Translations under genes and position numbers: made by a program
Notes under the pieces: generated by a model
What the model saw: only the letters and a program-made list of their open reading frames with translations
Told to the model about the DNA's origin: nothing
Database searches by the model: none
Assembly: GCA_015709495.1 (NCBI GenBank)
Contig: CP054189.1
Coordinates: forward strand, 2,170,001 to 2,234,000
From: Chthonomonadaceae bacterium
Lineage (GTDB): Bacteria; Armatimonadota; Fimbriimonadia; Fimbriimonadales; Fimbriimonadaceae
Direction of reading: 5' to 3'
Length of the DNA stretch: 64,000 bases
In this document: piece after piece, positions 1-64,000 of the stretch
Position numbering within the stretch: position 1 is the stretch's first letter
Layout: every line of letters begins with the position of its first letter

Positions 1-159
1 AGGAGGCTGCTCGACCTTGGCTTCACGGTCGGCGCCCAAGTGGAGGCGGTCCAGCGGAGTCCCCTGGGTGATCCGGTGGCCTATCGAGTTCGGGGTTCGC
101 TTTTGGCGCTCAGAGCCGAACAGGCAAGCGATATCGAGGTGGAGCCATGCGCGGCGTAG
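1..159 (+). CDS. feoA: FeoA-type SH3-like protein, 5' truncated by window edge
   Basis: The reading frame is open from base 1 to a TAG at 157-159 and encodes about 52 residues: RRLLDLGFTVGAQV, then SPLGDPVAYRVRG, then LALRAEQASDIEVE. The pattern 'L-D-L-G-F-x-x-G' followed by 'P-L-G-D-P' and a short beta strand is the core of FeoA, the small cytosolic SH3-like partner of the ferrous iron transporter FeoB. The N-terminus lies outside the window. The last 13 bases overlap the next gene, a FeoB G-domain protein, which supports the call. A second full-length feoA lies at 50217-50471. Confidence 0.85.
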   Translation, partial: RRLLDLGFTVGAQVEAVQRSPLGDPVAYRVRGSLLALRAEQASDIEVEPCAA

Positions 160-992
160 CCGAGGGAAGCGCCAAGGGTTGTGAGGGCTGCGCGAATTGC
201 GGGCCGACTCTAATCACAGCCGGAATGAACCTCTCGGACTGCGACTATGTGGTAGCGCTCGCAGGGAATCCGAACACGGGGAAGAGCACCGTATTCAACG
301 CCCTGACCGGACTTCGGCAGCACGTGGGGAACTGGCCTGGGAAAACCGTCCAGAGAGCGGAAGGCGCGATGGCGGTCGGCAAGGGGGATGCGAGAAAGAA
401 GTACAAGATCGTCGACTTGCCGGGAACGTATTCGTTGCTCTCGCAAAGTACGGACGAAGAGATCGCCCGCGACTTCTTGCTGTTTGGAAGTCCTGACGTA
501 ACGGTGATCGTCGTAGACGCAACCTGTTTGGAACGGAATCTCAACCTGGTGCTGCAGGTGCTGGAGATCACGAGCCGCGCAGTGGTGGCTTTGAACCTAA
601 TGGATGAAGCGGAAAGGAACGGCCTGAAGGTCGATCCCCGGGCGCTGGCACGGGACCTGGGGGTACCCGTGATTCCCATGGCTGCCCGGCGCGGCCGTGG
701 GGTTCGTGAGCTTGTGGCGGCGATCGGGGAGATCGCTGCTAAACCCAACGGCGCGCGGCCAAGGCCCTCGACTCCACTCCCGGCCAAACTGGAGTCGGCA
801 ATTGAAGACCTCAGCCGTCAGATCCTCGAGGCGTACCCGAACCTCCCCAACGCAAGATGGATCGCACTCCGGCTGATCGAAGGCGATCCCAGCGTGACGC
901 GGGAGGTCGAAGCCGGCACCCTCGGGCAGATTGGGCACGACCTGAGCGTGGAATCGACGCGGTCAAAGGCCGGCGTGGAGGCCGCATTGTGA
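147..992 (+). CDS. feoB: FeoB GTPase (G-domain) protein, separate N-terminal half of a split FeoB
   Basis: This 281-residue soluble protein carries the GTPase half of the ferrous iron transporter FeoB. Visible motifs are the P-loop GNPNTGKST (residues 40-48), DLPGTYSL (G3) and NLMD (G4), followed by a helical region resembling the FeoB GDI domain (ALRLIEGDPSV). The first 20 residues hold a cysteine cluster C-x2-C-x2-C (residues 12, 15, 18), which could bind a metal; that is inference. The gene ends with TGA at 990-992 inside a GTGA overlap with the membrane half (start 989). A full-length FeoB is over 600 residues, so this is either a natural split or the result of a frameshift. The start at 147 overlaps feoA; a later ATG at residue 27 is possible. 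Confidence 0.88.
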   Translation: MRGVAEGSAKGCEGCANCGPTLITAGMNLSDCDYVVALAGNPNTGKSTVFNALTGLRQHVGNWPGKTVQRAEGAMAVGKGDARKKYKIVDLPGTYSLLSQSTDEEIARDFLLFGSPDVTVIVVDATCLERNLNLVLQVLEITSRAVVALNLMDEAERNGLKVDPRALARDLGVPVIPMAARRGRGVRELVAAIGEIAAKPNGARPRPSTPLPAKLESAIEDLSRQILEAYPNLPNARWIALRLIEGDPSVTREVEAGTLGQIGHDLSVESTRSKAGVEAAL

Positions 993-2404
993 GCGCGGCC
1001 TCCCCAATTCTTTCGACCTCGCAGCGGTACCGCTCTGAATTCGGCGAAGGGATGCACGACGAGATCGTGGGCGCGCTTTACGAGGAAGCATCGCGCATCG
1101 CCTCGCGGGCCGTCTGGCAAGAGGGCGCGGAGCGCAAGCTGCGATGGGACCAGTGGCTCGATAAGGTCCTGACCAGCCGAATCTGGGGCTTTCCTGCGAT
1201 GGCGCTGCTGTTTGGCGCGGTCTTTTGGGTGACGATCACCGGCGCGAACGTCCCTTCGTCGTTGCTGGGCGACCTCTTGATGGGCACCGTTTACGGTTGG
1301 CTCCACCAGGGAGCGAACGCCCTCCACGCGCCGGAATGGCTGTCCGGATTCCTGATCGACGGCGTGTACCTGGCGATGGCGTGGGTCGTCAGCGTGATGC
1401 TTCCTCCGATGGCGATTTTCTTCCCGGTGTTTACGTTGCTTGAAGACCTTGGATACTTGCCGAGGGTGGCCTTCAATTTGGACCGGGCGTTCAAGGGAGC
1501 GGGCGCGCACGGAAAGCAGGCCCTCAGCATGATGATGGGGTTCGGGTGCAACGCTGCCGGGGTGGTGAGCACTCGAATCATCGACAGCCCGAGGGAGCGC
1601 CTGATTGCCATCCTCACGAACAACTTCTCGATCTGCAACGGCCGTTGGCCGACGCTGATCCTTATGGCCACGATCTTCGTCGCGGCCACCATGCCACCCG
1701 CGTTCGCGAGCGCAGTGGCCGCCGCAACGGTGGTCGGAATCGCCGCCCTGGGGGTGATCTTTACGCTCTTGACCTCGAAACTCCTTAGCAAGACCCTCTT
1801 GAAGGGCGAATCGTCGGTCTTCACCCTCGAACTGCCCCCCTACCGCCCGCCAAGGGTTCTCCAGACGCTCTACACTTCTCTGATCGACCGGACTCTGCTC
1901 GTCCTTTGGCGAGCGGTCGTGATGGCCGCGCCCGCAGGCGCCGTGATCTGGCTGATCTCCAACGTATCGGTCGCCGGAAACTCGATCGCGCACTGGATGG
2001 TTTCGGGGCTCGAACCGCTCGGTGTGTGGGTCGGCCTCAACGGCGTAATTCTCGTCGCCTATATCGTCGCGATTCCCGCCAACGAGATCATCATTCCGAC
2101 GATTCTCATGCTGACGCTTAACCTCGCCAAGTCCTCGCTCGCATCCCAAGGGGTCATGCTCGAACTGGAGGAGTCCGACATCAAGGGCGTGCTGACTGGG
2201 CTGGGAGGATGGACCGCGCTCACGGGGATCAACCTCATGCTTTTCAGTCTTCTACACAACCCCTGCAGCACCACGCTCCTGACGATCTTCAAGGAGACCG
2301 GGAGCAAGAAGTGGACCCTAATTTCGGCTTTGCTGCCGCTCGTGATTGGGTTTGCGGTTTGCTTTCTGACCGCGTCGGTCGCGCGGTTGCTGGGCTGGGC
2401 GTAG
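989..2404 (+). CDS. feoB: FeoB membrane permease protein, separate C-terminal half of a split FeoB
   Basis: The 471-residue polytopic membrane protein corresponds to the channel half of FeoB, which moves Fe(II) across the inner membrane. It begins VSAASPILST, passes through the end of the GDI-like region (WDQWLDKVLTSRIWG) and then shows gate-type segments: LLEDLGYLPRVAF, MMGFGCNAAGV with the conserved cysteine, and ITNNFSICNGRWP-like sequence where many FeoBs have SCGARL. I chose GTG at 989 because it overlaps the TGA of the G-domain gene in a GTGA; the open frame extends further upstream but that part shadows the G-domain gene. It probably works with the product of 147-992. It ends at TAG 2402-2404, shortly before a new promoter. 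Confidence 0.85.
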   Translation: MSAASPILSTSQRYRSEFGEGMHDEIVGALYEEASRIASRAVWQEGAERKLRWDQWLDKVLTSRIWGFPAMALLFGAVFWVTITGANVPSSLLGDLLMGTVYGWLHQGANALHAPEWLSGFLIDGVYLAMAWVVSVMLPPMAIFFPVFTLLEDLGYLPRVAFNLDRAFKGAGAHGKQALSMMMGFGCNAAGVVSTRIIDSPRERLIAILTNNFSICNGRWPTLILMATIFVAATMPPAFASAVAAATVVGIAALGVIFTLLTSKLLSKTLLKGESSVFTLELPPYRPPRVLQTLYTSLIDRTLLVLWRAVVMAAPAGAVIWLISNVSVAGNSIAHWMVSGLEPLGVWVGLNGVILVAYIVAIPANEIIIPTILMLTLNLAKSSLASQGVMLELEESDIKGVLTGLGGWTALTGINLMLFSLLHNPCSTTLLTIFKETGSKKWTLISALLPLVIGFAVCFLTASVARLLGWA

Positions 2405-2454
2405 CTTGCGGCGCCTTTTCGGGACCAACGGCGAACCGCCCAACGATTGCGTCT

Positions 2455-2460
2455 TATAAT
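2455..2460 (+). promoter_or_regulatory. TATAAT -10 box of the 2471-3810-4532 operon
   Basis: Perfect TATAAT, ten bases before the ATG at 2471, with no Shine-Dalgarno between. No good -35 is visible. It would give a near-leaderless transcript. Confidence 0.6.
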
Positions 2461-2470
2461 CAAGCGTTCG

Positions 2471-2959
2471 ATGGACGTTGTTCGTTACAAACCGGGTGAA
2501 GCGATCCGGTGGTTGGAAGTCGGGGCCGAGGACCTCCGGAAATCGGCGCGTTCCCGGAGCCGCCGGGTGGTGGCGTCGGCAGGGCGGCGGGACTTCACCA
2601 CGGACCTGAAGGACGCCGCGGGAGCGTTGTTTGGGTTTGGAAAGAGCGCATGGGCCGATATCCTTCATAAACAGGCCGAGGCCAGCGAGTTCGCCCTTTA
2701 CGACGACAAGTTCGAGGTCATACGCCCCTCGACCAAGCGCACCGTGCGGTACTCCGACGTGGTGGCGATGAAGCTCAAGAGCGAGAAACTCTCGGTGCAA
2801 CTCCGGAGCGGGTCGATTTCCATCCGGCCCCACGCCTACGTCGTCAGCGGCCGGATCAAGGTTCCGATCGGGTGGACGCGCAACGAGATCGAAGTTCCGT
2901 ACGAAACACTATTGAATGAACTCTCCGCGCGATGCGGGGTAAACATAGAAACGCTGTGA
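2471..2959 (+). CDS. Hypothetical protein, mixed alpha/beta, unknown function
   Basis: A 162-residue soluble protein without signal peptide or membrane segment. The N-terminal third is basic and probably helical (LRKSARSRSRRVV). The C-terminal half alternates short strands (FALYDDKFEVI, TVRYSDVVAMKL, LSVQLRSGSISI), a pattern that recalls a PH-like or bacterial PH fold, but no family is recognised with confidence. Start chosen at ATG 2471 (MDVVRYKPGE) because it sits ten bases after a TATAAT box; the frame is open to 2447. Its TGA overlaps the GTG of nadC in a GTGA, so it is the first gene of an operon with nadC and birA. Confidence 0.7.
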   Translation: MDVVRYKPGEAIRWLEVGAEDLRKSARSRSRRVVASAGRRDFTTDLKDAAGALFGFGKSAWADILHKQAEASEFALYDDKFEVIRPSTKRTVRYSDVVAMKLKSEKLSVQLRSGSISIRPHAYVVSGRIKVPIGWTRNEIEVPYETLLNELSARCGVNIETL

Positions 2960-3810
2960 GCTCTTGGCTGCAACCCGAACCCACCAACTGGTGGCACGTC
3001 GTCGACGATGCGATCGAAGAAGATGTGGGTAGCGGAGACCTCACTTCAGGTTGCATCGACCCTGAGCAGACCTCGCGTTTTTACATCGAAGTGCAAGGCG
3101 ACGGGGTGATTTGCGGGCTTGGGATCGCCGAATACCTACTCACGCCCTATCCCAGCGACCCGGACGGTTGTGGGCTTGCAACCCTCAGCACGGATGGCGA
3201 CCTCGTCGAACGCGGGCAGAGGGTTTGTGAGGGCAACCTCCCGACGCGCCGAGTGCTCATGGCGGAGCGAACCCTCCTCAACTTCATGATGCACCTCAGC
3301 GGCGTAGCGACTCTGACCCGTCATTTCGTCGACAAGGTCCAAGGTACGAAGGCCAAAATCACCGACACCCGCAAGACGATTCCCACGCTGCGAAGCCTGC
3401 AGAAGTACGCGGTCAGGTGTGGGGGCGGGCACAACCACCGAATGGGCCTGTTCGATGGGGTTCTCTTGAAGGACAACCACATCGCCGCAACAGGGAGCAT
3501 TCGCTCGACGATCGCACGAGTTCGCGACTACGCGCCCCATCTGGTGAAGATCGAGGTCGAATGCACCTCGATCGAACAGGTCGACGAGGCGGTGGAAGCT
3601 GGCGCGGACGTGATCCTACTCGACAACATGGACCCGTTCATGATGCGGGACGCCGTCAAGAAGTACGAAGGCAGGGTCGTGTTCGAAGCGAGTGGCGGAA
3701 TCTCCCACGATACGGTGCGAGGAGTCGCCCAAACGGGAGTCGATCTGATCTCGCTAGGGATGCTGACTCACTCGGCACCTGCGCTCCCTATGCACCTGGA
3801 GCTTGCGTGA
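2956..3810 (+). CDS. nadC: Nicotinate-nucleotide pyrophosphorylase (quinolinate phosphoribosyltransferase)
   Basis: NadC converts quinolinate and PRPP to nicotinate mononucleotide in de novo NAD synthesis. The 284-residue protein has the family length and motifs: EEDVGSGDLTS near the N-terminus, MAERTLLNFMMHLSG, the PRPP/quinolinate-binding TRKTIPTLR, GGGHNHRMGLFDGVLLKDNH, then EVE, LLDNM and ASGGIS in the barrel. Start chosen at GTG 2956, which overlaps the preceding stop as GTGA; the frame continues upstream to 2932. The stop overlaps the GTG of birA in another GTGA. No nadA or nadB lies in the window. Confidence 0.95.
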   Translation: MSSWLQPEPTNWWHVVDDAIEEDVGSGDLTSGCIDPEQTSRFYIEVQGDGVICGLGIAEYLLTPYPSDPDGCGLATLSTDGDLVERGQRVCEGNLPTRRVLMAERTLLNFMMHLSGVATLTRHFVDKVQGTKAKITDTRKTIPTLRSLQKYAVRCGGGHNHRMGLFDGVLLKDNHIAATGSIRSTIARVRDYAPHLVKIEVECTSIEQVDEAVEAGADVILLDNMDPFMMRDAVKKYEGRVVFEASGGISHDTVRGVAQTGVDLISLGMLTHSAPALPMHLELA

Positions 3811-4532
3811 AATCCCCGCTTCTTGAGGGTCCTTGGGTCGAACTCGAAAGCGTCGATTCGACCCAGAGCTACGTCGCCCGGTGCCTTCGCGGGGAGTCGG
3901 GCCTGCCAGTACCTGGGATGGTGCTGGCGAGGGAACAGACCGCCGGACGCGGGAGGTTCGACAGGGCGTGGTGGAGCCCACCTGGAAGCTCGCTTTCGAT
4001 GAGCCTGGTGTTCGGCGGGTACCCGGACGCCCCTCGGCCTTGGCTCTTGGGGATGGCCGTAGCGGTTGCCGCCGCGAGGGTGGTTCATTGCCGCCTGAAA
4101 TGGCCCAACGACCTGATCGTCAACGGCAGGAAGATCGGCGGAATCCTGACCGAGATGATGCGCGACGCTCAGGGGAGGGCCATTCCGGTCGTAGGAGTGG
4201 GGATCAACCTCACGCAAACGGAGTTTCCCCCCGATCTTGCATCGACCGCCACGAGCTTGCTCATGGAGTACGGCGTCGCTCAGAGGGCCGGTGATCTCGC
4301 CCGGCGCATCGTTGACGCGCTTTCTGACCTTCCGGAACCTGACGACTGGCCCTCGCTCGCCCCGGTTTGGAATCAGTTCGATGAAACGAAAGGTCGTCGG
4401 TATCGGCTGAGTTCGGGGGAGTCGGGGATCGCCATCGGAATCGGCCCGCAGGGCGAACTGCTTTGCGAGGTGGAGGGCGTACCGCGAATCGTCTACGCCG
4501 CGGACGACGCGACGACGAACGTGGCCGTCTAA
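3807..4532 (+). CDS. birA: Biotin--[acetyl-CoA-carboxylase] ligase, HTH-less (group I) BirA
   Basis: The enzyme activates biotin with ATP and attaches it to a lysine on carboxyl carrier proteins. The 241-residue protein contains ESVDSTQSYV, the biotinoyl-AMP loop GRGRFDRAWWSPPGSSL and KWPNDLIVNGRKIGGILTE, then a C-terminal SH3-like domain ending in EGVPRIVYAADD. There is no N-terminal helix-turn-helix, so it should be a plain ligase and not a biotin repressor. GTG at 3807 overlaps the nadC stop (GTGA). Its 3' end is five bases from the convergent membrane protein gene. Confidence 0.93.
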   Translation: MKSPLLEGPWVELESVDSTQSYVARCLRGESGLPVPGMVLAREQTAGRGRFDRAWWSPPGSSLSMSLVFGGYPDAPRPWLLGMAVAVAAARVVHCRLKWPNDLIVNGRKIGGILTEMMRDAQGRAIPVVGVGINLTQTEFPPDLASTATSLLMEYGVAQRAGDLARRIVDALSDLPEPDDWPSLAPVWNQFDETKGRRYRLSSGESGIAIGIGPQGELLCEVEGVPRIVYAADDATTNVAV

Positions 4533-4536
4533 GTGT

Positions 4537-5013
4537 TCAACCGTCGCTGGCCTTGAGCGACCAGGCAAGAGGCAGCACCCCGAGCGTGATCGAGAGAACG
4601 TAGGCGCCGACGGCGATCCAGTGGAGGTGGGATTTCGTTCCGAAGCCCGCGACGATCGCAAGGATGACTCCGAACTCACCGACTGCGAGGCTCAGGACCA
4701 TCGCGGAGTTGAATCTTCGGCTGACCTTCCCCTTGGAGGCCAAATACTCCTTCGCGACCCAAGTGCGCGCGAGCACCAGTCCCACGAGCGAGCTTACCAC
4801 CCCCAAAATCACGAAGGAAACAACCCCCAAGTTGGCGCTCCGGGCACGATTCGCTTCGGGTTGAGATGTCGAACTCGGTACGGACTGGGGCCGCCCGTCC
4901 ATCGTTGGGTTCGGCGTCAGGGTCGCGAAACTTGCGAGGGACCCCAGGAGCACCACAAAGAAGATGAACGTGATCGGGATGATCTTGATGGGCAACGCAG
5001 AGCCTGGAGGCAT
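4537..5013 (-). CDS. Small four-helix membrane protein, unknown function
   Basis: A 158-residue integral membrane protein with about four hydrophobic segments: ITFIFFVVLLGSLASFATL near the N-terminus, VVSFVILGVVSSLVGLVLA, VLSLAVGEFGVILAIVAGF and IAVGAYVLSITLGVLPLAW. A polar loop (residues about 35-60) separates segments one and two. No family is recognised. The start is taken as ATG at 5013 (MPPGSALPIK) because a TACAAT box lies nine bases upstream; a GTG at 5031 overlaps that box and is less likely. Convergent with birA. Confidence 0.7.
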   Translation of the reverse strand: MPPGSALPIKIIPITFIFFVVLLGSLASFATLTPNPTMDGRPQSVPSSTSQPEANRARSANLGVVSFVILGVVSSLVGLVLARTWVAKEYLASKGKVSRRFNSAMVLSLAVGEFGVILAIVAGFGTKSHLHWIAVGAYVLSITLGVLPLAWSLKASDG

Positions 5014-5022
5014 GTCGTCGCG

Positions 5023-5028
5023 ATTGTA
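5023..5028 (-). promoter_or_regulatory. TACAAT -10 box for the membrane protein at 5013
   Basis: TACAAT on the minus strand, nine bases upstream of the ATG at 5013 and without an intervening ribosome binding site. It decides the start codon. Confidence 0.5.
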
Positions 5029-5031
5029 CAC

Positions 5032-5330
5032 GGCGGCCAGTCACAGGACGATTTCCGCGTGAGAGAAGTGAGGGCTGAACCGTTCCCCGCGCGAGACCCG
5101 TCTGATTACCTGAGTGCGCCCGAGGTGTGCCTGAAGTTATCTGACGCCAAAAGTGGCCGAAAGGTGTTTTTGAGGCGATTGCTTCGGTTAAGATAGTCGT
5201 ATTACCGCAACGTCGGTTACAATTGGCTTGACTACCTCGCACTTGGGGTAAGGGCTGATCTGGACCTGACGCCGACCGAGGAAGCTCGGATGGCGAAGGG
5301 GAAAGTCAAAGCATTGAGGTGTAGGAACCT
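5032..5330 (+). promoter_or_regulatory. Intergenic leader region of the SBBP giant gene
   Basis: About 300 bases between divergent genes. A TACAAT hexamer lies at 5218-5223 on the plus strand and could be the -10 of the giant gene, which would give a leader of roughly 100 bases. A purine-rich stretch with GTAGGAA stands a few bases before the GTG at 5331. No gene or clear terminator was seen here. Confidence 0.4.
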
Positions 5331-8300
5331 GTGATCGCTAGCAATAATAAGCGCTTTCGTCGTAGACTGGGGCTCGCCGCCGTATTCATCGGCTCGTGTG
5401 CCGTAGTCGCAACCGCTGCGTTGGGCCTCTCGCAAGGCAACCAGCAAGGCGGGGTGAGCTTGGGTCGGCCCGATCAAGGCGGATCGGGAATCCCCGGCGT
5501 GAACACGTCGTACACGTACCAGCGACGCTTCATCGAGAACAAGGGCCAGTGGGACGGGCGCGCCCAGATGATGGCTCGCGCTCGAGGGATGAACCTCTGG
5601 GTTACCGAAACCGGCGTGTATTACGACCTCATGCGCAAGCGCGCAGAGTTCCCAGCCGGGATGCAGCCCGCTTATCGCAAGCGAGCTTTGCCGAAGATTT
5701 ACCGGCACGGCCACATCCTGAAGCTTGAGTTCGTCGGGGGAACCCCCGCGATGGTGCAAGGCTGGGGCGAGGAGTTGGGCCAGCTTAACTGGCTTACCGG
5801 CGGCCGCACCGAAGCCCTCGTAGCCAAGGTCTTTACCGAATCGAGGCTCCGCGGCGTTTTCCCAGGCGTCGATATGCGTCTCTATTGGGACAATCTCGAC
5901 CCCCGATACGATTTTCAGGTCCTTCCGGGCGCGGACCCGAACGCGATTTCGCTTCGACTCGCCGGGGCTGACATGATTCGGCTGAAATCGCCGACCAACC
6001 TGAGCGTCGGCACGTCGGTCGGAGATTTGGACTTCGACGGGCTCTATGCCTATCAAGAGATCAACGGCAATCAGGTGCCCGTGAGCGTTTCGTATGAGAT
6101 TCGCGGCGGGAACACCTTCGGCTTCCGCGTGGGCAACTACGACCGAACGAAGCCCCTCATCATCGACCCGGTCGTCTACAGCACGCTCCTCGGCGGAACG
6201 GGCTCGTCGGACTTCGCGACCGGAGTCAAGGTGGACAGGTTCAACTCTGCGTACGTTTGTGGCTACGCGACAGCCGACACCTTCCCGACGACGATCGGCG
6301 CGTATGACGAAGAGATGATCGGCATCGACGGGTTCGTGTCGAAGGTTCTTCCGGACGGCAGCGACCTCGAATACAGCACCTACATCGGCGGCGACGGCAC
6401 CGACGCATGCTTTGCGATCGACCTCGACTTCAACTTGAACGCCTACATCACGGGTCAGACCGACTCGGACAATATGGGGATCGGACCGACGGCAGCCCAG
6501 CCTGCGCGAACTCCGGCGGACGAGTTGGCCGGCTTTACGGCTGATGACCACACTGACGCGTTCGTCCTGAAGGTTCTTCCGGACGGCACTGGCATCGACT
6601 GGGGCACCTATATCGGTGGCGAGCGATTCGACGTCGGTTTCGCGATTGCGGTGGGACCCGCCAACAACGTCCATGTTGTAGGCAACGCGCAATCTGAAAG
6701 CTTGTTCCCGCTCGTGAACGCCGTTCAAGGGGCGATCATGGGCGATGGCGATGCGTTCATTACCAAGATTTCGCCAGACGGCACGACTTTCGTTTACAGC
6801 ACGTACATGGGCGGGACCGACGCGATCATTCCCGATGATCCGAACGTCGGAAATCCGCCTGACGACCCAATGAATCCGTATGACAACACCAATACGCATC
6901 TCGACGATGATCAAGGGATCGGAGTCGCCGTAGATGGCGACGGCTCTGCCTACATCCTCGGCCAGACTGCGTACAACGACATCATCAAGGTACCGGGCTC
7001 GTTCGACACCGTCGTCAACGGCTGGGATGCCTTCGTCTATAAGTTCACGCCCGACGGTACGGGCTTCGTCTACGGCACCATGATCGGTGGCAACAACACC
7101 GAGCAACCGACCGGTATCGCTGTCGATAGCACCAACAACGCCTACGTGACGGGGGGGACAACGTCGTTCAACTTCCCACGTACGACGGGTGTTTTCGACA
7201 GCACCTACAACCTCGGCACCGACTGCTTCATCACCAAGATCAACCGGCCGGGAACAGGTCTGAGCTACAGCACGTTCCTTGGCACCCTGGGGGGCACGCT
7301 TCCCCAAGCGATCGCCGTCGACGACCTTGGGTTCGCTCATGTGACGGGACAGGTCGCGCAGAACACGACCAGTAACCAGTGGCTGCCCGTGACGGCAAAC
7401 GCCGACGACGGTACGTACAACGGCCCGACGCAAAACGGCGGCGACGCCTTCTTGCTCGTCATGAACCCAACGGGGACAGGACTCCTGTATTGCGGCTATT
7501 GGGGCGGGTCGATCAACGATAGCGGTACCGCTATCGCGGTGGACAGCGCCCGCAACTCCTACATCGTAGGTTTCACGCAGTCGACGATCGACCAGAACAT
7601 TCCGTTCCCGACCACCCCTGGGGCGTTCAAAGAAGCGTTCCCCTTCGACTGCTTGCCGTCGCCTTGTCCCGACGCCTTCGTTTCGAAGATCAAGACTCGG
7701 ATTCCCTATGCGATTCAGAGCATCGTGATCGATCCGAACTCGGTGATCGGAGGCGAAAGCACCACGGCGACCGTGATGATCTCCGGGCCGGCGTCGACAT
7801 CGGACGTTCTTGTTTCGATCTCGAACGACAACGCCTCGGTGGTTTCGCACCCGTCAACCATCGTGATTACGCCGGGAACAAACTCGGCGACGTTCACGAT
7901 CAATACCGATTCGCAAGTTCAGGCAACGCACGTCGTGAAGATCACCGCAACTGTCGAAGGCGACTCCAAGTTCGCCACGCTGACGGTCGCCCCGTGGCTT
8001 CAGTCGCTCACGCTCTCGAACGCGACGGTTGTGGGTGGAAACCCCGTGGGCGCCCGCGTTAACTTGAACAAGGCGGCTCCTGCGGGAGGCATCACGGTAA
8101 ACCTTAACTCCACGATTCCTGCGGTCGCGCAGGTTCCGGCAACCCTCGTCGTGCCGGAAGGTGATGTTACGGCTGTGTTCGACGTGCTCACCAGCGGCGT
8201 GTCGGTGGACGTCAACGTGGACATCAGCGCCTCGTACAACGGTCTGACCAACACGAAGACGCTCAAGGTGATTCCGGCCAAGCTCATTGCGTTGAGCTTC

Positions 8301-9692
8301 AGCCCAACGCGTGTGACGGGTGGAACACCCACGACCGGAACGGTTCAACTTGATGGCTTCGCCCCAGCCGGTGGAAGAACGGTGTCGCTGACTTCCAGCA
8401 ACCCAGCCGTTCAGGTACCTGCGACCGTGTTCGTAGTGGAGCAGACCTCTTCGGTGTCGTTCTTGGCCACAACTTCGGTGGTTCCGGCGAACACCTCTTC
8501 GACCATCACAGCGACGCTCGGCGTGGACCAGGCGTCGGCGGTCGTAGACGTGCTTTACGCCGACCTAATTCAGCTCGCGATCGTTCCCGCAAGCGTCCTT
8601 GGAGGCAATCCGACAACCGGATTCCTACAACTCGACGTGCCTGCGGCTGCCGATGGCGTGACCGTCGCCCTAAGCTCTAGCAACCCGGCCGTGGCGAGCG
8701 TCCCTGCAACGGTGACGATTCCCGCCGGTAGCACTAACGAGAGCTTCCCGATTACCACAGTGTTCGTACCGGTGGATACGAACGTGACCATCACAGCGAC
8801 CCGAGGCTCAACCGTCCTGAACGCGAACCTCGAAGTCAGAAGGATCCGCTTCAACGTGACGCTGAACCCGACCTCGGTATTCGGAGGCCAGTCCTCCACG
8901 GGTACGGTGACCCTCGACGAGGCGGCTCCGCAAGGAGGCATCACGTTCAACCTGTCGAGTGATAACCCAGCCGCGACCGTGCCAACCACCCTCACCATCG
9001 ACGGTGGAAACGACAGCGCCAACTTCGGCGTCACGACGACGGCCGTCGCCGTGACGACGCTTGCGACCATCAGCGCCGAGGTGGCCTCGATCATTGAGTC
9101 TGCGGTGCTCACCATCAACCCGGCGGTGCCTTCGAGCTTGACGATCAATCCCAACGTCGTCAACGGTGGAGACTCCACGACCGGAACCGTGACGCTTACT
9201 GGTCCTGCGGGACCAGGCGGCGTCGTTGTGAGCCTGAGCAGTAATAATCCCGCGGCAATTCCGCCAGCGACGGTGACCGTTACGGCAGGCCAACTGTCCC
9301 GATCGTTCACCATCACGACGACGGCCGTTGCTGTCGATACGGTGGTGACGATTACGGCAAGCGTTGGCGCAACGAACGTCAATGCCCAGATGACTATCAT
9401 CGCCGCGCGCCTCACCGGAATCGTGTTCGTGCCTTCGAAGGTGAGGGGAGGCCAGACGACGCAAATGACGATCACGCTGAACGCGGCCGCGCCTCCCGGA
9501 GGAGCGGTGGTCACGCTGCAAAGCTCCAATCCGTTCGTAGCAGCGATCCCGGCTTCTGTAACCGTGCCGGCGGGAGCGACCTCACGAACGGTCACGGTCG
9601 TGACCTTCCGCGTGAGCAGGACGCTGGGAACGCTCGTGACCGCTACCTACGGTTCCTCGTCGGTATTCACCATCCTGACGGCGACACGGTAG
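5331..9692 (+). CDS. Giant secreted protein with SBBP beta-propeller repeats and seven Ig-like repeats
   Basis: A 1453-residue protein. It opens with a basic N-terminus and a hydrophobic segment (LGLAAVFIGSCAVVATAAL), a likely signal peptide. Residues about 60-290 form a domain typical of SBBP proteins (RRFIENKGQWDGRAQ, YDLMRKR, IIDPVVYSTLLGG). Residues about 290-780 carry repeated SBBP blades of the type 'YSTYIGG-x-D... AVD..NAYVTG.T.S..FP', a beta-propeller. From about 785 to the end are seven Ig-like repeats of 94-100 residues, each with 'S-V-x-G-G-x-x-T-T-G-T-V' and 'L-S-S-x-N-P-A-V'. It is probably an extracellular or surface adhesin. No C-terminal sorting signal is visible. GTG start; long open frames antisense to it are compositional shadows. 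Confidence 0.88.
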   Translation: MIASNNKRFRRRLGLAAVFIGSCAVVATAALGLSQGNQQGGVSLGRPDQGGSGIPGVNTSYTYQRRFIENKGQWDGRAQMMARARGMNLWVTETGVYYDLMRKRAEFPAGMQPAYRKRALPKIYRHGHILKLEFVGGTPAMVQGWGEELGQLNWLTGGRTEALVAKVFTESRLRGVFPGVDMRLYWDNLDPRYDFQVLPGADPNAISLRLAGADMIRLKSPTNLSVGTSVGDLDFDGLYAYQEINGNQVPVSVSYEIRGGNTFGFRVGNYDRTKPLIIDPVVYSTLLGGTGSSDFATGVKVDRFNSAYVCGYATADTFPTTIGAYDEEMIGIDGFVSKVLPDGSDLEYSTYIGGDGTDACFAIDLDFNLNAYITGQTDSDNMGIGPTAAQPARTPADELAGFTADDHTDAFVLKVLPDGTGIDWGTYIGGERFDVGFAIAVGPANNVHVVGNAQSESLFPLVNAVQGAIMGDGDAFITKISPDGTTFVYSTYMGGTDAIIPDDPNVGNPPDDPMNPYDNTNTHLDDDQGIGVAVDGDGSAYILGQTAYNDIIKVPGSFDTVVNGWDAFVYKFTPDGTGFVYGTMIGGNNTEQPTGIAVDSTNNAYVTGGTTSFNFPRTTGVFDSTYNLGTDCFITKINRPGTGLSYSTFLGTLGGTLPQAIAVDDLGFAHVTGQVAQNTTSNQWLPVTANADDGTYNGPTQNGGDAFLLVMNPTGTGLLYCGYWGGSINDSGTAIAVDSARNSYIVGFTQSTIDQNIPFPTTPGAFKEAFPFDCLPSPCPDAFVSKIKTRIPYAIQSIVIDPNSVIGGESTTATVMISGPASTSDVLVSISNDNASVVSHPSTIVITPGTNSATFTINTDSQVQATHVVKITATVEGDSKFATLTVAPWLQSLTLSNATVVGGNPVGARVNLNKAAPAGGITVNLNSTIPAVAQVPATLVVPEGDVTAVFDVLTSGVSVDVNVDISASYNGLTNTKTLKVIPAKLIALSFSPTRVTGGTPTTGTVQLDGFAPAGGRTVSLTSSNPAVQVPATVFVVEQTSSVSFLATTSVVPANTSSTITATLGVDQASAVVDVLYADLIQLAIVPASVLGGNPTTGFLQLDVPAAADGVTVALSSSNPAVASVPATVTIPAGSTNESFPITTVFVPVDTNVTITATRGSTVLNANLEVRRIRFNVTLNPTSVFGGQSSTGTVTLDEAAPQGGITFNLSSDNPAATVPTTLTIDGGNDSANFGVTTTAVAVTTLATISAEVASIIESAVLTINPAVPSSLTINPNVVNGGDSTTGTVTLTGPAGPGGVVVSLSSNNPAAIPPATVTVTAGQLSRSFTITTTAVAVDTVVTITASVGATNVNAQMTIIAARLTGIVFVPSKVRGGQTTQMTITLNAAAPPGGAVVTLQSSNPFVAAIPASVTVPAGATSRTVTVVTFRVSRTLGTLVTATYGSSSVFTILTATR

Positions 9693-9698
9693 CACCAG

Positions 9699-9745
9699 AA
9701 GCAGGGCGGCGCGCTTCCCAACGGGGGGGCGCGCCGCTCTTGCTT
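9699..9745 (+). terminator. Strong stem-loop terminator after the giant gene
   Basis: GCGGCGCGC pairs perfectly with GCGCGCCGC, and the stem extends outward through AAGCA/TGCTT with one imperfection. A T-rich stretch (TTGCTTTCTC) overlaps and follows the second arm. It starts seven bases after the stop codon. Confidence 0.8.
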
Positions 9746-9804
9746 TCTCAGCCCTAGGTCCGCAGCAGATGCCATCGCATGGGCTCTCAGGGTAAAACTG
9801 GAAC

Positions 9805-9990
9805 ATGCGTTCGGCGAGTACGTTTATGCTCGGGGTTATCGTGGGAGTTGCCGGTACGCTGGCTTTTCAGCGGCTGCACCAACTCCGCTGCAACGGCGGC
9901 CCAGAGGCCTTGGCGGACCGAATGACCCAGCACATCGAAGAGCTGGAGGCGCGCCTCGATGAATCCCAGGCGGAGACCACCGGCCAGTAG
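9805..9990 (+). CDS. Small single-helix membrane protein with coiled-coil tail
   Basis: A 61-residue protein. Residues 5-22 (STFMLGVIVGVAGTLAFQ) form one membrane helix or uncleaved signal anchor, and the tail (ALADRMTQHIEELEARLDESQ) is a likely amphipathic coil. Upstream is GGTAAAACTGG, a near-match to the TANNNT box, with six bases to the ATG. No family is recognised. It is convergent with gpmA, three bases away. Confidence 0.5.
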   Translation: MRSASTFMLGVIVGVAGTLAFQRLHQLRCNGGPEALADRMTQHIEELEARLDESQAETTGQ

Positions 9991-9993
9991 GAG

Positions 9994-10599
9994 TTACTCG
10001 AGTACCCGCTTGGAGACGACTTCGCCGTCTGCCTCCAATTCGTAAACGAGTGGCAACCCCGTCGCCAGTTCGAGCTTGACGACCTCCTCGCCAGAAAGCG
10101 AGTCGAGCTTCATGACGATCGAGCGGTTTGAGTTTCCGTGGGCCACCACGAGCACGTTCTTGCCTTGCCGAATGTCGCCGAGAATGCACCGCTCAAAGAA
10201 GGGAAGGGTACGAGCCGCAGTGTCCTTCAGAGCTTCCCCGTTCGGCGGCGCGACATCATAGCTTCGACGCCAAATGTGAACCTGCTCGGGGCCGTATTGC
10301 CTTCGCAAGTCGTCCTTGTTGAGCCCTTGCAGATCGCCATAATGGCGCTCGTTCAAGGCTTGATCTCGAATCACCGGCAAGGACCAACCGTTAGCCTCCA
10401 AGATCACTTCGAGCGTCCGCTGAGCCCGAGTCAACGCGCTGGTGTACGCAACTTGAAACCCGATATCGGCGATTCGGATCGCCGCTTGCCGAGCTTCCTC
10501 TTCGCCTTGAGCGGTCAGGGGCACATCGACCCAGCCCGTGAATCGATTCTCGAGGTTCCAAAGCGACTGGCCGTGGCGGATGAGGCAGAGTGTCGGCAT
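9994..10599 (-). CDS. gpmA: 2,3-bisphosphoglycerate-dependent phosphoglycerate mutase-type enzyme
   Basis: A histidine phosphatase superfamily protein of 201 residues that should interconvert 3- and 2-phosphoglycerate in glycolysis. The catalytic phospho-histidine motif [10 protein letters not shown] is at residues 6-15, with [10 protein letters not shown] and [12 protein letters not shown] following, and the second histidine in [10 protein letters not shown] near residue 157. It is shorter than E. coli GpmA (about 250 residues), as seen for many bacterial members. The ATG is preceded by TATCCT with an eight-base spacer, so it can be transcribed independently of the upstream DinB gene. Confidence 0.9.
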
Positions 10600-10607
10600 C
10601 GAGAGTA

Positions 10608-10613
10608 AGGATA
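10608..10613 (-). promoter_or_regulatory. TATCCT -10 box of gpmA
   Basis: TATCCT on the minus strand lies eight bases upstream of the gpmA ATG, in the 23-base gap between dinB-like gene and gpmA. No Shine-Dalgarno is present. Confidence 0.5.
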
Positions 10614-10622
10614 CCGGTTGGC

Positions 10623-11066
10623 TCAGTCGCCAAACTCGCGAAGGAAGAAGATGAAGTCGGTCTCGGGGAAAGCCCTCCCTCCTTCAAGCTCGATCAGCCC
10701 TCGGAGTTGGCCTCGGTGATAGGCCCCGTGCAACAGAACGTGCCGAGCGATCTCTTCGAGGGTGTTCCGATGTTCCGAGCCGTTCGAAGTCTCATAGGTC
10801 ACGCGAGCGGTGAGCTGTTGGTCGGTGATGACCGCCCGCCAGAGGTCGTTCGAAGCTCCAAAGAGGTCGGCGAGCGGAACGTCGAATTGAGCTTGGCTCC
10901 AGTCGATCCCGCATCGGCTGAGCCAGGTCTTATGCGCGAACAGAATGTGCTCCAGAATCTCCTGTGCGCGGAGCATGTCGCGGAACTGGCCCAGATTCGC
11001 GACCCACTTCGTGTTGGCCCACTGGTCGTAGTCGAACCCCTGCAAAATCGCTGACCGCAAATCCAT
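10623..11066 (-). CDS. DinB-like four-helix-bundle protein
   Basis: A 147-residue protein of the DinB/YfiT-type metal-binding helix-bundle superfamily. Seen are the N-terminal [11 protein letters not shown], the first-helix pattern [15 protein letters not shown] (metal-ligand histidine) and the C-terminal [17 protein letters not shown] with the paired histidines (HGAYH). Members often act as thiol-dependent transferases or have unknown roles. It follows pyrC by three bases with a purine-rich GGAAGTGAGGT just before the ATG, so it is cotranscribed with pyrC. Confidence 0.82.
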
Positions 11067-11069
11067 ACC

Positions 11070-12404
11070 TCACTTCCAATCGAACGAAACCGGCCGGCCA
11101 CGTGGAACCCCACTCACTTCGCCGTGATGCAGCTGAACCCTTCCCGAAAGCACAACCCATTGGGGCCAGCCGACAAGTTCTTCACCCTCAAAGGGCGTCC
11201 AGCCACACTTGGACTTCATTCGGTCCGCCGAAGCGACTTGGGCCTCCCGAAGGCTGACGATCGCAAGGTCGGCCTTCCAGCCGATTTCGATCCTGCCGCG
11301 GTCTTTGAGCCCGTAAAGACTCGCTGGCCGGGCGCTGAGCATCGCCGAGGCTACCTCCAAACTGAGCAGCTTCTCCCGAACGGCCAACGTCAGGACGGCC
11401 GGAAGTAAGGTCTGCACCCCCGGCATCCCGCTCGGACTTTGCGGATAGGGAAGGGCTTTCTCCTCCAAGGTGTGCGGCGCGTGGTCGCTGCCCAATACGT
11501 CGAAAAGCCCCGCTTTGAGCGCCTCTCTCAGGGCGTCGCGATGCTCGCGCGAGCGAATCGGCGGGTTCATTTGAGCGTGGGTTCCCAGCGTTGCATAGCA
11601 GTCAGGAGCCGCAAACCACAGGTGTTGGGGCGTGACTTCGGCCGTCACGGGGACCCCTTCGGCCTTAGCGCCGCGAATCAGGGGCAACTCGTCACGGGTG
11701 GAGACGTGAAGGATGTGGACGGGTCTCTGGGCGTTCCGCGCGGCTCGAATCAGCCTGTCCGTCGCCAATCGGGCGCACTCGGAGTCGCGCAGAGTCGGAT
11801 GATCGAAAACGGTCTTCTCCGAAGTCGAGCGGGCCTTGAGTTCTTCCAGCCGGTGGTGATCTTCCGCATGGACCGGGCAGGGCCGGACGCCGCTCCCAAG
11901 CACCCTCTGGAGCAGCTCATCCGTGGGGACCAGGAGGCTCCCTGTCGAACTCCCCATGAATATCTTGATTCCCGGGACGCCAGGTAGCTGTTCGAGTTCC
12001 CGAAGCTCGCCGACGTTTTCACTGCTCGCGCCGATGAAAAAGCCGTAATCACAGTACATACGCCCGTCCGCCCGGTCGAGCTTGAGTCGGAGGGCTTCGG
12101 CGGTCGTTGTCGGGGGAGACGTGTTGGGCATTTCGAGCACGGCGCAAGCCCCGCCGGCGATCGCCGCAGTCGATCCCGTCTGAAGGTCCTCTTTGTGCTC
12201 CATGCCGGGTTCGCGAAAGTGAACCTGCGTGTCGATGACCCCTGGGAACACATGGAGTCCCGTAGCGTCGATCTCTTCCGAGGACTCGCGCCCCGACAAG
12301 TCCCCGATTTCGGCGATTCTTCCGTCCGCGATGCCGATGTCTGCCGCAAACGCGCCCTCTGGCCGCACGAGAACTCCGCCGGTCAGCTTGAGATCGAGGG
12401 GCAT
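11070..12404 (-). CDS. pyrC: Dihydroorotase (amidohydrolase family)
   Basis: This 444-residue enzyme should cyclise carbamoyl-aspartate to dihydroorotate in pyrimidine synthesis. Visible motifs are DTQVHFREPGMEHKED (metal site and substrate arginine), the lysine in GIKIFMGSSTGSL that is the carboxylated ligand in this family, HAEDHHRL, HILHVSTRDEL, NPPIR and the catalytic GSDHAPHT. The usual D-x-H-x-H reads D-T-Q-V-H, so the first histidine is a glutamine; that variant is known in a subset of dihydroorotase-like proteins, so a related cyclic amidohydrolase cannot be excluded. The ATG is preceded by TAGAAT with a six-base spacer. Confidence 0.88.
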   Translation of the reverse strand: MPLDLKLTGGVLVRPEGAFAADIGIADGRIAEIGDLSGRESSEEIDATGLHVFPGVIDTQVHFREPGMEHKEDLQTGSTAAIAGGACAVLEMPNTSPPTTTAEALRLKLDRADGRMYCDYGFFIGASSENVGELRELEQLPGVPGIKIFMGSSTGSLLVPTDELLQRVLGSGVRPCPVHAEDHHRLEELKARSTSEKTVFDHPTLRDSECARLATDRLIRAARNAQRPVHILHVSTRDELPLIRGAKAEGVPVTAEVTPQHLWFAAPDCYATLGTHAQMNPPIRSREHRDALREALKAGLFDVLGSDHAPHTLEEKALPYPQSPSGMPGVQTLLPAVLTLAVREKLLSLEVASAMLSARPASLYGLKDRGRIEIGWKADLAIVSLREAQVASADRMKSKCGWTPFEGEELVGWPQWVVLSGRVQLHHGEVSGVPRGRPVSFDWK

Positions 12405-12410
12405 GGGTCC

Positions 12411-12416
12411 ATTCTA
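12411..12416 (-). promoter_or_regulatory. TAGAAT -10 box of pyrC
   Basis: TAGAAT on the minus strand ends six bases upstream of the pyrC ATG, with no ribosome binding site. The divergent gene at 12448 starts nearby, so this is a divergent promoter region. Confidence 0.6.
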
Positions 12417-12447
12417 TCCGCTGAAGCTCCGACAATTCCGATGGAAG

Positions 12448-13263
12448 ATGCTGACAACGGTAGCTGTATGCGCGGGACTGTGGGGTGCGGGAGGCTTTCC
12501 CGCAGAGCCATTGGCTCACGAGGTCGCTCGGGGCGTCGAGGTCTATCGGAAGGCAAAGGGGATCGACCGCGTGCTGATGGAGGATCGCCAGATCGTCGGT
12601 TGGTGGTTCGACGGCCGAGTGAAGAAGGGTGTCGAAGACGTGATTCGGCTCTCCCCAGCTATGCTCTCCCGCTGGCTCGGATACCTCGAGGCCAGGGAGA
12701 AGTGGCCCCCAACGGAGATTCAAGCGCGGTGGGAGAACCTCCGACGCCATCTATCAGGCAAGAACGCGTTCGTCGTTCGATTGGCCGCCTATCCGAAGCA
12801 GGACCTTTTCGGCGGACTCCCAGAGCCTTCGAGCGCCGCCAGGGACGAATGCCTTAGGGTGAGGTTCCTGCTGACGACGGACGGAAAGTACTTACCAGAT
12901 CAAGTTCGCAATCCTGCTCCGGTGAGCGTTCGGCTTGCCCCCTTGCCTGTGCCACCGCCGGGCGAGCCGGTGCCCCAGTACGCGCAGCCGCTAGCGCGAC
13001 TCGCAACTTCGAAGCAAGGGCGAGACCGAGCGGACGTTTCGCTCGACGACTGGTACCTGCATGTGGAAGTCGGGAGGTGGTTGCAGCCTGAGTTCGGAGG
13101 CGCCCCACGCGGCCCCAGCTATACCTTGCCGATTGGCGACAACTTCTCTGCCCTCTATTGGCTCGAAGCTCCCGCTACGTTCGAGTTTGGCGCGGCCAAG
13201 ACCCTCGAAGTGAGAGTCTTCAGCGCTCGAAAGGAGCGCGTGGCGACGTTCCAGCTTCCGTGA
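12448..13263 (+). CDS. Hypothetical exported protein
   Basis: A 271-residue protein starting MLTTVAVCAGLWGAGG, a short hydrophobic stretch compatible with a signal peptide; a longer start at 12403 (MGPFYPLKLRQF) is also possible. The mature part has KGIDRVLMEDRQIVGWWFDG, a proline-rich middle (LAPLPVPPPGEPVP) and C-terminal beta strands ending LEVRVFSARKERVATFQLP. No family is recognised. It is divergent from pyrC and convergent with mrp, three bases apart. Confidence 0.6.
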   Translation: MLTTVAVCAGLWGAGGFPAEPLAHEVARGVEVYRKAKGIDRVLMEDRQIVGWWFDGRVKKGVEDVIRLSPAMLSRWLGYLEAREKWPPTEIQARWENLRRHLSGKNAFVVRLAAYPKQDLFGGLPEPSSAARDECLRVRFLLTTDGKYLPDQVRNPAPVSVRLAPLPVPPPGEPVPQYAQPLARLATSKQGRDRADVSLDDWYLHVEVGRWLQPEFGGAPRGPSYTLPIGDNFSALYWLEAPATFEFGAAKTLEVRVFSARKERVATFQLP

Positions 13264-13266
13264 ACG

Positions 13267-14334
13267 CTAACCAGCCGTCGGAGTTGGCTGCTTGCTTAGC
13301 GTCGCAATGCTGATTTGGGCGGCCATATTTCCCGCGATCACCCGGAACGCATCGGCTTGAGGGCGCTCCGAATGAGCTAAGAATGACGGCTCGCCCTCGT
13401 CCGAAGACTCGCTGATGGCGGGGTCGAGCGGAACGGAACCCAGGAACGGCACGCTGAACCTACGTGCGAGTTCTTCGCCCCCAAGGCCCGAAAAGATGCG
13501 CGTAGCCGTGCCGCACGAAGGGCACAAGAACTCCGCCATGTTTTCTACGACGCCGAGAATCGGAGCTTCCAGCTTCTCGAACAAGGCGATGGATTTCGCA
13601 GCGATGTTGGCCGCCACGTGCTGTGGGGTGGCGACGAGCACGACCCCGGTCAGCGGCGCGAGTTGCGCTACGGACATCGGCGCGTCGCCGGTTCCAGGCG
13701 GGAGGTCGATCAGCAGATAGTCAAGCTCGCCCCAATCCACGTCTTGTAGCAATTGGCGAACCGTTGTCGCCACCATCGGGCCGCGCCACATCACGGTTTG
13801 CCCTTCTTCTAACAAGAGGCCCAACGACATGACCTTGAGCCCGTGTGTTTCGATCGGAACGATCTTGCCGTCTTGGGTGTAAGGGTACTGCCTGCAGCCG
13901 AGCATCATCGGGATCGACGGGCCGTAGACATCGGCATCGAGCACCCCAACGGCCGCCCCGGATTGCGCGAGCGCCGCAGCGAGGTTCACTGTGACCGTGC
14001 TCTTCCCGACGCCGCCCTTACCAGAAGCGATCGCAATGCAGTGGCGCACATGAGGGAGCGCGTCCTCCTTCGGGATTTCGCGCGGCCGAACGGCGGCGGT
14101 CATCTCTACCTCGACCCCCTCGACTCCTGGGAGCGCGCGAATGGCATCGGCGCACTGATCCCGCAAGAGGTCTTTGACCGGGCAAGCGGGGGTCGTCAGT
14201 TCGACCGTCACGCTCACGGCGCCGCCATCGAGGGAGACCTTTTTCACAAACCCCAACGAGACGATGTCGCGGTTCAGGTCCGGATCGATGACGGATTCGA
14301 GCGCCTTGAGGACTTCGGGTTCCGTGATGGGCAT
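13267..14334 (-). CDS. Mrp/ApbC-type iron-sulfur cluster carrier ATPase
   Basis: A 355-residue P-loop ATPase of the Mrp/NBP35 family, which carries Fe-S clusters to apoproteins in the cytosol. Residues 1-80 form an MIP18/DUF59 domain (VLKALESVIDPDLNRDIVSLG). The deviant Walker A GKGGVGKST is near residue 105, followed by DADVYGPSIP, DYLLIDLPPGTGD and the C-terminal CPSCG cluster-binding pair. Length and domain order match the bacterial family. A TACCCT hexamer eight bases before the ATG suggests a leaderless start. Confidence 0.93.
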   Translation of the reverse strand: MPITEPEVLKALESVIDPDLNRDIVSLGFVKKVSLDGGAVSVTVELTTPACPVKDLLRDQCADAIRALPGVEGVEVEMTAAVRPREIPKEDALPHVRHCIAIASGKGGVGKSTVTVNLAAALAQSGAAVGVLDADVYGPSIPMMLGCRQYPYTQDGKIVPIETHGLKVMSLGLLLEEGQTVMWRGPMVATTVRQLLQDVDWGELDYLLIDLPPGTGDAPMSVAQLAPLTGVVLVATPQHVAANIAAKSIALFEKLEAPILGVVENMAEFLCPSCGTATRIFSGLGGEELARRFSVPFLGSVPLDPAISESSDEGEPSFLAHSERPQADAFRVIAGNMAAQISIATLSKQPTPTAG

Positions 14335-14342
14335 ACCCGTTC

Positions 14343-14348
14343 AGGGTA
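14343..14348 (-). promoter_or_regulatory. TACCCT -10 box of the Mrp gene
   Basis: TACCCT on the minus strand, eight bases upstream of the ATG at 14334, no Shine-Dalgarno. Confidence 0.45.
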
Positions 14349-14384
14349 CCCGGCGGAACCCGCTTTCGGCAGTTGGGAGGAGGC

Positions 14385-14948
14385 CTAGCTCCAGGCTACG
14401 CCGAGGTCCTTCTTCAGCAGAGCCCGCGCGCGGAACAGCCAACTCTTGATCGTGCCTTCAGGACGATTGAGCTCCTGCGCGATCTCGGTGACCTCCATGT
14501 GCCGGAAGTGGCGCATGAAGATGATCTTGCGGTACTTCTCGGGCAGTCTGCCGATCGCGTCGAGGACAGCGCGCTCGATGACGCGATCTTCGGCCTGCAA
14601 GCCAATGTCCTCGGAGCCGTGGAGCATGTACTCGTGCTGGTCCAGCGGATCGCCGTCTCGCTTACGAGACCGGACGGCGTCCACGCAGCAGTTGGCGCAG
14701 ATGCGGCCCAGCCACGGTTTGATAGGCCGATCGACGTCGAAGTCCCGAATCGCTCGGAACGCCTTGACGAGCGCCTCTTGCACGGCGTCGTTGGCGTCGT
14801 CCGAGTTTCGGAGCATCTTCATCGCCAGACTGTGGAGGGTGGGTCGGTAGATGTCGGCAAGGAGCTCGAATGCGACCGCCTCCCCCAGCTTGGCCCTCTG
14901 CACGAGGTGCGCTTCCCAACTCAAGATTCGACCGGCTGTGTTATTCAC
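14385..14948 (-). CDS. ECF-type RNA polymerase sigma factor (first of three)
   Basis: A 187-residue group 4 sigma factor. Region 2 contains SDDANDAVQEALVKAFRAI and IKPWLGRICANCCVDAVRS; region 4 has LPEKYRKIIFMRHF and the helix-turn-helix EIAQELNRPEGTIKSWLFR. The start is set at GTG 14948 because AGGAGA lies six bases before it and homology begins just after; the frame stays open to 15197. A TACAAT box lies at 14967-14972 on the same strand. No anti-sigma gene is adjacent, unlike the two other sigma genes in the window. Confidence 0.9.
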   Translation of the reverse strand: MNNTAGRILSWEAHLVQRAKLGEAVAFELLADIYRPTLHSLAMKMLRNSDDANDAVQEALVKAFRAIRDFDVDRPIKPWLGRICANCCVDAVRSRKRDGDPLDQHEYMLHGSEDIGLQAEDRVIERAVLDAIGRLPEKYRKIIFMRHFRHMEVTEIAQELNRPEGTIKSWLFRARALLKKDLGVAWS

Positions 14949-14966
14949 CTTCTGTCTCCTGAAGGC

Positions 14967-14972
14967 ATTGTA
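14967..14972 (-). promoter_or_regulatory. TACAAT -10 candidate for the 14948 sigma gene
   Basis: TACAAT on the minus strand, 18 bases before the GTG start and upstream of its AGGAGA ribosome binding site. No convincing -35. Confidence 0.35.
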
Positions 14973-15138
14973 AACCTGCTTCGCTCGACCTGATAGGAAA
15001 CCGGGACCGGCATAGGTACATCGTCCCTCACAGGTCCTAGTGGCGATGCGGGACGCGGCCCGAATCCCACGCCCGTGCCTCGCAGGACTCGCAAATTGCC
15101 CCGTGAGATTTCGAGGTCGGTTTTCCGAGAATACCGTT

Positions 15139-16029
15139 ATGTCTGCCTCCCGCCAGTTGATCGACAAGCTCCTGGTGATCAGCCCGCTCGTTCTCATCGC
15201 AGGGATCGCGGTGCACGCACGGACTTCGACCGATCCCTATGAGATCCCGCAGTACTCAGCCGACCTGCAAGCGAGGGTGACGGCGTTCCGGCAGCCCGTG
15301 AGGTGGGTCGTCGAACTCGAACGCAGGCGCGACGAGGTCACGCTGGAAGAAGTTGTCGAGGTCGCCGATCGCTGGATCGAATGGCACGAGCAAGGGAGGA
15401 TTGGCCCGCTGCCGAGCATTCGGCCCGGGGATACGATGCGAGAGGGGGCCAAACTGGAGATCTTTCAGGCCTCTGAGCGGCTGATGTCGGAGCTAACCCG
15501 GCGAGCGCACGCAGCCGAAGAGGACGAGACTCCGGCGCTGGCAGCGGAGTTGCTCGGCAAGGCGCTTCGGGTCACCAACGTTACCAAATACAGCGACCTC
15601 TATTCCGCTGGCACGATCGCCATGCGCCAGCGAGCCGTGCTCAAGCAGCTCGAAGACCTCGCGCCCAAGCTGAGCGAAGTCGAGAGGGAAGGGATGGCCA
15701 ATCAACTGGAAAAAGCCCTCTCCGACGAGCAGTCGATCGTGCCGCTGGTCGCTCGCGCGCACAGACAGTTCTACACCGAGAGCCGAAGGCAAGGAATCGA
15801 CCGCGTGCCCATCGAGGAAGTGGGCGTTCTTGTGGAGCTACCCGGCGATTCCGCCTCCCCGTCGCGGTTGAGGACCATCGGAAGGTCGTTGCAGGCCAGG
15901 CTCATGGCGGGCATGGGCGCGCCAGGTTACTTGACGGAAACGCAATACGCGTGTACGGCGATGGGGAACCTCTACGAAGCGTACGAAGCCACGCTCCACG
16001 CCCTCGGACGGCCGATTACCGTGGAGTGA
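15139..16029 (+). CDS. Hypothetical membrane-anchored protein
   Basis: A 296-residue protein. Residues 8-25 (IDKLLVISPLVLIAGIAVHA) form one hydrophobic helix, either signal peptide or anchor, and the rest is mostly helical and charged (VELERRRDEVTLEEVVEVADRWIEW, LEDLAPKLSEVEREGMANQLEKAL). No family is recognised. The start is ATG 15139 (MSASRQLIDK); the frame is open further upstream to 15040 without a plausible start. It is divergent from the 14948 sigma gene, and its last 14 bases overlap the convergent anti-sigma gene. Confidence 0.6.
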   Translation: MSASRQLIDKLLVISPLVLIAGIAVHARTSTDPYEIPQYSADLQARVTAFRQPVRWVVELERRRDEVTLEEVVEVADRWIEWHEQGRIGPLPSIRPGDTMREGAKLEIFQASERLMSELTRRAHAAEEDETPALAAELLGKALRVTNVTKYSDLYSAGTIAMRQRAVLKQLEDLAPKLSEVEREGMANQLEKALSDEQSIVPLVARAHRQFYTESRRQGIDRVPIEEVGVLVELPGDSASPSRLRTIGRSLQARLMAGMGAPGYLTETQYACTAMGNLYEAYEATLHALGRPITVE

Positions 16030-16867
16030 TCCAGACGATCCCAGTCGATCTCATCTCGGCGTTCCAGGGAGACTCGGCAAGCGCCTTGCTCAGGGACTGG
16101 AACGGGTCGGTTCCGCTGAACTCCCAACTGGCCGGCTTGCTGAGGTCGACCTGGGGAGCCTCGATGGCGATCACGACGCGGAAGTAATCAGCCGCGGAAA
16201 GCGCGAGTTCACGCAGAGTTCCTGACGTCTTTTCAGGAGCTTGCATTCGCCTTCCGGGTACGAACACGCTCACAGGCGAAGAGGCGCCGTCGGTTTCGAT
16301 CGTCACGGACTCAGCCGCGTCGGCCCGATTCGAGAGTTCGCTGCGGAGCAGGTCGCCTTTCAGAGTTCTGGAGAGCATGACCTGGCCCTTTGCGTCCTTG
16401 ATGACAACCGTTCGAGTGCCTGAGGGTTGATAGGTGAGAACGGGCGCATCTCCGGTCATTTGGAGTTGGACCCTGTCGAGGACCGCGGACCCAGAGCCGG
16501 CCAGCGACGCCGACGACACTCGACCATCGGGGGAGTTGTTGAGAATCGCAAAAGCGAGCGCGCCCACGGCGAGCCCCGCGGCGAGCAAGCTCTTCCAAGA
16601 GGAAAGGACCCCCGACTTCGCTCGACGCTTTTGTTCCCAGTCATATCGATCGAGTCGAGCTTTAATCCGGTCGTGAAGGTCGAAATCGGGTTCAGGGATC
16701 GGAGCTTTGAGGGCGTCCAGCTTCCCCAGGACTTCCTCGAACTCGTGGAACTCCCGCGCGAGCGATTCATCCGACCTGAGTCGGCGCTCGAAAGCTTGCC
16801 GAAGGCCCCGGTCGAGCGTGCCTTCTGCATAAGCTGAAAAATGGTCTCGCGCTTTGTCTGGTTTCAT
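16016..16867 (-). CDS. Putative anti-sigma factor, single-pass membrane protein
   Basis: A 283-residue protein directly downstream of an ECF sigma gene (26 bases). The N-terminal 85 residues are an acidic/basic cytosolic domain without a zinc motif (ARDHFSAYAEGTLDRGLRQAFERRL resembles the RsiW-like first helix). A membrane helix follows (SLLAAGLAVGALAFAILNN, about residues 92-110), then a periplasmic domain with beta strands (TYQPSGTRTVVIKDAKGQV). The C-terminal segment (DYFRVVIAIEAPQVDLSKP) is of unknown type. Role as the inhibitor of the adjacent sigma is inference from position and topology. Confidence 0.72.
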   Translation of the reverse strand: MKPDKARDHFSAYAEGTLDRGLRQAFERRLRSDESLAREFHEFEEVLGKLDALKAPIPEPDFDLHDRIKARLDRYDWEQKRRAKSGVLSSWKSLLAAGLAVGALAFAILNNSPDGRVSSASLAGSGSAVLDRVQLQMTGDAPVLTYQPSGTRTVVIKDAKGQVMLSRTLKGDLLRSELSNRADAAESVTIETDGASSPVSVFVPGRRMQAPEKTSGTLRELALSAADYFRVVIAIEAPQVDLSKPASWEFSGTDPFQSLSKALAESPWNAEMRSTGIVWITPR

Positions 16868-16893
16868 GTTCTGCGGTCGGGTCTATGACTGGG

Positions 16894-17487
16894 TCATATC
16901 CTGAAAAGTTCCTCGCTTCGCCCGACGATGTCCCGCAGCGAAAGGCGCGCCCGGTTCAATCGGCTCTTAACGGTTCCGATGGGTAGGTCCAACGCCTCAG
17001 CGATCTCTTCGTACGACATATCCTCGCCGTGGTACATCACGATCATCGCTCTTTGGTATTCGGGGAGTTGGGCCACCGCGTCTTCGATAGCTTGCGTCCT
17101 TTCCTCGGCTTCAACCCTCTCATCCGCGCTTGGCGACTTGTCCTCGATCTGAATTTCCAGACTTCCGTCGTCCGATTGCAGCGCAGAGTCGATGCTGAGC
17201 GCGCTGCGGGACTTTTCCTTCTTCCGAATGTCCAAGAAGCAGTTGGTCAGGATGCGGTAGAGCCAGGTGCTGAAGGCGCTCTGGAACTTGAAGTTGCTGA
17301 GGGCCACGTACACGCGAACGAAAGCGTCGGCGACCACGTCGGCCGCTTCATCAGCGTTGTTCGTCAGGCGGAAGGCATATTGATAGGCTCTGCGTTCGTG
17401 TTTGCGAATCAAGGCGTCGAACGCCGTGCGATCTCCGTTTCGAGCTCGCTCAATTAGGGTGTTGTCGGGCAGGGAGTCCAGGCTCAT
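16894..17487 (-). CDS. ECF-type RNA polymerase sigma factor (second of three)
   Basis: A 197-residue sigma factor. Region 2 reads NADEAADVVADAFVRVYVAL and FSTWLYRILTNCFLDIRKKE; a long acidic linker (SADERVEAEERTQAIEDAV) precedes region 4 with LPEYQRAMIVMYH and YEEIAEALDLPIGTVKSRL. The ATG at 17487 overlaps the stop of the DUF4446 gene in an ATGA. The anti-sigma gene follows. The trio forms one operon from a promoter near 18050. Confidence 0.93.
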   Translation of the reverse strand: MSLDSLPDNTLIERARNGDRTAFDALIRKHERRAYQYAFRLTNNADEAADVVADAFVRVYVALSNFKFQSAFSTWLYRILTNCFLDIRKKEKSRSALSIDSALQSDDGSLEIQIEDKSPSADERVEAEERTQAIEDAVAQLPEYQRAMIVMYHGEDMSYEEIAEALDLPIGTVKSRLNRARLSLRDIVGRSEELFRI

Positions 17488-18005
17488 GGGCTATGGGGCT
17501 CGCGCATCCTGTCGGCCACAGCCGCTTCGATGGCTCGCTGCTCCTCGGGCGTAAGTTCGCGGTCGGCTCGCCCAGACTTGAGTTGCTTGCAATAGACGCG
17601 GCAGTCGGTTCGGCCCACCATCGAGGTCATCACAGCGCCGTCGCCCCGATCGTCGAAGACGGCGAGGGCGAAGCTTTGCGAACCTCCGACGTCGTCGAAC
17701 GCATCGTACCGAACGAGCCCGAGGTGTCTCTTGGAGGCCTCCAGCTTCTTCTCAAGGCTCTGCAAGCGCTTTTCGGCTGAGGCCACTCGCTGCTCGATTT
17801 TCAGGCGCTCTCGAAGGTGCTCGTCGAGAAGAGATTCGAGATTCCGCCCGCTGGCGCCCTCGGCGAGTTCATTCCAAATACGCTGGGAACGCGAATGGGA
17901 TTTCGCCAGTCGAAAGACAAACACCCCAAGGACCAGCACCGCGAGCGAAAGGACCAGCAGAATCTCGCCGATATACTGGGATATGATGGGTAGTAGATTC
18001 GACAT
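17484..18005 (-). CDS. DUF4446-type membrane-anchored coiled-coil protein
   Basis: A 173-residue protein with an N-terminal membrane helix (IGEILLVLSLAVLVLGVFVF, residues 12-31), a coiled coil (LRERLKIEQRVASAEKRLQSLEKKLEAS) and a C-terminal domain: LVRYDAFDDVGGSQSFALAV, VMTSMVGRTDCRVYCK, then LTPEEQRAIEAAV. This order matches the DUF4446 family known from Firmicutes and others; function unknown. It is the first gene of the sigma/anti-sigma operon. Confidence 0.85.
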   Translation of the reverse strand: MSNLLPIISQYIGEILLVLSLAVLVLGVFVFRLAKSHSRSQRIWNELAEGASGRNLESLLDEHLRERLKIEQRVASAEKRLQSLEKKLEASKRHLGLVRYDAFDDVGGSQSFALAVFDDRGDGAVMTSMVGRTDCRVYCKQLKSGRADRELTPEEQRAIEAAVADRMREPHSP

Positions 18006-18012
18006 GTCCGGT

Positions 18013-18050
18013 TTGAGCGACCGACCTCATGCGCCGGTCGCTCAAGTATA
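18013..18050 (-). promoter_or_regulatory. Inverted-repeat operator abutting a TATACT -10 box
   Basis: An 11-bp perfect inverted repeat, TTGAGCGACCG (18013-18023) and CGGTCGCTCAA (18035-18045), with an 11-base loop. A minus-strand TATACT (18045-18050) touches the outer arm, so transcription of the DUF4446-sigma operon would start inside the repeat. It can be an operator dyad or a 5' mRNA hairpin. Confidence 0.55.
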
Positions 18051-18104
18051 GCGGAGATCGGCCAATTGGAAAGTTCCTTGCAGGGTGAGTCGGAGGTTCC
18101 TCCG

Positions 18105-18545
18105 GTGGCGAAAAAGAAGAGCGCGGCCAAGACGGGCTTCAGCTTGGCGTTGCTGTTCGTACTTGCGATCACCGCTTTCTTTTTTGCGAACTTCAAGACG
18201 GTCGTCGTCTCCGGCGAGTCGATGGAACCCACCTTCAAGCCTCACGATCGGGTGCTCGCGAGCAAAGCGTATTGGTTGGTCGGGTCGATTCAAAGGAAGG
18301 ACGTCGTCGTTCTTCGAAACGCGGAGGGCAACGGATTCTTCATCAAACGGGTCCTCGGCGTCGGGGGGGACGAAATCGACGCACACAACGCCCCCTCGGA
18401 CTGGAGCCTGCTCGACGGGCCGTACATCGTCCCAGAGGGACATATTTACGTGATCGGGGACAACGCCGACGTTTCGGAAGACAGCCGCAAGTTCGGACCC
18501 GTGAGCCTGAACGACGTGATCGGAAAGGTCGTCGTGAGGCAATGA
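18105..18545 (+). CDS. lepB: Signal peptidase I
   Basis: A small type I leader peptidase (146 residues) that cleaves signal peptides at the periplasmic face. One N-terminal membrane helix (FSLALLFVLAITAFFFANF) precedes the catalytic serine in SGESMEPTF. The catalytic lysine is in FIKRVLGVGGDEI, followed by GHIYVIGDNADVSEDSRKFG. The GTG at 18105 is favoured because GGAGG lies eight bases before it; TTG at 18066 is an alternative that adds 13 residues. The stop overlaps the next ATG as ATGA. Confidence 0.92.
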   Translation: MAKKKSAAKTGFSLALLFVLAITAFFFANFKTVVVSGESMEPTFKPHDRVLASKAYWLVGSIQRKDVVVLRNAEGNGFFIKRVLGVGGDEIDAHNAPSDWSLLDGPYIVPEGHIYVIGDNADVSEDSRKFGPVSLNDVIGKVVVRQ

Positions 18546-19012
18546 AGCGTTTTCCGGTTGGAAAGTACGGCAGACAGCAGCTTTCTTTTTTCCCTGCGCC
18601 GTACCGAGCCCCCTTGAGGTCGTTCGCGGTGCTGGTTTTCGCTTGGAAGGACGATAAGGTCGTGGTCTGCGACATCTCACGCCGAGGATGGAGCGTCCCC
18701 AGCGGACGTGTGGAACACGGCGAAACTTCGCTCGAAGCTGCTCGCAGGGAAGCCTTCGAAGAAGCCGGCCTTCAGGTCTCAGAACTCAACTACATGGGCT
18801 GCTACCAAGTTCGTGACCGTAAGGAGACCCGATGGGTCGATGCGTTCTCAGGCTTGGTTGAGTCGATGACTCCGATCCAGCCCGGAGGCGAGTCGCGGGC
18901 TGTGCGTTTGGTCACGATGGCCGAACTCGCCGAGATCTATCACCTCTGGAACGACCTGACGAAGATCGTTTTCGAGTACTCCCGCGAATCGCTCAACCTC
19001 CCCGTGGAGTGA
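18542..19012 (+). CDS. Nudix hydrolase
   Basis: A 156-residue Nudix-fold protein. The Nudix box is complete: GRVEHGETSLEAARREAFEE followed by AGL, preceded by strands RSFAVLVFAWKDDKVVVCD. The substrate cannot be told from the sequence. The ATG overlaps the lepB stop (ATGA), so it is the second gene of a two-gene operon. Confidence 0.9.
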   Translation: MKRFPVGKYGRQQLSFFPAPYRAPLRSFAVLVFAWKDDKVVVCDISRRGWSVPSGRVEHGETSLEAARREAFEEAGLQVSELNYMGCYQVRDRKETRWVDAFSGLVESMTPIQPGGESRAVRLVTMAELAEIYHLWNDLTKIVFEYSRESLNLPVE

Positions 19013-19015
19013 CGC

Positions 19016-19999
19016 TCACTCCCGCGCCCAAAACATCGTCCCGGCAGGATCGGCGATCACGGCTTGACGGAGCACTACGAGCGCCTTCCGTAACCCTTCG
19101 AGCGGAGACATAAGCCCGTCTTCGTGCTCAATCGAAAGCACGTCGTCGTAACCCACCATTCGGAGGTTCGAGACAAAGTCCTTCCACCACTCGATTCCGT
19201 GGCCATATCCCACCGACCGGAACACCCACGACCTGCGGTCGATGTCGCCGTAACTCTTGGCGTCTAGGTTCCCGTTGAGCGAGGAGTTGTAGGGGTCGAT
19301 CCGAACGTCCTTGGCGTGGACATGGTACAGCGCCCCTTCCTTGCCCAGTTCTCGGACGGCGGCGATGGGGTCGATCCCTTGCCACCAGAGATGAGACGGG
19401 TCGAAGTTCGCCCCAATGGCGTCCCCGTTCTTGCCGATTCCGTTGCGGAGCTTCAGCAGGGTGTCGTTCGAATAGCACACGAACCCCGGGTGCATCTCAA
19501 TGCAGAATCGAACTCCGTGCTGCTTGAGAAAGGCCGCCTGCTCACGCCAATAGGGGATTACCTTTCTCTTCCATTGCCACTCCAGAATGTCGCGGAAATC
19601 GTCGGGCCAAGCGCAGGTAACCCAGTTCGGGTTCTTGGCTCGCGGGCCATCGCCTGGGCAACCGGAGAAGCCGTTCAGGTTCTTGACTCCAAGCAGCGAG
19701 GCGAGCTTGACGCACTTCACGAACGCTTCGTGGTGCTCGCGTGCGATCGACGCGACGGGATGAAGCGGGTTGCCGTGGCAGGATATCGCCGATACGGACA
19801 GGCCCCTCGACTCGACATCCTTCATGAGTTGGTCGCGCGCCGCCTGGGACTCGATCAATGAGTCCATTTCAAGGTGAGCCGCTCCAGGGTACGCCCCCCC
19901 GCCGAACTCGACCGCCTGGATGCCTTCTGCCTGAACGATGTCCAACGCCTCGGCGCGAGACTTGTCTCCGAAAAGCGCCGTAAAGATGCCGATCTTCAT
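19016..19999 (-). CDS. Sugar phosphate isomerase/epimerase-like TIM-barrel protein
   Basis: A 327-residue protein of the xylose isomerase-like TIM-barrel superfamily. Features seen are the opening strand MKIGIFTALFGD, AVEFGGGAYPGAAHLEMDSL, ISCHGNPLHP, FCIEMHPGFVCYSND (metal-ligand Glu/His), GANFDPSHLWWQGIDP (Asp/His), YHVHAKD and SIEHEDG. These acidic and histidine positions fit a divalent metal site. The substrate is unknown; such genes commonly act on inositol or sugar derivatives. A TAAAAT box lies six bases upstream of the ATG. Confidence 0.88.
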   Translation of the reverse strand: MKIGIFTALFGDKSRAEALDIVQAEGIQAVEFGGGAYPGAAHLEMDSLIESQAARDQLMKDVESRGLSVSAISCHGNPLHPVASIAREHHEAFVKCVKLASLLGVKNLNGFSGCPGDGPRAKNPNWVTCAWPDDFRDILEWQWKRKVIPYWREQAAFLKQHGVRFCIEMHPGFVCYSNDTLLKLRNGIGKNGDAIGANFDPSHLWWQGIDPIAAVRELGKEGALYHVHAKDVRIDPYNSSLNGNLDAKSYGDIDRRSWVFRSVGYGHGIEWWKDFVSNLRMVGYDDVLSIEHEDGLMSPLEGLRKALVVLRQAVIADPAGTMFWARE

Positions 20000-20005
20000 G
20001 CGGCT

Positions 20006-20011
20006 ATTTTA
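20006..20011 (-). promoter_or_regulatory. TAAAAT -10 box of the epimerase-like gene
   Basis: TAAAAT on the minus strand, six bases before the ATG at 19999, no Shine-Dalgarno. Confidence 0.55.
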
Positions 20012-20040
20012 CGCCGAGAGCACCCGCGGGGCGACGAAGG

Positions 20041-20841
20041 TCAGGCGGCCTTCTTCTCGGGCGGTTGCTGTTTCTTCATGGCGGAAGTCTCGAACGGCAG
20101 TGGTCGCTGGGGTGGGAACTGCGTGGTATCTTTCGCGATCCGCTCCTCAACCCTCTTGATTCGGTTCTTGTCGTCCGGGTGAGTGCTGAGGAACTCCGGC
20201 GGTTTGCCCCCCGAGGAGGCGTCGCGCAAAATCTTGAACACATCCGCCATGCCTTGGGGGTTGTATCCAGCCGCGACCATCATCTCATAGCCAACGTCGT
20301 CGGCCTCCGTTTCGTGTTTTCGGGAAAACGGAAGAGTCAGCACGACGTCATTCGCGATGTCGGCGATGCCGGAGATCGTTCGGTTCGCTCGAGTGAGGAT
20401 CAGGACCAGCGTCAGAGCGAGCGAGCGCTTCTGGCTGTCGGCGTAGGCTTTGGCCCAATGTTCCTTACGGACGTGGGTGAGTTCGTGCGCCAACACCGCT
20501 GCAAGCTGGTCTTCTGTGAGCATGAGGTCGATCAGCCCCAAGTAAAAGAACACGGGCCCTCCAGGAAGCGCAAAGGCATTCACCTGCTTGCTGTCGATCC
20601 CGTCGAAGCTGTATTCCCAAGGCGTGTTGGGAGGGTCCGGGTTGGCCTCAAGCAGCTTCTGAGCGACCCGGCGCAACGTCCGAACCCGTTCGTCGGTCGC
20701 AGGGAGCACTTTCTCTTCTTTCCGAACCTCGACGGCGACTCGTTTTCCCAGCGTCACCTGTTCGGATTTGCTCGGCCGGAAGATGTCGTCCGCGCTGGGA
20801 TTCATCGTGGAAAGCGCGAAAAGCGCCAAGAGACTGTTCAT
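20041..20841 (-). CDS. M48-family metalloprotease (BepA/LoiP-like)
   Basis: A 266-residue zinc peptidase. The N-terminus (MNSLLALFALSTMNPS) is a weak signal peptide. The catalytic HELTH is at residues 119-123, preceded by the family's FALPGGPVFFYLGLID (residues 90-105), and the third ligand lies in KHETEADDVGYEMMVAAGY. The tail FLSTHPDDKNRIKRVEE is also typical of M48B/C proteases that clear misfolded outer membrane proteins. The start is ATG 20841, set by TACCGT seven bases upstream; the frame is open 210 bases further. Confidence 0.9.
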   Translation of the reverse strand: MNSLLALFALSTMNPSADDIFRPSKSEQVTLGKRVAVEVRKEEKVLPATDERVRTLRRVAQKLLEANPDPPNTPWEYSFDGIDSKQVNAFALPGGPVFFYLGLIDLMLTEDQLAAVLAHELTHVRKEHWAKAYADSQKRSLALTLVLILTRANRTISGIADIANDVVLTLPFSRKHETEADDVGYEMMVAAGYNPQGMADVFKILRDASSGGKPPEFLSTHPDDKNRIKRVEERIAKDTTQFPPQRPLPFETSAMKKQQPPEKKAA

Positions 20842-20848
20842 CGTTGCC

Positions 20849-20854
20849 ACGGTA
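20849..20854 (-). promoter_or_regulatory. TACCGT -10 box of the M48 protease gene
   Basis: TACCGT on the minus strand, seven bases upstream of ATG 20841. It supports the short start over the longer open frame. Confidence 0.45.
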
Positions 20855-21102
20855 ATTCTGACGAGTCCCCAGAGGATTTGTTTGCATTTCTGGGCCGCCC
20901 GGACCTTGGCGGGGCAACGTCCAACATGGCTAACCCATCCCGTAGAGAACCTCGGAATCGCTGGCCTAGACAAACCCTGAGGGGCGATGAACGGCCTGCC
21001 GATAATCCTGGTGAGAACGCTTGGGAAACGTAACCGGACGCGTGGAACCACACCAGTACCGGGGCGCTGCCCGAAACTCTATGGGAGGACCAAATAGCTC
21101 GC
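20855..21102 (+). other. Long, possibly structured leader of the pilus operon
   Basis: A 248-base noncoding stretch before the first pilin gene. Around 20967-21000 the sequence can fold as GGCC ... CCC-TGA-GGG ... GGCC, and it contains GACAAACC followed by a small hairpin, loosely like the first half of the GEMM-I c-di-GMP riboswitch. The resemblance is weak. GGGAGG lies about 14 bases upstream of the ATG at 21103. No gene seen. Confidence 0.25.
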
Positions 21103-21441
21103 ATGAACCGAATTAACCGTCGAAAGGGTTTTACGCTGGTCGAAATCATGATTGTGGTTTTGATCATCGGAATCCTTCTTGCCATCGCAGTGCCGAACTT
21201 CATCAAGGCCCGTGAATCCAGCCGCGCGAAGACCTGTGTCGCAAACCTGCGCCAGATCGAAGCTGCCAAGGAGCAATGGGCCATGGAAGAGAAGAAAGGC
21301 GCAGCCGACACGCCTGCCCAGGCCGACCTCGAACCCACTTACATCAAGAAGTGGCCCGAGTGCCCGTCTGGCGGCAACTACACGATCAACGACGTTGCTA
21401 CGTCACCGACCTGCTCTGTTGGTGCGCCCCACGCACTGTAA
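21103..21441 (+). CDS. Type IV pilin/GspG-like major pseudopilin
   Basis: A 112-residue prepilin. The short basic leader ends RKG, followed by FTLVEIMIVVLIIGILLAI, the class III signal cut by a prepilin peptidase, with Glu5 of the mature protein. The C-terminal domain has KWPECPSGGNYTIND and a second cysteine (TSPTC), a likely disulfide as in GspG/PilE-type subunits. It is first in a run of five genes and is followed by a stem-loop, a layout typical of a highly expressed major pilin. No pilB, pilC or prepilin peptidase gene is in the window. Confidence 0.9.
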   Translation: MNRINRRKGFTLVEIMIVVLIIGILLAIAVPNFIKARESSRAKTCVANLRQIEAAKEQWAMEEKKGAADTPAQADLEPTYIKKWPECPSGGNYTINDVATSPTCSVGAPHAL

Positions 21442-21462
21442 GAGCTCGACGGAATCTCTTTT

Positions 21463-21507
21463 GGGGCGGGGGGTTGGCTCAGATCGGGTCAACCGCCTCG
21501 CCCTTTT
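21463..21507 (+). terminator. Stem-loop between major pilin and minor pilin genes
   Basis: A GC-rich arm (GGGGCGGGGGGTTG) pairs with CAACCGCCTCGCCC with one bulge and a few mismatches, then TTTT. It may act as a partial terminator that lowers expression of the genes from 21555 on. Confidence 0.6.
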
Positions 21508-21554
21508 CAACTTTCTGGGCACATAGCCCAACGAACCAAAACGAAGGAGTGATC

Positions 21555-22004
21555 ATGGGTTGCAAGAAACGTCGGGGTACGACACTGGTCGAAGTCCTGT
21601 TCGCGGTGTTTCTTGTCGCGGTCGGCGCCGTGGTGGTCGCAGCCACGATGCCGGTCGCTTCCGCTTCGCGGGCCAAGTCGGACCTTTTTAACAAGGCCAC
21701 CGGTCTTGCCCAAAAGCAGTTGGAGGCGATTCGCGGCGCGGGATACGGCAACATCACGGCCACTCAACTCTATGCGCTGGGCCTGATCGACAGCACCGAG
21801 CCCATCGAAGACGACACCTACTCCTTCTCCAACACCGACCTTGCCAGCCTCGATAGCCCAACGCTGGTCTTGCCGAGCGGCAAAGGCTACGTCTCTGTCG
21901 AGCAACTTGACCTCGATCTCCGCAAGGTCGTCGTCAAGGTCGAGTGGGATTGGCGCGGCGAAAAGCGCACGGTGACCGTGGGTACCACGGTCGCAAACCT
22001 CTAG
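21555..22004 (+). CDS. Minor pseudopilin (PilV/GspI-like)
   Basis: A 149-residue prepilin with leader MGCKKRRG and the helix TTLVEVLFAVFLVAVGAVVV. The mature N-terminus begins with Thr and keeps Glu5. Downstream is LAQKQLEAIRGAGY, the 'QLE-x-hR' pattern common in PilV/GspI. The C-terminal part ends in strands VVVKVEWDWRGEKRTVTVGT. GAAGGAG five bases upstream marks ATG 21555; the open frame runs upstream without support. The next gene starts 11 bases later. Confidence 0.85.
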   Translation: MGCKKRRGTTLVEVLFAVFLVAVGAVVVAATMPVASASRAKSDLFNKATGLAQKQLEAIRGAGYGNITATQLYALGLIDSTEPIEDDTYSFSNTDLASLDSPTLVLPSGKGYVSVEQLDLDLRKVVVKVEWDWRGEKRTVTVGTTVANL

Positions 22005-22015
22005 GGAGGCACCCA

Positions 22016-22588
22016 ATGAAACGCCACCGAACACAGCGGGGAGCCACATTGGTTGAGGTCTTGACGGCCTCGTCGATCAGCGCGATCGTGATCGTGACCG
22101 GGATTCTGACGTTCCTCTTTGGGATGTCAAGTTGGCTCAAGGGCCAAGCGAGAATCGAGGTCGAAACGGAGTCGCAGCGAGCGATCAGGGTGATCGCGCA
22201 AGAACTGCGCGAAGCGATGGCGGTGTCGATCGACGGCGACGGGTTGGGCCTGACTTACCGGCTGCCTGAGAAGGACGCCGACGGCGATTTTGTCGTGCCC
22301 GCGGAGTGGGATGGAATCGAGCGGCGGATCGAGTTGAGCAGCGACGCGCTGCAAATGACCGTGGATGACGGCCCCCCGCGCGTACTCTGCACCCACGTCA
22401 TTCTCCAAGACCCCCTTTCCGGAGAGGGCGAGCCGTACGAGATCTTCGTACCCGGCGCAGGAGCCGTGACACGCCAGATTCATATTACGGTGGCTACCCA
22501 ACGCAACCGCTATCGACAGGAATACGTGACCAGTCGGAGTCGGGAAACGATCTTTCTACGGAACGTTCCGGAACTGACCAAAGGATAG
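22016..22588 (+). CDS. Minor pseudopilin (PilW/GspJ-like)
   Basis: A 190-residue prepilin: leader MKRHRTQRG, then ATLVEVLTASSISAIVIVTGI with Glu5, and a soluble domain with ESQRAIRVIAQELREAMAV (the long helix seen in PilW/GspJ), LTYRLPEKDADGDFVVPA and DALQMTVDDGPPRVL. The family call rests on this helix and on gene order after a PilV-like gene. GGGAGG lies eight bases before the ATG. Confidence 0.8.
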   Translation: MKRHRTQRGATLVEVLTASSISAIVIVTGILTFLFGMSSWLKGQARIEVETESQRAIRVIAQELREAMAVSIDGDGLGLTYRLPEKDADGDFVVPAEWDGIERRIELSSDALQMTVDDGPPRVLCTHVILQDPLSGEGEPYEIFVPGAGAVTRQIHITVATQRNRYRQEYVTSRSRETIFLRNVPELTKG

Positions 22589-22596
22589 GTGAAGCC

Positions 22597-24504
22597 GTGA
22601 ATCCAAGAAAACGCCCCAAGAGTCGACGCGGATATGCTCTCCTGACGATGTTTGGCCTGGTCACTCTCGTGACGATCGCCGGTGTCACCTACATCGACAG
22701 CGCCACGCAAACGGTCAGGCTTTCGTACCGCCAGAGGATCGACGTTCAAACGACGCACCTTTGCGAAGCGGGCGTACAAGAAGTGCTCCGGAGCCTCTGG
22801 CGGCCCTTCAAGATCGACCAGAACTTCGAGGGCATGTCCGATGTCTGCAACGGCGCGTCATCCGCCACTCCCCAAGCCACGTTGAGCGGAGAGATCGAGG
22901 GAGTGGGAGAGTATTCCGCCGGGGTCGTTCGGTACGAGGAACCTGACAACGATCCGTACACCCGCCTTGTCACGGTTCGGGCGGTCGGCTGGCAGGACCT
23001 CAATGGCAACAACCAGTTGGACGATAACGAGCCGCGCAAGACCGTGGACGTCACAGGCAGCTTCCAATTGGCGCGAAGTCAAGTTTTCGACTACACGTAC
23101 TTCGTCAACAACTACGGTTGGATGGATGGCTTCCAGGAAAGCTGGCTCATCGTCAATGGGGATGTGCGGGCCAACGGCAACTTCAACTTCCTGAACGGCT
23201 CGCCTACCGTCAACGGCTCGGTTTACGCCTCGCTGAACGAGAAACTCTCTCCGGCCGCCGCAGGGCTGGTCAACACGCCTCCAGTCAAATGGACGAACTC
23301 GACATACAAGACCAACCACGACAACGCAGCGACCCTGTATCGAGAGCGTTGGAGGCAGGCTTATGATCCAGCAGTCCACGGCGCGCGTGGTTCGGAAGAG
23401 TACGATCGATGGCGCGATTACATCTTCGACTCGGAGGCTCAAATCGTCGACGGGCGGCCGTCAGGAGCGGTCATAGGAGACGTCACCGGACATAGGGGCT
23501 GGACGCGGACTTCGACCAACGGCGCGACGACCACAACGATGCTTGACACAAGTCCTACCCATGAAGTCGTCATGCCCGACCTGAGCGACCTGAGCTACTA
23601 CTCCAATCTGAGCCAGAACTACGTGGACACGAAGGCGACGTTTGGCAATGGCACACCCAACCCGCTGTACGGCCAAGGCGCATATGTGGACGTTTGGAAC
23701 GCCAGCACGAACTCGTATCAACGCATCACGACGGACGGGGTGCTCAACGGAACGGCCGTGCTCATCGGGACCTCATCGAAGCCGATTCGGATCCACGGGC
23801 CGGTCACGTTTACGGAAGACTGCGTGATCAAGGGCTACATTGCGGGGCAAGGAACGATCTATACCGGCCGCAATGTGCACATCGTAGGCAGCATTCGGTA
23901 CTCGACCAAGGACGCGACCGGCCAGACGGTCGGAACCCCGGACTTCCGTGGCAGCGATCCCGACGCGATCGACAACGCCAACGAGGTGCGGAATATGCTC
24001 GGGCTCGCCGCGAGGGGATCGGTGATCATGGGGAACACCACCACGTTCACCAGTTCGTACCCGCTTTACTACATGCGCCCCCCCTTCACCAAGGGCCGCT
24101 GGGACGAAAACGGGAACTGGATTCCACCTTATGACGCCACCCAGACCGACTACACGGGGCGAAAGAAGTACCAGAGCACCATCTCCGATTCCACCATGAA
24201 CAGCATTGCAGAAGGGATCAACCAACTCGACGCGATTCTGTATACGAACTTCGTGGGCGGAGGAAACATCGGCACGGCAGGAGGAGGCATCGCCTTTAAC
24301 GGGACGATCATCTCCAAAGACGAAGCGATGGTCGTTTTCAGTCTGCCGATGCGGATGAACTACGACCACCGAATCCGCGAGCGGAAGATTTCGAAAGCTC
24401 CGCTGATCGACATCCAATTGCCTCGGAGTCCCACGCTGCTTCGAAGCACCTGGCAAGACCAGGGCTTCCAGTTCAAGTACTACTCCGGACTCTACGGGAA
24501 CTAA
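22597..24504 (+). CDS. Large PilX-like pilus-associated protein
   Basis: A 635-residue protein starting at GTG, with a basic leader (MNPRKRPKSRRG) and one hydrophobic N-terminal helix (YALLTMFGLVTLVTIAGVTY) that lacks Glu5. The helix is followed by QRIDVQTTHLCEAGVQEVLRSL, which resembles PilX-type 'A-x-x-x-A-E-A-G' segments of minor pilus proteins. The long C-terminal region has many turns with repeated GTIYTGRNVHIVGSIRY-like strands, as in beta-helix or polymer-forming domains. No exact family is recognised. Likely a tip-associated or adhesive pilus component; inference from position. Confidence 0.7.
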   Translation: MNPRKRPKSRRGYALLTMFGLVTLVTIAGVTYIDSATQTVRLSYRQRIDVQTTHLCEAGVQEVLRSLWRPFKIDQNFEGMSDVCNGASSATPQATLSGEIEGVGEYSAGVVRYEEPDNDPYTRLVTVRAVGWQDLNGNNQLDDNEPRKTVDVTGSFQLARSQVFDYTYFVNNYGWMDGFQESWLIVNGDVRANGNFNFLNGSPTVNGSVYASLNEKLSPAAAGLVNTPPVKWTNSTYKTNHDNAATLYRERWRQAYDPAVHGARGSEEYDRWRDYIFDSEAQIVDGRPSGAVIGDVTGHRGWTRTSTNGATTTTMLDTSPTHEVVMPDLSDLSYYSNLSQNYVDTKATFGNGTPNPLYGQGAYVDVWNASTNSYQRITTDGVLNGTAVLIGTSSKPIRIHGPVTFTEDCVIKGYIAGQGTIYTGRNVHIVGSIRYSTKDATGQTVGTPDFRGSDPDAIDNANEVRNMLGLAARGSVIMGNTTTFTSSYPLYYMRPPFTKGRWDENGNWIPPYDATQTDYTGRKKYQSTISDSTMNSIAEGINQLDAILYTNFVGGGNIGTAGGGIAFNGTIISKDEAMVVFSLPMRMNYDHRIRERKISKAPLIDIQLPRSPTLLRSTWQDQGFQFKYYSGLYGN

Positions 24505-24509
24505 CCGCC

Positions 24510-24941
24510 ATGAAGATCAAGACCATTCTCCTACTCGTCGTCCTGAGCTTTGCCGCTCTTTCACCCGCACCGCATATCGACAAAGGGAACCAAAAGGGGC
24601 CGATTCAAGAGCGGAGCCAAGAACAAGTCGCCCAGGAACAGGCCGCCTACCAAATGACGCAGGGTGAAACGGCGGTTCCGCCCACGCGCACGGACTATAC
24701 CTACGCGCCTGACTCTCGCTACGACGGAGACGCGCGGTCTGCGTTGAGCGCCGCTTCGAATCAAGAAGGCGATGAGGCGGCGAATGTACTTCGGGCCGCT
24801 TCCAAGAACTCCTCGTCTGGCGCCTCCAAGTGGATTTGGATGCTCGGATTTGGGGTCTTGGGCCTTGTGGGCGTGATGGGCCTGCGGGCATGGGTCGTGC
24901 AGTCGACTCCGACCCCGCCGGGACTTTCGCGCCGCCGATAG
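24510..24941 (+). CDS. Hypothetical exported/membrane protein at the end of the pilus operon
   Basis: A 143-residue protein with an N-terminal signal-like segment (MKIKTILLLVVLSFAALSPA), a polar, glutamine- and serine-rich middle and a C-terminal membrane helix (WIWMLGFGVLGLVGVMGLRAWVV) followed by a basic tail (GLSRRR). Start five bases after the preceding stop. No family recognised; the layout signal peptide, low-complexity, helix, Arg tail recalls sorting-signal-like ends. Confidence 0.6.
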   Translation: MKIKTILLLVVLSFAALSPAPHIDKGNQKGPIQERSQEQVAQEQAAYQMTQGETAVPPTRTDYTYAPDSRYDGDARSALSAASNQEGDEAANVLRAASKNSSSGASKWIWMLGFGVLGLVGVMGLRAWVVQSTPTPPGLSRRR

Positions 24942-24974
24942 CATCTTTCTGCCCCCTCCAGCCGTATCGACGGC

Positions 24975-25673
24975 ATGGGTTTCGTGGTCGAGGGAGCTCG
25001 GATCGTCCTGCGCAACGAGAGGCTGCGGCGCGCGTCGGTGGTTCCTGTCGTAAGCGCTTCGGTGGTCTACGTCGTCCTCTTCCTCGCAGGGTGGATCTAC
25101 TTTACGCCTGTGTTCGCTTCGCTGGCTGAGGGATGGGGCGTCCCGCAACTGACCTCGCAAACGCTGGGCATGGCATCGTTCGTGATCGCCTGGTGGTTTC
25201 TTTCCGGATTACTTTTCGTTTCGCTTGCGGGCGCGTTCAGTTCGCTGGTGTGGGATGCCATCAGCCAAGACACGGAAAGGGCCGTAGGGATCGATCCGCC
25301 CAATCCTCGGCTGGGATTCCGCGCGCTTGCTTGGGATTTCTTGCTACGCGTACTCTTCTCGTTAGCGGTCGGCATTGGGGCGGTGATTTTCGGCTGGTGT
25401 ACGATGGGGATCGCGGGCATCGCTCTGACGGGTTGGGCAGGTCTATACAACTACACCGCGCCGGCCTCCATGCGGCGAGGGATCCTGTTCCCCCGGCAGT
25501 TCTCCGAAGCGCACTCGTGGAACGGGTGGTTCGGGTTCGCGCTCCTTTCGGGGATCGTGGCGCTGTTCCCGTTGGTCAACGTCCTGCTTTTCCCGGTCTT
25601 CGTGGCGGGCGGGACGCTCTTGGCCGTCCAGAGCGAGCGCCCTCCCTCGCTCGCCCATAATAAGGCATCTTGA
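24975..25673 (+). CDS. EI24/CysZ-like membrane protein
   Basis: A 232-residue polytopic protein of the EI24 domain family. It opens [23 protein letters not shown], the typical amphipathic beginning, followed by about four membrane spans ([74 protein letters not shown]). The late [18 protein letters not shown] matches the conserved end of the family. Known relatives include the sulfate permease CysZ, but no sulfur gene is adjacent. The TGA overlaps the TTG start of trpB (TTGA). Confidence 0.82.
25656..25661 (+). promoter_or_regulatory. CATAAT -10 candidate for trpB
   Basis: CATAAT lies eight bases before the TTG at 25670, inside the end of the EI24 gene. It could give trpB its own leaderless transcript. 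Confidence 0.35.
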
Positions 25674-26854
25674 GCACCTCGAATCCCGACGCGATGGGGC
25701 GGTTTGGCCCGTTTGGCGGACGTTACGTACCTGAGACTCTCGTTCCTGCCCTCGATGAGTTGGAGGCCGAGTTTCGAAGGGCGTGGAGCGAAACCGAGTT
25801 TCAGGAGGAGTTTCGTCGGCTCCTCGAGGATTACGTGGGGAGGCCCACGCCCCTCCAGCGGGCGGAGCGCCTCTCACAAGACACTGGCCTCGAAGTCTGG
25901 ATCAAGAGGGAAGACCTCAACCACACGGGGGCCCACAAGATCAACAACGCATTGGGCCAGGCGTTGCTGGCTCGCAGAATGGGCAAGCGCCGAATCATCG
26001 CCGAAACCGGCGCGGGGCAGCACGGAGTCGCCACGGCGACAGTATGCGCGCTCTTTGGACTCGACTGCGAGGTCTATATGGGTGAGGAGGACTGCCACCG
26101 CCAAGAGCTCAACGTCTTTCGGATGAAGTTGTTGGGTGCAAAGGTGAGGCCCGTATCGAGCGGAACCCGCACCCTCAAGGACGCTTTGAATGAAGCCCTT
26201 CGCGATTGGGTCGCCAGCGTCGCGACCACGCACTACATCATCGGAAGTGTCGCCGGCCCCCACCCGTTCCCTTGGATGGTTCGGGAGTTTCAATCGGTCA
26301 TCGGCTCGGAGGCGCGGGAACAGTGCCTCGCCTTGACCGGACGATTGCCCTCCGCGGTCGTCGCTTGCGTGGGCGGAGGCTCGAACGCAATGGGCCTGTT
26401 TTCGGGGTTCGTAGGGGACCCTTCGGTTCGCCTCGTCGGGATCGAGGCAGCCGGCGAGGGATTGGCCTCCGGAAGGCACGCGGCACCCTTGACCTGTGGG
26501 TCGCCGGGGGTCTTGCATGGGTCATTTAGCTACCTGATGCAGGATGAGCACGGGCAGGTCTTGGACACCCATTCGGTGAGCGCGGGGCTCGATTACCCTG
26601 GGGTCGGACCGGAGCACAGCTACCTCAAGTCGACAGGTCGCGCTGAATACGGAGCCGCGACGGATCAGGAAGCTCTTGAAGCCTTTCGGTGGCTCGCAGA
26701 ACGAGAAGGGTTGATCGCAGCGTTCGAGTCGGCTCATGCCTTTGCAGCGCTGAGAATGGCCGGACTTTTCAGCCCCGGCGACCTCGTGATCGTAAACCTC
26801 AGCGGACGTGGCGACAAGGACATGGAATCGGCGCGCAAGCTCCTCAGCCTCTGA
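25670..26854 (+). CDS. trpB: Tryptophan synthase beta chain
   Basis: PLP enzyme joining indole and serine to tryptophan. The 394-residue protein has the family opening [16 protein letters not shown] (after a short extension), the PLP lysine in [29 protein letters not shown], the phosphate-binding [10 protein letters not shown], and the C-terminal SGRGDKDME. Start is TTG 25670 (overlap TTGA) or ATG 25694; the first sits eight bases after CATAAT. No trpA or other trp gene is adjacent, although alpha subunit contact residues are not obviously lost. Confidence 0.95.
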
Positions 26855-26858
26855 AAGG

Positions 26859-27752
26859 CTAACACTCCGTCTCGGCTCGCAACTCCGAAGGCACGAGTCC
26901 AAGATACTCCTTGGTGGATTCTCGGAGCCCCTGAGTGGTTCCAAACCCACAGGCGGTGGCAATGTAATCGATCGGAGCGTCCGTCGTCAGGAGCTTCTCC
27001 ACGGCAAGCTCGGTTCTGCACCGGTCGACGAACTCATGAAAGCCAAACCCGACCGTCGCCTTGAAGACTCTCGAAAAATGAAATGGCGAGTATCCGGCGA
27101 TTTCTGCCGCATCCTTGAGCGGCCATGAAGCTGCCCGTTCTTGTTTCACGGCTTCGATGAGCCTCGCAATGGGCTCGGCGACATCGCCGGGAATCGGGGT
27201 CAAGCCGGGCGAGCCCTCCATAGTGAAGAGATGGCTTAGAATCTCGACGACGCCTGACATGATGAGAAGGGGCAGCCGTTGCTTGGGTCCGATGAGGGCG
27301 GTTTCAACCCGTTCGAGAGCGGCAACGAAGTTAGGAACGGCGAGTTGAATTGCGATCGGGTCGCAGCTTGGTTGGTCCGGGTTGAATCGGGTCGCACGCA
27401 ACCAGTTGGCAAGCAACGGCGTGTGCGTTAGGTCCCAGCAGATGAGTCTGAGCCTATGGTTTCCACGAGCGATCCGTAGAATCAGGTCGCGGGGACCCAC
27501 CGTTGCCGCGAGGCTGTTAGGTGTGATTGCAGACCACCGAGCGTGAACCGCGTCTCGTGCGAGCAATGCGCCTTCGTAGTTCGTTGCGAGGACGACGATG
27601 TTGGAATCGATCTTGACCTCTGCGGTCTGAATATGGTTCAGGGAGCATTCGTGCAGTCCGACGCACAGAGGCTCCACGCCCTCCATGCACACAGGCTCAA
27701 GAGACTTACCGCTCTCATGATCGAGAGTTACTTTGATGCGATCCTTCTCCAC
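26859..27752 (-). CDS. AraC-family transcriptional regulator
   Basis: A 297-residue DNA-binding protein. Residues about 1-185 form a cupin-like sensory domain (HECSLNHIQTAEVKID, ILRIARGNHRLRLICWD). The two C-terminal helix-turn-helix motifs are visible: WPLKDAAEIAGYSPFHFSRVFKATVG and PIDYIATACGFGTTQGLRESTKEYLG, then VPSEL. Start is GTG 27752. It faces asd divergently across 123 bases, and converges on trpB four bases away. Its ligand and target are unknown. Confidence 0.9.
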   Translation of the reverse strand: MEKDRIKVTLDHESGKSLEPVCMEGVEPLCVGLHECSLNHIQTAEVKIDSNIVVLATNYEGALLARDAVHARWSAITPNSLAATVGPRDLILRIARGNHRLRLICWDLTHTPLLANWLRATRFNPDQPSCDPIAIQLAVPNFVAALERVETALIGPKQRLPLLIMSGVVEILSHLFTMEGSPGLTPIPGDVAEPIARLIEAVKQERAASWPLKDAAEIAGYSPFHFSRVFKATVGFGFHEFVDRCRTELAVEKLLTTDAPIDYIATACGFGTTQGLRESTKEYLGLVPSELRAETEC

Positions 27753-27875
27753 CGCTCGCGATCTCGCTTACTCCGTTCCTGGCAAACCTTCCCCTATAGA
27801 CTACATTGCATTCGCTCGGAATGCGACGCATTTTTTTGTAGAGGCACCTTCAAGTAAAGGGTATCACCCAAAGCA

Positions 27876-28889
27876 ATGGGCTTGAAGAACGTGTTGATCC
27901 TCGGCGCAACCGGGGCCGTCGGGAGGGAGTTTCTGGATGTTCTTGAGGAACGAGGTTTCCCCGTGGGGAACCTGATTCTCTGCTCCAGCCCCCGTTCTGC
28001 AGGAGCAAGGATGACGTTCCGAGGCGGCGATGTCGTCGTCTCGGCCGTCGACGAGTCCCAATTTGAAGGTGTGGATATTGCTCTGTTTTCGGCAGGAAGC
28101 GAACCCAGCAAGGTTTGGGGGCCCATTGCCGTTTCGGCCGGGGCGGTTGTGGTCGACAATTCGAGCGCTTTTCGCATGGACCCTGAAGTTCCGCTTGTCG
28201 TGCCTGAGATCAACTTCGACTCCGTTCGACCGCAGGACAAACTCATCGCTAATCCCAACTGTACCGCGATCATCCTCATGATGGCGGTCTTCCCGCTGAC
28301 CCGATTGGGGAAGGTGAGGCGTTTGGTCGTCAGCACTTACCAGAGCGCGAGCGGCGCTGGGATCGCCGCGGTTCGTGAACTAGAGAATCAGACTCGCGCC
28401 TTGCTCGAGGGGCGTCCGCCCGCGCCTGAAGTCTTCCCCCATCCGATCGCATTCAACGTCTTCAGTCACAACAGCGCCGTCGACGTGGACGGCTGGAACG
28501 GCGAAGAGCGCAAGGTGGTCCAGGAGTGCCGGAAGATTCTCGGGAACCCTGATCTTGCAATCAACGTCACGTGCGTTCGAGTTCCTGTACGCCGAGCCCA
28601 CACTGAGAGTATCACCGTCGAGTTTGAAGACCGTGCCCCTTCGGAAGATCAAGTTCGTAGTGCGCTGAGCGAGTTTCCCGGAGTGAGAGTGGTCGATGAC
28701 CGGGCGAACAACCGATTCCCCATGCCCTCGGAGGCCGAAGGCGGCGACGATGTCTTGGTGGGGCGAATCCGCACGGATGTCTCGCACCCCTCGGCGATCA
28801 GCCTGCTGGCTTGCGGGGATCAACTGCGGAAAGGCGCAGCCCTCAACGCCGTGCAGATCGCAGAGCGAGTGATGACCCGAGAAGGCTAG
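27876..28889 (+). CDS. asd: Aspartate-semialdehyde dehydrogenase
   Basis: Makes aspartate semialdehyde for lysine/diaminopimelate, threonine and methionine synthesis. The 337-residue protein has the NADP-binding GATGAVGREF (residues 10-19), DNSSAFRMD, the catalytic cysteine in NPNCTAI, STYQSASGAG, VPVRRAHTESI and the HPSAISLLACGDQLRKGAA end. Upstream is TATCAC eight bases before the ATG, a near-match to the TANNNT box. The last bases share CTAG with the convergent TrkA-like gene, so both stops overlap by four bases. Confidence 0.95.
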   Translation: MGLKNVLILGATGAVGREFLDVLEERGFPVGNLILCSSPRSAGARMTFRGGDVVVSAVDESQFEGVDIALFSAGSEPSKVWGPIAVSAGAVVVDNSSAFRMDPEVPLVVPEINFDSVRPQDKLIANPNCTAIILMMAVFPLTRLGKVRRLVVSTYQSASGAGIAAVRELENQTRALLEGRPPAPEVFPHPIAFNVFSHNSAVDVDGWNGEERKVVQECRKILGNPDLAINVTCVRVPVRRAHTESITVEFEDRAPSEDQVRSALSEFPGVRVVDDRANNRFPMPSEAEGGDDVLVGRIRTDVSHPSAISLLACGDQLRKGAALNAVQIAERVMTREG

Positions 28890-29557
28890 ACCCTTGTAGC
28901 TGTCGAGAAGAGGTCCCTAAGGTCGGCCTCGTGGGATCTGGGAACGAGAGCTACGACGATGTCGCCCTCCATGAGCGTGGTGTCGCCGCTGACCCCGATC
29001 CCCTCTTCGCCCCGAAGGATCCACACGAGGTTGGTTTGAGGGGGAAGGATCAACTCCCGAACCGCCTTGCCGACCACCGGCGAGCGAGAACTTAGCTCCG
29101 CCTCGACGACTTCGAAATCGCCTCGGCCCAGAGCTCCCACCGGCATCACGAAATCCGGCATGATCTGCTGCTCCAAGAGGCTGTAGATGATGTCGGTCGC
29201 CGAAACCGTCTCGTCGATCCCAACCCGCTTGAACACATCGACGTGGGCAGGGTCATTCACACGCGCAAGGACGCGATCGACGCTCCACACCACTTTGGCC
29301 ATCTGGCAGACGACCATATTGTCTTCGTCTTCTCCCGTCACGGCAATGACCACGTCCGCGCGGTTGAACCCGGCATCCCTTTGCGTGAGCATCTCGCAGC
29401 CGTCGCCTTCCATCACGTTTTCCGAGCCCAGCAGCCCCGCGAGGCGTTGCGCGTGCTCGGGATTCTTCTCGAGCATCAGGAGTTCGTGGCCTGCAGCGAG
29501 GAGCCTCTTCGCCAAATGGAATCCCACGTTTCCGCCGCCGACAAGAATCATGTACAT
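28886..29557 (-). CDS. TrkA-type K+ channel regulatory protein (second copy)
   Basis: A 223-residue cytosolic RCK protein. N-terminal Rossmann fold: YMILVGGGNVGFHLAKRLL, MLEKNPEHAQRL, VMEGDGCEM and VIAVTGEDEDNMVVCQMAK, and a C-terminal RCK_C domain (VVEAELSSRSPVVGKAVREL ... GDTTLMEGDIVVAL). Such proteins gate Trk/Ktr potassium transporters in response to NAD(H)/ATP, but no membrane partner is near. Start ATG 29557, two bases after the first TrkA-like gene. Confidence 0.9.
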   Translation of the reverse strand: MYMILVGGGNVGFHLAKRLLAAGHELLMLEKNPEHAQRLAGLLGSENVMEGDGCEMLTQRDAGFNRADVVIAVTGEDEDNMVVCQMAKVVWSVDRVLARVNDPAHVDVFKRVGIDETVSATDIIYSLLEQQIMPDFVMPVGALGRGDFEVVEAELSSRSPVVGKAVRELILPPQTNLVWILRGEEGIGVSGDTTLMEGDIVVALVPRSHEADLRDLFSTATRV

Positions 29558-29559
29558 GG

Positions 29560-30012
29560 CTAGATGCGAAGCTCCTCGGGAAGAAGGTTGTAGTTGTCGA
29601 TGGTGCCGTAAGGCTCGGATATCAGCCAGTCGCGCATCATGCCGGAGGTAAGGGCGCTGGGGGTGATGCAAAAGAACCCGAGTTTCCGATACGCCTCCGC
29701 CCGGAGCGGATCGGCGACCTTGATGCAGACCTTGGGGCAGTTGAACTTCAGACGGACGATCTGTGCGGACATAAGGTTGGTGTTGTCGCCTCGGGTCAGC
29801 GCGAAGAAGCACTCGGCGTCCCGGACGCGGGCTTTTTCGAGGATGTCGTCCTCGAGGCCGCTTCCAAAGACGATCTCGCAGTTGTGGTCCTTTCCGAGTC
29901 TGCGCAACGCGCGCCGATTCTGCTCGATGATGGTTACGGAATGGCCCCGTGCGGTCAACATGAGGGCAAGGCTAGCGCCCGTACGGCCGCAGCCGAAAAT
30001 GACGACTCTCAT
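29560..30012 (-). CDS. TrkA-N-type NAD-binding protein (first copy, no C-domain)
   Basis: A 150-residue RCK N-domain protein: MRVVIFGCGRTGASLALML, IIEQNRRALRRLG, IVFGSGLEDDILEKA, CFFALTRGDNTNLMSAQI. After the Rossmann fold it ends in KLGFFCITPSALTSGMMRDWL with no RCK_C domain, so it is shorter than its downstream neighbour and may form hetero-assemblies with it. The ATG overlaps the GlnD stop (ATGA). Confidence 0.88.
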   Translation of the reverse strand: MRVVIFGCGRTGASLALMLTARGHSVTIIEQNRRALRRLGKDHNCEIVFGSGLEDDILEKARVRDAECFFALTRGDNTNLMSAQIVRLKFNCPKVCIKVADPLRAEAYRKLGFFCITPSALTSGMMRDWLISEPYGTIDNYNLLPEELRI

Positions 30013-32399
30013 ACAGCGTCTCTGACTATACCTTTGTCGAGGGCCCTTTCGACCTCCTTCGATGCGAGCGGCCGATCGCCCTTGCCTGCCAAATAGAACG
30101 CAGCCGCGCCTCGTCCCGCCCATTGAGCGAAGCGAGCGGCGAGAATGTTCCACCCCATCGACGAGATGAGGTTGGCCATCCGAAACGGCATGCCGCGACC
30201 TCCCGGCGCCTGCACCTCGAGGATTCCCGGAAGCCCTTCGATGTACGTGTAAGTGAACCTCTCCTGCTTTCGAGTCGGGTCGAGGCCTCTGGCTCGCAGA
30301 AGCTCATCGACGTCCAGCTCGCCGCTGATTGCGCCGCGCAAATCCCGATCGAGCTGTTGGCAGGTGGCTTGAGGAAGCGCCTGGTTCCCGAAGCTCGCCG
30401 AAAACACGTCGAGAATCACGGGCTTCTCGTCTCGAGTCGTGCCGATGCGCAGACCGTGCACCGTCACATCCCACGCGTAGAGGACTCCCAAAAGTCTGCT
30501 CAGAAGGCCCTCGCGGTCAGTCGCGCAGACGGTGATGTCCGTGAGGTGGAGGGCCGGGGAATGGACGAACTCTACCGTGGGTTTGCCTTGAAGGGCCTTT
30601 TTGGCATAGGTCAGGTGCAGCTTAACAAGGTCAGGAGGAGTGGAGAGTACGTATTCGGCGGGCAAGCTATCGACGAACCTGGCGATCTCGGATTCGTCGT
30701 ATTCGGTCGCCCTCAACTCCTTCCTCAGTCGTCTTCGGTGGGTCGTCGTGTCGGTCGCAGGAGGTTCCTCGCTCTCCAGTACGGCGCTCGTCGCTCGGTG
30801 AAGTGCCTGAAGAAAGCTCTCTTGCGCGGGCGTCCAAGCCGTCGACGAAACGGCGGAAACGTCGGCAAAAGTTAGGAGGGCTAGCAAATCGAGCCGCTCC
30901 CTGTCTCGGACCACCTTGGCGCAATCGATCGCTGTCGACGCCTGCATCACATCGCGCATTCGGATGAACCTCGCAAGGGTCAAGTGCTCCCGTACAAGCC
31001 AAGCGATCAGTTCCGTCTGATTCGAGGCCAGTCGCCACCGGTCCGCGACCTCGCGGACGATTTCTTCCCCGGTTTCGCTGTGGGGCCTGCCCTTTCTCAG
31101 CTTGCCAGCGTCGTGCAAAAGAGCGGCGAGGTAGAGCGCGCCTTTGTGGCTGATCGAAGTCACTAGGTCGCCTAGGAAAGTTCCGGGTTGCAACGCGTCC
31201 AAGTTTCGCACCACGCGGAGCGAATGCTCGTACACCGTGAATTCGTGCGTGGGATCGTCGGGCATGAGGGTTCGGCAGGCGGTTAGCTCCGGGAGCAACT
31301 CTCCAAGCAATCCGCACCGGTCCATGTTGCGCAAAGTGGATTCGCCCGTCGCGATCGCGTTGAGGACGGTTGGCCCATCCACCTCCCTCGAACCCGGCGA
31401 TTCTACGTCCTCCACTGTCAGACCCAATTGCGTGGCGAGAGCGATCCCATACGCCGCGTCGCTCGCAGTGGCGTTCCCGTCGATTCTCGCCTCGCCTCGG
31501 AGCACCATGACCCCTCGCGAAACCCGATACCTAGCCTCCCGAAGGTCTCGCAGAGCGAAGGTAAGGGCGTGATAGTTGGCGTCCATCGACTCCAAGAGTC
31601 CCGACATCATCGCTTTGGGGTCGATCACCAGCCGATCTGCTATGGCGGCCTGCTGGGGGTAGGTGAGTCGGTCGGCCGGCCTGCCCGCTGAGGCGTGGAG
31701 CAGGTTCCTCATGCGAGCGACCTGTTCATAGGCGGGAGTCGGAGCCAGCGGTTGTACGCCGATCGCTTCGCGAATCCAATTCGCGCACTGGAAGCATCGC
31801 AGCCCGCCCGCTCCTTCCTTCAGGTTCGGCTGGACGAAATAGGGGGTGTCGTGAAACTTCTGGTAAGCCCGTTGCCGCTCGCTGATCTTGTCGATCAGGA
31901 AGTCGCCGACCGCAAAGTCGGCCCTGAGCGCTTGGTCGAAAAGCTTGAAGGGCGTTGGGGAACCCGCAACCAAGCGAGCGTCGAGCATGGAGGTCAGGGT
32001 CTTGCCGTCGAGGCTGGGGGCGTCGTTGATCAGGTGGTACGAATAGGAGACGTCCAGCTTGACCCACGTCCCGAAGGCGGTGTGCAGGAGCCGATAAAGC
32101 TCCTTGACCGCGGCGTCGAGTTCGGGACTTGCGTCGTCGCCAGGGATGAGGGTGAGATCGACGTCGGAAAATGGGGCAAGCTCTCGCCTGCCGTATCCAC
32201 CGACCGCGACGATGGAGAGGGGGGGTAGGTTGGGGTTCGCTTCCAGGACGGATTCGACGACATTCCGAACCACTTCGTCGGCCAGGTCGGAGTGTCGCCT
32301 GCTCCAACTCAGTCCGACCGGCTCATCGAAGATCGCCGTGAGGAGCGACGCTCGCCTATCGCCGACGCTTCGTACCCGATCCTCCAGTTGCGACTTCAT
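30009..32399 (-). CDS. glnD: [Protein-PII] uridylyltransferase / uridylyl-removing enzyme
   Basis: A 796-residue nitrogen-status sensor that adds or removes UMP on PII. Domains in order: nucleotidyltransferase with GGYGRRELAPFSDVDL (residues 67-82), a helical linker with FVQPNLKEGAGGLRC, the HD phosphohydrolase (LAALLHDAGKLRKGRPHSE), and two C-terminal ACT domains (LTDITVCATDREGLLSRLLG and VQAPGGRGMPFRMANLI). ATG 32399 overlaps the preceding stop as ATGA. No glnB or glnA is in the window, and finding glnD in an ECF-sigma operon is unusual. Confidence 0.93.
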   Translation of the reverse strand: MKSQLEDRVRSVGDRRASLLTAIFDEPVGLSWSRRHSDLADEVVRNVVESVLEANPNLPPLSIVAVGGYGRRELAPFSDVDLTLIPGDDASPELDAAVKELYRLLHTAFGTWVKLDVSYSYHLINDAPSLDGKTLTSMLDARLVAGSPTPFKLFDQALRADFAVGDFLIDKISERQRAYQKFHDTPYFVQPNLKEGAGGLRCFQCANWIREAIGVQPLAPTPAYEQVARMRNLLHASAGRPADRLTYPQQAAIADRLVIDPKAMMSGLLESMDANYHALTFALRDLREARYRVSRGVMVLRGEARIDGNATASDAAYGIALATQLGLTVEDVESPGSREVDGPTVLNAIATGESTLRNMDRCGLLGELLPELTACRTLMPDDPTHEFTVYEHSLRVVRNLDALQPGTFLGDLVTSISHKGALYLAALLHDAGKLRKGRPHSETGEEIVREVADRWRLASNQTELIAWLVREHLTLARFIRMRDVMQASTAIDCAKVVRDRERLDLLALLTFADVSAVSSTAWTPAQESFLQALHRATSAVLESEEPPATDTTTHRRRLRKELRATEYDESEIARFVDSLPAEYVLSTPPDLVKLHLTYAKKALQGKPTVEFVHSPALHLTDITVCATDREGLLSRLLGVLYAWDVTVHGLRIGTTRDEKPVILDVFSASFGNQALPQATCQQLDRDLRGAISGELDVDELLRARGLDPTRKQERFTYTYIEGLPGILEVQAPGGRGMPFRMANLISSMGWNILAARFAQWAGRGAAAFYLAGKGDRPLASKEVERALDKGIVRDAV

Positions 32400-33949
32400 T
32401 TGAGTAAGTAGTAGTTTGGCTCGTTGAGGGAGAGATTCGACAGGGTTTCGAGAAGGTAGGAGTCGGCGAACACGCAAAGAAGGACAGTCACTAGGCCGCC
32501 TAGGAAACACCCCCAGGAAAGGATCGTAAAGAACTCGCGGATGGCGACTTTGGTCACATGAAGCGTGGGAATGCGGAGGACGAGCGCCCACGAAGGGCCG
32601 ACGAGAAGCAGTAGGCAAGCGGCCAGCAAGGCAAGCCCAAGCGGAAGCGTGTTGCCGCCAAAAAGCTCGGGCGGGACACCCACCAAAGGAAGCACCTCGA
32701 TCGCGGGAGTTGAGAGCCCCGCAAGGAAAAGGGCGCAAAGCCCGCCGAAAACGACAGCAAGGACTCCCACCGTGAACCGGAAGAACGGCCCAAAGTAGCT
32801 AGGGGGCTGAGTGCGCGCATGGGACGGATCGACCCCCAAAAAGAGCGAGCCGAGGGCCGGGACGACAGCGACTAGTGGAAGGGAAGTGGCCAAGTACAGC
32901 ACGACCGAAGCCGCGACCCCTAGGAGTTGGGCAAACGGCGCGCGGAGCACGACATCTAGGAGCCCTAGTGAAATGGATTTGGAGACGGCCGCCCCTACAA
33001 GAAAGGCCCCCAGCGAGACCACGAGCAGCGCGCTCGGCGCAGTGGCGGCCACAACGCTGAGGACGCTGAGTTGGGTCGCGGCTTCCTGTGCGTCTTCCGA
33101 AGTGACCAGGGCGATCCAGGCGTCGTTCGATGCAAAGGCCCTTCGCGCTGCAGACGACCGGTCTGTCCAACCCTCCGCCCGAAGCTCATCCACTAATTGG
33201 TTGCGGGCAAGCAACAGGACTCTTGGGCTTGGTTGCTCCAAGTATACGCGGGGATAGCTAGCGAATTCGATGAGATTTGCTCCAGCCCTGCCTTGGGAAA
33301 CCCTTCTTGCCCCATCGCGCAGGAGAACTCCATTGAGCAGGGTTGCCGATCTGCGGTCCAATTCCTGCCGCTTGTCCGACGCGCCGTTTTGGACAAGTCT
33401 TCTTCCAAACGACTCAATCATTTGTGTGGTGGAGTCGGTCACGAGCCAATAGCCCAGCGCCGCCTGCCACGACATTGGGCTGGCGGTCGATCGCTGAAGG
33501 TCGGCCCGAACGATCTCGATTCGCGCGACCTGAAAGTCATTCCAGCGCAGGCAGCTCGCCGCTGACGCCCAAAGCCGGCCGGCTTCGTCTTTATGTCCAA
33601 GTTGATCCTGAAAAACTGCAGCACATTGACGCCAGAAGGCGTTCTCAGGATCGACCGATGCCTGCTTCTGAGCGACCTCGAGCATGGCTTGAACCTGCGG
33701 AGCGTCCAGCGTATGGAGGCTTGCCGTGGTCTCGCCCGCGATCTGCATCCAAAGGCTGGACTCGACGGCCGTCTTCGGGGCTGGCAACACGTCGAAACTG
33801 TAGTGGACAAACGGAGAAGACTTGATCGTATCGCTCTGGCCAACGAAACGCGCGCTTAGCCAGACGTAGTCACGGGTGGAGGGGTGGATCAGCAGCATAA
33901 CGAGCGCCCCGATCAGGGCGCCAACCGCCATCCTCCGAGTGCGCGTCAT
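32396..33949 (-). CDS. Multi-span membrane protein with extracytoplasmic N-domain
   Basis: A 517-residue protein. Residues 8-22 (AVGALIGALVMLLIH) form an N-terminal helix, then about 260 residues of soluble, helical, TPR-like sequence (AMLEVAQKQASVDPENAFWRQCAAVF). The C-terminal half has at least six hydrophobic segments (APSALLVVSLGAFLVGAAV, FAQLLGVAASVVLYLATSL, VGVLAVVFGGLCALFLAGL, LALLAACLLLLVGPSWALV and others). No family is recognised. It overlaps its neighbours by four bases on both sides, so it belongs to the sigma operon and could be the signal-sensing component; that is inference. Confidence 0.75.
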   Translation of the reverse strand: MTRTRRMAVGALIGALVMLLIHPSTRDYVWLSARFVGQSDTIKSSPFVHYSFDVLPAPKTAVESSLWMQIAGETTASLHTLDAPQVQAMLEVAQKQASVDPENAFWRQCAAVFQDQLGHKDEAGRLWASAASCLRWNDFQVARIEIVRADLQRSTASPMSWQAALGYWLVTDSTTQMIESFGRRLVQNGASDKRQELDRRSATLLNGVLLRDGARRVSQGRAGANLIEFASYPRVYLEQPSPRVLLLARNQLVDELRAEGWTDRSSAARRAFASNDAWIALVTSEDAQEAATQLSVLSVVAATAPSALLVVSLGAFLVGAAVSKSISLGLLDVVLRAPFAQLLGVAASVVLYLATSLPLVAVVPALGSLFLGVDPSHARTQPPSYFGPFFRFTVGVLAVVFGGLCALFLAGLSTPAIEVLPLVGVPPELFGGNTLPLGLALLAACLLLLVGPSWALVLRIPTLHVTKVAIREFFTILSWGCFLGGLVTVLLCVFADSYLLETLSNLSLNEPNYYLLK

Positions 33950-34383
33950 CTATTTGTAGACGGGGAGCGGTTCTCGAAAAGCGGAATTGCCGGCGCATCC
34001 GCCGCGCGTTTTACGCCTGCGCCGCCGACGTTGAAGACTGGCAGATCCGAGCTGCGAGACACCAACTGGATGGCTGCGAGCATCACGATCATCGCGATCC
34101 CCGCGCCCAAAATCGCCGGAGACCAGTATCCCACGCTCGACCGAACTCGATCGACGTGAAACCTGCGCAAGACGCGAGAGTCGAAGTTGGATTCCGATTG
34201 GCCGTCGAACGAAGCTTCGCGCAACATGTTCAGGGCAAGCGAGAACTGTTCTTCGTGCCTTCGGCAATCGGAGCACTCGGCGCGATGCCGATCCATGAAC
34301 GCCTGATCGTCCCAACGAATGGCGCCATCATTCGACGACGAGAGCAGCCGGTAGAACTTACGACAGGCAAAGCGGAGCTTCAT
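33946..34383 (-). CDS. Anti-sigma factor with zinc-finger (ZAS-like) motif
   Basis: A 145-residue protein with the H-x3-C-x2-C signature of zinc-binding anti-sigma factors (DRHRAECSDCRRHEEQF, near residues 32-47), then a membrane helix (YWSPAILGAGIAMIVMLAAIQLV, about 87-109) and a short periplasmic tail. The ATG overlaps the stop of the sigma gene (ATGA), so the pair is stoichiometrically coupled. It should hold the neighbouring ECF sigma inactive at the inner membrane. Confidence 0.85.
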   Translation of the reverse strand: MKLRFACRKFYRLLSSSNDGAIRWDDQAFMDRHRAECSDCRRHEEQFSLALNMLREASFDGQSESNFDSRVLRRFHVDRVRSSVGYWSPAILGAGIAMIVMLAAIQLVSRSSDLPVFNVGGAGVKRAADAPAIPLFENRSPSTNR

Positions 34384-34937
34384 TCGGCCATCGCCTCGAT
34401 CCAGAGTTTCCGAAACCGTTCGCGAGCGGTGTGCAACCTCGATCGAACCGTTCCAATGGGTACGCCCATGACTTCGGCGACCTCTTCATAGCTGAACTGC
34501 TCAATCTCTCGGAGAACGAGCGTGGCGCGGAGGTCGGGCGGCAATTGGCCTAATATCTTCTCGATCACGACGCGGCTTTCTACAGCTCCACCCTCGTGAT
34601 CTTGCACAGAATCAAACTCAGCGGGTTCGGGACGCTTGACGCGCAAGCGATCCATGCAAAGGCGAACGCAAATTCTATACAAAAAGCCCGAAAACGCGCG
34701 GTCGTCGCGGAGTCGCCGAATCTCCCGAAATGCCTTGAGGAACGCCTCCTGCGAAACGTCTTCCGCCTCATGGCGATCTCGGAGGAGGTTGGACGCCGTC
34801 CGAATCAGTCGATTCCGATGCCGTGCGATCAGGTGGGACAACGCGGTCTCGTCCCCCTCGCGGCACCTGGACACCCACTGCAATTCGTCAGCAATGGCAT
34901 CGGCCTTCGAGGTTGCAGTCAGTCGGACTTCAAGCAT
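34380..34937 (-). CDS. ECF-type RNA polymerase sigma factor (third of three)
   Basis: A 185-residue sigma factor. Region 2 is DRHEAEDVSQEAFLKAFREI and FSGFLYRICVRLCMDRLRV; region 4 has LPPDLRATLVLREIEQFSYEEVAEVMGVP and IGTVRSRLHTARERF. It heads a six-gene operon (sigma, anti-sigma, membrane protein, glnD, two TrkA-like). AAGGTG lies eight bases before ATG 34937, and a TATAAT lies 17 bases upstream. Confidence 0.93.
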   Translation of the reverse strand: MLEVRLTATSKADAIADELQWVSRCREGDETALSHLIARHRNRLIRTASNLLRDRHEAEDVSQEAFLKAFREIRRLRDDRAFSGFLYRICVRLCMDRLRVKRPEPAEFDSVQDHEGGAVESRVVIEKILGQLPPDLRATLVLREIEQFSYEEVAEVMGVPIGTVRSRLHTARERFRKLWIEAMAE

Positions 34938-34954
34938 GATCTCACACCTTACCC

Positions 34955-34982
34955 ATTATAAACTCATTTCCCTGAGTTCCAA
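34955..34982 (-). promoter_or_regulatory. Promoter of the sigma/anti-sigma/glnD/trkA operon
   Basis: On the minus strand TTGGAA (34977-34982) is followed after 16 bases by TATAAT (34955-34960). The -35 side also contains GGAACT, which resembles ECF -35 elements, so autoregulation is possible. Confidence 0.6.
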
Positions 34983-35056
34983 GCAGGTTTTGCGCCGAGA
35001 ACAGCACACTATACGGGCAAGACGGATCGCAGACTCCAATTGGTTCGAACCTACGG

Positions 35057-35062
35057 TAGACT
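35057..35062 (+). promoter_or_regulatory. TAGACT -10 box of the OstA/LptD-like gene
   Basis: TAGACT lies nine bases before ATG 35072; a weak -35 TTGGTT lies about 17 bases further upstream. No Shine-Dalgarno. Confidence 0.5.
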
Positions 35063-35071
35063 GGCGATCCT

Positions 35072-36610
35072 ATGCCGGTTCCTTTGATGCTGGTCCCCAC
35101 CGGTCTTGCGGCCCTCCTTGGCGCGCAACAGGGCGTGGACCGGTTTGAAGGCGACCTGACCGTTACCTGGCGCACCAAGACGATCGACGTCGAGCGAAAG
35201 TCCGTCATTTTTGCTGGGGAAGTCAAAGCCGTTTACGGGGTCAGCACTGTGTATTGCGACCGGCTCGAAATCCGCTCGTCCGAGTCCGAAAGCTACGCGG
35301 TCGCCAGCGGCAACGTTCGGCTCGAAGACCCTGATGCTAGGATGTCTAGTGATTCTTTCGAGTTTGACTGGAAGCAGCGAACGGGCGCGGCCCAAAACGT
35401 TCAACTTCTACTAGGCAGTCTAGCGGTGTGGGCCGGCCGCATCTCGGTTTCTGGCTCGCGATGGGAGCTTTTTGATTCCAAGGTTGTGGTTTGCGAGCAG
35501 CAAGGCAAGATGCTCGGCGCGCAGATTCGCAAAGCCGAGGTGGAAGTGGGGCGGAGGGCGATTCTGCGGGGCGCCAGCTTGATCGTAATGAACGGAAAGT
35601 GGCTGACGCTGCCCCGATACGAAGCCCAACTCGACCCGGATCAGGCGGGATTTAGGTGGCCGACGCTCGCGTATGAAAGGGATTCGGGCATGGGCACACG
35701 ATGGTCGAGCGACCTTCGGCTTTCGCCTTCGAGCATGTTCGTGTTCGATGTGACCTCCTACCCCAAGCGTCTACCGAGCAGCCTCTACGGGCTGTCTCTC
35801 GACCTTGATCCCGCTCGTTCGGGCGTCCGGCTCGCCCCCCAGAGCGATCTCAACGAGCGCTTTCAGGGGAGTTTTCTCGACAACGTCGCCGTTTCCAGCC
35901 CTCAGGACGAGCAAGATTCGATGTCGGTGCGGCGGCGATTCCTTTCAGTCAGTTCGGTGTGGAACCAGAAAGTGCCAGGGTTTCCCGGCATGAGGGTAAG
36001 CGAGCCCTGGCAGCTCGCGTACGCCCACTCCGGGGCAACCCGACTCGGAGCCTTTTCGCTCGACGCACGGTACCAGCAAATAGGGATTGCCGGTGAGAGA
36101 TATGAGGACCGGGCGAACGTCCGGCTCGCTTTCCGGGGCCGGACGGCAAGTCTCGCGTCGGGTTTCGCACCGTATTGGGGATTCGACGGACAGTGGTTCG
36201 GCGGTGGCGACGATTACTCGTGGGTGAGGGCAACCGGTGGGCTTATCTGGCAAGCTCCGGGCGGTCTCCGAGTCACGGTTGGCTATGCGCATACCCTGTT
36301 TCGCGGCGACCCTTCGTTCCCGTTCGATGCTCCTGGCCCGGCGGAACTCGCTCTGACCCGGCTCGACTGGAGACTGGGGCCGCGTACCCTGAGCGTACTG
36401 GGTCAATGGGACGTGCGAGCGGACCGGTGGCACAAGACGGAGGTGCGGTTTGCGCAGGTTGCGGGCTGCTTCGAGCCGTTCGTCCTCTGGCGCGAACAGA
36501 CGCGGCAGTTCACGGTAGGAGTCACCTTAAGGCCGCTGGAAGTGCTGACTCAACTGGAACACAGGCTGGCGTCTCGCGACAGAAACAACCGCCCGAAACA
36601 GCGGGATTGA
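35072..36610 (+). CDS. OstA/LptD-like outer membrane organisation protein
   Basis: A 512-residue exported protein. After a short hydrophobic start (LMLVPTGLAALLGAQQG), residues 20-120 form an OstA/LptA-type beta-jellyroll: IDVERKSVIFAGEVKAVYG, LEIRSSESESYAVASGNVRL, ARMSSDSFEFDWKQRTG. The rest is rich in alternating strands with aromatic residues (FVFDVTSYPKRL, AFSLDARYQQIG, GLRVTVGYAHTLF), consistent with a beta-barrel. It is shorter than E. coli LptD (about 780 residues). A role in lipopolysaccharide transport or assembly is inferred and fits kdsA at 56541. Confidence 0.7.
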   Translation: MPVPLMLVPTGLAALLGAQQGVDRFEGDLTVTWRTKTIDVERKSVIFAGEVKAVYGVSTVYCDRLEIRSSESESYAVASGNVRLEDPDARMSSDSFEFDWKQRTGAAQNVQLLLGSLAVWAGRISVSGSRWELFDSKVVVCEQQGKMLGAQIRKAEVEVGRRAILRGASLIVMNGKWLTLPRYEAQLDPDQAGFRWPTLAYERDSGMGTRWSSDLRLSPSSMFVFDVTSYPKRLPSSLYGLSLDLDPARSGVRLAPQSDLNERFQGSFLDNVAVSSPQDEQDSMSVRRRFLSVSSVWNQKVPGFPGMRVSEPWQLAYAHSGATRLGAFSLDARYQQIGIAGERYEDRANVRLAFRGRTASLASGFAPYWGFDGQWFGGGDDYSWVRATGGLIWQAPGGLRVTVGYAHTLFRGDPSFPFDAPGPAELALTRLDWRLGPRTLSVLGQWDVRADRWHKTEVRFAQVAGCFEPFVLWREQTRQFTVGVTLRPLEVLTQLEHRLASRDRNNRPKQRD

Positions 36611-36624
36611 AATCCGCGCCCTGC

Positions 36625-36831
36625 CTAAGCGGCGCTGGCTTCAATCAACTCACACCCTTGGATGCGGTCTAGGCGGATCTCACCCTTCGAGGTCACCAAG
36701 CAGGGCCCATAAAGTGGCACGAATCCGACCTCATACACGAACAAGCTCTCCGATATTTCGTCGCCTTTGCGGTTCGTCCACGTCAGCCGAACGTTGGAAT
36801 TGAGGAACCTTTTTGCTTCATGTATTCCCAT
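36625..36831 (-). CDS. Small conserved-looking hypothetical protein
   Basis: A 68-residue protein, all beta in appearance (VRLTWTNRKGDEISESLFVYEV, GPCLVTSKGEIRLDRIQGCEL). No signal or membrane segment. A purine-rich GAGGTGAGA lies about ten bases before the ATG. It is in a convergent position to the LptD-like gene. Function unknown. Confidence 0.55.
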   Translation of the reverse strand: MGIHEAKRFLNSNVRLTWTNRKGDEISESLFVYEVGFVPLYGPCLVTSKGEIRLDRIQGCELIEASAA

Positions 36832-36997
36832 ATCCTGGTCTCACCTCACTCTGTGATTCACACTTCGCGCCCCTAGAGTTCCTTCCCTATTTCAATTCGG
36901 AACGTGCCCGTACATCGCTCAGGTTTGTTGTGCGACAATGATCGCAAGGATGGGCCTCGTCCGCCGGACATCGGGGCCGAGGCATACTGGAATCCCC

Positions 36998-38902
36998 ATG
37001 CGCTACGTTTTCAACCGCGATCGCTGCCAAAACGTCGAGTACTCGTCGCGCCGTGAGTGGCTCCTCACCAACGGGATCGGAGGCTACGCGATGGGGACCG
37101 TAAGCGGAATCAACACCCGTCGGTACCACGGCCACCTCGTCGCCGCCACAAGGCCTCCGACCGAGAGAACCCTGCTTTTGGCGAATCTGGAAGCGAGTGC
37201 GGCGAGCGGGGGCGCGCAAGTGTGGCTTTCGGCCAACCAGTACCCAGGGGCGGTATTCCCGGATGGGTACAGGTATCTGGAGTGGTTCTCTGCCGGGAGG
37301 TCGATTCGTTGGCACTATCTCAGCGGTTCGGTCGCCATCGAAAAGTCCCTCTCGATGATGCAAGGCAAGAACGCGGTCTGCGCGAACTACCGGAACGCAG
37401 GGGAATCCTCCGTCCTGTTGATCGTTCGGCCGCTGATCGCGCTCAGGTCGTATCACGGAACCTTCAACGAAACCCCTCGCTTTCCCAATTCAGTTGGGTT
37501 CCCGCCAGGGTTGACCCGCGTCGAACACAACGGCACCGTCCTTTCGCTGGCCCATCCAGGGGCTCAATGCGTGCCCGTACAGGGCTGGTACTACCGCTTC
37601 GAGCACGCCCGCGAAATCGAGCGCGGACTGGAGCCTCGCGACGATCTCTACTGCCCTTGCGAACTGCGTTTCGACCTCGAGCCGGGAGCGGTCGCGTCGA
37701 TTTCTGCGGCGGAAGGAGACCCGGTCGCGCCGTGGTTTCCCGACTGGAACGATCAGGACGAAAACCTGGAATTCGGTGACCATTTGGAGGAGATGGCGGG
37801 GCCGTTCTTGGTGAAATCTGAGTCGCGCCTGACGATCGTTGCGGGGTATCCGTGGTTCACGGACTGGGGCAGAGACGCAATGATTAGCGTGCCGGGAATC
37901 TGCCTTTGCAGCGGCAGGGTGCAGGAGGCGCGCGAGATTCTCGAAGGCTTCTCGTCGGAGATGCATCAGGGCCTGATTCCCAACCGCTTCATGGAACAGG
38001 GCAGCCCCGAATTCAACACCGCTGACGCGACGCTTTGGTTCTTTCAAGCAGTCTACGAGACCCTGCGATCCGAGTGGGACGCCGAGTTCGCCGTGCGAAT
38101 GTTCGACGTTTTGAGAGAGTCGCTGGATTGGCATCTGCGAGGCACGCTGTTTGGAATTCGGACCGACCCGGAGGACGGCCTTCTGACTCAGGGTGAGGCT
38201 GGTTACCAGTTGACTTGGATGGACGTCAAGATCGGCGACTGGGTGGTGACGCCCCGGCATGGGAAGCCCGTCGAGGTCAATGGGCTCTGGGTCAACGCCT
38301 TGCGAATCCTCGAATGGCTCGCCGAGAGGCTGGGACACGGGGGCCGCTCCTATGCCGAGGCAGCGGAGAGAGCGGAACAGGCGTTCGAGCGGAAGTTCTG
38401 GGTTGCGGGCCGGGGCCACTATTACGACACCGTCGACCCTTACGATGCCACCTTGCGACCAAATCAACTGATCGCCATGTCGCTTCCGTTCGGACCCGCC
38501 AAGGGAGATCGGGCGAAGGCCGCGCTCGATGTCGTCACTGCGGAGTTGTTGACGGCAGTTGGCCTCCGCACCCTCGGTCCCAAAGAACCCGGCTACCGGG
38601 GGCGATTCGACGGACCGCTTACCAACATGGACGCCGCGTATCACCAGGGAACCGTCTGGCCCTGGCTCTTGGGTCCTTACGTGACCGCCCTTCTGAAGCT
38701 GACTGGGGACACCGAGCAAGCCGAGCGGGTCCTGTTGCGCTCGCAAGGGATGTTGGTCGAATACGGAATCGGAGGCATCGCCGAACTCTATGACGGCGAC
38801 CCGCCCCATCGCCCGAACGGGTGTCCGTTCCAGGCATGGAGCGTGGGAGAGATTTTGAGGGCTTGGAGGCTCATTCATCCTCGCAGCGAGGAAACGAAGT
38901 GA
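36998..38902 (+). CDS. Amylo-alpha-1,6-glucosidase (glycogen debranching enzyme type)
   Basis: A 634-residue GH133-like enzyme hydrolysing alpha-1,6 branch points in glycogen or related glucans. N-terminal domain: WLLTNGIGGYAMGTVSGINT and RRYHGHLVAA. Catalytic (alpha/alpha)6 domain: YPWFTDWGRDAMISVPG, IPNRFMEQGSPEFNTADATLWFF, LTWMDVKIGDWVVTPRHG, and NMDAAYHQGTVWPWLLG. Start at ATG 36998 (MRYVFNRDRC), nine bases after CATACT; the frame opens earlier at 36938. TGA overlaps the next GTG (GTGA), so this heads a three-gene operon. Confidence 0.92.
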   Translation: MRYVFNRDRCQNVEYSSRREWLLTNGIGGYAMGTVSGINTRRYHGHLVAATRPPTERTLLLANLEASAASGGAQVWLSANQYPGAVFPDGYRYLEWFSAGRSIRWHYLSGSVAIEKSLSMMQGKNAVCANYRNAGESSVLLIVRPLIALRSYHGTFNETPRFPNSVGFPPGLTRVEHNGTVLSLAHPGAQCVPVQGWYYRFEHAREIERGLEPRDDLYCPCELRFDLEPGAVASISAAEGDPVAPWFPDWNDQDENLEFGDHLEEMAGPFLVKSESRLTIVAGYPWFTDWGRDAMISVPGICLCSGRVQEAREILEGFSSEMHQGLIPNRFMEQGSPEFNTADATLWFFQAVYETLRSEWDAEFAVRMFDVLRESLDWHLRGTLFGIRTDPEDGLLTQGEAGYQLTWMDVKIGDWVVTPRHGKPVEVNGLWVNALRILEWLAERLGHGGRSYAEAAERAEQAFERKFWVAGRGHYYDTVDPYDATLRPNQLIAMSLPFGPAKGDRAKAALDVVTAELLTAVGLRTLGPKEPGYRGRFDGPLTNMDAAYHQGTVWPWLLGPYVTALLKLTGDTEQAERVLLRSQGMLVEYGIGGIAELYDGDPPHRPNGCPFQAWSVGEILRAWRLIHPRSEETK

Positions 38903-39888
38903 AGGAGGTCCGCTGGGGCATTCTGGGGCCGGGTTCGATCGCGCGGACGTTTGCCGAAGCCGTGAAGCGAGTTCCTGGTTGCTCCCTCTCAGCGGTCGGT
39001 TCGCGAAGCTTCGAACGAGCTGCAGACTTCGCCTCGAAGCATGACGTTGAGCGTCCCCACGGCAGCTATTTCGAATTGGTGAACGACCCGGACGTCGACG
39101 CGGTGTACGTTGCGACGCCTCACGCGTTTCATTGCGAACACGCGATCCTTGCGCTTCGGGCGGGGAAGGCGGTTCTTTGTGAGAAGCCGCTCGCCCTGAA
39201 CGCAAGACAAGCGGAGGCGATGGCGCGGGCCTCGCGCGAAGAAGGGCTGTTTCTCATGGAAGCAATGTGGACGCGATTCTTGCCCGCCGTGCGGTGGGTG
39301 GGGGAACGGGTCAGGGCCAGCGACTGGGGCGAAGTGAAATTCGTTTACGCGGACTTTGGATTCCGATCCAGCTTCGATCCGGCGAGCCGTCTGTATGACC
39401 TCCGATTGGGTGGAGGTGCCCTGCTCGACGTTGGGGTCTATCCGGTTTCTTTCGCAACGATGCTGTTGGGCGAGCCTGAGACCGTTTCGTCGGCCGCCGA
39501 ACTTGGCCTGTCGGGCGTCGATGAATCTTCGAGCTACCTGCTCGCTTATGCCAATGGCGCGCAGGCGTTGCTTTCGAGCAGCATCATCGTCGCGACTCCC
39601 CAAGAGGCTCGGATCGTGTGCGAGCGGGGCTGGCTCCGCCTCAAGGCCCCGTTCTTTCGGTCGACGTCGGTCGAAGTTCACTCCGGAGGCGAGGTGGAGA
39701 TGCACGACTTCGCGATACCTGGCAACGGGTTCGAGTTTCAGATTGAAGAGGCGGCGGCTCGTATCCGAGCAGGAGCGGTCGAGAGTTCGATGATGCCCCA
39801 TCAGGAGTCTGTGGCCGTTCTCCGGACGCTCGATCGGATTCGAGAGCCCTGGGGTCTGAAGTATCCGGGCGATGAGGCGAGCGAATGA
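38899..39888 (+). CDS. Gfo/Idh/MocA-family oxidoreductase
   Basis: A 329-residue NAD(P)-dependent sugar oxidoreductase. Nucleotide-binding WGILGPGSIARTFAEAV, then YVATPHAFHCEHAILALRAG, the EKPLALN motif with the catalytic lysine, and EAMWTRFLPAVRWV. C-terminal GGGALLDVGVYPVSFA is typical. The family includes trans-1,2-dihydrobenzene-1,2-diol dehydrogenase-like enzymes, and the substrate is unknown. GTG 38899 overlaps the debranching enzyme stop; its own stop overlaps the next ATG (ATGA). Confidence 0.92.
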   Translation: MKEVRWGILGPGSIARTFAEAVKRVPGCSLSAVGSRSFERAADFASKHDVERPHGSYFELVNDPDVDAVYVATPHAFHCEHAILALRAGKAVLCEKPLALNARQAEAMARASREEGLFLMEAMWTRFLPAVRWVGERVRASDWGEVKFVYADFGFRSSFDPASRLYDLRLGGGALLDVGVYPVSFATMLLGEPETVSSAAELGLSGVDESSSYLLAYANGAQALLSSSIIVATPQEARIVCERGWLRLKAPFFRSTSVEVHSGGEVEMHDFAIPGNGFEFQIEEAAARIRAGAVESSMMPHQESVAVLRTLDRIREPWGLKYPGDEASE

Positions 39889-40865
39889 AATACGGCTCCG
39901 TCGCCGGAGTCGGCAAACCCGTTTCGCGCCTGGTTCAAGGCACGGTCATGCTCACGGCAGCTCGTCGGGAGGCTGGCTTCGAACTACTCGACGGCGTGTT
40001 CGAGCGCGGATGCACCTGTTTCGACTCTGCGCACGTCTACGGGAACGGCGATTGCGAACGCGTTCTTGGGGAGTGGGTCCGCAGCCGGGGGATCGAAGAC
40101 CGAGTCGTGATTCTCGACAAGGGCGCGCACCCCTACGAGGGCCGGAACCGGGTCACGCCCCACGACATTCGCTCCGACTGCATGGAATCCCTAGGAAGAC
40201 TAGGACTATCGTTCATCGACCTATACTTGTTGCATCGGGACGACCCCGCCGTACCCGTCAGCGAGATCGTCGATACCCTAGAGGACCTAGCTAATGAAGG
40301 GCTGATCGGCGCTTATGGGGGCTCGAACTGGACGGTTGGCCGACTGCGCGAGGCGGCCGAGTACGCGGCAGAAGCAGGCCGCCGAGGGTTTGCTGCTTCG
40401 AGTCCTCAATTCGGACTCGCCTGGCCTCAGAAACCGGTCTGGGAGGGTTGCGTTACTCTGGGCGGGCCCAGAAACGAGCCCGTCCTCGAGGCATACCGGC
40501 AGATGGGTATTGCTACGTTTGCGTGGTCGAGTCTCGGGGGAGGTTGGTTTTCAGGGAGATTTCGGCGCGGGGTTACTGGCGACCACGAGGACTACTTTGA
40601 CAAGCTTTGCTGGGAGTGTTATGCCCACGAAGAGAACTTCAACCGCCTCGAACGCGCCGAGGAACTAGCGAGGCAGTCGGGGTGTTCGCCCGCCCAGATC
40701 GCTCTTGCTTGGCTGATGCACCAGGACCTCGATTGTTTCGCGCTTGTGGGTTGCCGAAGCGTCCCGGAGTTCGCAGGGAATGCTGCCGCGCTCGACGCGG
40801 TCCTACCGGCAGCGCAGATCCGTTGGCTTACCGAAGGCGGGCCGGAGCCCACGCCCGAATCGTAG
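39885..40865 (+). CDS. Aldo/keto reductase
   Basis: A 326-residue (alpha/beta)8 oxidoreductase. Seen are VSRLVQGTVMLTAAR, the catalytic Asp/Tyr in CFDSAHVYGNGDCERVLGEW, lysine in VVILDKGAH, histidine in DLYLLHRDDP, and the C-terminal ARQSGCSPAQIALAWLM. Third gene of the debranching/Gfo/AKR operon, which suggests a joint role in oxidising a sugar released from glucans; that is inference. Confidence 0.9.
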   Translation: MKYGSVAGVGKPVSRLVQGTVMLTAARREAGFELLDGVFERGCTCFDSAHVYGNGDCERVLGEWVRSRGIEDRVVILDKGAHPYEGRNRVTPHDIRSDCMESLGRLGLSFIDLYLLHRDDPAVPVSEIVDTLEDLANEGLIGAYGGSNWTVGRLREAAEYAAEAGRRGFAASSPQFGLAWPQKPVWEGCVTLGGPRNEPVLEAYRQMGIATFAWSSLGGGWFSGRFRRGVTGDHEDYFDKLCWECYAHEENFNRLERAEELARQSGCSPAQIALAWLMHQDLDCFALVGCRSVPEFAGNAAALDAVLPAAQIRWLTEGGPEPTPES

Positions 40866-41163
40866 CCAGGCGGCAATCTCTTTCATCCCTCCGCGGGCCA
40901 GGGGTGGAGGCTCATGGTACGGAACTTCAGGACGAGATTCTCCTCCTCATGGAGGAGGCGGGATAGAGATGAACTCCTGGCCGTTCGCGGAGAGCGCTTG
41001 ACAGCGCGAGTTGAGCTTGGCAAACAAACTAGCACCGGGCGGGCTTCGGTGGGGGGCGAGTCTCCTCAGAGATCGTTGGGCGGCAGATTTCACCTCCTGA
41101 TAACCTGCATCTAACTTGCAGATAACGTTGCCCGGCGACACTTCTGGATGGAGGTGAATTCCC
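40866..41163 (+). promoter_or_regulatory. Intergenic region upstream of pseudopilin 1
   Basis: About 300 bases without a gene. A 7-bp hairpin CTCCTCC-TCAT-GGAGGAG lies at 40940-40957, without a T tract, so terminator function is uncertain. TTGACA at 40998-41003 could be a -35, without a clear -10. Near 41094-41125 the dyad CTGCA-TCTAACT-TGCAG is flanked by direct ATAAC repeats. GGAGGTG lies eight bases before the ATG at 41164. Confidence 0.35.
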
Positions 41164-41970
41164 ATGAAACGAGCGTTTACGCTTATTGAGCTTCTCGTGG
41201 TTATCGCAATCATCGCGATCCTCGCGGCGATTCTGTTCCCTGTGTTCGCACAGGCCAAGACGAGCGCAAAGGTGAACACGAGCCTTTCGAACATCAAGCA
41301 GCTTGGATTAGCGCTGCACATGTACTCAACTGATTACGACGACGCGATCGTCCACGATTACGGCACGAGCTACACGTCCACAGATACGTGGGTCGGCGAC
41401 GTGTACCCATACGTGAAGAACCGTGGCGTCTTCTTCGATGCTCTCGTTCCAGAGCCTCGAGGCGACGACTTCGAAGACCCGTTTTATCCGGGCTTCGTCT
41501 ACAAGTGGCAATGGATCACGAACCTTAGCCTGAACGTCGACGGGTATTCCAGGGCGTTTGGCGGAACGGACTGCAACAACATCGACTGGTCGACTTATCG
41601 GCAGCGGACGATGACCTCGATCGAATATCCGTCGGAGAGATTGGCGATCGCTCCTACGCGGTACGCGAATCTGCCGTTCTCGTGGCTTCGATTCTACGGC
41701 ATCGACGCCGCATGGCCAACCATGGACCGATACGCGACCGGATGGAGTTGGTACCAACTCATCTGGGACGGTCGGCGTGAGTATCCGGGCCCCAGATTTG
41801 TGGGAGCCTTCGCGGATGGCCATGCAGCGAAGTTCGGCAAGGAGAAGTTCGTGTCGTATTACGCCGACAATCCTGCAGCGAGCGAGGCTACGACGTACAC
41901 GCAGTTCTGTACGGTGATGGACCAAAAGAACCTTTGGAAGTTCTGGGGGCAACCTTGGTCAGGAAACTAG
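41164..41970 (+). CDS. Secreted pseudopilin with H-X9-DG-type C-terminus (copy 1)
   Basis: A 268-residue prepilin-like protein. The leader MKRA is followed by [19 protein letters not shown] and FPVFAQAK, then [21 protein letters not shown]. This N-terminal block is the one shared by large expanded families in Armatimonadota and Planctomycetota. The C-terminal domain has [11 protein letters not shown], the 'DG-H' signature of these proteins. The variable middle is rich in Trp and Tyr. A clear GGAGGTG ribosome binding site precedes the ATG. Function unknown; probably exported by type II or type IV pilus machinery. Confidence 0.88.
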
Positions 41971-42131
41971 GTGCGCTAACGTTCGCACTGACTCTTCTTC
42001 AGGGGCTGGTCGGTTGTAAGGGTCAGGCAGGCCCCAATGACCCCCCAATGACGCCTCAACAAGAGGAAGGCATGAGGGCGGGCGCCTACACGGACGAGCA
42101 GCGCTTAGGTCGCGCGCAACGCCCGAAGTAA
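41955..42131 (+). CDS. Small putative lipoprotein
   Basis: A 58-residue protein from TTG 41955, overlapping the pseudopilin end by 16 bases; a longer start at ATG 41934 gives 65 residues. The N-terminus ([21 protein letters not shown]) carries a lipobox LVGC with the lipidated cysteine near residue 21. The rest is polar and proline-rich ([22 protein letters not shown]). Its position after a pseudopilin suggests a paired surface component. Function unknown. Confidence 0.6.
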
Positions 42132-42151
42132 CTTGTATCGGCCGGGTGTGG

Positions 42152-42180
42152 GAACGGGGCAGGAGCAGAGCGCCCCGTTC
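42152..42180 (+). terminator. Stem-loop terminator after pseudopilin/lipoprotein pair
   Basis: GAACGGGGC pairs perfectly with GCCCCGTTC over nine bases, with an 11-base loop, followed by TTGCCCCC. Weak T tract. Confidence 0.65.
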
Positions 42181-42214
42181 TTGCCCCCATAACGGCTTGG
42201 GAGAGAGATCCGAG

Positions 42215-42220
42215 TACACT
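42215..42220 (+). promoter_or_regulatory. TACACT -10 box of purF
   Basis: TACACT, six bases before the GTG at 42227. It supports that start and a leaderless transcript. Confidence 0.55.
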
Positions 42221-42226
42221 CTCCAA

Positions 42227-43675
42227 GTGGACGTTCAAAGCGGGGACCGGCCGAAGGAGGAGTGCGGCGTCGTCGGGGTCTACACGCCCGAGCAGCAAGC
42301 GGCGAGGGTCACCTTCTTTTCACTCTTCGCTCTCCAACACCGTGGCCAAGAGTCCGCAGGCATCGCTGTGTCCGACGGGCAGACGGTCCGAATGCATCGG
42401 GACATGGGGCTTGTCAGCCAAGTCTTTGACGAGCGCGCGCTTGCCAACCTACAGGGAATCCTCGGAATCGGGCACACACGGTACAGCACCACGGGTTCGA
42501 GCGTCTTGCGGAACGCCCAGCCCGTGTATTGCCAGAGCCTGGACGGCGACATTGCGGTTGCTCACAACGGCAACCTGATCAACACCGTCGAGCTTCGCGC
42601 CGAACTCGAAGCCGAAGGCGAGACCTTCGAAACCACGAGCGACAGCGAGATCCTCGCCCGACTCCTCGTCCGGCACATGGGCGAGGGGCCTGAGGCCGCA
42701 GTAGCGAATCTCATGCGAAGGGTCGAGGGCGCTTACAGCGTCGCCGTGCTTACTCCGACTCAGGTGTTGGGATTTCGGGATCCCCACGGGATTCGGCCGA
42801 TGGTCGCCGGCAAGGTCGGCTCGGGGTTCATGCTCGCAAGCGAGAGCTGTGCGTTTGGGCCCGTGGCAGGCACGGTGGACCACGAGCTCGCTCCGGGCGA
42901 ATTGGTCATCATCGACGAGCAGGGGATGAGGTTCGTTCAGGCTCACCCAACCGTCCGCAGAGCGATGTGCTTGTTCGAGTTCATCTATTTCGCAAGGCCC
43001 GACACGGTGATGTACGGGGAGAGCCTCTACGGGGTGAGAGAGAACATGGGGCGCGAGCTTGCGCGGGAGCACCCGGCCGAGGCCGACATTGTGGTTCCCG
43101 TGCCCGACAGCGGGATTCCCGCCGCGTTGGGTTTTGCGGAGGCATCGGGGCTGCCGTTCCGTGAGGGCATGATGAAGAGCCGGTACATCCACCGCACGTT
43201 CATCGCCCCCGACCAGAGGCTCCGCGACCTCGGGGTGCGGATGAAACTGACGCCGCTCGTCGAGCACATTCGCGGGCAGCGCATCGTGCTGGTGGACGAC
43301 TCGATTGTTCGCGCGACGACCACCAAACAGATCGTCAAGCTGCTCTTTGAGGCGGGCGCGAAGGAGGTCCATGTGAGGATCACCGCCCCGCCGATCAAGT
43401 GGCCCTGCTACTACGGGATCGACATGGCAAGGCGCGAAGAGCTCGCCGCGGCGAAAATGAGCGTCGAGGAGATTCGGCAACACATCGGCGCCTCGAGCCT
43501 CGGCTATCTTTCGGTCGGAGGCGCCTCGCGCGCGGTCGGGACCACACAAAGCGAACTCTGTACCGCCTGCTTTACGGGTGAATACCCGATCCCCGTCCCC
43601 CAAGACCTCAGCAAAGACGCGCTCGAGGTGGGAAAGGTGGGTGAAATGACCACCGTCGCCTCGGACCCTGCGTGA
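42227..43675 (+). CDS. purF: Amidophosphoribosyltransferase
   Basis: First committed enzyme of purine synthesis, making phosphoribosylamine from PRPP and glutamine. The 482-residue protein has a 12-residue propeptide before the catalytic cysteine in EECGVVGVY, then FALQHRGQESAGIAV, HTRYSTTGSS and DSEILARLLVRH in the glutaminase half. The PRPP loop is IVLVDDSIVRATTTK. Cysteines in RRAMCLFEFIYF, IKWPCYYGID and SELCTACFTG match the [4Fe-4S] ligands of the Bacillus-type enzyme. GTG start is set by the upstream TACACT; the frame opens earlier. Confidence 0.95.
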   Translation: MDVQSGDRPKEECGVVGVYTPEQQAARVTFFSLFALQHRGQESAGIAVSDGQTVRMHRDMGLVSQVFDERALANLQGILGIGHTRYSTTGSSVLRNAQPVYCQSLDGDIAVAHNGNLINTVELRAELEAEGETFETTSDSEILARLLVRHMGEGPEAAVANLMRRVEGAYSVAVLTPTQVLGFRDPHGIRPMVAGKVGSGFMLASESCAFGPVAGTVDHELAPGELVIIDEQGMRFVQAHPTVRRAMCLFEFIYFARPDTVMYGESLYGVRENMGRELAREHPAEADIVVPVPDSGIPAALGFAEASGLPFREGMMKSRYIHRTFIAPDQRLRDLGVRMKLTPLVEHIRGQRIVLVDDSIVRATTTKQIVKLLFEAGAKEVHVRITAPPIKWPCYYGIDMARREELAAAKMSVEEIRQHIGASSLGYLSVGGASRAVGTTQSELCTACFTGEYPIPVPQDLSKDALEVGKVGEMTTVASDPA

Positions 43676-43747
43676 GTTGGGGGTGCCGCCCAGACTGGGT
43701 CGCACTTTGTCCCACCTGTACTGAAGTCGATTCGGAAGCCGGGTGCC

Positions 43748-43773
43748 CCGGTCTGACTCGCAGAGCAGACCGG
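43748..43773. repeat. Palindromic repeat family B, copy 1
   Basis: CCGGTCTG and CAGACCGG arms, eight perfect pairs around a ten-base centre. The same hairpin with the same GGGGCACCC neighbour occurs, in the opposite orientation, at 46912-46937 and 47160-47184. Confidence 0.8.
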
Positions 43774-43900
43774 GAAAGGCTTAGGCCGGGTGAAGAGAGC
43801 GGGGAGCACAACCTTGCCATCCCCAAAAAAAAAGTGAAGATCCGGGTGCCCCGGTCAGACTCGGAGTGTGGCCATCCCATGGGACAAGTCTACTTGCCAC

Positions 43901-43936
43901 GGGTGCCACCCCAAACTTGTCTTTGGGGTGCTCCGG
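43901..43936 (+). repeat. Palindromic repeat family A, single copy
   Basis: GGGTGCCACCCCAAACTTG followed by TCTTTGGGGTGCTCC; CACCCCAAA and TTTGGGGTG arms can pair. Same family as the tandem array at 46132 and the inverted copies at 46838-47272. Confidence 0.8.
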
Positions 43937-44068
43937 CGGGAGCCCCTCCCGCTGGCGCCACGACGCCCTCTACCCGCCCCAAGGGTGTTTGGCTCTGATT
44001 GCAGGCTCGGGAAGGGCAGACAAGAGGTGCGTCTGCATCTGGGCGCGGTTGCCGGCCGTATTGCCCAT

Positions 44069-44257
44069 GTGCGATTCGTGAAAGAGGACCCCTGGTGGAA
44101 TTCGAGGGTCGACACCACGACCTCGGAGGATATCGGCTGCTTCCTGATTGGTTGCCTACCTGAGATCGGCCTCCCGCTCCTCGTCATCTTCCTGCCGATC
44201 TATGGCATGGTGCGGCTCGCCCGATGGATCGCTGCAACACTACGCCCAAGTTCATGA
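44069..44257 (+). CDS. Possible small membrane protein
   Basis: A 62-residue frame from GTG 44069 with one strongly hydrophobic segment (FLIGCLPEIGLPLLVIFLPIYGMV). The frame continues upstream into repeat sequence, so its N-terminus is not real. No ribosome binding site or promoter box is convincing. It may be the tail of a degraded gene. Confidence 0.25.
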   Translation: MRFVKEDPWWNSRVDTTTSEDIGCFLIGCLPEIGLPLLVIFLPIYGMVRLARWIAATLRPSS

Positions 44258-44316
44258 GGTCTTAGGGAACCGCTCTTTCGAATGACCGGGGCGTCCCCCA
44301 GGCCCTCGCCCCAACC

Positions 44317-45558
44317 TCATCTCACCACAGGCTGGACCCAGGCGACCTCGGTTTCGCCTTCGGAGTACGGGTTGGATTTGGGCTTTGAAGACACCACCCG
44401 CGCCCGGACGTAAATCTCGTCCCCTCGGAATCGGTAGCTCGGAGAGGGGCCCTCGACCGTCGCCAGCACTCGCCCGATGTCGGAGCTGTATTGCATCGTC
44501 ACCCCCAACGGCTCGCCGTTCGGCCCCAGAACGGGCTTTGCGGTTGGGTCATATCCGCGACGGGTTCCGATGAAGAAGGTCGTGTATGTCACACCCTTTT
44601 CGGGCCGAACGTCGATCGAGAGCGTGCGGCCGTCGAAGCGCGTTCGGTTCAGGACGACCCCCGAAGAAGCATAGAAGTCGCCGTCTTCCATCGCCCGGAC
44701 GATGTCTTTCGCCGACAGGCGAGGGGCGTGGACCATAACCCACCCTCGGCCCGGATTGGCCTTCGTGAGGTGCGATTCGTGGTAATTGTGCGCGTCGTCC
44801 ACCGCCACCCCATACATGACGCCCTTCTTGAGTTCGGCCAGCCGCTTGGTGAGGATGATGTCCCACACGCGCTCCATTCCGGCGTGGGTGGCGTCGCCGT
44901 AGTTGTGGACCGCCGGATGGCCGTTGTAGACCTCGAAAAACTTCTCGCCCTCGAGTTGCATCAGTTCCTCGGCGGTGATCGCCCAGATGAAGTTCGGGTG
45001 GTTGATGTGCGGGAACATCGGCACGCCGGTTCGCCGGCGCTGCTCGTTGACGGCGTCGACGTTCTTCTGCATCGTGTCCAGAATCGACGTGCCCGATTGC
45101 GGCGGGATGTGTTCTTGGATGTTGGTCGCGTTGACGTGGATCGGCTTGCCGCCGTGGCCCGCGCTAATCTCTTCGCTTTGGATCATTAGAAACCGGCCCG
45201 GCTCTTCGAAAAGGCGCTTGATCTCGCTGAGCGTGCGCAGTCGGACCTCGACCTTGCCGTTTCGAACGCGAGTCCGCACCCAGTCTTCGCCGAACCTCTG
45301 GATGTATCGGGCGAGCACCGCGCCGCGCCCACGGGTTCCGCTCAGGTCGAACCACTTTTCGCCGACGCTCAATACGTTGTGGTCGCTCAGCGCGAGGAAG
45401 TGGTAGCCGTTGCGCTTATACCAGTCGGCGACCATTTCGGGGTAGTCGTCCCCGTCACTCCAAAGAGTGTGAGTGTGGAGATTGCCCTTCCACCATGTCG
45501 CGGGCGGCGGCGAGTCGGGGCTAAGGAGCAAGAGGGCGAGCGTTAGCGTCGAGAGCAT
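44317..45558 (-). CDS. Exported PHP-domain phosphoesterase-like protein
   Basis: A 413-residue protein with an N-terminal signal peptide (MLSTLTLALLLLSPDSPPP) followed by a PHP domain: KGNLHTHTLWSDGDDYPEM, FLALSDHNVLS, IQSEEISAGHGGKPIHVNA, FPHINHPNFIW, FEVYNGHPAVHNYGD and GVAVDDAHNY. These histidines and acids are the trinuclear metal site of PHP enzymes. The C-terminal part has beta strands (VARVEGPSPSYRF-like). The substrate is unknown. TAGCCT lies ten bases upstream of the ATG. Confidence 0.87.
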   Translation of the reverse strand: MLSTLTLALLLLSPDSPPPATWWKGNLHTHTLWSDGDDYPEMVADWYKRNGYHFLALSDHNVLSVGEKWFDLSGTRGRGAVLARYIQRFGEDWVRTRVRNGKVEVRLRTLSEIKRLFEEPGRFLMIQSEEISAGHGGKPIHVNATNIQEHIPPQSGTSILDTMQKNVDAVNEQRRRTGVPMFPHINHPNFIWAITAEELMQLEGEKFFEVYNGHPAVHNYGDATHAGMERVWDIILTKRLAELKKGVMYGVAVDDAHNYHESHLTKANPGRGWVMVHAPRLSAKDIVRAMEDGDFYASSGVVLNRTRFDGRTLSIDVRPEKGVTYTTFFIGTRRGYDPTAKPVLGPNGEPLGVTMQYSSDIGRVLATVEGPSPSYRFRGDEIYVRARVVSSKPKSNPYSEGETEVAWVQPVVR

Positions 45559-45568
45559 CTTGTAGCGG

Positions 45569-45574
45569 AGGCTA
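45569..45574 (-). promoter_or_regulatory. TAGCCT -10 candidate of the PHP gene
   Basis: TAGCCT on the minus strand, ten bases upstream of ATG 45558. Only match to TANNNT in the short gap to the divergent gene. Confidence 0.35.
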
Positions 45575-45592
45575 CCAGACTCGTGCGAAGGA

Positions 45593-46065
45593 ATGAGATT
45601 GGCGCGCGAAAAGGGCTTCCGTTGCGTCCTGAAAGGAAGAGGCGGGATCGCGAAATCTGATTCGTTGGAGCGGCGAAGAGTCGACGGCTGGATGGTCTAT
45701 GGCCTCGTCACGACGACGCTGTTCTTGGCGGGGGTTCTCGTGCAGAAGGTACTTATGGAGCCAGGTCGCCAGGAGGGTATAGCCGCTTCCGAGCGGGTCC
45801 TCAGATTGGCCTGCCAACGAGACTTTGAGGGCATAGCCGCCTCTTCGGCTCCTGCAGTCGTTGAGTTCATGCAGCAGCGAGACGAGAAGTGGGGAAGGTG
45901 GTGAAATACAGCTTCGAGGACTCGCTCGTTCAGGTCGGCGGGTCTCCGGCGCAGGTACAGTGGCGGGTCTGGCGGGAGCGGAAGAACGTGCGCGAAACTT
46001 TCTACTGCATCAACGATCGGGTTGTGCAGGCGTTCGTTTCGTGGCCTGAGGCAGAGGAGAAGTAA
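45593..46065 (+). pseudogene. Small membrane-anchored protein, frame broken at 45890-45904
   Basis: Two frames join here. The first (45593-45904, 103 residues) has a basic start, one membrane helix (MVYGLVTTTLFLAGVLVQKV) and ends ...FMQQRDEKWGRW. The second (45901-46065, 54 residues from GTG) reads VKYSFEDSLVQV, then VQWRVWRERKNVRETFYCIN. One added G in the GGGG run at 45891-45894 would join them as DEKWGKVVKYSF, a smooth continuation. It may be a frameshifted gene, a sequencing error, or two genes with a GTGA overlap like others in this window. No family is recognised. Confidence 0.5.
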
Positions 46066-46131
46066 GGTGAAGCCGTCGACGGCGTGGCGAGGTTGAAGCA
46101 GGTCGCCGTCCCATGGGATTAGGCTATTTCC

Positions 46132-46395
46132 CACGGGTGCCACCCCAAACTCGCTTTGGGGTGCTCCGGGGCTGGCGGGTTGAAAGCGATTGGGTGGCTT
46201 TGCACGGGTGCCACCCCAAACTTGTTTCTGCGGTGCTCTGGGGCTGGGTTGAAAGCGATTGGGTGGCTTTGCACGGGTGACACCCCAAACTTGTTTTGGG
46301 GTGCTCTGGGGCTAGGGTTGAAAGCGATTGGTTGGCTTCCCACGGGTGCCACCCCAAACTTGTTTTTGGGGTGCTCCGGGGCCGGCGGGTGCAAG
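46132..46395 (+). repeat. Four tandem copies of a 69-71-bp repeat with family A palindrome
   Basis: CACGGGTG starts a unit at 46132, 46203, 46272 and 46341 (periods 71, 69, 69). Each unit is CACGGGTGCCACCCCAAACTTG, a loop, TTTGGGGTGCTCC or close, then a GC-rich linker including GGTTGAAAGCGATTGG and GGTGGCTTTG. Spacers and repeats are equally conserved, which excludes a CRISPR array. Confidence 0.88.
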
Positions 46396-46745
46396 GCACG
46401 AAGCAGGCTTCCCGCACTCAATAGCGGGAGGCATCGGGAGAGGTGTAGCCTCTTTGAAGCAGGAGAGCGAATCGGGGGCCTTTCCCGTAGGCGTCTCTCC
46501 TGCGGCTCCGACGACGGGATTCGGAGTCTCGGCCCAACAGGCCCAGGAAATCTGGCCGGGTGGCACGGGTTCCAGGCCTTCGGCCTTCGCTATGGGCTTG
46601 CGGCCCAGCAGGCATAGGGAACCGAACTCCTTCGTAAGGTGGGCGTCGGTGATCCGACAGGCCCAACGGGCCGAAGGGTTAGAGCGAAGGGCAACGCCCT
46701 GGTGGAATCCAGCCCCCAAGATGAATGCGGCCTGTAAGGTCGCGA

Positions 46746-46766
46746 CTCTCAACTCTCAACTCTCAA
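46746..46766 (+). repeat. Short tandem repeat (CTCTCAA)x3
   Basis: Three perfect copies of CTCTCAA in a row. Confidence 0.9.
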
Positions 46767-46837
46767 CTTCGCGACCCTGTGGCCGGGGCCGACCCCTAGA
46801 GCAGCCCCGAAACAAGCCCCGTTCCCACCGGCGGCCA

Positions 46838-46867
46838 GCACCCCAAAGCAAGTTTGGGGTGGCACCC
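46838..46867 (-). repeat. Family A palindrome, inverted copy 1
   Basis: GCACCCCAAAGCAAG then TTTGGGGTGGCACCC, the reverse complement of the forward family A unit. The arms CACCCCAAA and TTTGGGGTG pair perfectly. Confidence 0.85.
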
Positions 46868-46911
46868 AGATTGAGTCGCACGGAGCCCCGCTTCACTCTG
46901 CTCTTGACTTC

Positions 46912-46937
46912 CCGGTCTGCTCTGCGAGTCAGACCGG
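46912..46937. repeat. Palindromic repeat family B, copy 2
   Basis: CCGGTCTG ... CAGACCGG with centre CTCTGCGAGT, followed by GGCACCCGG. Inverted relative to 43748-43773. Confidence 0.8.
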
Positions 46938-47002
46938 GGCACCCGGCGACGGGACTCCCTAACCTCCCGGATGCAGGGTCACGCGAGGATGCGGGCGAGC
47001 AT

Positions 47003-47031
47003 CACCCCAAAGCAAGTTTGGGGTGGCACCC
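47003..47031 (-). repeat. Family A palindrome, inverted copy 2
   Basis: CACCCCAAAGCAAG then TTTGGGGTGGCACCC; identical core to the copies at 46838 and 47087. Confidence 0.85.
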
Positions 47032-47086
47032 AGATTGGATCGTACCGACCCCCGCTTCACTCGGCCTCAGGTTTACCCGGCGGCCA

Positions 47087-47115
47087 GCACCCCAAAGCAA
47101 GTTTGGGGTGGCACC
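47087..47115 (-). repeat. Family A palindrome, inverted copy 3
   Basis: GCACCCCAAAGCAAG then TTTGGGGTGGCACCC, 84 bases after copy 2, with the same downstream CAGATTG. Confidence 0.85.
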
Positions 47116-47159
47116 CAGATTGAGTGCGCGAAGCCCCGCTTCACTCGGCTTTAGACTTC

Positions 47160-47184
47160 CCGGTCTGCTTTGGGGTCAGACCGG
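47160..47184. repeat. Palindromic repeat family B, copy 3
   Basis: CCGGTCTG ... CAGACCGG with a changed centre (CTTTGGGGT), followed by GGCACCCGG as in copy 2. Confidence 0.8.
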
Positions 47185-47242
47185 GGCACCCGGCCGACCC
47201 CTAGAGCAGCCCCGAAACAAGCCCCGTTCCCACCTGCGGCCA

Positions 47243-47272
47243 GCACCCCAAACCGAGTTTGGGGTGGCACCC
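47243..47272 (-). repeat. Family A palindrome, inverted copy 4
   Basis: GCACCCCAAACCGAG then TTTGGGGTGGCACCC; the loop differs (CCGAG for GCAAG). It lies in the second copy of the larger duplication. Confidence 0.85.
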
Positions 47273-47477
47273 AGCTTGGGTCGCTTCGAGAACTCCACTC
47301 ACCGTCCACCATTCGTCTTCGACGATAGGATTCCTGACTTTCCCGGACAAACGGCACGAACCACTCGCCCGTCCGGGCGATTTCTGTCCGGGGGGGGGGC
47401 GTGATACTCGGCCCGCGAGCGCTCCCTGCGCCCGGCTGGCGGTCCGCGCCCCCTATGGGACGGTCGTCAGAAGCCTC

Positions 47478-47867
47478 CTACACCTTGAACCAGGACCTCG
47501 CGAACGATGCGGTGATCGCCGGCTCATACACCTTGCCGTTATTCGCCGCGATACCGCCTAGGATGCTCACGATCAGTCCCCACGCGAACGGGATCAAGTA
47601 CAAAACGATGCCGACGCCGCATGTGACAACGGCGAGAATGCCGCAAATCACCCAAAGGGCAAGCAGCACGATATGGAACGTGAGGCACTGCATCGAGTTC
47701 TTGTACACGAACGGCTTATCCTTGTCCACCAGCATGAAGATCACCGGGCTGATGATCCCGATGATGATCCCGAGAAGCCAGCAAAGCATGGCGTGAGTTC
47801 GGTCGTCTTGCGAGACTCCCGACCCTGAGTCCATCGGTTCTTGAGTTGCTTGAGTTTCGTTATCCAT
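47478..47867 (-). CDS. DUF4870-type small membrane protein
   Basis: A 129-residue protein with a polar, acidic start (MDNETQATQEPMDSGSGV) and about three membrane helices: AMLCWLLGIIIGIISPVIFML, CLTFHIVLLALWVICGILAVV and LYLIPFAWGLIVSILGGIAA. The segments IFMLVDKDKPFVYKNSMQCL between helices and GKVYEPAITA at the end match the DUF4870 family (function unknown). No clear promoter box or ribosome binding site. Confidence 0.85.
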   Translation of the reverse strand: MDNETQATQEPMDSGSGVSQDDRTHAMLCWLLGIIIGIISPVIFMLVDKDKPFVYKNSMQCLTFHIVLLALWVICGILAVVTCGVGIVLYLIPFAWGLIVSILGGIAANNGKVYEPAITASFARSWFKV

Positions 47868-48038
47868 AACGTTTCGCGGGCGTCCGGAGACCGCCGCACG
47901 AACCCCCTTTTCCCTATGGGACGGGCGACGAGGCCCAAAATCGGCGGACGAACGAAAGTTTCGACCCCTAAAGGCAACAAGGTGGCGAATTCTCCTGCAG
48001 CAGCGTGCCTATCAGGGCCTCACTCAAACACAGTCGCG
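47868..48038. other. Short gene-free gap between the DUF4870 gene and feoB
   Basis: About 170 bases with no supportable gene. It contains CCCTATGGGACGG, also seen near 47452, so another short repeat may be present. Confidence 0.4.
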
Positions 48039-50216
48039 CTATCCGAAAGCGAGGGAAAGCTGGTGAACAACCACCGCGCCCAGGTAGGCCAGTCCGCTCA
48101 TGTAGACGAACACGAAGACCGGCCAACCCCACGAATTGGTCTCGCGGCGAATGGTCGCTAGGGTCGACATGCACTGCGCGCAAAGCGCAAAGAACACCAT
48201 GAGTCCGACCGCGGTCCACGGATTCGCAAGCGGCCGCCCGTCGGGCCACTTCGCGGATCGGAGCACGCTCCTGAGGTCGGTCGAAGTCTCGTCGACATCG
48301 CTCGAGACGTTGAAGATGATTCCCAGCGTCGAAACCATGACTTCGCGGGCCGGGAAGGCGCTGATGATGGCTGTCGAGAGCCGCCAATCGAACCCAGCCG
48401 GCAGGAATGCGGGCTCGATGGCCTTGCCGAACTGGCCAAGATAGGAGCGCGCGAGGAGTTCTCCGCTGAGTTTGGCTTCGACGCCCGCTGCATCGAGGCT
48501 GGGATCGGCCTGCGAAATCTGCGCGCGCAGTTGATCCTCCAATTCAGGGGAACGTGGGAAGTAGGCGAGGCTCCAGATCACGATCGACAGCGCAACGATG
48601 ATCGTCCCGGCTGTCTTCACAAACACCTTGCCCCGGAAGTACACGCCCAGCCAAACATCGCGGGCCTTCGGCCACTCGTAGGGCGGCAACTCCAGCAAGA
48701 ACGGCAGGCGGCTTCCGCGCAACACTCCCCGGTTGAGCACCCAAGCGACGGGGACGGCGACGATCAGCCCCAAGACGTGCATCGCGAACAGCGCGAATCC
48801 CGCCCAGCCAGCGCCGAACTGAGGCTCGATGAAGGTCCCGATCAGAAGCACGTAAACTGGCAATCGGGCCGAACAGCTCATGAGCGGAGCGACAAGGATG
48901 GTCGCGAGCCGACTCTTGCGGTCGGGCATCACCCGGGCGGCCATGATCCCCGGCACGGCGCAGGCGAAGCTCGAAAGCAAGGGTATAAACGCCCGGCCAT
49001 TGAGCCCGCACCAGCCCAGAAGCCGATCCATCAGAAAGGCAGCGCGCGCAAGGTATCCCGTGCCTTCGAGGATCCCAATGAACAAGAAGAGGATGCAGAT
49101 TTGAGGTAGGAACATCAACATCGTGCCGACGCCCCCTAGAAGTCCATCCGAGACCAGAGACTGCAGCCAAGGCGCTCCGGAAAGCGGCGCGGTCGTCCAT
49201 TCTCCCAGCTTGCCAAACGCCCATTCGATCCCCGCCATCAAGGGCTGCGCCAGCGTATAAATCGACTGAAACACGAGATACATGAGCGCGACGAAGAAAA
49301 GCAGCCCGAACACCCGATGCGTGAGCCACGAGTCGATCTTGTCGCTTGTGGACTTTGGGCGGCCGTCTCGGTCCCGCTCGATCGCCGCCCGAGTGACCAT
49401 CTCCGCCCACTGGTAGCGCTCCTCTGGAGTGGCGTCTTGGCGTTGAGCGGCCTGCGACTTCTGAATCTCGCCGACAGCCTCATCGAACGCTTCTTTGATC
49501 TCCGGGAAGTCCTCGACCGACCGGGCGAATTCCGGATCCTCACCCAGAAGCCCCCGCCGGACGTTCGCCTTGGGAACGTCGAATCCTGCGCGCGCGAGCC
49601 GTTCTTTGAGCAAGGCCACCTTGAATTCGACCAACGGCGAAAACTCGATCTCTAGGTCGGGAATCCGAGGGCGTTCGAGGTTGCGCGAGATCGCGCTCTT
49701 CAGTTCTTCGATGCCTCTTCCGCGAAATCCCACGACCGGCACGACATCGACGTCGAGCAGGCTCGAAAGCCGGGCCACGTCGAGACGCTTGTCTTCTGCT
49801 TCGAGTTGGTCGGTCTTCGTGACCGCAACTAGCAGCGGAGCGTCGAGGTCTGCCAGTTCCGTAAACAGGTACAAGTTGCGCTCGAGACCCGGCGCGTCCA
49901 TCACGCAAAGCAGAAGATCGGGCCTGCGCTCGGTTTGGGAGGCTCCTCGGATCACGTCCACCGCGACTCGCTCGTCTTCCGAAAGCGCTTCGAGACTGTA
50001 GAGCCCCGGTACGTCGAGCAATTCGACCTTCGCGCCTTCGACAGCGAGCTTGCCCGAAACGCGTTCGACGGTGACTCCGGGGTAGTTCGCGACGCGTTGC
50101 GCGGAGCCGGTCAGGGCGTTGAAGACGCTCGACTTGCCCGTATTGGGATTGCCCACCATCGCGACCAGCGGAAGGGCCTGGGCTTGTGGATCCCTTTGGG
50201 CCTCCGGAAGCGACAC
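48039..50216 (-). CDS. feoB: Ferrous iron transport protein B, full length
   Basis: A 725-residue Fe(II) transporter. The cytosolic G domain has GNPNTGKSSVFNALTG (G1), DVPGLYSLEALSEDE (G3) and TKTD (G4), followed by a GDI-like helical region. The membrane half begins near VFGLLFFVALMYLVFQ and holds GLNGRAFIPLLSSFACAVPG, VMPDRKSRLATILVAPLMSC, the two conserved gate cysteines, and EVMVSTLGIIF. In contrast to the split FeoB at 147-2404, both halves are in one chain. Start GTG 50216 directly follows the feoA stop. Confidence 0.95.
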   Translation of the reverse strand: MSLPEAQRDPQAQALPLVAMVGNPNTGKSSVFNALTGSAQRVANYPGVTVERVSGKLAVEGAKVELLDVPGLYSLEALSEDERVAVDVIRGASQTERRPDLLLCVMDAPGLERNLYLFTELADLDAPLLVAVTKTDQLEAEDKRLDVARLSSLLDVDVVPVVGFRGRGIEELKSAISRNLERPRIPDLEIEFSPLVEFKVALLKERLARAGFDVPKANVRRGLLGEDPEFARSVEDFPEIKEAFDEAVGEIQKSQAAQRQDATPEERYQWAEMVTRAAIERDRDGRPKSTSDKIDSWLTHRVFGLLFFVALMYLVFQSIYTLAQPLMAGIEWAFGKLGEWTTAPLSGAPWLQSLVSDGLLGGVGTMLMFLPQICILFLFIGILEGTGYLARAAFLMDRLLGWCGLNGRAFIPLLSSFACAVPGIMAARVMPDRKSRLATILVAPLMSCSARLPVYVLLIGTFIEPQFGAGWAGFALFAMHVLGLIVAVPVAWVLNRGVLRGSRLPFLLELPPYEWPKARDVWLGVYFRGKVFVKTAGTIIVALSIVIWSLAYFPRSPELEDQLRAQISQADPSLDAAGVEAKLSGELLARSYLGQFGKAIEPAFLPAGFDWRLSTAIISAFPAREVMVSTLGIIFNVSSDVDETSTDLRSVLRSAKWPDGRPLANPWTAVGLMVFFALCAQCMSTLATIRRETNSWGWPVFVFVYMSGLAYLGAVVVHQLSLAFG

Positions 50217-50471
50217 TTACGACTCCAGGAGCCGAACATGAAGCGCCGAGGCCTCCGTTCGCCGCAAGCAGAGTCGATAGCCGCGTAACGAGATTTCGAT
50301 GGGGTCCCCAAGCGGAGCGATTCGCAAGAGTTCCACCTCAGTTCCCAGAACGAGGCCCATTTGTTCGAGGCGACGCCGGTGCGGGCAGTCGGCCTGAACC
50401 GAGGCGATCACGCCCCTTTGTCCTGGTTTCATTTCGGAAAGAAGCAAGCCGGAAACTCGGGTCGCGGGCAT
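50217..50471 (-). CDS. feoA: FeoA family protein
   Basis: An 84-residue SH3-like protein: LLSEMKPGQRGVIASVQAD, then RRLEQMGLVLGTEVELL and APLGDPIEISLRGYRLCLRR. The order 'L-x-x-M-G-L ... P-L-G-D-P' is the FeoA signature. It pairs with feoB immediately downstream with no gap. TAGCTT lies seven bases before the ATG. Confidence 0.92.
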   Translation of the reverse strand: MPATRVSGLLLSEMKPGQRGVIASVQADCPHRRRLEQMGLVLGTEVELLRIAPLGDPIEISLRGYRLCLRRTEASALHVRLLES

Positions 50472-50478
50472 TATTCGT

Positions 50479-50484
50479 AAGCTA
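50479..50484 (-). promoter_or_regulatory. TAGCTT -10 box of feoAB
   Basis: TAGCTT on the minus strand, seven bases upstream of the feoA ATG at 50471. Upstream lies ATACCGTACGTTTGCGTAT, whose ends (ATAC/GTAT) form a weak dyad that could bind an iron regulator; tentative. Confidence 0.45.
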
Positions 50485-50537
50485 CCCCAAAAGGGGCCGA
50501 TTCTGCTTCAATCCATACGCAAACGTACGGTATCTCT

Positions 50538-51263
50538 TCATCTGACCAGCTTGAAAAGCTTGTCATCAACCTTTGCGTTCACTTGGATGTCCACGTCCCA
50601 CCGGCTTTCCACGCGCTGCATTTGCCCGCCGACCAGGAGGTTCTCGACGACCACGTAGCGACGAAGGTCATGGCTATCTGTCACCCACATCAGGAACCTG
50701 CCTGTGACCGCAGCGTTGCCGTACTCTCGCCAGGACCCCGCGATCACGTGCACCTTTTCGGACTCTGCTTCGGTTGTCCCCGCGTATTCCAGCGTCGCCC
50801 AAGTTCCCCTCAGGTACTCGAGGTCGGCCCTGCGGCCCACCACGATGTCGAGGGTGGCGTTGCGGTCCAAAAGCCCTCCCGTGCCTGCGGAGTACGCGTC
50901 CATGAGGGTGAGTTGCGAACGGTTCGGCTTCATCGATTCGACCAAGCGCTTCCCGGGGTCGTCCCAAGGGAGTTGGGGCGGGTTGTAGGACATGTAGTTG
51001 CCGTCCGCGGTGATGATCCTGACGTCCTTGGGGTTGGTGCTCTTCACCTGCCTGACAAAGAGCTTGTGAGGCCGCTCGATTTGGAGGTCGGTGCGAAGCT
51101 GTCCAGATTGTTGGCCCATCGCTTGGGTCAAGACCACGGTTCCCGTCAGGGTCTTCGCTTCGGCGTACCGAGCCAGCATCTTGCTGATGATCTGGGCCGG
51201 GCTCGAGGCCTGTTGGCCGCTGGCCGAGACGAGAACTGCGGTCACGAGTGTCTGTACGATCAA
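50538..51263 (-). CDS. LolA-like / DUF2092-type exported protein
   Basis: A 241-residue exported protein with signal peptide (IVQTLVTAVLVSASGQQ). The sequence after it, QIISKMLARYAEAKTLTGTVVL, then LRTDLQIERPHKLFVRQV, IITADGNYMSYNPPQ and VIAGSWREYG, matches the half-barrel fold of LolA/LppX-type lipoprotein carriers and DUF2092. A lipid-carrier role is inferred. TTG start with TAGGAG seven bases upstream, inside the end of the preceding adenosyltransferase gene. Confidence 0.75.
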   Translation of the reverse strand: MIVQTLVTAVLVSASGQQASSPAQIISKMLARYAEAKTLTGTVVLTQAMGQQSGQLRTDLQIERPHKLFVRQVKSTNPKDVRIITADGNYMSYNPPQLPWDDPGKRLVESMKPNRSQLTLMDAYSAGTGGLLDRNATLDIVVGRRADLEYLRGTWATLEYAGTTEAESEKVHVIAGSWREYGNAAVTGRFLMWVTDSHDLRRYVVVENLLVGGQMQRVESRWDVDIQVNAKVDDKLFKLVR

Positions 51264-51264
51264 T

Positions 51265-51813
51265 TCAAGCTCCTAATGTGTTCCACTTCGAGTCTTCGAC
51301 TCCCTCTTGCCGGTTGGCCTCGCGGGCGGCGACAAAGAGCCAATCCGACAGCCGATTCAAGAACTGGAGCACAACGGGCCGTAGCGACTCGATCTGGCTC
51401 AGTTCTACGATCGACCTTTCGGACCTCCGGCAAACGGCCCTTGCCAGGTGAAGGTGCGAGGCGGCCTTGGACCCGCCCGGTAGGATGAAGTTGCGAAGCT
51501 CCTCCAGCCCTTCGGCCATTTCGTCGATCCACTGTTCCAAACGTTGGACGTGCGAATCGTCGAGAGTTTCGAAAAAATGCCTCTTCTTTTGAGGTGAGGC
51601 GACCTCGGCTCCCAGTTCAAAAAGCCAGCCTTGCACGCTCGCGAGGTGGTCGGCCAAATCTCCCTGACCCAGATGGGCCCGCGCCACGCCGACCGCCGCA
51701 TTGAGTTCGTCGACCGTTCCCACGGCCTCCATCAGCGGATCGGACTTGGGGATTCGTTCGCCTCCCGAAAGCCCGGTGGTGCCGCCATCCCCAGTGCGTG
51801 TGTAGATTCTCAA
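51265..51813 (-). CDS. Cob(I)alamin adenosyltransferase, PduO type
   Basis: A 182-residue ATP:corrinoid adenosyltransferase that makes adenosylcobalamin. Motifs: IYTRTGDGGTTGLSGGERIPK (N-terminal ATP loop), VDELNAAVGVA, FILPGGSKAASHLHLARAVCRRSER and the closing FLNRLSDWLFVAAR. TTG start overlaps the WecG stop (TTGA). No other cobalamin gene lies nearby. Confidence 0.93.
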   Translation of the reverse strand: MRIYTRTGDGGTTGLSGGERIPKSDPLMEAVGTVDELNAAVGVARAHLGQGDLADHLASVQGWLFELGAEVASPQKKRHFFETLDDSHVQRLEQWIDEMAEGLEELRNFILPGGSKAASHLHLARAVCRRSERSIVELSQIESLRPVVLQFLNRLSDWLFVAAREANRQEGVEDSKWNTLGA

Positions 51814-52559
51814 CTCTCCTCCCTCAATACAGCAAGGGCGAACTTGGGCAACGCCTTGACCTTACTGAACTTCTTTGGGTTGAGCATTAGCCTCCAAAGC
51901 CATTCGAGGTTGAACCTTTGGAACAGCCGAGGCGCCCGTTTGACCTTGCCGCTGAAGACATCGAACGATCCGCCGACTCCCATCGACACGGGCGCCTGGA
52001 TGATCGACTGCGTGCGGGCGATAAACTTCTCCTGCCGCGGGATGCCCATTGCGACGAAAAGGATGTCGGGCTTGTAGGGAGCGATCTCACTGGCAACGAC
52101 CTCGTCGCTCTCCGCCGGGAAGTACCCGTGGCGTGTGCCGACGATGTTGCAGCCGGGGTGCTTTAGTCTCAGGGCCTCAGCAGCCATCTCGGCGACCCCG
52201 GCCGCAGCTCCCAAAAAGAAAATGCGGTATCCGTGGTCGGCGCTTCGCGCGCACAAAGCGTCCACCAAGTCGACCCCGCTCACTCTCTCGACGATCGGCA
52301 TCCCTTTTCTTCGGGCGGCCCACCGAATGCCTGCGGAGTCGGCAGTCACCAGGTCCGCCCTCAGCAAGACCTCCCTGAACTCCGGGTCAGACTGGGCGGC
52401 AATGATCGCGCTGGAGTCGGCCGTCACGGCGATCCGAGGGGCCTTCTCGCGTACGAACCGATCGATGACTTCCAGCGTCTGGTCGAAGGTGAACCGATCT
52501 ACCGGAATCCCCAGGATATCCACTCGGTCTTGCGCTTGCTCGGTGGCTACCGATGCCAT
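51810..52559 (-). CDS. WecG/TagA/CpsF family glycosyltransferase
   Basis: A 249-residue GT26 enzyme that transfers N-acetylmannosaminuronate- or similar residues in surface polysaccharide synthesis. Family marks: ILGIPVDRFTFDQTLEVID, TADSSAIIAA, LVTADSAGIRWAARRKGMP, RVSGVDLVDALC, FFLGAAAGVAEMA, ILFVAMGIPRQEKFI and the C-terminal APRLFQRFNLEWLWRL. ATG 52559 is used; a TTG at 52577 overlaps a TAGACT box and is unlikely. First of three overlapping minus-strand genes. Confidence 0.92.
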   Translation of the reverse strand: MASVATEQAQDRVDILGIPVDRFTFDQTLEVIDRFVREKAPRIAVTADSSAIIAAQSDPEFREVLLRADLVTADSAGIRWAARRKGMPIVERVSGVDLVDALCARSADHGYRIFFLGAAAGVAEMAAEALRLKHPGCNIVGTRHGYFPAESDEVVASEIAPYKPDILFVAMGIPRQEKFIARTQSIIQAPVSMGVGGSFDVFSGKVKRAPRLFQRFNLEWLWRLMLNPKKFSKVKALPKFALAVLREES

Positions 52560-52577
52560 GATGTTGCTTGCTGTCAA

Positions 52578-52781
52578 GTCTACCTGCTGGCGTTCCGTTC
52601 CCCTGCGTCTGAAGCGAAAGTGCCCTCCGCGGGTTCAACCCTATACGGGTTTTTCCAGTATTTCAACATATATTCGGACGATTCCGGGCCGTAGATTTGC
52701 TATCCTATGATCCTGCTTAGTTGGTCCAGACTCACAGAGCACATTTCGGCTCCCCACAAGGGGGCGACCTTGGAGAATTGA
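52578..52781 (+). promoter_or_regulatory. Leader of pseudopilin 2
   Basis: About 200 bases. Overlapping TATCCT and TATGAT hexamers lie at 52701-52711, giving a leader of roughly 70 bases if used. TTGGAG lies about seven bases before the ATG at 52782. No gene was seen. Confidence 0.4.
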
Positions 52782-53618
52782 ATGAAAAAGGCATTTACGC
52801 TCATCGAACTCTTGGTTGTGATCGCCATCATCGCCATTCTCGCAGCCATCCTCTTCCCGGTCTTCGCCCAAGCGAAGGAATCGGCGAAGAGAGCTAGCTG
52901 CTTGGCGAACCAGAAGCAAATCGCCCTGGCCGGCATCATGTACTCGTCCGACTTCGACGACTACTTCGCGCTCAGCGCCTACTTCGTCGCGCCCTATGGC
53001 GGGGACCCTCGATACCGGATCTTCTCGGTGTATGACGCCTTGCAGCCGTACATCAAGAACACGGGAATCTTCCAGTGCCCGTCCCTGACCCCAGGCATCG
53101 ACTGGAAGAACCGGGTGGAGACCGCTCCCCCAGCCGCGGGCGCGCTGACAACAGCGGGCACGTTCCAGTTCACGGGCTTCGTCCCGAACTTGGGCGTGTT
53201 TGGGGAGAACTTCTGCTCGGCGCCGATCGCCGCCCTGCGAAAGTACACACCTTCGACTCCGCAATCCGGTCTCCCCGACCCCGTCGGCACCATCCTCTTC
53301 TTCGATGGCTACATGAAGAAGAACGCGCCGCTCGAGTATTACAACTTCATGGGCATGGCGCGGCACGCCGAGGGAGTCGTGGTGAACTTCGCCGACGGCC
53401 ACTCGCACTTCTATCGCTTCAACGGGATCCCGACCGGCGGCAGCACCACCGGCATCGCGACCGCCCAGCGCCCCACCTACTACTCATGGACCGGGCCTTA
53501 TGTGAGGACCGAGCAAGAAATGGACGCGCTGACCCCGTCGCCCACCAACACCTACAATGACTTCCACGGTGTTCCGGGGACTCCGATCACCGACTCCGAA
53601 GACTACGCCTGCAACTAA
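52782..53618 (+). CDS. Secreted pseudopilin with H-X9-DG-type C-terminus (copy 2)
   Basis: A 278-residue prepilin-like protein. MKKA is followed by the same block as at 41164 ([27 protein letters not shown]), then [22 protein letters not shown]. The C-terminal part contains [17 protein letters not shown], the H-x(n)-DG-H signature, and ends SEDYACN. Length is typical. Beyond the N-terminal block the two copies are only loosely alike. Followed by a strong stem-loop. Confidence 0.88.
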
Positions 53619-53637
53619 ACGGGCGGCCAACGAAGAT

Positions 53638-53667
53638 CGAGCGCAAGCGGTTCGCCGTCTGCGCTCG
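53638..53667 (+). terminator. Stem-loop terminator after pseudopilin 2
   Basis: CGAGCGCA pairs with TGCGCTCG, with an inner CGG/CCG helix around TTCG, followed by TTCCCGTTTCT. Confidence 0.65.
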
Positions 53668-53716
53668 TTCCCGTTTCTGGTGGACTCGTCGGCGGCGAAT
53701 CGAGCCTAACTTCGGA

Positions 53717-53722
53717 TATGAT
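53717..53722 (+). promoter_or_regulatory. TATGAT -10 box of sdhB
   Basis: TATGAT, seven bases before GTG 53730. Its own ATG triplets overlap the box, so the GTG is the better start. Confidence 0.55.
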
Positions 53723-53729
53723 GGGTCCA

Positions 53730-54527
53730 GTGATTGCGACCGCCAACGATGCGCCCTCGACGATTCTGCTCCGAGTGTTGCGCCAAGATCGCCAGGGCGC
53801 GGAGTCCTATTGGGAAGAGTTCGAGATTCCCTATCGGCCCCAACTCAACGTGATCTCGACGCTCATGGAGGTCCGGAAGCGTCCCGTCAACGCCCAAGGC
53901 AAGTTCGTGCGCCCGCCCGCATGGGAAGCTGCCTGCCTCGAAGAGGTTTGCGGCTCTTGTACGATGAACATCAACGGGCGCGTCCGTCAAGCGTGTACGG
54001 CGCTGATCGACGATGTCGGTGAGAGGAAGGGTTCGCAGATGGTCGTCGAGCTTGAGGCGATGCGGAAGTTTCCCCTCGTGCGCGACCTCATCGTTGACCG
54101 CTCGTCAATGTTCGAATCCCTCAAGAAGATCAAGGGATGGGTACCGATCGACGGGTCGTATGACTTGGGCATGGCGCAGCCGCAAGACGACCACATTCGG
54201 CAACTTCGGTATTCGCTCAGCCGGTGCATGACGTGCGGGTGCTGCTTGGAAGCCTGCCCGCAGGTGAGCGAGCGATCGAAGTTCGTCGGGCCGGCAGCGA
54301 TCGGCCAGACGTTGCTCTTCAACCTTCACCCGGTCGGTAGGGCCCTGGAATCCGAGAGGCTCGAGTTCATGGAGAGTGAGGCTGGAATCACGAACTGCGG
54401 CAACGCCCAGAACTGCGTCAAGGTTTGTCCCAAAGGGGTGCCCTTGACCCACGCGATCGCCGATCTCAATCGGGAAGCGACTCGCCACTCGTTTGGGAAG
54501 TGGTTCAGGTCCGGACCACACGGGTAG
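53730..54527 (+). CDS. sdhB: Succinate dehydrogenase/fumarate reductase iron-sulfur subunit
   Basis: A 265-residue electron-transfer subunit of complex II. The [2Fe-2S] ligands are in CLEEVCGSCTMNINGRVRQAC (C-x4-C-x2-C ... C), the [4Fe-4S] motif is CMTCGCCLEACPQ and the third cluster motif CGNAQNCVKVCPKGVP. The form is like that of Bacillus-type SdhB. No sdhA or sdhC lies next to it in this window, so the rest of the complex is encoded elsewhere. GTG 53730 is chosen because it lies seven bases after TATGAT. Confidence 0.95.
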   Translation: MIATANDAPSTILLRVLRQDRQGAESYWEEFEIPYRPQLNVISTLMEVRKRPVNAQGKFVRPPAWEAACLEEVCGSCTMNINGRVRQACTALIDDVGERKGSQMVVELEAMRKFPLVRDLIVDRSSMFESLKKIKGWVPIDGSYDLGMAQPQDDHIRQLRYSLSRCMTCGCCLEACPQVSERSKFVGPAAIGQTLLFNLHPVGRALESERLEFMESEAGITNCGNAQNCVKVCPKGVPLTHAIADLNREATRHSFGKWFRSGPHG

Positions 54528-54564
54528 AGACCCGATTCGGGAACCCTGATCGTAGAAACTCCTT

Positions 54565-56544
54565 ATGGCAATAGTGATGGACTCGATTCGGACCCGTTGC
54601 TTCGCTGCGAAGCCGCTCCTCGTACTGCTTGGGGGGCTGCTGGCGGCGCTTTCATGGGCGCAAGAGCCTCCCCAGGTCGTTCTCACCTTGCCCGGTAAGG
54701 CGAAAGAAGGCGAGGTGGTTCGCGGCGTCGTCGCCGTGACCTTCGCGCCGCACATGCACGGCTATCAAAACCCCCCGAGCGAAGACTGGATGATCCCTGT
54801 CCGCGTCGCCGTCACAACGCCTAAAGTCGAGCTTTCAAAGGTCAGCTATCCCAGAGGGCAACTCAAGGTGATTGGGGGAATCGACACCCCCGCGTTCGTT
54901 TACGATGGCGCGATCCAGATTCCGGTCGAATTCAAGCTCCCTTCGGGCTCGGGCAAACGCGAGATCGCGATCGATTTTCACTATCAGCAGTGCGACGAGA
55001 ACAACTGCTTTCCTCCGGAAGTGGTGTCGGCAAAGGGCCTGGTACTGGTAGAGGCACCTTCCAAGCCGCCCCTCGACAACGGCAAACCCCCAGTCGACCC
55101 CCCCGTACCCGACGCAACGGCCCCGACAGGGACTACCGATCCCCCAGACCCTACGGGAGTTGATGAGCGTTCCGAGCCGACCGTCGTACCGCCGAGCGGG
55201 AGCGCCCCGACTGCCACGACGGACGTACCGAGTCCGCCCGATTCCCAGCCCGCGGCGCAACCTGCCGAGTCGGGCCTCGCCGCGCTGGTCGGGCAGAGCA
55301 TTCGAAGTGGCAACTACGTCGTTCTCGTGCTCGTTCTCTTGCTGATCGGCCTTGCGATCAACCTGACGCCGTGCGTGTATCCGATGATCCCGGTGACCCT
55401 CTCGTTCTTTGCCAGCCAAGCGCCGGAAGGGCGGTCCGGACGGGTCTGGCTGGGGGTGATGTACGTTCTGGGAATCGGCTTCACCTACGGTCTGGCGGGG
55501 GGAATCGCTGCGGGGGTGGGCGCGGCGTTTGGGCAGTTGTTCACGATGCCTTGGTTCAACTTCGCGTTGGGCCTGCTGCTCATCGGCCTGGCGCTCTCGA
55601 TGTTCGACCTCTACCAGATTCGACTGCCTGGCTTCATCTCGAACGCGCTCGGAGCGAGAAGCGGCGCAGTCGGCGCGCTGATCATGGGGCTCTTGATTGG
55701 AGTTGCCGCCGCGCCTTGCGCCGGTCCGCTCATTTTCGCGGTTTTTGCGGAGGCGGCAAAACTCAAGAGCATTCCTCTGGGGGTGACGATGTTCGGCGCG
55801 GTTGGGATCGGGCTTGGGCTGCCCTACCTGGTGCTTGCTTCGCTCTCGGTTGGCGCGAAGGCACTGCCCAAAGCAGGCGGATGGATGAAGACCGCCAAGG
55901 CCGTTCTGGGGCTCCTCGTGATCGGGTTCGGGCTCAACTACCTGCTAATGGCGGTCAATCGCTCGCTGCCTGAGTTCGCCGAATACTGGATATGGATCGC
56001 GTTCTTCATCGGCAGTTCGCTGTATCTGTTCCTTTTCGAGAACGCGGGCGCGACTCGCGCGATTCTGGCCATCAAGGGCGTGACGATCCTCGTTCTTGGG
56101 GGGATGGCGGGAATGTACTACGAGCAGTTGCAGACCGCGCTCAAAGAGAAGGAGCTTGCAGTTCTTGGCGGTGATTCTGGGGCGACGCGAATCCAATGGA
56201 TCCCCTTTTCGAACCAGGCATTTGAAGACGCGAAAGCCTCCGGCAAGGTCATCGTCGTCGATGGCACGGCCGATTGGTGCGCGGAGTGTAAGGTGATCGA
56301 GAAGAACGTGCTCGACAAGCCGGAGACGATCGTGGCGATGCGTGACGTGGTGGCGATCAAAGTCGATTGGAGCACGGGCGTCGATCCGGAGTATCAGCGC
56401 AGAACGAAAGAGCTGTTCGGGATCGTCGGACTGCCGCACTTGGTCGTTCACAAGCCTGGCGGGCAGCAAAGCCGCGTGTTCACCCACCTTTCCACTCCCA
56501 AGGAACTCATCGATGCGATCAAGGAGGCGCAGGGCAGCGAGTGA
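54565..56544 (+). CDS. dsbD: Thiol:disulfide interchange protein DsbD-like
   Basis: A 659-residue inner membrane protein that carries reducing power from thioredoxin to the periplasm. After a signal peptide (LLVLLGGLLAALSWAQ) comes the DsbD alpha-type domain with the cysteine pair C-x4-C in FHYQQCDENNCFPPE. A long proline/threonine linker (about 165-240) precedes eight membrane spans with NLTPCVYPMIPVTLSF and GVAAAPCAGPLIF. The C-terminal thioredoxin domain has WCAEC (571-575). The ATG is 54565; the nearby box TAGAAA is weak. The TGA overlaps the kdsA GTG (GTGA). Confidence 0.9.
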   Translation: MAIVMDSIRTRCFAAKPLLVLLGGLLAALSWAQEPPQVVLTLPGKAKEGEVVRGVVAVTFAPHMHGYQNPPSEDWMIPVRVAVTTPKVELSKVSYPRGQLKVIGGIDTPAFVYDGAIQIPVEFKLPSGSGKREIAIDFHYQQCDENNCFPPEVVSAKGLVLVEAPSKPPLDNGKPPVDPPVPDATAPTGTTDPPDPTGVDERSEPTVVPPSGSAPTATTDVPSPPDSQPAAQPAESGLAALVGQSIRSGNYVVLVLVLLLIGLAINLTPCVYPMIPVTLSFFASQAPEGRSGRVWLGVMYVLGIGFTYGLAGGIAAGVGAAFGQLFTMPWFNFALGLLLIGLALSMFDLYQIRLPGFISNALGARSGAVGALIMGLLIGVAAAPCAGPLIFAVFAEAAKLKSIPLGVTMFGAVGIGLGLPYLVLASLSVGAKALPKAGGWMKTAKAVLGLLVIGFGLNYLLMAVNRSLPEFAEYWIWIAFFIGSSLYLFLFENAGATRAILAIKGVTILVLGGMAGMYYEQLQTALKEKELAVLGGDSGATRIQWIPFSNQAFEDAKASGKVIVVDGTADWCAECKVIEKNVLDKPETIVAMRDVVAIKVDWSTGVDPEYQRRTKELFGIVGLPHLVVHKPGGQQSRVFTHLSTPKELIDAIKEAQGSE

Positions 56545-57359
56545 AGACCTTTCGCCTCAACGACTTCGAAGTCGGGGGCCAGAGTCTTTGCGTGATCGCG
56601 GGGCCCTGCCTTGCTGAATCGGACGATCTGTGTTTGCGGGTCGCCGAGGAAATGGTCCGCCATTGCGCCGACCTAGGCTTTCCCTACATCTTCAAGGCCT
56701 CGTTCGACAAAGCCAACCGCTCGTCGGTCGCGACGGGTCGGGGAGATGGCCTTGCTGCGGGTTTGAGGCGTCTGGAGAACGTAAAGAAGGCGTTCGGAGT
56801 GCCGGTCACGACCGACATCCATTGGCCCGCACAGGCGCGCGAGGTCGCTGAAGGGGTGGACTTATTGCAGATTCCGGCGTTTCTGTGCAGGCAGTCCGAC
56901 CTCCTTCAGGCCGCCGCCGAAACAGGGCGGCCGGTCAACGTCAAGAAGGGGCAGTTCCTCGCCCCTTGGGACGCCAAGAACATCGTGGACAAGCTCGACC
57001 ACTTCGGAGCGTCAGGCGTCCTTCTCACCGAGCGCGGCACGTCGTTTGGGTACAACACGCTGGTCGTGGACATGCCTGGCCTGGAAGTAATGAGGGGGAT
57101 GGGGGTTCCGGTTTGCTTCGATGCGACCCACTCCGCACAGCGCCCCGGAGCCTCAGGCCAGGAGACGGGCGGGGTGCGGGAGTCGATTCCGGCGATGGCT
57201 CGCGCCGCAGTGGCCGTGGGAATCGATGCGATCTTCCTCGAAGTGCATCCCGATCCGTCGACGGCGCTTTCGGATAGGGCAACGCAGTGGCCGCTGGACC
57301 AGATTCGACCCTTGCTCGAACAAATCGCGGCCGTGGACCGTGCAGTCAGGGCCTTGTGA
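56541..57359 (+). CDS. kdsA: 3-deoxy-8-phosphooctulonate synthase (KDO-8-P synthase)
   Basis: Condenses arabinose-5-phosphate and PEP to KDO-8-phosphate for lipopolysaccharide. The 272-residue protein has CVIAGPCLAESD, FKASFDKANRSSVATGRGDG, TDIHWPAQA, DLLQIPAFLCRQSDLL, NVKKGQFLAPWD, FDATHSAQRPG and EVHPDPSTALSD. Start GTG 56541 overlaps dsbD; a longer frame upstream (from 56367) shadows dsbD. With LptD-like and WecG genes, this supports a Kdo-containing outer membrane. Confidence 0.95.
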   Translation: MKTFRLNDFEVGGQSLCVIAGPCLAESDDLCLRVAEEMVRHCADLGFPYIFKASFDKANRSSVATGRGDGLAAGLRRLENVKKAFGVPVTTDIHWPAQAREVAEGVDLLQIPAFLCRQSDLLQAAAETGRPVNVKKGQFLAPWDAKNIVDKLDHFGASGVLLTERGTSFGYNTLVVDMPGLEVMRGMGVPVCFDATHSAQRPGASGQETGGVRESIPAMARAAVAVGIDAIFLEVHPDPSTALSDRATQWPLDQIRPLLEQIAAVDRAVRAL

Positions 57360-57411
57360 GGACTTTTTGAGGGCCTCGTAGACATACTCCGCGGTTCGTG
57401 ACTCTCATCAC

Positions 57412-57431
57412 CTAGCAATCCTGCTAGTTTT
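57412..57431 (+). terminator. Intrinsic terminator after kdsA
   Basis: CTAGCA pairs with TGCTAG around ATCC, followed directly by TTTT. Confidence 0.65.
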
Positions 57432-57456
57432 CCAATGGGGGCCGAGTACGCCGCCT

Positions 57457-57462
57457 TAGAAT
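57457..57462 (+). promoter_or_regulatory. TAGAAT -10 box of the PEP-CTERM gene
   Basis: TAGAAT, 28 bases before ATG 57491, which has its own GGAGGG. An ATG at 57461 overlaps the box and is not used. Confidence 0.5.
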
Positions 57463-57490
57463 GCCTCACAATAAGCGCGGAGGGTTCTTC

Positions 57491-58426
57491 ATGAGGTTTC
57501 GTCTGCTATCTCTTGCTATTGGCTGCGCTGTTTCTGGGTTTGCGCTCGCCCAATCCATAGACCCCTTTTATTCGGGGGATTACTCGTTCACTGATCTGGG
57601 TTCGGTTGCCGGTGTGCCGTCGAATTACGGGGGGCTCACCCTTCTCGCCGGAAATCCCAACAAGCTGCTGCTCGGCGGTAACGCGAATAACGCCGCTGGC
57701 ATGTTGTACGTGGTCGATGTCGTAAGGGACGTCGATGGCCATATCGTTGGGTTCTCGGGGCCGGCTACGCCTTATGCCGACGCTCCCTACAACGACGGCG
57801 GGGTTACCTACGGTCCGAACGGCGTTCTCTATGCCTCGCGCTGGCCCGTCAACGAACTCGGGATGTATCTTCCCGGCAGCACGACACCGGATAAAGTCGT
57901 CGATCTGGCGGCTCTCGGAGTTGCCCAATCGCACTCGGCGCTCGTGTGGGGGCCCGGCGCAAGACCGTACACGAACCGTCTCAAGCTCAGCAGTTGGTCA
58001 GGAGGCCAGTTCTACGACGCCACCTATACGTTCGACGCTTTCGGAATGATAGACATCCTCTCGGTCACGCAAACGGCGACGCTGACGGGCGGTCCGGAGG
58101 GCATCGTGTATGTGCCCTATGGCTCGGCGCTGTTCGGCGACTCCATGCTCGTTTCGGAGTATTCCGCGGGCAATATCGCCTCGTACGACGTCGATGCCAA
58201 CGGCGACCCGATCGTAGCCACCCGAAAGACCTTCATGAGCGGGCTTTCCGGCGCGGAAGGCGCGTTCGTCGATGAACTCACGGGCGACTTTCTGTTCTCG
58301 ACCTTTGGAGGCGGCGACCGGATCATCCGAGTTTCCGGGTTCGCTGCGATCCCAGAGCCTGCGACCATGATCGGCCTCGGCCTGGGGTTTGCGGCGCTCG
58401 CCTCCCGCAGACGAAAGAACCGCTAG
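57491..58426 (+). CDS. PEP-CTERM sorted exported protein
   Basis: A 311-residue exported protein with signal peptide (MRFRLLSLAIGCAVSGFALAQ) and a C-terminal PEP-CTERM signal: IPEPATM, a hydrophobic helix (IGLGLGFAALA) and RRRKNR. Between them is a beta-rich domain with turns that recall a propeller (GGLTLLAGNPNKLLLGGN, YVVDVVRDVDGHIVG). An exosortase should process it; none is in the window. GGAGGG six bases before ATG 57491 decides the start. Confidence 0.85.
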   Translation: MRFRLLSLAIGCAVSGFALAQSIDPFYSGDYSFTDLGSVAGVPSNYGGLTLLAGNPNKLLLGGNANNAAGMLYVVDVVRDVDGHIVGFSGPATPYADAPYNDGGVTYGPNGVLYASRWPVNELGMYLPGSTTPDKVVDLAALGVAQSHSALVWGPGARPYTNRLKLSSWSGGQFYDATYTFDAFGMIDILSVTQTATLTGGPEGIVYVPYGSALFGDSMLVSEYSAGNIASYDVDANGDPIVATRKTFMSGLSGAEGAFVDELTGDFLFSTFGGGDRIIRVSGFAAIPEPATMIGLGLGFAALASRRRKNR

Positions 58427-58442
58427 GCTCGGTGGTTCGACG

Positions 58443-58472
58443 AACGGGGCCGGGAGTGATCTCGGCCCCGTT
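58443..58472 (+). terminator. Strong stem-loop terminator after the PEP-CTERM gene
   Basis: AACGGGGCCG and CGGCCCCGTT form ten perfect pairs around a ten-base loop, followed by CTAGTTTG. The dyad can also serve the convergent gene at 58525. Confidence 0.75.
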
Positions 58473-58524
58473 CTAGTTTGTGGGGCACGCGCCCGTCGCC
58501 CTATCGGACCGCGACCCTACTCAC

Positions 58525-61356
58525 TCATGGGTTCATCCATTTGATGCTGTGCTGGATGCCGAATCCGGACAAGAACGCAAGGTCATCATGATCTCCCATC
58601 GGCTCGCGATCGATCCCTGACCCACGGTAGCCCACGTGAAGGTTGTTGTCCGTCACTCCTTGGCCCCCATCGACCCAGCGATAGGCGTACAGAATCTCGC
58701 CTTCCCACCAGGCCGCAGCAATCGAAGACCTCGACTGCGTCCATTCGTCGTAGTATCGCTTGACGAGCCAGCCGCCGAAGGCCGTCTTGTCCGCGACCTG
58801 CATCGCCACATAGCCACAGGCCCAAGGGCTGTCCGCGCCCCGCAAGCCGACCGAGAAGAAGAGCACTCGCCCCGACTCGCCCGCATTCGGAGAAGCGTCG
58901 AACAGCAGGGTGCAACGGGCGTTTCCGGCAGCGCGTCCTTCCGCGCCTCCGACCCATTCAAGCTCTCCGACTTGGGCCAGGCCTTCGGGACGGAGGTCGT
59001 ATCGGCGAATCTGCCACCTGGACTTGCGCTCAGCGTCCTGATCTTGCGCCAAGCCGACGACGAGTTCGTTTCGTAGGGGGTCCTCAACGAGTCCCGGCGC
59101 AATTGTCGACTTCAAGCCGAGCGATTTCGTCGGCGGTAATGCGTGATCGCCCCGCAGCGGCCGATCGGGAAGCTCGATGTATTGCACCTCTTGGGAGATC
59201 GGGCTCCACAAGAACACGATGGGCCTTCCCCGAAACCTGCCGACCGTAGGAACGAGCCGCTTGTCAAGGTTCAGAACTCTTCGGCGCCGAAGGATGAGCG
59301 TGCCGTCCTTGATTGCGGCCGTTCGCAGGGCGACCCCGAGCGGCGTCTGGTAGACGAAGAGCAGTTCCTCGCCCCATTCGGCCCCGACAGGATCGCCAAT
59401 CACATCCTCCGACTCGATCGTCCATTCTTGGCTCCACTTCGTCGGGCTCTCCAAACGCCGCAAATAGAGGCCGCCGGGACGCACCTCAGAAATGTCCGGC
59501 GACTTGGGCGGATCGGCGTTCTTAGCATGACGAGCCGAGAGGAGGTAGGCGCTTCCCTTGGCCACGATCCACCAAGGAGCGGCCATCGTCTTGCCCACGG
59601 TGTCCCGCAGTCCGGCACTGGTCGAGTAAGCGTAGTTGATGTCGGCCTGAATGTGTTTCTCACCGAAGACCCCGTTCCAGTTCCAGTCGATGAGCGTCGT
59701 CGAACCGTTCTCCTTGAGTCGGTATCGGTATGGCCCCTTTTCGAGAAACTTGACCTTCTCATAGGGGAGCGGGAGCTCCTCGTCCAGATCGCCCTCGCGC
59801 AGTTCGAGCCCCCTGAACTCGCCAAAGCTGAAGCCGATCTTGAGGGGGTCGTCTTCGAGCGAATACGAGTACGCGTAGTTCATTAGGCTTCGGTAGATGG
59901 GGCAGTGGCTGGGACGCCAGAACCCCTGGTGATCGAGTCCGATCTGGTGGCCCAACTCGTGAACGAAGGTGGCGAACAAGGTGTTCTTTCCGCCCCCGGA
60001 ACCGCCCCCATCTCCGAGCTGATCCGCCTGACCGCCGCCATACGGGTTGAGTTGCATCCAATGCGCCATTCCGCGCCAGTTCGGCGGCAGGTACTTGTCT
60101 CGTAGCGCTTGCCAAGGCAATTTCTGGTCGTCTTTTTCAAGAACGTTGATCCAAATGGGGTGCAGTTGCCAGCCCGTCTTTCCGTTCTTGTTCGTCGCAG
60201 GTAGGCTCGCAAAGTACTCCACCGCCCGCTGGATTTCGCTCTTGGCCAGCCCTTCGTCGAGGTTGTCGAAGCGGGAGAGCAGACAAATGATGTCGACTTG
60301 CAGCGGGTCGCAACCAAGCGCTTTGAAGTCGAGCCCGCGATGCGATCCGATTTCCCAGCCATCGAGAAGCCCGTCCCGATCGGTGTCGGGGTCGAAAAGA
60401 TCGGTTCCGAGAGCTATCTCCTGTTCGTTAGGGATCCCGTCGCGATCCGAGTCCGCCTCTCCGGGCGATATCCTTCGATGCACCATGATGGCAAACGCTG
60501 TGTGCGGTTCAACTCCATAGCGGTACTCCACCAGGTCGTCGTCGCCGTCGGCATCCATGTCGGCGAAAAAGTAGTGGGAAGGCGACGCAGGCAAGTTCGA
60601 AACGAGGGGGATCGGCTGGCCGGCGTCGGGCTTGCTCGAATCGAAGACGCTTCCCCCGATCGCAGCGAGCGTGCCCTGCGCCGTAGGTCTTCCCGTCGCC
60701 GGGACCGGATTCAATCTCGCCAGTTCACGACCCTCGTACCGGAGTGTCCCGCCGAGCTCCAGCAACCAACCCGGCCGGAACGCCCCATCGCCCCCTGGCA
60801 GAGCTTCGCTGGGGCCCGCGAACCATGCGCCCTTGGGAAGTCGAACCCGACTGACCTTTCGATCTTTGAGCCGGATTGTGAAGCCTTCTTCCGCCCCGCG
60901 CGAATGGACCAACAGGACCTCGCCCGCCTGCAGCCAGCTCATCTCCGGGCCGCTTACCTTCTTCGGCAGCGAAGCCCAAGGCTCGTTGCTCCTGAACTTC
61001 CGGTCGCCAAAATCGCCTGCCAACACGAGTTCCGATCCGTCGAACAGCCCCAGCACATCGGCCTTCCCGTCGCCGTCGAAGTCCCCCGATACCGCCGCTT
61101 GGCAGTTCTTCCCCCAACCGGTCCTGGCTTGGAACCCAAAGCTCGGCTTCTGGCCCTCCACATTGAGAGACACGTCGATGATGCAGTCGCCCTCTGGATA
61201 GACGCAGAGGAGGTCCGCAAGCCCGTCGGCGTTCACGTCTCCGACGAGCGGAATCCTGGGCGGGGCGGCAAAGTTCAGCGCCCACGGAACCGCAGGCGCA
61301 AACACCGGGGCGGTCGGCGCGGCCCAACCGATCGCGAGGCAGCAGAAGGCCAACAT
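58525..61356 (-). CDS. Exported FG-GAP / thrombospondin-type-3 protein with metzincin-type protease motif
   Basis: A 943-residue exported protein. The signal peptide is MLAFCCLAIGWAAPTAP. FG-GAP-like calcium loops are DVNADGLADLL (40-50), DFDGDGKADVLG (92-103) and DMDADGDDDLVEY (266-278). Thrombospondin-type-3-like loops follow (DSDRDGIPNEQEIALGTD, DPDTDRDGLLDGWE; 302-336). The zinc motif HELGHQIGLDH is at 466-476, with a possible Met-turn SLMNY at 490-494. The C-terminal 350 residues look like a propeller. ATG 61356 is chosen because TAAACT lies seven bases upstream. It could be a secreted protease on surface polymers; substrate unknown. Confidence 0.82.
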   Translation of the reverse strand: MLAFCCLAIGWAAPTAPVFAPAVPWALNFAAPPRIPLVGDVNADGLADLLCVYPEGDCIIDVSLNVEGQKPSFGFQARTGWGKNCQAAVSGDFDGDGKADVLGLFDGSELVLAGDFGDRKFRSNEPWASLPKKVSGPEMSWLQAGEVLLVHSRGAEEGFTIRLKDRKVSRVRLPKGAWFAGPSEALPGGDGAFRPGWLLELGGTLRYEGRELARLNPVPATGRPTAQGTLAAIGGSVFDSSKPDAGQPIPLVSNLPASPSHYFFADMDADGDDDLVEYRYGVEPHTAFAIMVHRRISPGEADSDRDGIPNEQEIALGTDLFDPDTDRDGLLDGWEIGSHRGLDFKALGCDPLQVDIICLLSRFDNLDEGLAKSEIQRAVEYFASLPATNKNGKTGWQLHPIWINVLEKDDQKLPWQALRDKYLPPNWRGMAHWMQLNPYGGGQADQLGDGGGSGGGKNTLFATFVHELGHQIGLDHQGFWRPSHCPIYRSLMNYAYSYSLEDDPLKIGFSFGEFRGLELREGDLDEELPLPYEKVKFLEKGPYRYRLKENGSTTLIDWNWNGVFGEKHIQADINYAYSTSAGLRDTVGKTMAAPWWIVAKGSAYLLSARHAKNADPPKSPDISEVRPGGLYLRRLESPTKWSQEWTIESEDVIGDPVGAEWGEELLFVYQTPLGVALRTAAIKDGTLILRRRRVLNLDKRLVPTVGRFRGRPIVFLWSPISQEVQYIELPDRPLRGDHALPPTKSLGLKSTIAPGLVEDPLRNELVVGLAQDQDAERKSRWQIRRYDLRPEGLAQVGELEWVGGAEGRAAGNARCTLLFDASPNAGESGRVLFFSVGLRGADSPWACGYVAMQVADKTAFGGWLVKRYYDEWTQSRSSIAAAWWEGEILYAYRWVDGGQGVTDNNLHVGYRGSGIDREPMGDHDDLAFLSGFGIQHSIKWMNP

Positions 61357-61363
61357 GTGCGCC

Positions 61364-61369
61364 AGTTTA
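61364..61369 (-). promoter_or_regulatory. TAAACT -10 box of the metzincin-like gene
   Basis: TAAACT on the minus strand, seven bases before ATG 61356. It shortens the open frame by about 50 residues and exposes a signal peptide at the true start. Confidence 0.55.
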
Positions 61370-61435
61370 CAAAACCGAAGTCGCCGCCATACCGTACGAA
61401 AACGAAAACCTCTGGCGAGTTCGGTCTGAAAATCC

Positions 61436-62332
61436 CTACGCGAGGTTCTGCAGCATCCATTCCCGGTTGTTGGGAACCATTGCGGGATGCCAATCGTGGC
61501 CGATCTCATATCGAATGAGGTTCTTGGGTCCGGGCAAAGCGTCGAAGGTGGCTTGAACGCACTCAGGACGAACGGAGGGGTCCTTCAGGCCCATAGACAC
61601 CTGAGTCGGCACGCGGCAAAACGTGGCCATATTCACTGTATCGTAATAGGAGAGCGTGTGAAGGACTCGCTCCTTGCCGAGCGGAATCCCTTCGGCGAAG
61701 TCGAGAAGCTCCTTCAACGGGTAACGGTGGACAGGTTTGGAGAGCGTATGGCGGATCGCCGAAAGGAACGGCATGTCGGCGCAGACCACCTTCACGATCG
61801 GGCACAGCGCCCCGAGCCAGATGCTCATACCGCCGCCTTGGCTCATTCCCGCTGCCGCAATTCGGTCTTCGTCGACTTCAGGCTGCGCCTGCAACACCTT
61901 TGCCGCGAGGTAAGCGTTCTGGATCATCCGCCTGAAAACCCAAGTTCTGGGCTCCTCGGCCCCTTCGGCGAAGTAGCCCCGCGACACCTTGTACTCCTCC
62001 TGGTGAAAGGCGTCGTGGCCGTGGAAGTTGAAGCTGAGGCTGGCCATTCCTTGCCGGGTTCCGAAGCCGTTGGGAAGGACTGACTCCCGGCCATACGGCG
62101 CGAGCCACAGAAACGAAGGGCACCTGCGAACTCCTGGAGGAAACGCGAACCACCCCGACACGCTCTGGCCAAACATGCCTCGAAACGAGATCCGCTCGAC
62201 GTGGTGAGTGGGGTGCAGAGAGTCCGACTGGAACGAGCGATGGAAGTCCAACGGCTCGGCCATCGCTTCTTGGATCGCTTCGTCCCAGAACGCCTCGAAG
62301 TCGTCAGGAACGTAGGGTTCGAAAAGGCTCAT
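61436..62332 (-). CDS. Acetyl xylan esterase-like alpha/beta hydrolase
   Basis: A 298-residue alpha/beta hydrolase of the AXE1/cephalosporin deacetylase type. The N-terminus (FEPYVPDDFEAFWDEAI) is the family's typical 'F-W' start. Seen are ERISFRGMFGQSVSGWFAFP, the oxyanion region LNFHGHDAF-like, the nucleophile in AAAGMSQGGGMSIW, then the acid in SMGLKDPSVRPE and histidine in IGHDWHPAM. The substrate is presumably an acetylated sugar. ATG 62332 overlaps the NIL gene stop (ATGA). Confidence 0.85.
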   Translation of the reverse strand: MSLFEPYVPDDFEAFWDEAIQEAMAEPLDFHRSFQSDSLHPTHHVERISFRGMFGQSVSGWFAFPPGVRRCPSFLWLAPYGRESVLPNGFGTRQGMASLSFNFHGHDAFHQEEYKVSRGYFAEGAEEPRTWVFRRMIQNAYLAAKVLQAQPEVDEDRIAAAGMSQGGGMSIWLGALCPIVKVVCADMPFLSAIRHTLSKPVHRYPLKELLDFAEGIPLGKERVLHTLSYYDTVNMATFCRVPTQVSMGLKDPSVRPECVQATFDALPGPKNLIRYEIGHDWHPAMVPNNREWMLQNLA

Positions 62333-62571
62333 GCGCCGAGTGCGCGCTCGTGAGATTCGACGTGCAGACCGGTGGTCATGAGCCAAGCGATCGCCCGTTG
62401 AATCTCTTCGATCGGCCCATCGAGTTCGACCAGCGCCCAAGCGCGATCCTCGTCGATGCTGGCCTGCTTGATATTGACGACAACGTTGAAATCTCGGGCC
62501 AGCCGCCAAATCCAGGGCTGGCGTGCCGCCGAATTGGCGGCGACAAGGGTGACATCGACTTTGGCAACCAT
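62329..62571 (-). CDS. Stand-alone NIL-domain protein
   Basis: An 80-residue ferredoxin-fold protein: KVDVTLVAANSAARQPWIWRL, VVVNIKQASIDEDRAWALVEL and IQRAIAWLMTTGLHVE. It matches the NIL domain usually fused to the C-terminus of the methionine transport ATPase MetN or of ferredoxins, here alone. It precedes the acetyl esterase gene in a coupled pair and is divergent from leuA. Confidence 0.82.
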   Translation of the reverse strand: MVAKVDVTLVAANSAARQPWIWRLARDFNVVVNIKQASIDEDRAWALVELDGPIEEIQRAIAWLMTTGLHVESHERALGA

Positions 62572-62585
62572 GACTTTCCGCCGGG

Positions 62586-62591
62586 ATTGTA
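62586..62591 (-). promoter_or_regulatory. TACAAT -10 candidate for the NIL gene
   Basis: TACAAT on the minus strand, 14 bases before ATG 62571, with GGCGGAAAG between as a weak ribosome binding site. Confidence 0.45.
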
Positions 62592-62648
62592 CCGAACAGG
62601 GGCAGCGCCAGGGCGTCCCGTTCGCTACGAACTTTCGCGGACCGGACG

Positions 62649-62654
62649 TATAAT
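62649..62654 (+). promoter_or_regulatory. TATAAT -10 box of leuA
   Basis: Perfect TATAAT, 34 bases before ATG 62689. An ATG at 62653 overlaps the box, so translation from it is unlikely. Confidence 0.55.
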
Positions 62655-62688
62655 GAATCTGGAACTCCCCAAAACGAAAGAGGACATC

Positions 62689-63837
62689 ATGAGCCAGCGA
62701 GTCTACGTTTTCGACACTACTCTACGGGATGGCGAACAGAGTCCCGGCGTGCGACTCTCCACCGACGAAAAGCTGGAAATTGGCCGCCAACTGGTGCGGC
62801 TCGGCGTCGACGTTATCGAGGCCGGGTTCCCCATCAGCTCCCCCGGTGACTTCGAGGCTTGCCAAACTCTCGCCCGCGAACTGAAAGGGGTGACGATTTG
62901 CGGCCTGACCCGTGCGCGAGACAAGGATATCGAGGTCGCGGGCGAAGCGCTGAGGGGCGCAGAGAGGCCGCGGATCCACACGGGGCTCGGAGTCTCCGAC
63001 AACCACCTTCAATTCAAGCTGAAGATGAGCCGAGATGAGGCCCTCGAAACCGGCGTCAAAGCGGTCAGGCTCGCCCGTCAGTTCGCCGACGACGTGGAGT
63101 ACTTCATGGAAGACTCCGGGCGAGCGGACCGAGACTACGTCTACCGCGTGGTCGAGAACGTCATCGCCGCGGGAGCGACCGTCGTCAACGTGCCCGACAC
63201 GACCGGCTACACCTACCCCGAGGAGTACCGCTCACTAATCCAGGGCATCATCGAAAACGTCCCCAACAGCGACAAAGCGATCTTCTCGTGCCATTGCCAC
63301 AACGACCTCGGCATGGCGACAGCGAACACGCTCGGAGGGGTGCTGGGCGGCGCGAGACAGGTCGAGGTGACGGTCAACGGCATCGGCGAGCGGGCTGGAA
63401 ACACTTCGCTCGAAGAGGTCGTCATGGCGCTCGTGATCCGCAAGGACTACTTCGAATGCGAGACCGGCATCGACTCCCACCTCCTCCTGGAAACGTCCAA
63501 GCTGGTTTCACGGCTGACCGGGATGATGGTCCAGCGCAACAAGGCGGTGGTGGGCGCGAACGCCTACGCTCACTCGAGCGGAATTCACCAAGACGGGGTT
63601 CTAAAGGAGCGAACCACCTACGAGATCATCGATCCCCACCTCGTCGGCGCGGAAAAGAGCGAGATCATCCTGACGGCGCGGTCGGGTAGGCACGGGCTCA
63701 AGCACCGTCTGGCGGAGATGGGGTTCAGCTTCAGCGATAGCCGGTTCGAGGACATCTACGAAGAGTTCCTCAAGGTGGCGGACGAGAAGAAAGAGGTCAC
63801 GTCCGAGGACTTGCAGGAACTTGTGGGGGCGAGCTAA
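62689..63837 (+). CDS. leuA: 2-isopropylmalate synthase-type enzyme, without regulatory domain
   Basis: A 382-residue DRE-TIM metallolyase that condenses acetyl-CoA with 2-ketoisovalerate in leucine synthesis. The barrel begins [19 protein letters not shown], with [29 protein letters not shown] and [17 protein letters not shown], then [20 protein letters not shown]. The linker [21 protein letters not shown] is present but the C-terminal leucine-binding domain (about 120 residues) is absent. GAGG lies before ATG 62689. Alternatives within the family (homocitrate or citramalate synthase) are possible. Confidence 0.9.
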
Positions 63838-64000
63838 CTTGCCGTTGTTGGGTCGCCCTGGCGAAGGGAACGTAGCGGGTGGGTTCGCCAGGATAGGCTG
63901 ATGGGTCGTGCCGTTTGTCTCGGATGTATAGGCCCTTTCCCTCCCATAGCGGCGGGTGGTCCTCCTTGCGGCCCAATTTGGGTACCACCCCAAACTTGCT
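63838..64000 (+). other. Gene-free end of window with a family A repeat
   Basis: No supportable gene. GGGTACCACCCCAAACTTG at about 63980-63998 matches the forward family A unit, cut by the window edge. Confidence 0.6.

Follow-up and report, generated by a model that had tools for sequence, protein, structure and literature searches.

The repeat array and the cluster around it

The stretch of DNA that we analysed, 64,000 nucleotides in length (genome 2170001 to 2234000) and hereafter called the window, contains a tandem array at 46132 to 46382, which TRF describes with a period of 69, 3.6 copies, 90% matches, and a score of 389. The direct-repeat analysis gave start-to-start spacings of 71, 69, and 69, in agreement with the four units and the periods that a sequence-only reading of this DNA had given. 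The array also holds, as that reading had it, a palindrome accompanied by a conserved linker, since four palindromes and three linkers GGTTGAAAGCGATTGG are present. The palindrome consists of a 9-bp stem, CACCCCAAA/TTTGGGGTG, corresponding to the nine-bp hairpin described before, and of a loop of 5 to 6 nt, and it falls within the range of the short palindromes of REPs (20 to 40 nt, with a stem of 6 to 13 bp). The window contains eight matches to the pattern CACCCCAAA-N3-8-TTTGGGGTG, against none in 100 dinucleotide shuffles. The layout is that of a REP and is observed directly: a conserved, unpaired 5' tag, GGGTGCC, precedes a hairpin of 8 to 9 bp.

All four units lie on the plus strand. Unit 1 (46132 to 46202, 71 nt) contains the tag GGGTGCC, the hairpin at 46141 to 46163, and the linker. 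Unit 2 (46203 to 46271, 69 nt) has the tag, a degenerate hairpin whose 3' arm reads TTTCTGCGGTG, and the linker. In unit 3 (46272 to 46340, 69 nt), the tag is altered to GGGTGAC and is followed by an intact 9-bp hairpin (46281 to 46303) and the linker, and unit 4 (46341 to 46385) is partial, with the tag and a hairpin at 46350 to 46373 and without the linker. The base changes previously noticed, TTTCTGCGGTG in unit 2 and GGGTGACACC in unit 3, are thus both in the sequence. When whole single units were folded, they were weakly better or no better than shuffled sequences (z from -1.8 to 0.2), and unit 2, folded singly, was no better. The array adjoins an ORF on the plus strand (45593 to 46065) that carries a frameshift in this genome, while its reading frame is uninterrupted in a conspecific strain, G094; the gene preceding the repeats is thus indeed broken.

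A mosaic REP cluster of about 1.2 kb, which the sequence-only reading had not recognized beyond the array, extends from 46098 to about 47307 and has the array at its left end. It opens with an outer A flank and a tandem of four plus-strand A-type REPs, and a segment of about 450 bp then leads to four minus-strand B-type REPs. The outer flank of the A-type end (46098 to 46131, plus strand; consensus GGCGGGTGGCCATCCCATGG.ACAA.TCTACTTCC) is common to most A-type copies of the genome. The BLAST matches of dispersed copies begin at 46098, and the boundary of the A flank coincides with a strain breakpoint at genome copy 228777. The inter-REP segment, or cargo (46386 to 46836), was recognized by BLAST comparison; parts of it accompany the array at genome 311 kb and 2234 to 2236 kb, and RAYT coding similarity is absent from it. 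In the same segment, we could notice more GGCCTTCGGCC-type palindromes, which are repeated near genome 311 kb. The B-type REPs, all on the minus strand, are found at 46837 to 46867 (with the tag GGGTGCC on that strand), at 47003 to 47031 and 47086 to 47116, and at 47242 to 47272, from where outer-flank likeness to other copies reaches about 47307. Interleaved with them on the minus strand are two REPs of a second type, GGGTGCC-CCGGTCTGACTCGCAGAGCAGACCGG, belonging to the gene RAYT1 described below: the first (46911 to 46944) is of the type flanking RAYT1 at genome 470 kb, and the second (47158 to 47191) is a loop variant with CCCCAAA.

Elsewhere in the window, a solo A-type copy (43862 to 43936, plus strand) lies between two convergent ORFs, one purF-like and the other of 413 aa on the minus strand, and the start of another copy (63974 to 64000, plus strand; genome 2233980) belongs to a second composite cluster. 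The purF-like protein has its closest matches in MAGs labelled Armatimonadota (Fimbriimonadaceae, Chthonomonas, and similar labels). According to the ORF map, the array cluster is likewise located between convergent ORFs, and such gaps are a usual place of REPs.

Copies in the genome and in a second strain

The search for other genomic copies, which the sequence-only reading had called for, returned about 30. In particular, the single-contig 2.9-Mb genome contains 26 exact palindromes (about 30 including degenerate copies), and BLAST placed the repeat at 32 positions, so that it occurs in the multiple dispersed copies characteristic of REPs. The tag GGGTGCC is present in most copies. Their alignment distinguished two kinds, A and B, which have a common core, GGGTGCCACCCCAAA-CTYGY-TTTGGGGTG, and different outer flanks (GGCGGGTGGCCATCCCATGG...CTTCCCAC in A and GGCGGGTGGGGCTTCGTGCGACCCAATCT in B). 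Neighboring copies are arranged in nine head-to-tail and four outward-facing pairs, and in no inward-facing pair. In complete or partial form, the cluster occupies three sites: the composite occurs again at genome 2233973 to 2235971, where a 1303-bp insertion sequence splits it, and its array half occurs also at genome 311152 to 311702. The array at 311 kb stands directly after an RHS/YD-repeat-like reading frame, and the copies at genome 311698, 760111, and 2269619 adjoin RHS/YD-repeat-like coding DNA.

The regular spacing of palindromic units would also suit a degenerate CRISPR-like array or an integron attC-like array, a reading to which we assign practically no probability. Indeed, the linkers are conserved and unique spacers are absent, as had been argued against CRISPR from the beginning, the unit is also dispersed as solo copies and doublets, and gene cassettes are not separated by the units. 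Conserved linkers and dispersed copies refute both identities.

The exact palindrome was found in none of 60 relatives, and the 100-nt A end was present in 2 of the 85 genomes of the taxonomic family, both belonging to the same species (the source genome and G094); among these 85 genomes, the repeat family is confined to one species. The sequence-only reading had named, as fatal to its proposal, a unit occurring only here, with no other genomic copies and no conservation in relatives. That condition does not hold, as other copies do exist, although conservation is limited to the species.

The number of repeats in G094 is about equal to that in the source genome, and most copies are common to both strains; it follows that the repeat family is not newly spread. 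A variation in unit number was observed directly at the 311-kb array, which has three units in the source genome and five in G094. At the site of the window, G094 has four units, with an insertion sequence inside the fourth palindrome. We sought a clean empty site and found none, including for the G094 copies at 235 kb, and mobility is thus a property that we infer.

The 1303-bp insertion sequence has near-identical copies at genome 164783 to 166085, 752224 to 753526, 2234472 to 2235774, and 2488189 to 2489491. Its match in G094 is about 1059 bp long (2072656 to 2073714), one copy being that in the fourth palindrome of the window array, and, from the empty site at G094 75516 to 75524, the duplicated target would measure about 9 bp.

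The position of the cluster between ORFs pointing towards each other, and the occurrence of most copies in two strains, which indicates that copies persist, could be reconciled with an array maintained by the host as a small RNA, an mRNA 3'-end stabilizer, or a nucleoid or gyrase site, kept for regulation and not by a transposase. However, the promoter and terminator scan revealed neither promoter-like nor terminator-like sites at the hairpins, the Rfam search of the whole window returned no match, the unit number is not conserved, and the hairpin of unit 2 has a degenerate arm, so that we give this explanation a very small probability. The small-RNA role put forward in the sequence-only reading finds no support in the same scan and Rfam results, and no host role for the array is demonstrated here.

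RAYT genes and the repeats around them

RAYT1 (genome 470508 to 471029) scored 97.7 bits against the NCBIfam model of REP-associated tyrosine transposases, and it is flanked by REPs of the second type, which have the same tag as the array palindrome and a different stem; one lies upstream of the gene, and two, in inverted orientation, lie downstream of it. By using RAYT1 as the query, we detected RAYT2 (genome 2478683 to 2479273, minus strand), an intact gene for 197 aa located outside the window, whose product is 40% identical to RAYT1. The Pfam Y1_Tnp search of the genome had retrieved four genes, and RAYT2 was not among them, its score of 17.5 being lower than the gathering score of 23. RAYT2 presents what defines a RAYT: an alignment with ten homologues recovers the motifs HUH (MPEHAHLL), WQ, and Y (YMHWNP), in which the two H residues of HUH, the W, the Q, and the Y of YxxxNP are invariant, and the match to the NCBIfam model REP_Tyr_transpos reaches 80.8 bits, barely over the cutoff of 80. 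Furthermore, a profile of these homologues matched TnpA-REP in the PDB (4er8; E value, 1.5e-13), and the PDB search with RAYT1 alone (Phmmer) gave no match.

RAYT2 lies between outward-facing copies of the palindrome, one of B type at genome 2478538 (plus strand) and one of A type at genome 2479366 (minus strand). This linkage, which is directly observed, provides the RAYT/Y1 transposase that the sequence-only reading had proposed to look for and corresponds to a REPtron, that is, a RAYT gene flanked by an inverted pair of REPs from the family to which the array belongs. With about 30 copies and a RAYT gene set between outward-facing ones, the suggestion of a REP-like element proved well founded. 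In G094, the RAYT2 site is occupied by a different insert and an intact RAYT2 is absent from the strain; since G094 keeps the repeats, their linkage with RAYT2 is not obligate. The insert (G094 C1 2326044 to 2330650, 4.6 kb) carries an ORF of 716 aa, which we read from its sequence as a KAP-like P-loop NTPase, and a partner ORF, and it may be a defense island. At G094 C1 813875 to 814069, a remnant of the C-terminal part of a RAYT, adjoining the palindrome copies 814527/814561, is probably a decayed RAYT.

The 3' end of the RAYT2 gene is also embedded in short dispersed REP doublets, a capture that can be seen directly at genome 2463048/2463202 and at G094 1492228/1492382 and 2312619/2312772, where the two REPs, about 154 bp apart and with their tags outward, enclose the RAYT2 3'-end sequence. 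Because of this enclosed sequence, the doublets look like internal deletion derivatives. The capture of the rayt 3' end in inter-REP segments was reported earlier in four cases (PMC2817692).

A third match to the RAYT model (genome 2159604 to 2160689) has other repeats around the gene. The long N-terminal stretch of its product is made up of translated CGCACGCGTCCCGCGTGGC-like repeats, and the CGCACGCGTCCCGCGTGGC-like repeats around the gene may be its REPs.

The tag in the taxonomic family and the nature of the repeats

The tag was examined at every RAYT locus of the taxonomic family that had complete flanks, 33 after the removal of duplicates, left and right being assigned by genome orientation. 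The motif GGGTG[GC]C is biased outward (binomial P, 7e-5), with 23 outward against 7 inward among the left flanks and 20 against 6 among the right flanks. In a motif-free scan of the same loci, GGGTGGC was the most outward-biased 7-mer of all (32 versus 9) and GGGTGCC the fourth (18 versus 4); no outward bias was found for GTAG and CGTC at these 33 loci. Hairpins come after the family tags, and their stem sequence varies from locus to locus. Since the tag is common across the RAYT loci of the family while the stems differ, it is the tag that marks the clade, and the head of the array palindrome is thus the tag of this RAYT clade. A conserved unpaired tag at the foot of the hairpin, as expected of a REP, is therefore present both in most copies of the array family and at the RAYT loci of the taxonomic family.

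Published REP tags read GTAG, GTGG, or CGTC (PMC3733652, PMC6006769). The tags of most relatives read GTGG within GGGTGGC, and the array family reads GTGC and so stands outside the canonical GT[AG]G superfamily; GTGC departs from the published tags at the fourth base. The array repeat is a REP with a variant tag and not a GT[AG]G REP.

The fact that GGCGGGTGG opens both end types outside the core palindrome, together with the existence of minimal elements with both outer ends (genome 2239871 to 2239967), could recall MITE-like elements mobilized by a DDE transposase, in which the outer GGCGGGTGG would be a terminal inverted repeat and the RAYT a passenger. We judge this very unlikely: by eye, the flanks of the minimal copy do not feature an obvious target-site duplication, the outer motif is in itself a GGGTGG tag, and the repeats are tied to RAYTs both by the RAYT 3' end in the doublets and by the outward tag seen at RAYT loci throughout the family.

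Thus, we consider it highly probable that the palindrome is a REP, with RAYT2 as its most likely cognate enzyme, that RAYT2 or a predecessor spread the REPs, and that the array is a secondary amplification. Points against this explanation are the low number of copies, about 30, as REPs often exceed 100 copies, and, from the results above, the noncanonical tag, the RAYT2 scores close to or below the thresholds, the repeats kept by a strain with no intact RAYT2, the fruitless search for a clean empty site, and the weak folding of single units. RAYTs are HUH/Y1 transposases of IS200/IS605 ancestry, and the tag GGGTGCC with its short hairpin would be the likely single-strand recognition site of the RAYT; RAYT2, or a predecessor, would cleave and join REP hairpins on single-stranded DNA, spreading the REPs. 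In work on E. coli TnpA-REP, the enzyme recognizes the single strand in its folded form, and the tag guides cleavage (PMC8266576); it is by analogy with that system that we infer the same for the repeats considered here. The array may have originated from one REP and its linker, amplified secondarily at one end of the composite cluster; the difference in unit number between the two strains makes slippage or unequal recombination the most likely mode of its growth.

The system resembles the REPtrons of E. coli (yafM with Y and Z2), Stenotrophomonas, and Pseudomonas in its short hairpin with a conserved, unpaired 5' tag, in the dispersal of its copies, two of which flank a RAYT gene in inverted orientation, and in the presence of several RAYT/REP pairs per genome (PMC2817692, PMC6006769). 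Different from them, the tag is GGGTG[GC]C, with GTGC instead of GT[AG]G in the array family, the copies are about 30, and intact RAYT2 is absent in one of two conspecific strains. Like a BIME, the cluster is a mosaic with REPs of two RAYTs of one genome and with inter-REP segments, and the RAYT 3' end is captured in such segments (compare PMC2817692). However, a BIME has regular spacing and regularly alternating orientation, whereas here two same-oriented blocks, four REPs on the plus strand and then four on the minus strand, face each other; we regard it as a mosaic cluster and do not file it as a BIME. The doublets with outside tags recall the REPINs of Pseudomonas fluorescens SBW25, for which tandem REP arrays have also been described (PMC3116915), but the spacer is longer here and contains RAYT 3'-end sequence, and the copies are few. 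With IS200/IS605 elements, the system has in common the Y1 HUH transposase ancestry and the hairpins on both sides of the gene; different from those elements, NCBIfam places RAYT1 and RAYT2 above the cutoff in the RAYT model and not in IS200.

In the literature that we searched, no earlier report of RAYT/REP systems in Armatimonadota was found. The REP/RAYT kind is already known, and what appears to be new is the phylum to which these systems are extended, the shifted tag (GTGC versus GT[AG]G), and the unusual head-to-tail layout; the puzzling array of the window is accounted for as ordinary mobile-DNA debris. One could tentatively hypothesize, although we hold it to be rather doubtful, that the RAYTs of the Armatimonadota lineage form a clade guided by an extended tag, GGGTG[GC]C, in which C is allowed as the fourth base of GTRG, under a recognition rule different from that of the GTAG and CGTC superfamilies, and that their REPs preferentially amplify head-to-tail into tandem arrays varying by strain. 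The some 30 RAYT loci, with a common tag and different stems, offer a natural series for recognizing which part of the REP the enzyme reads, and the difference in unit number between strains provides a simple typing locus.
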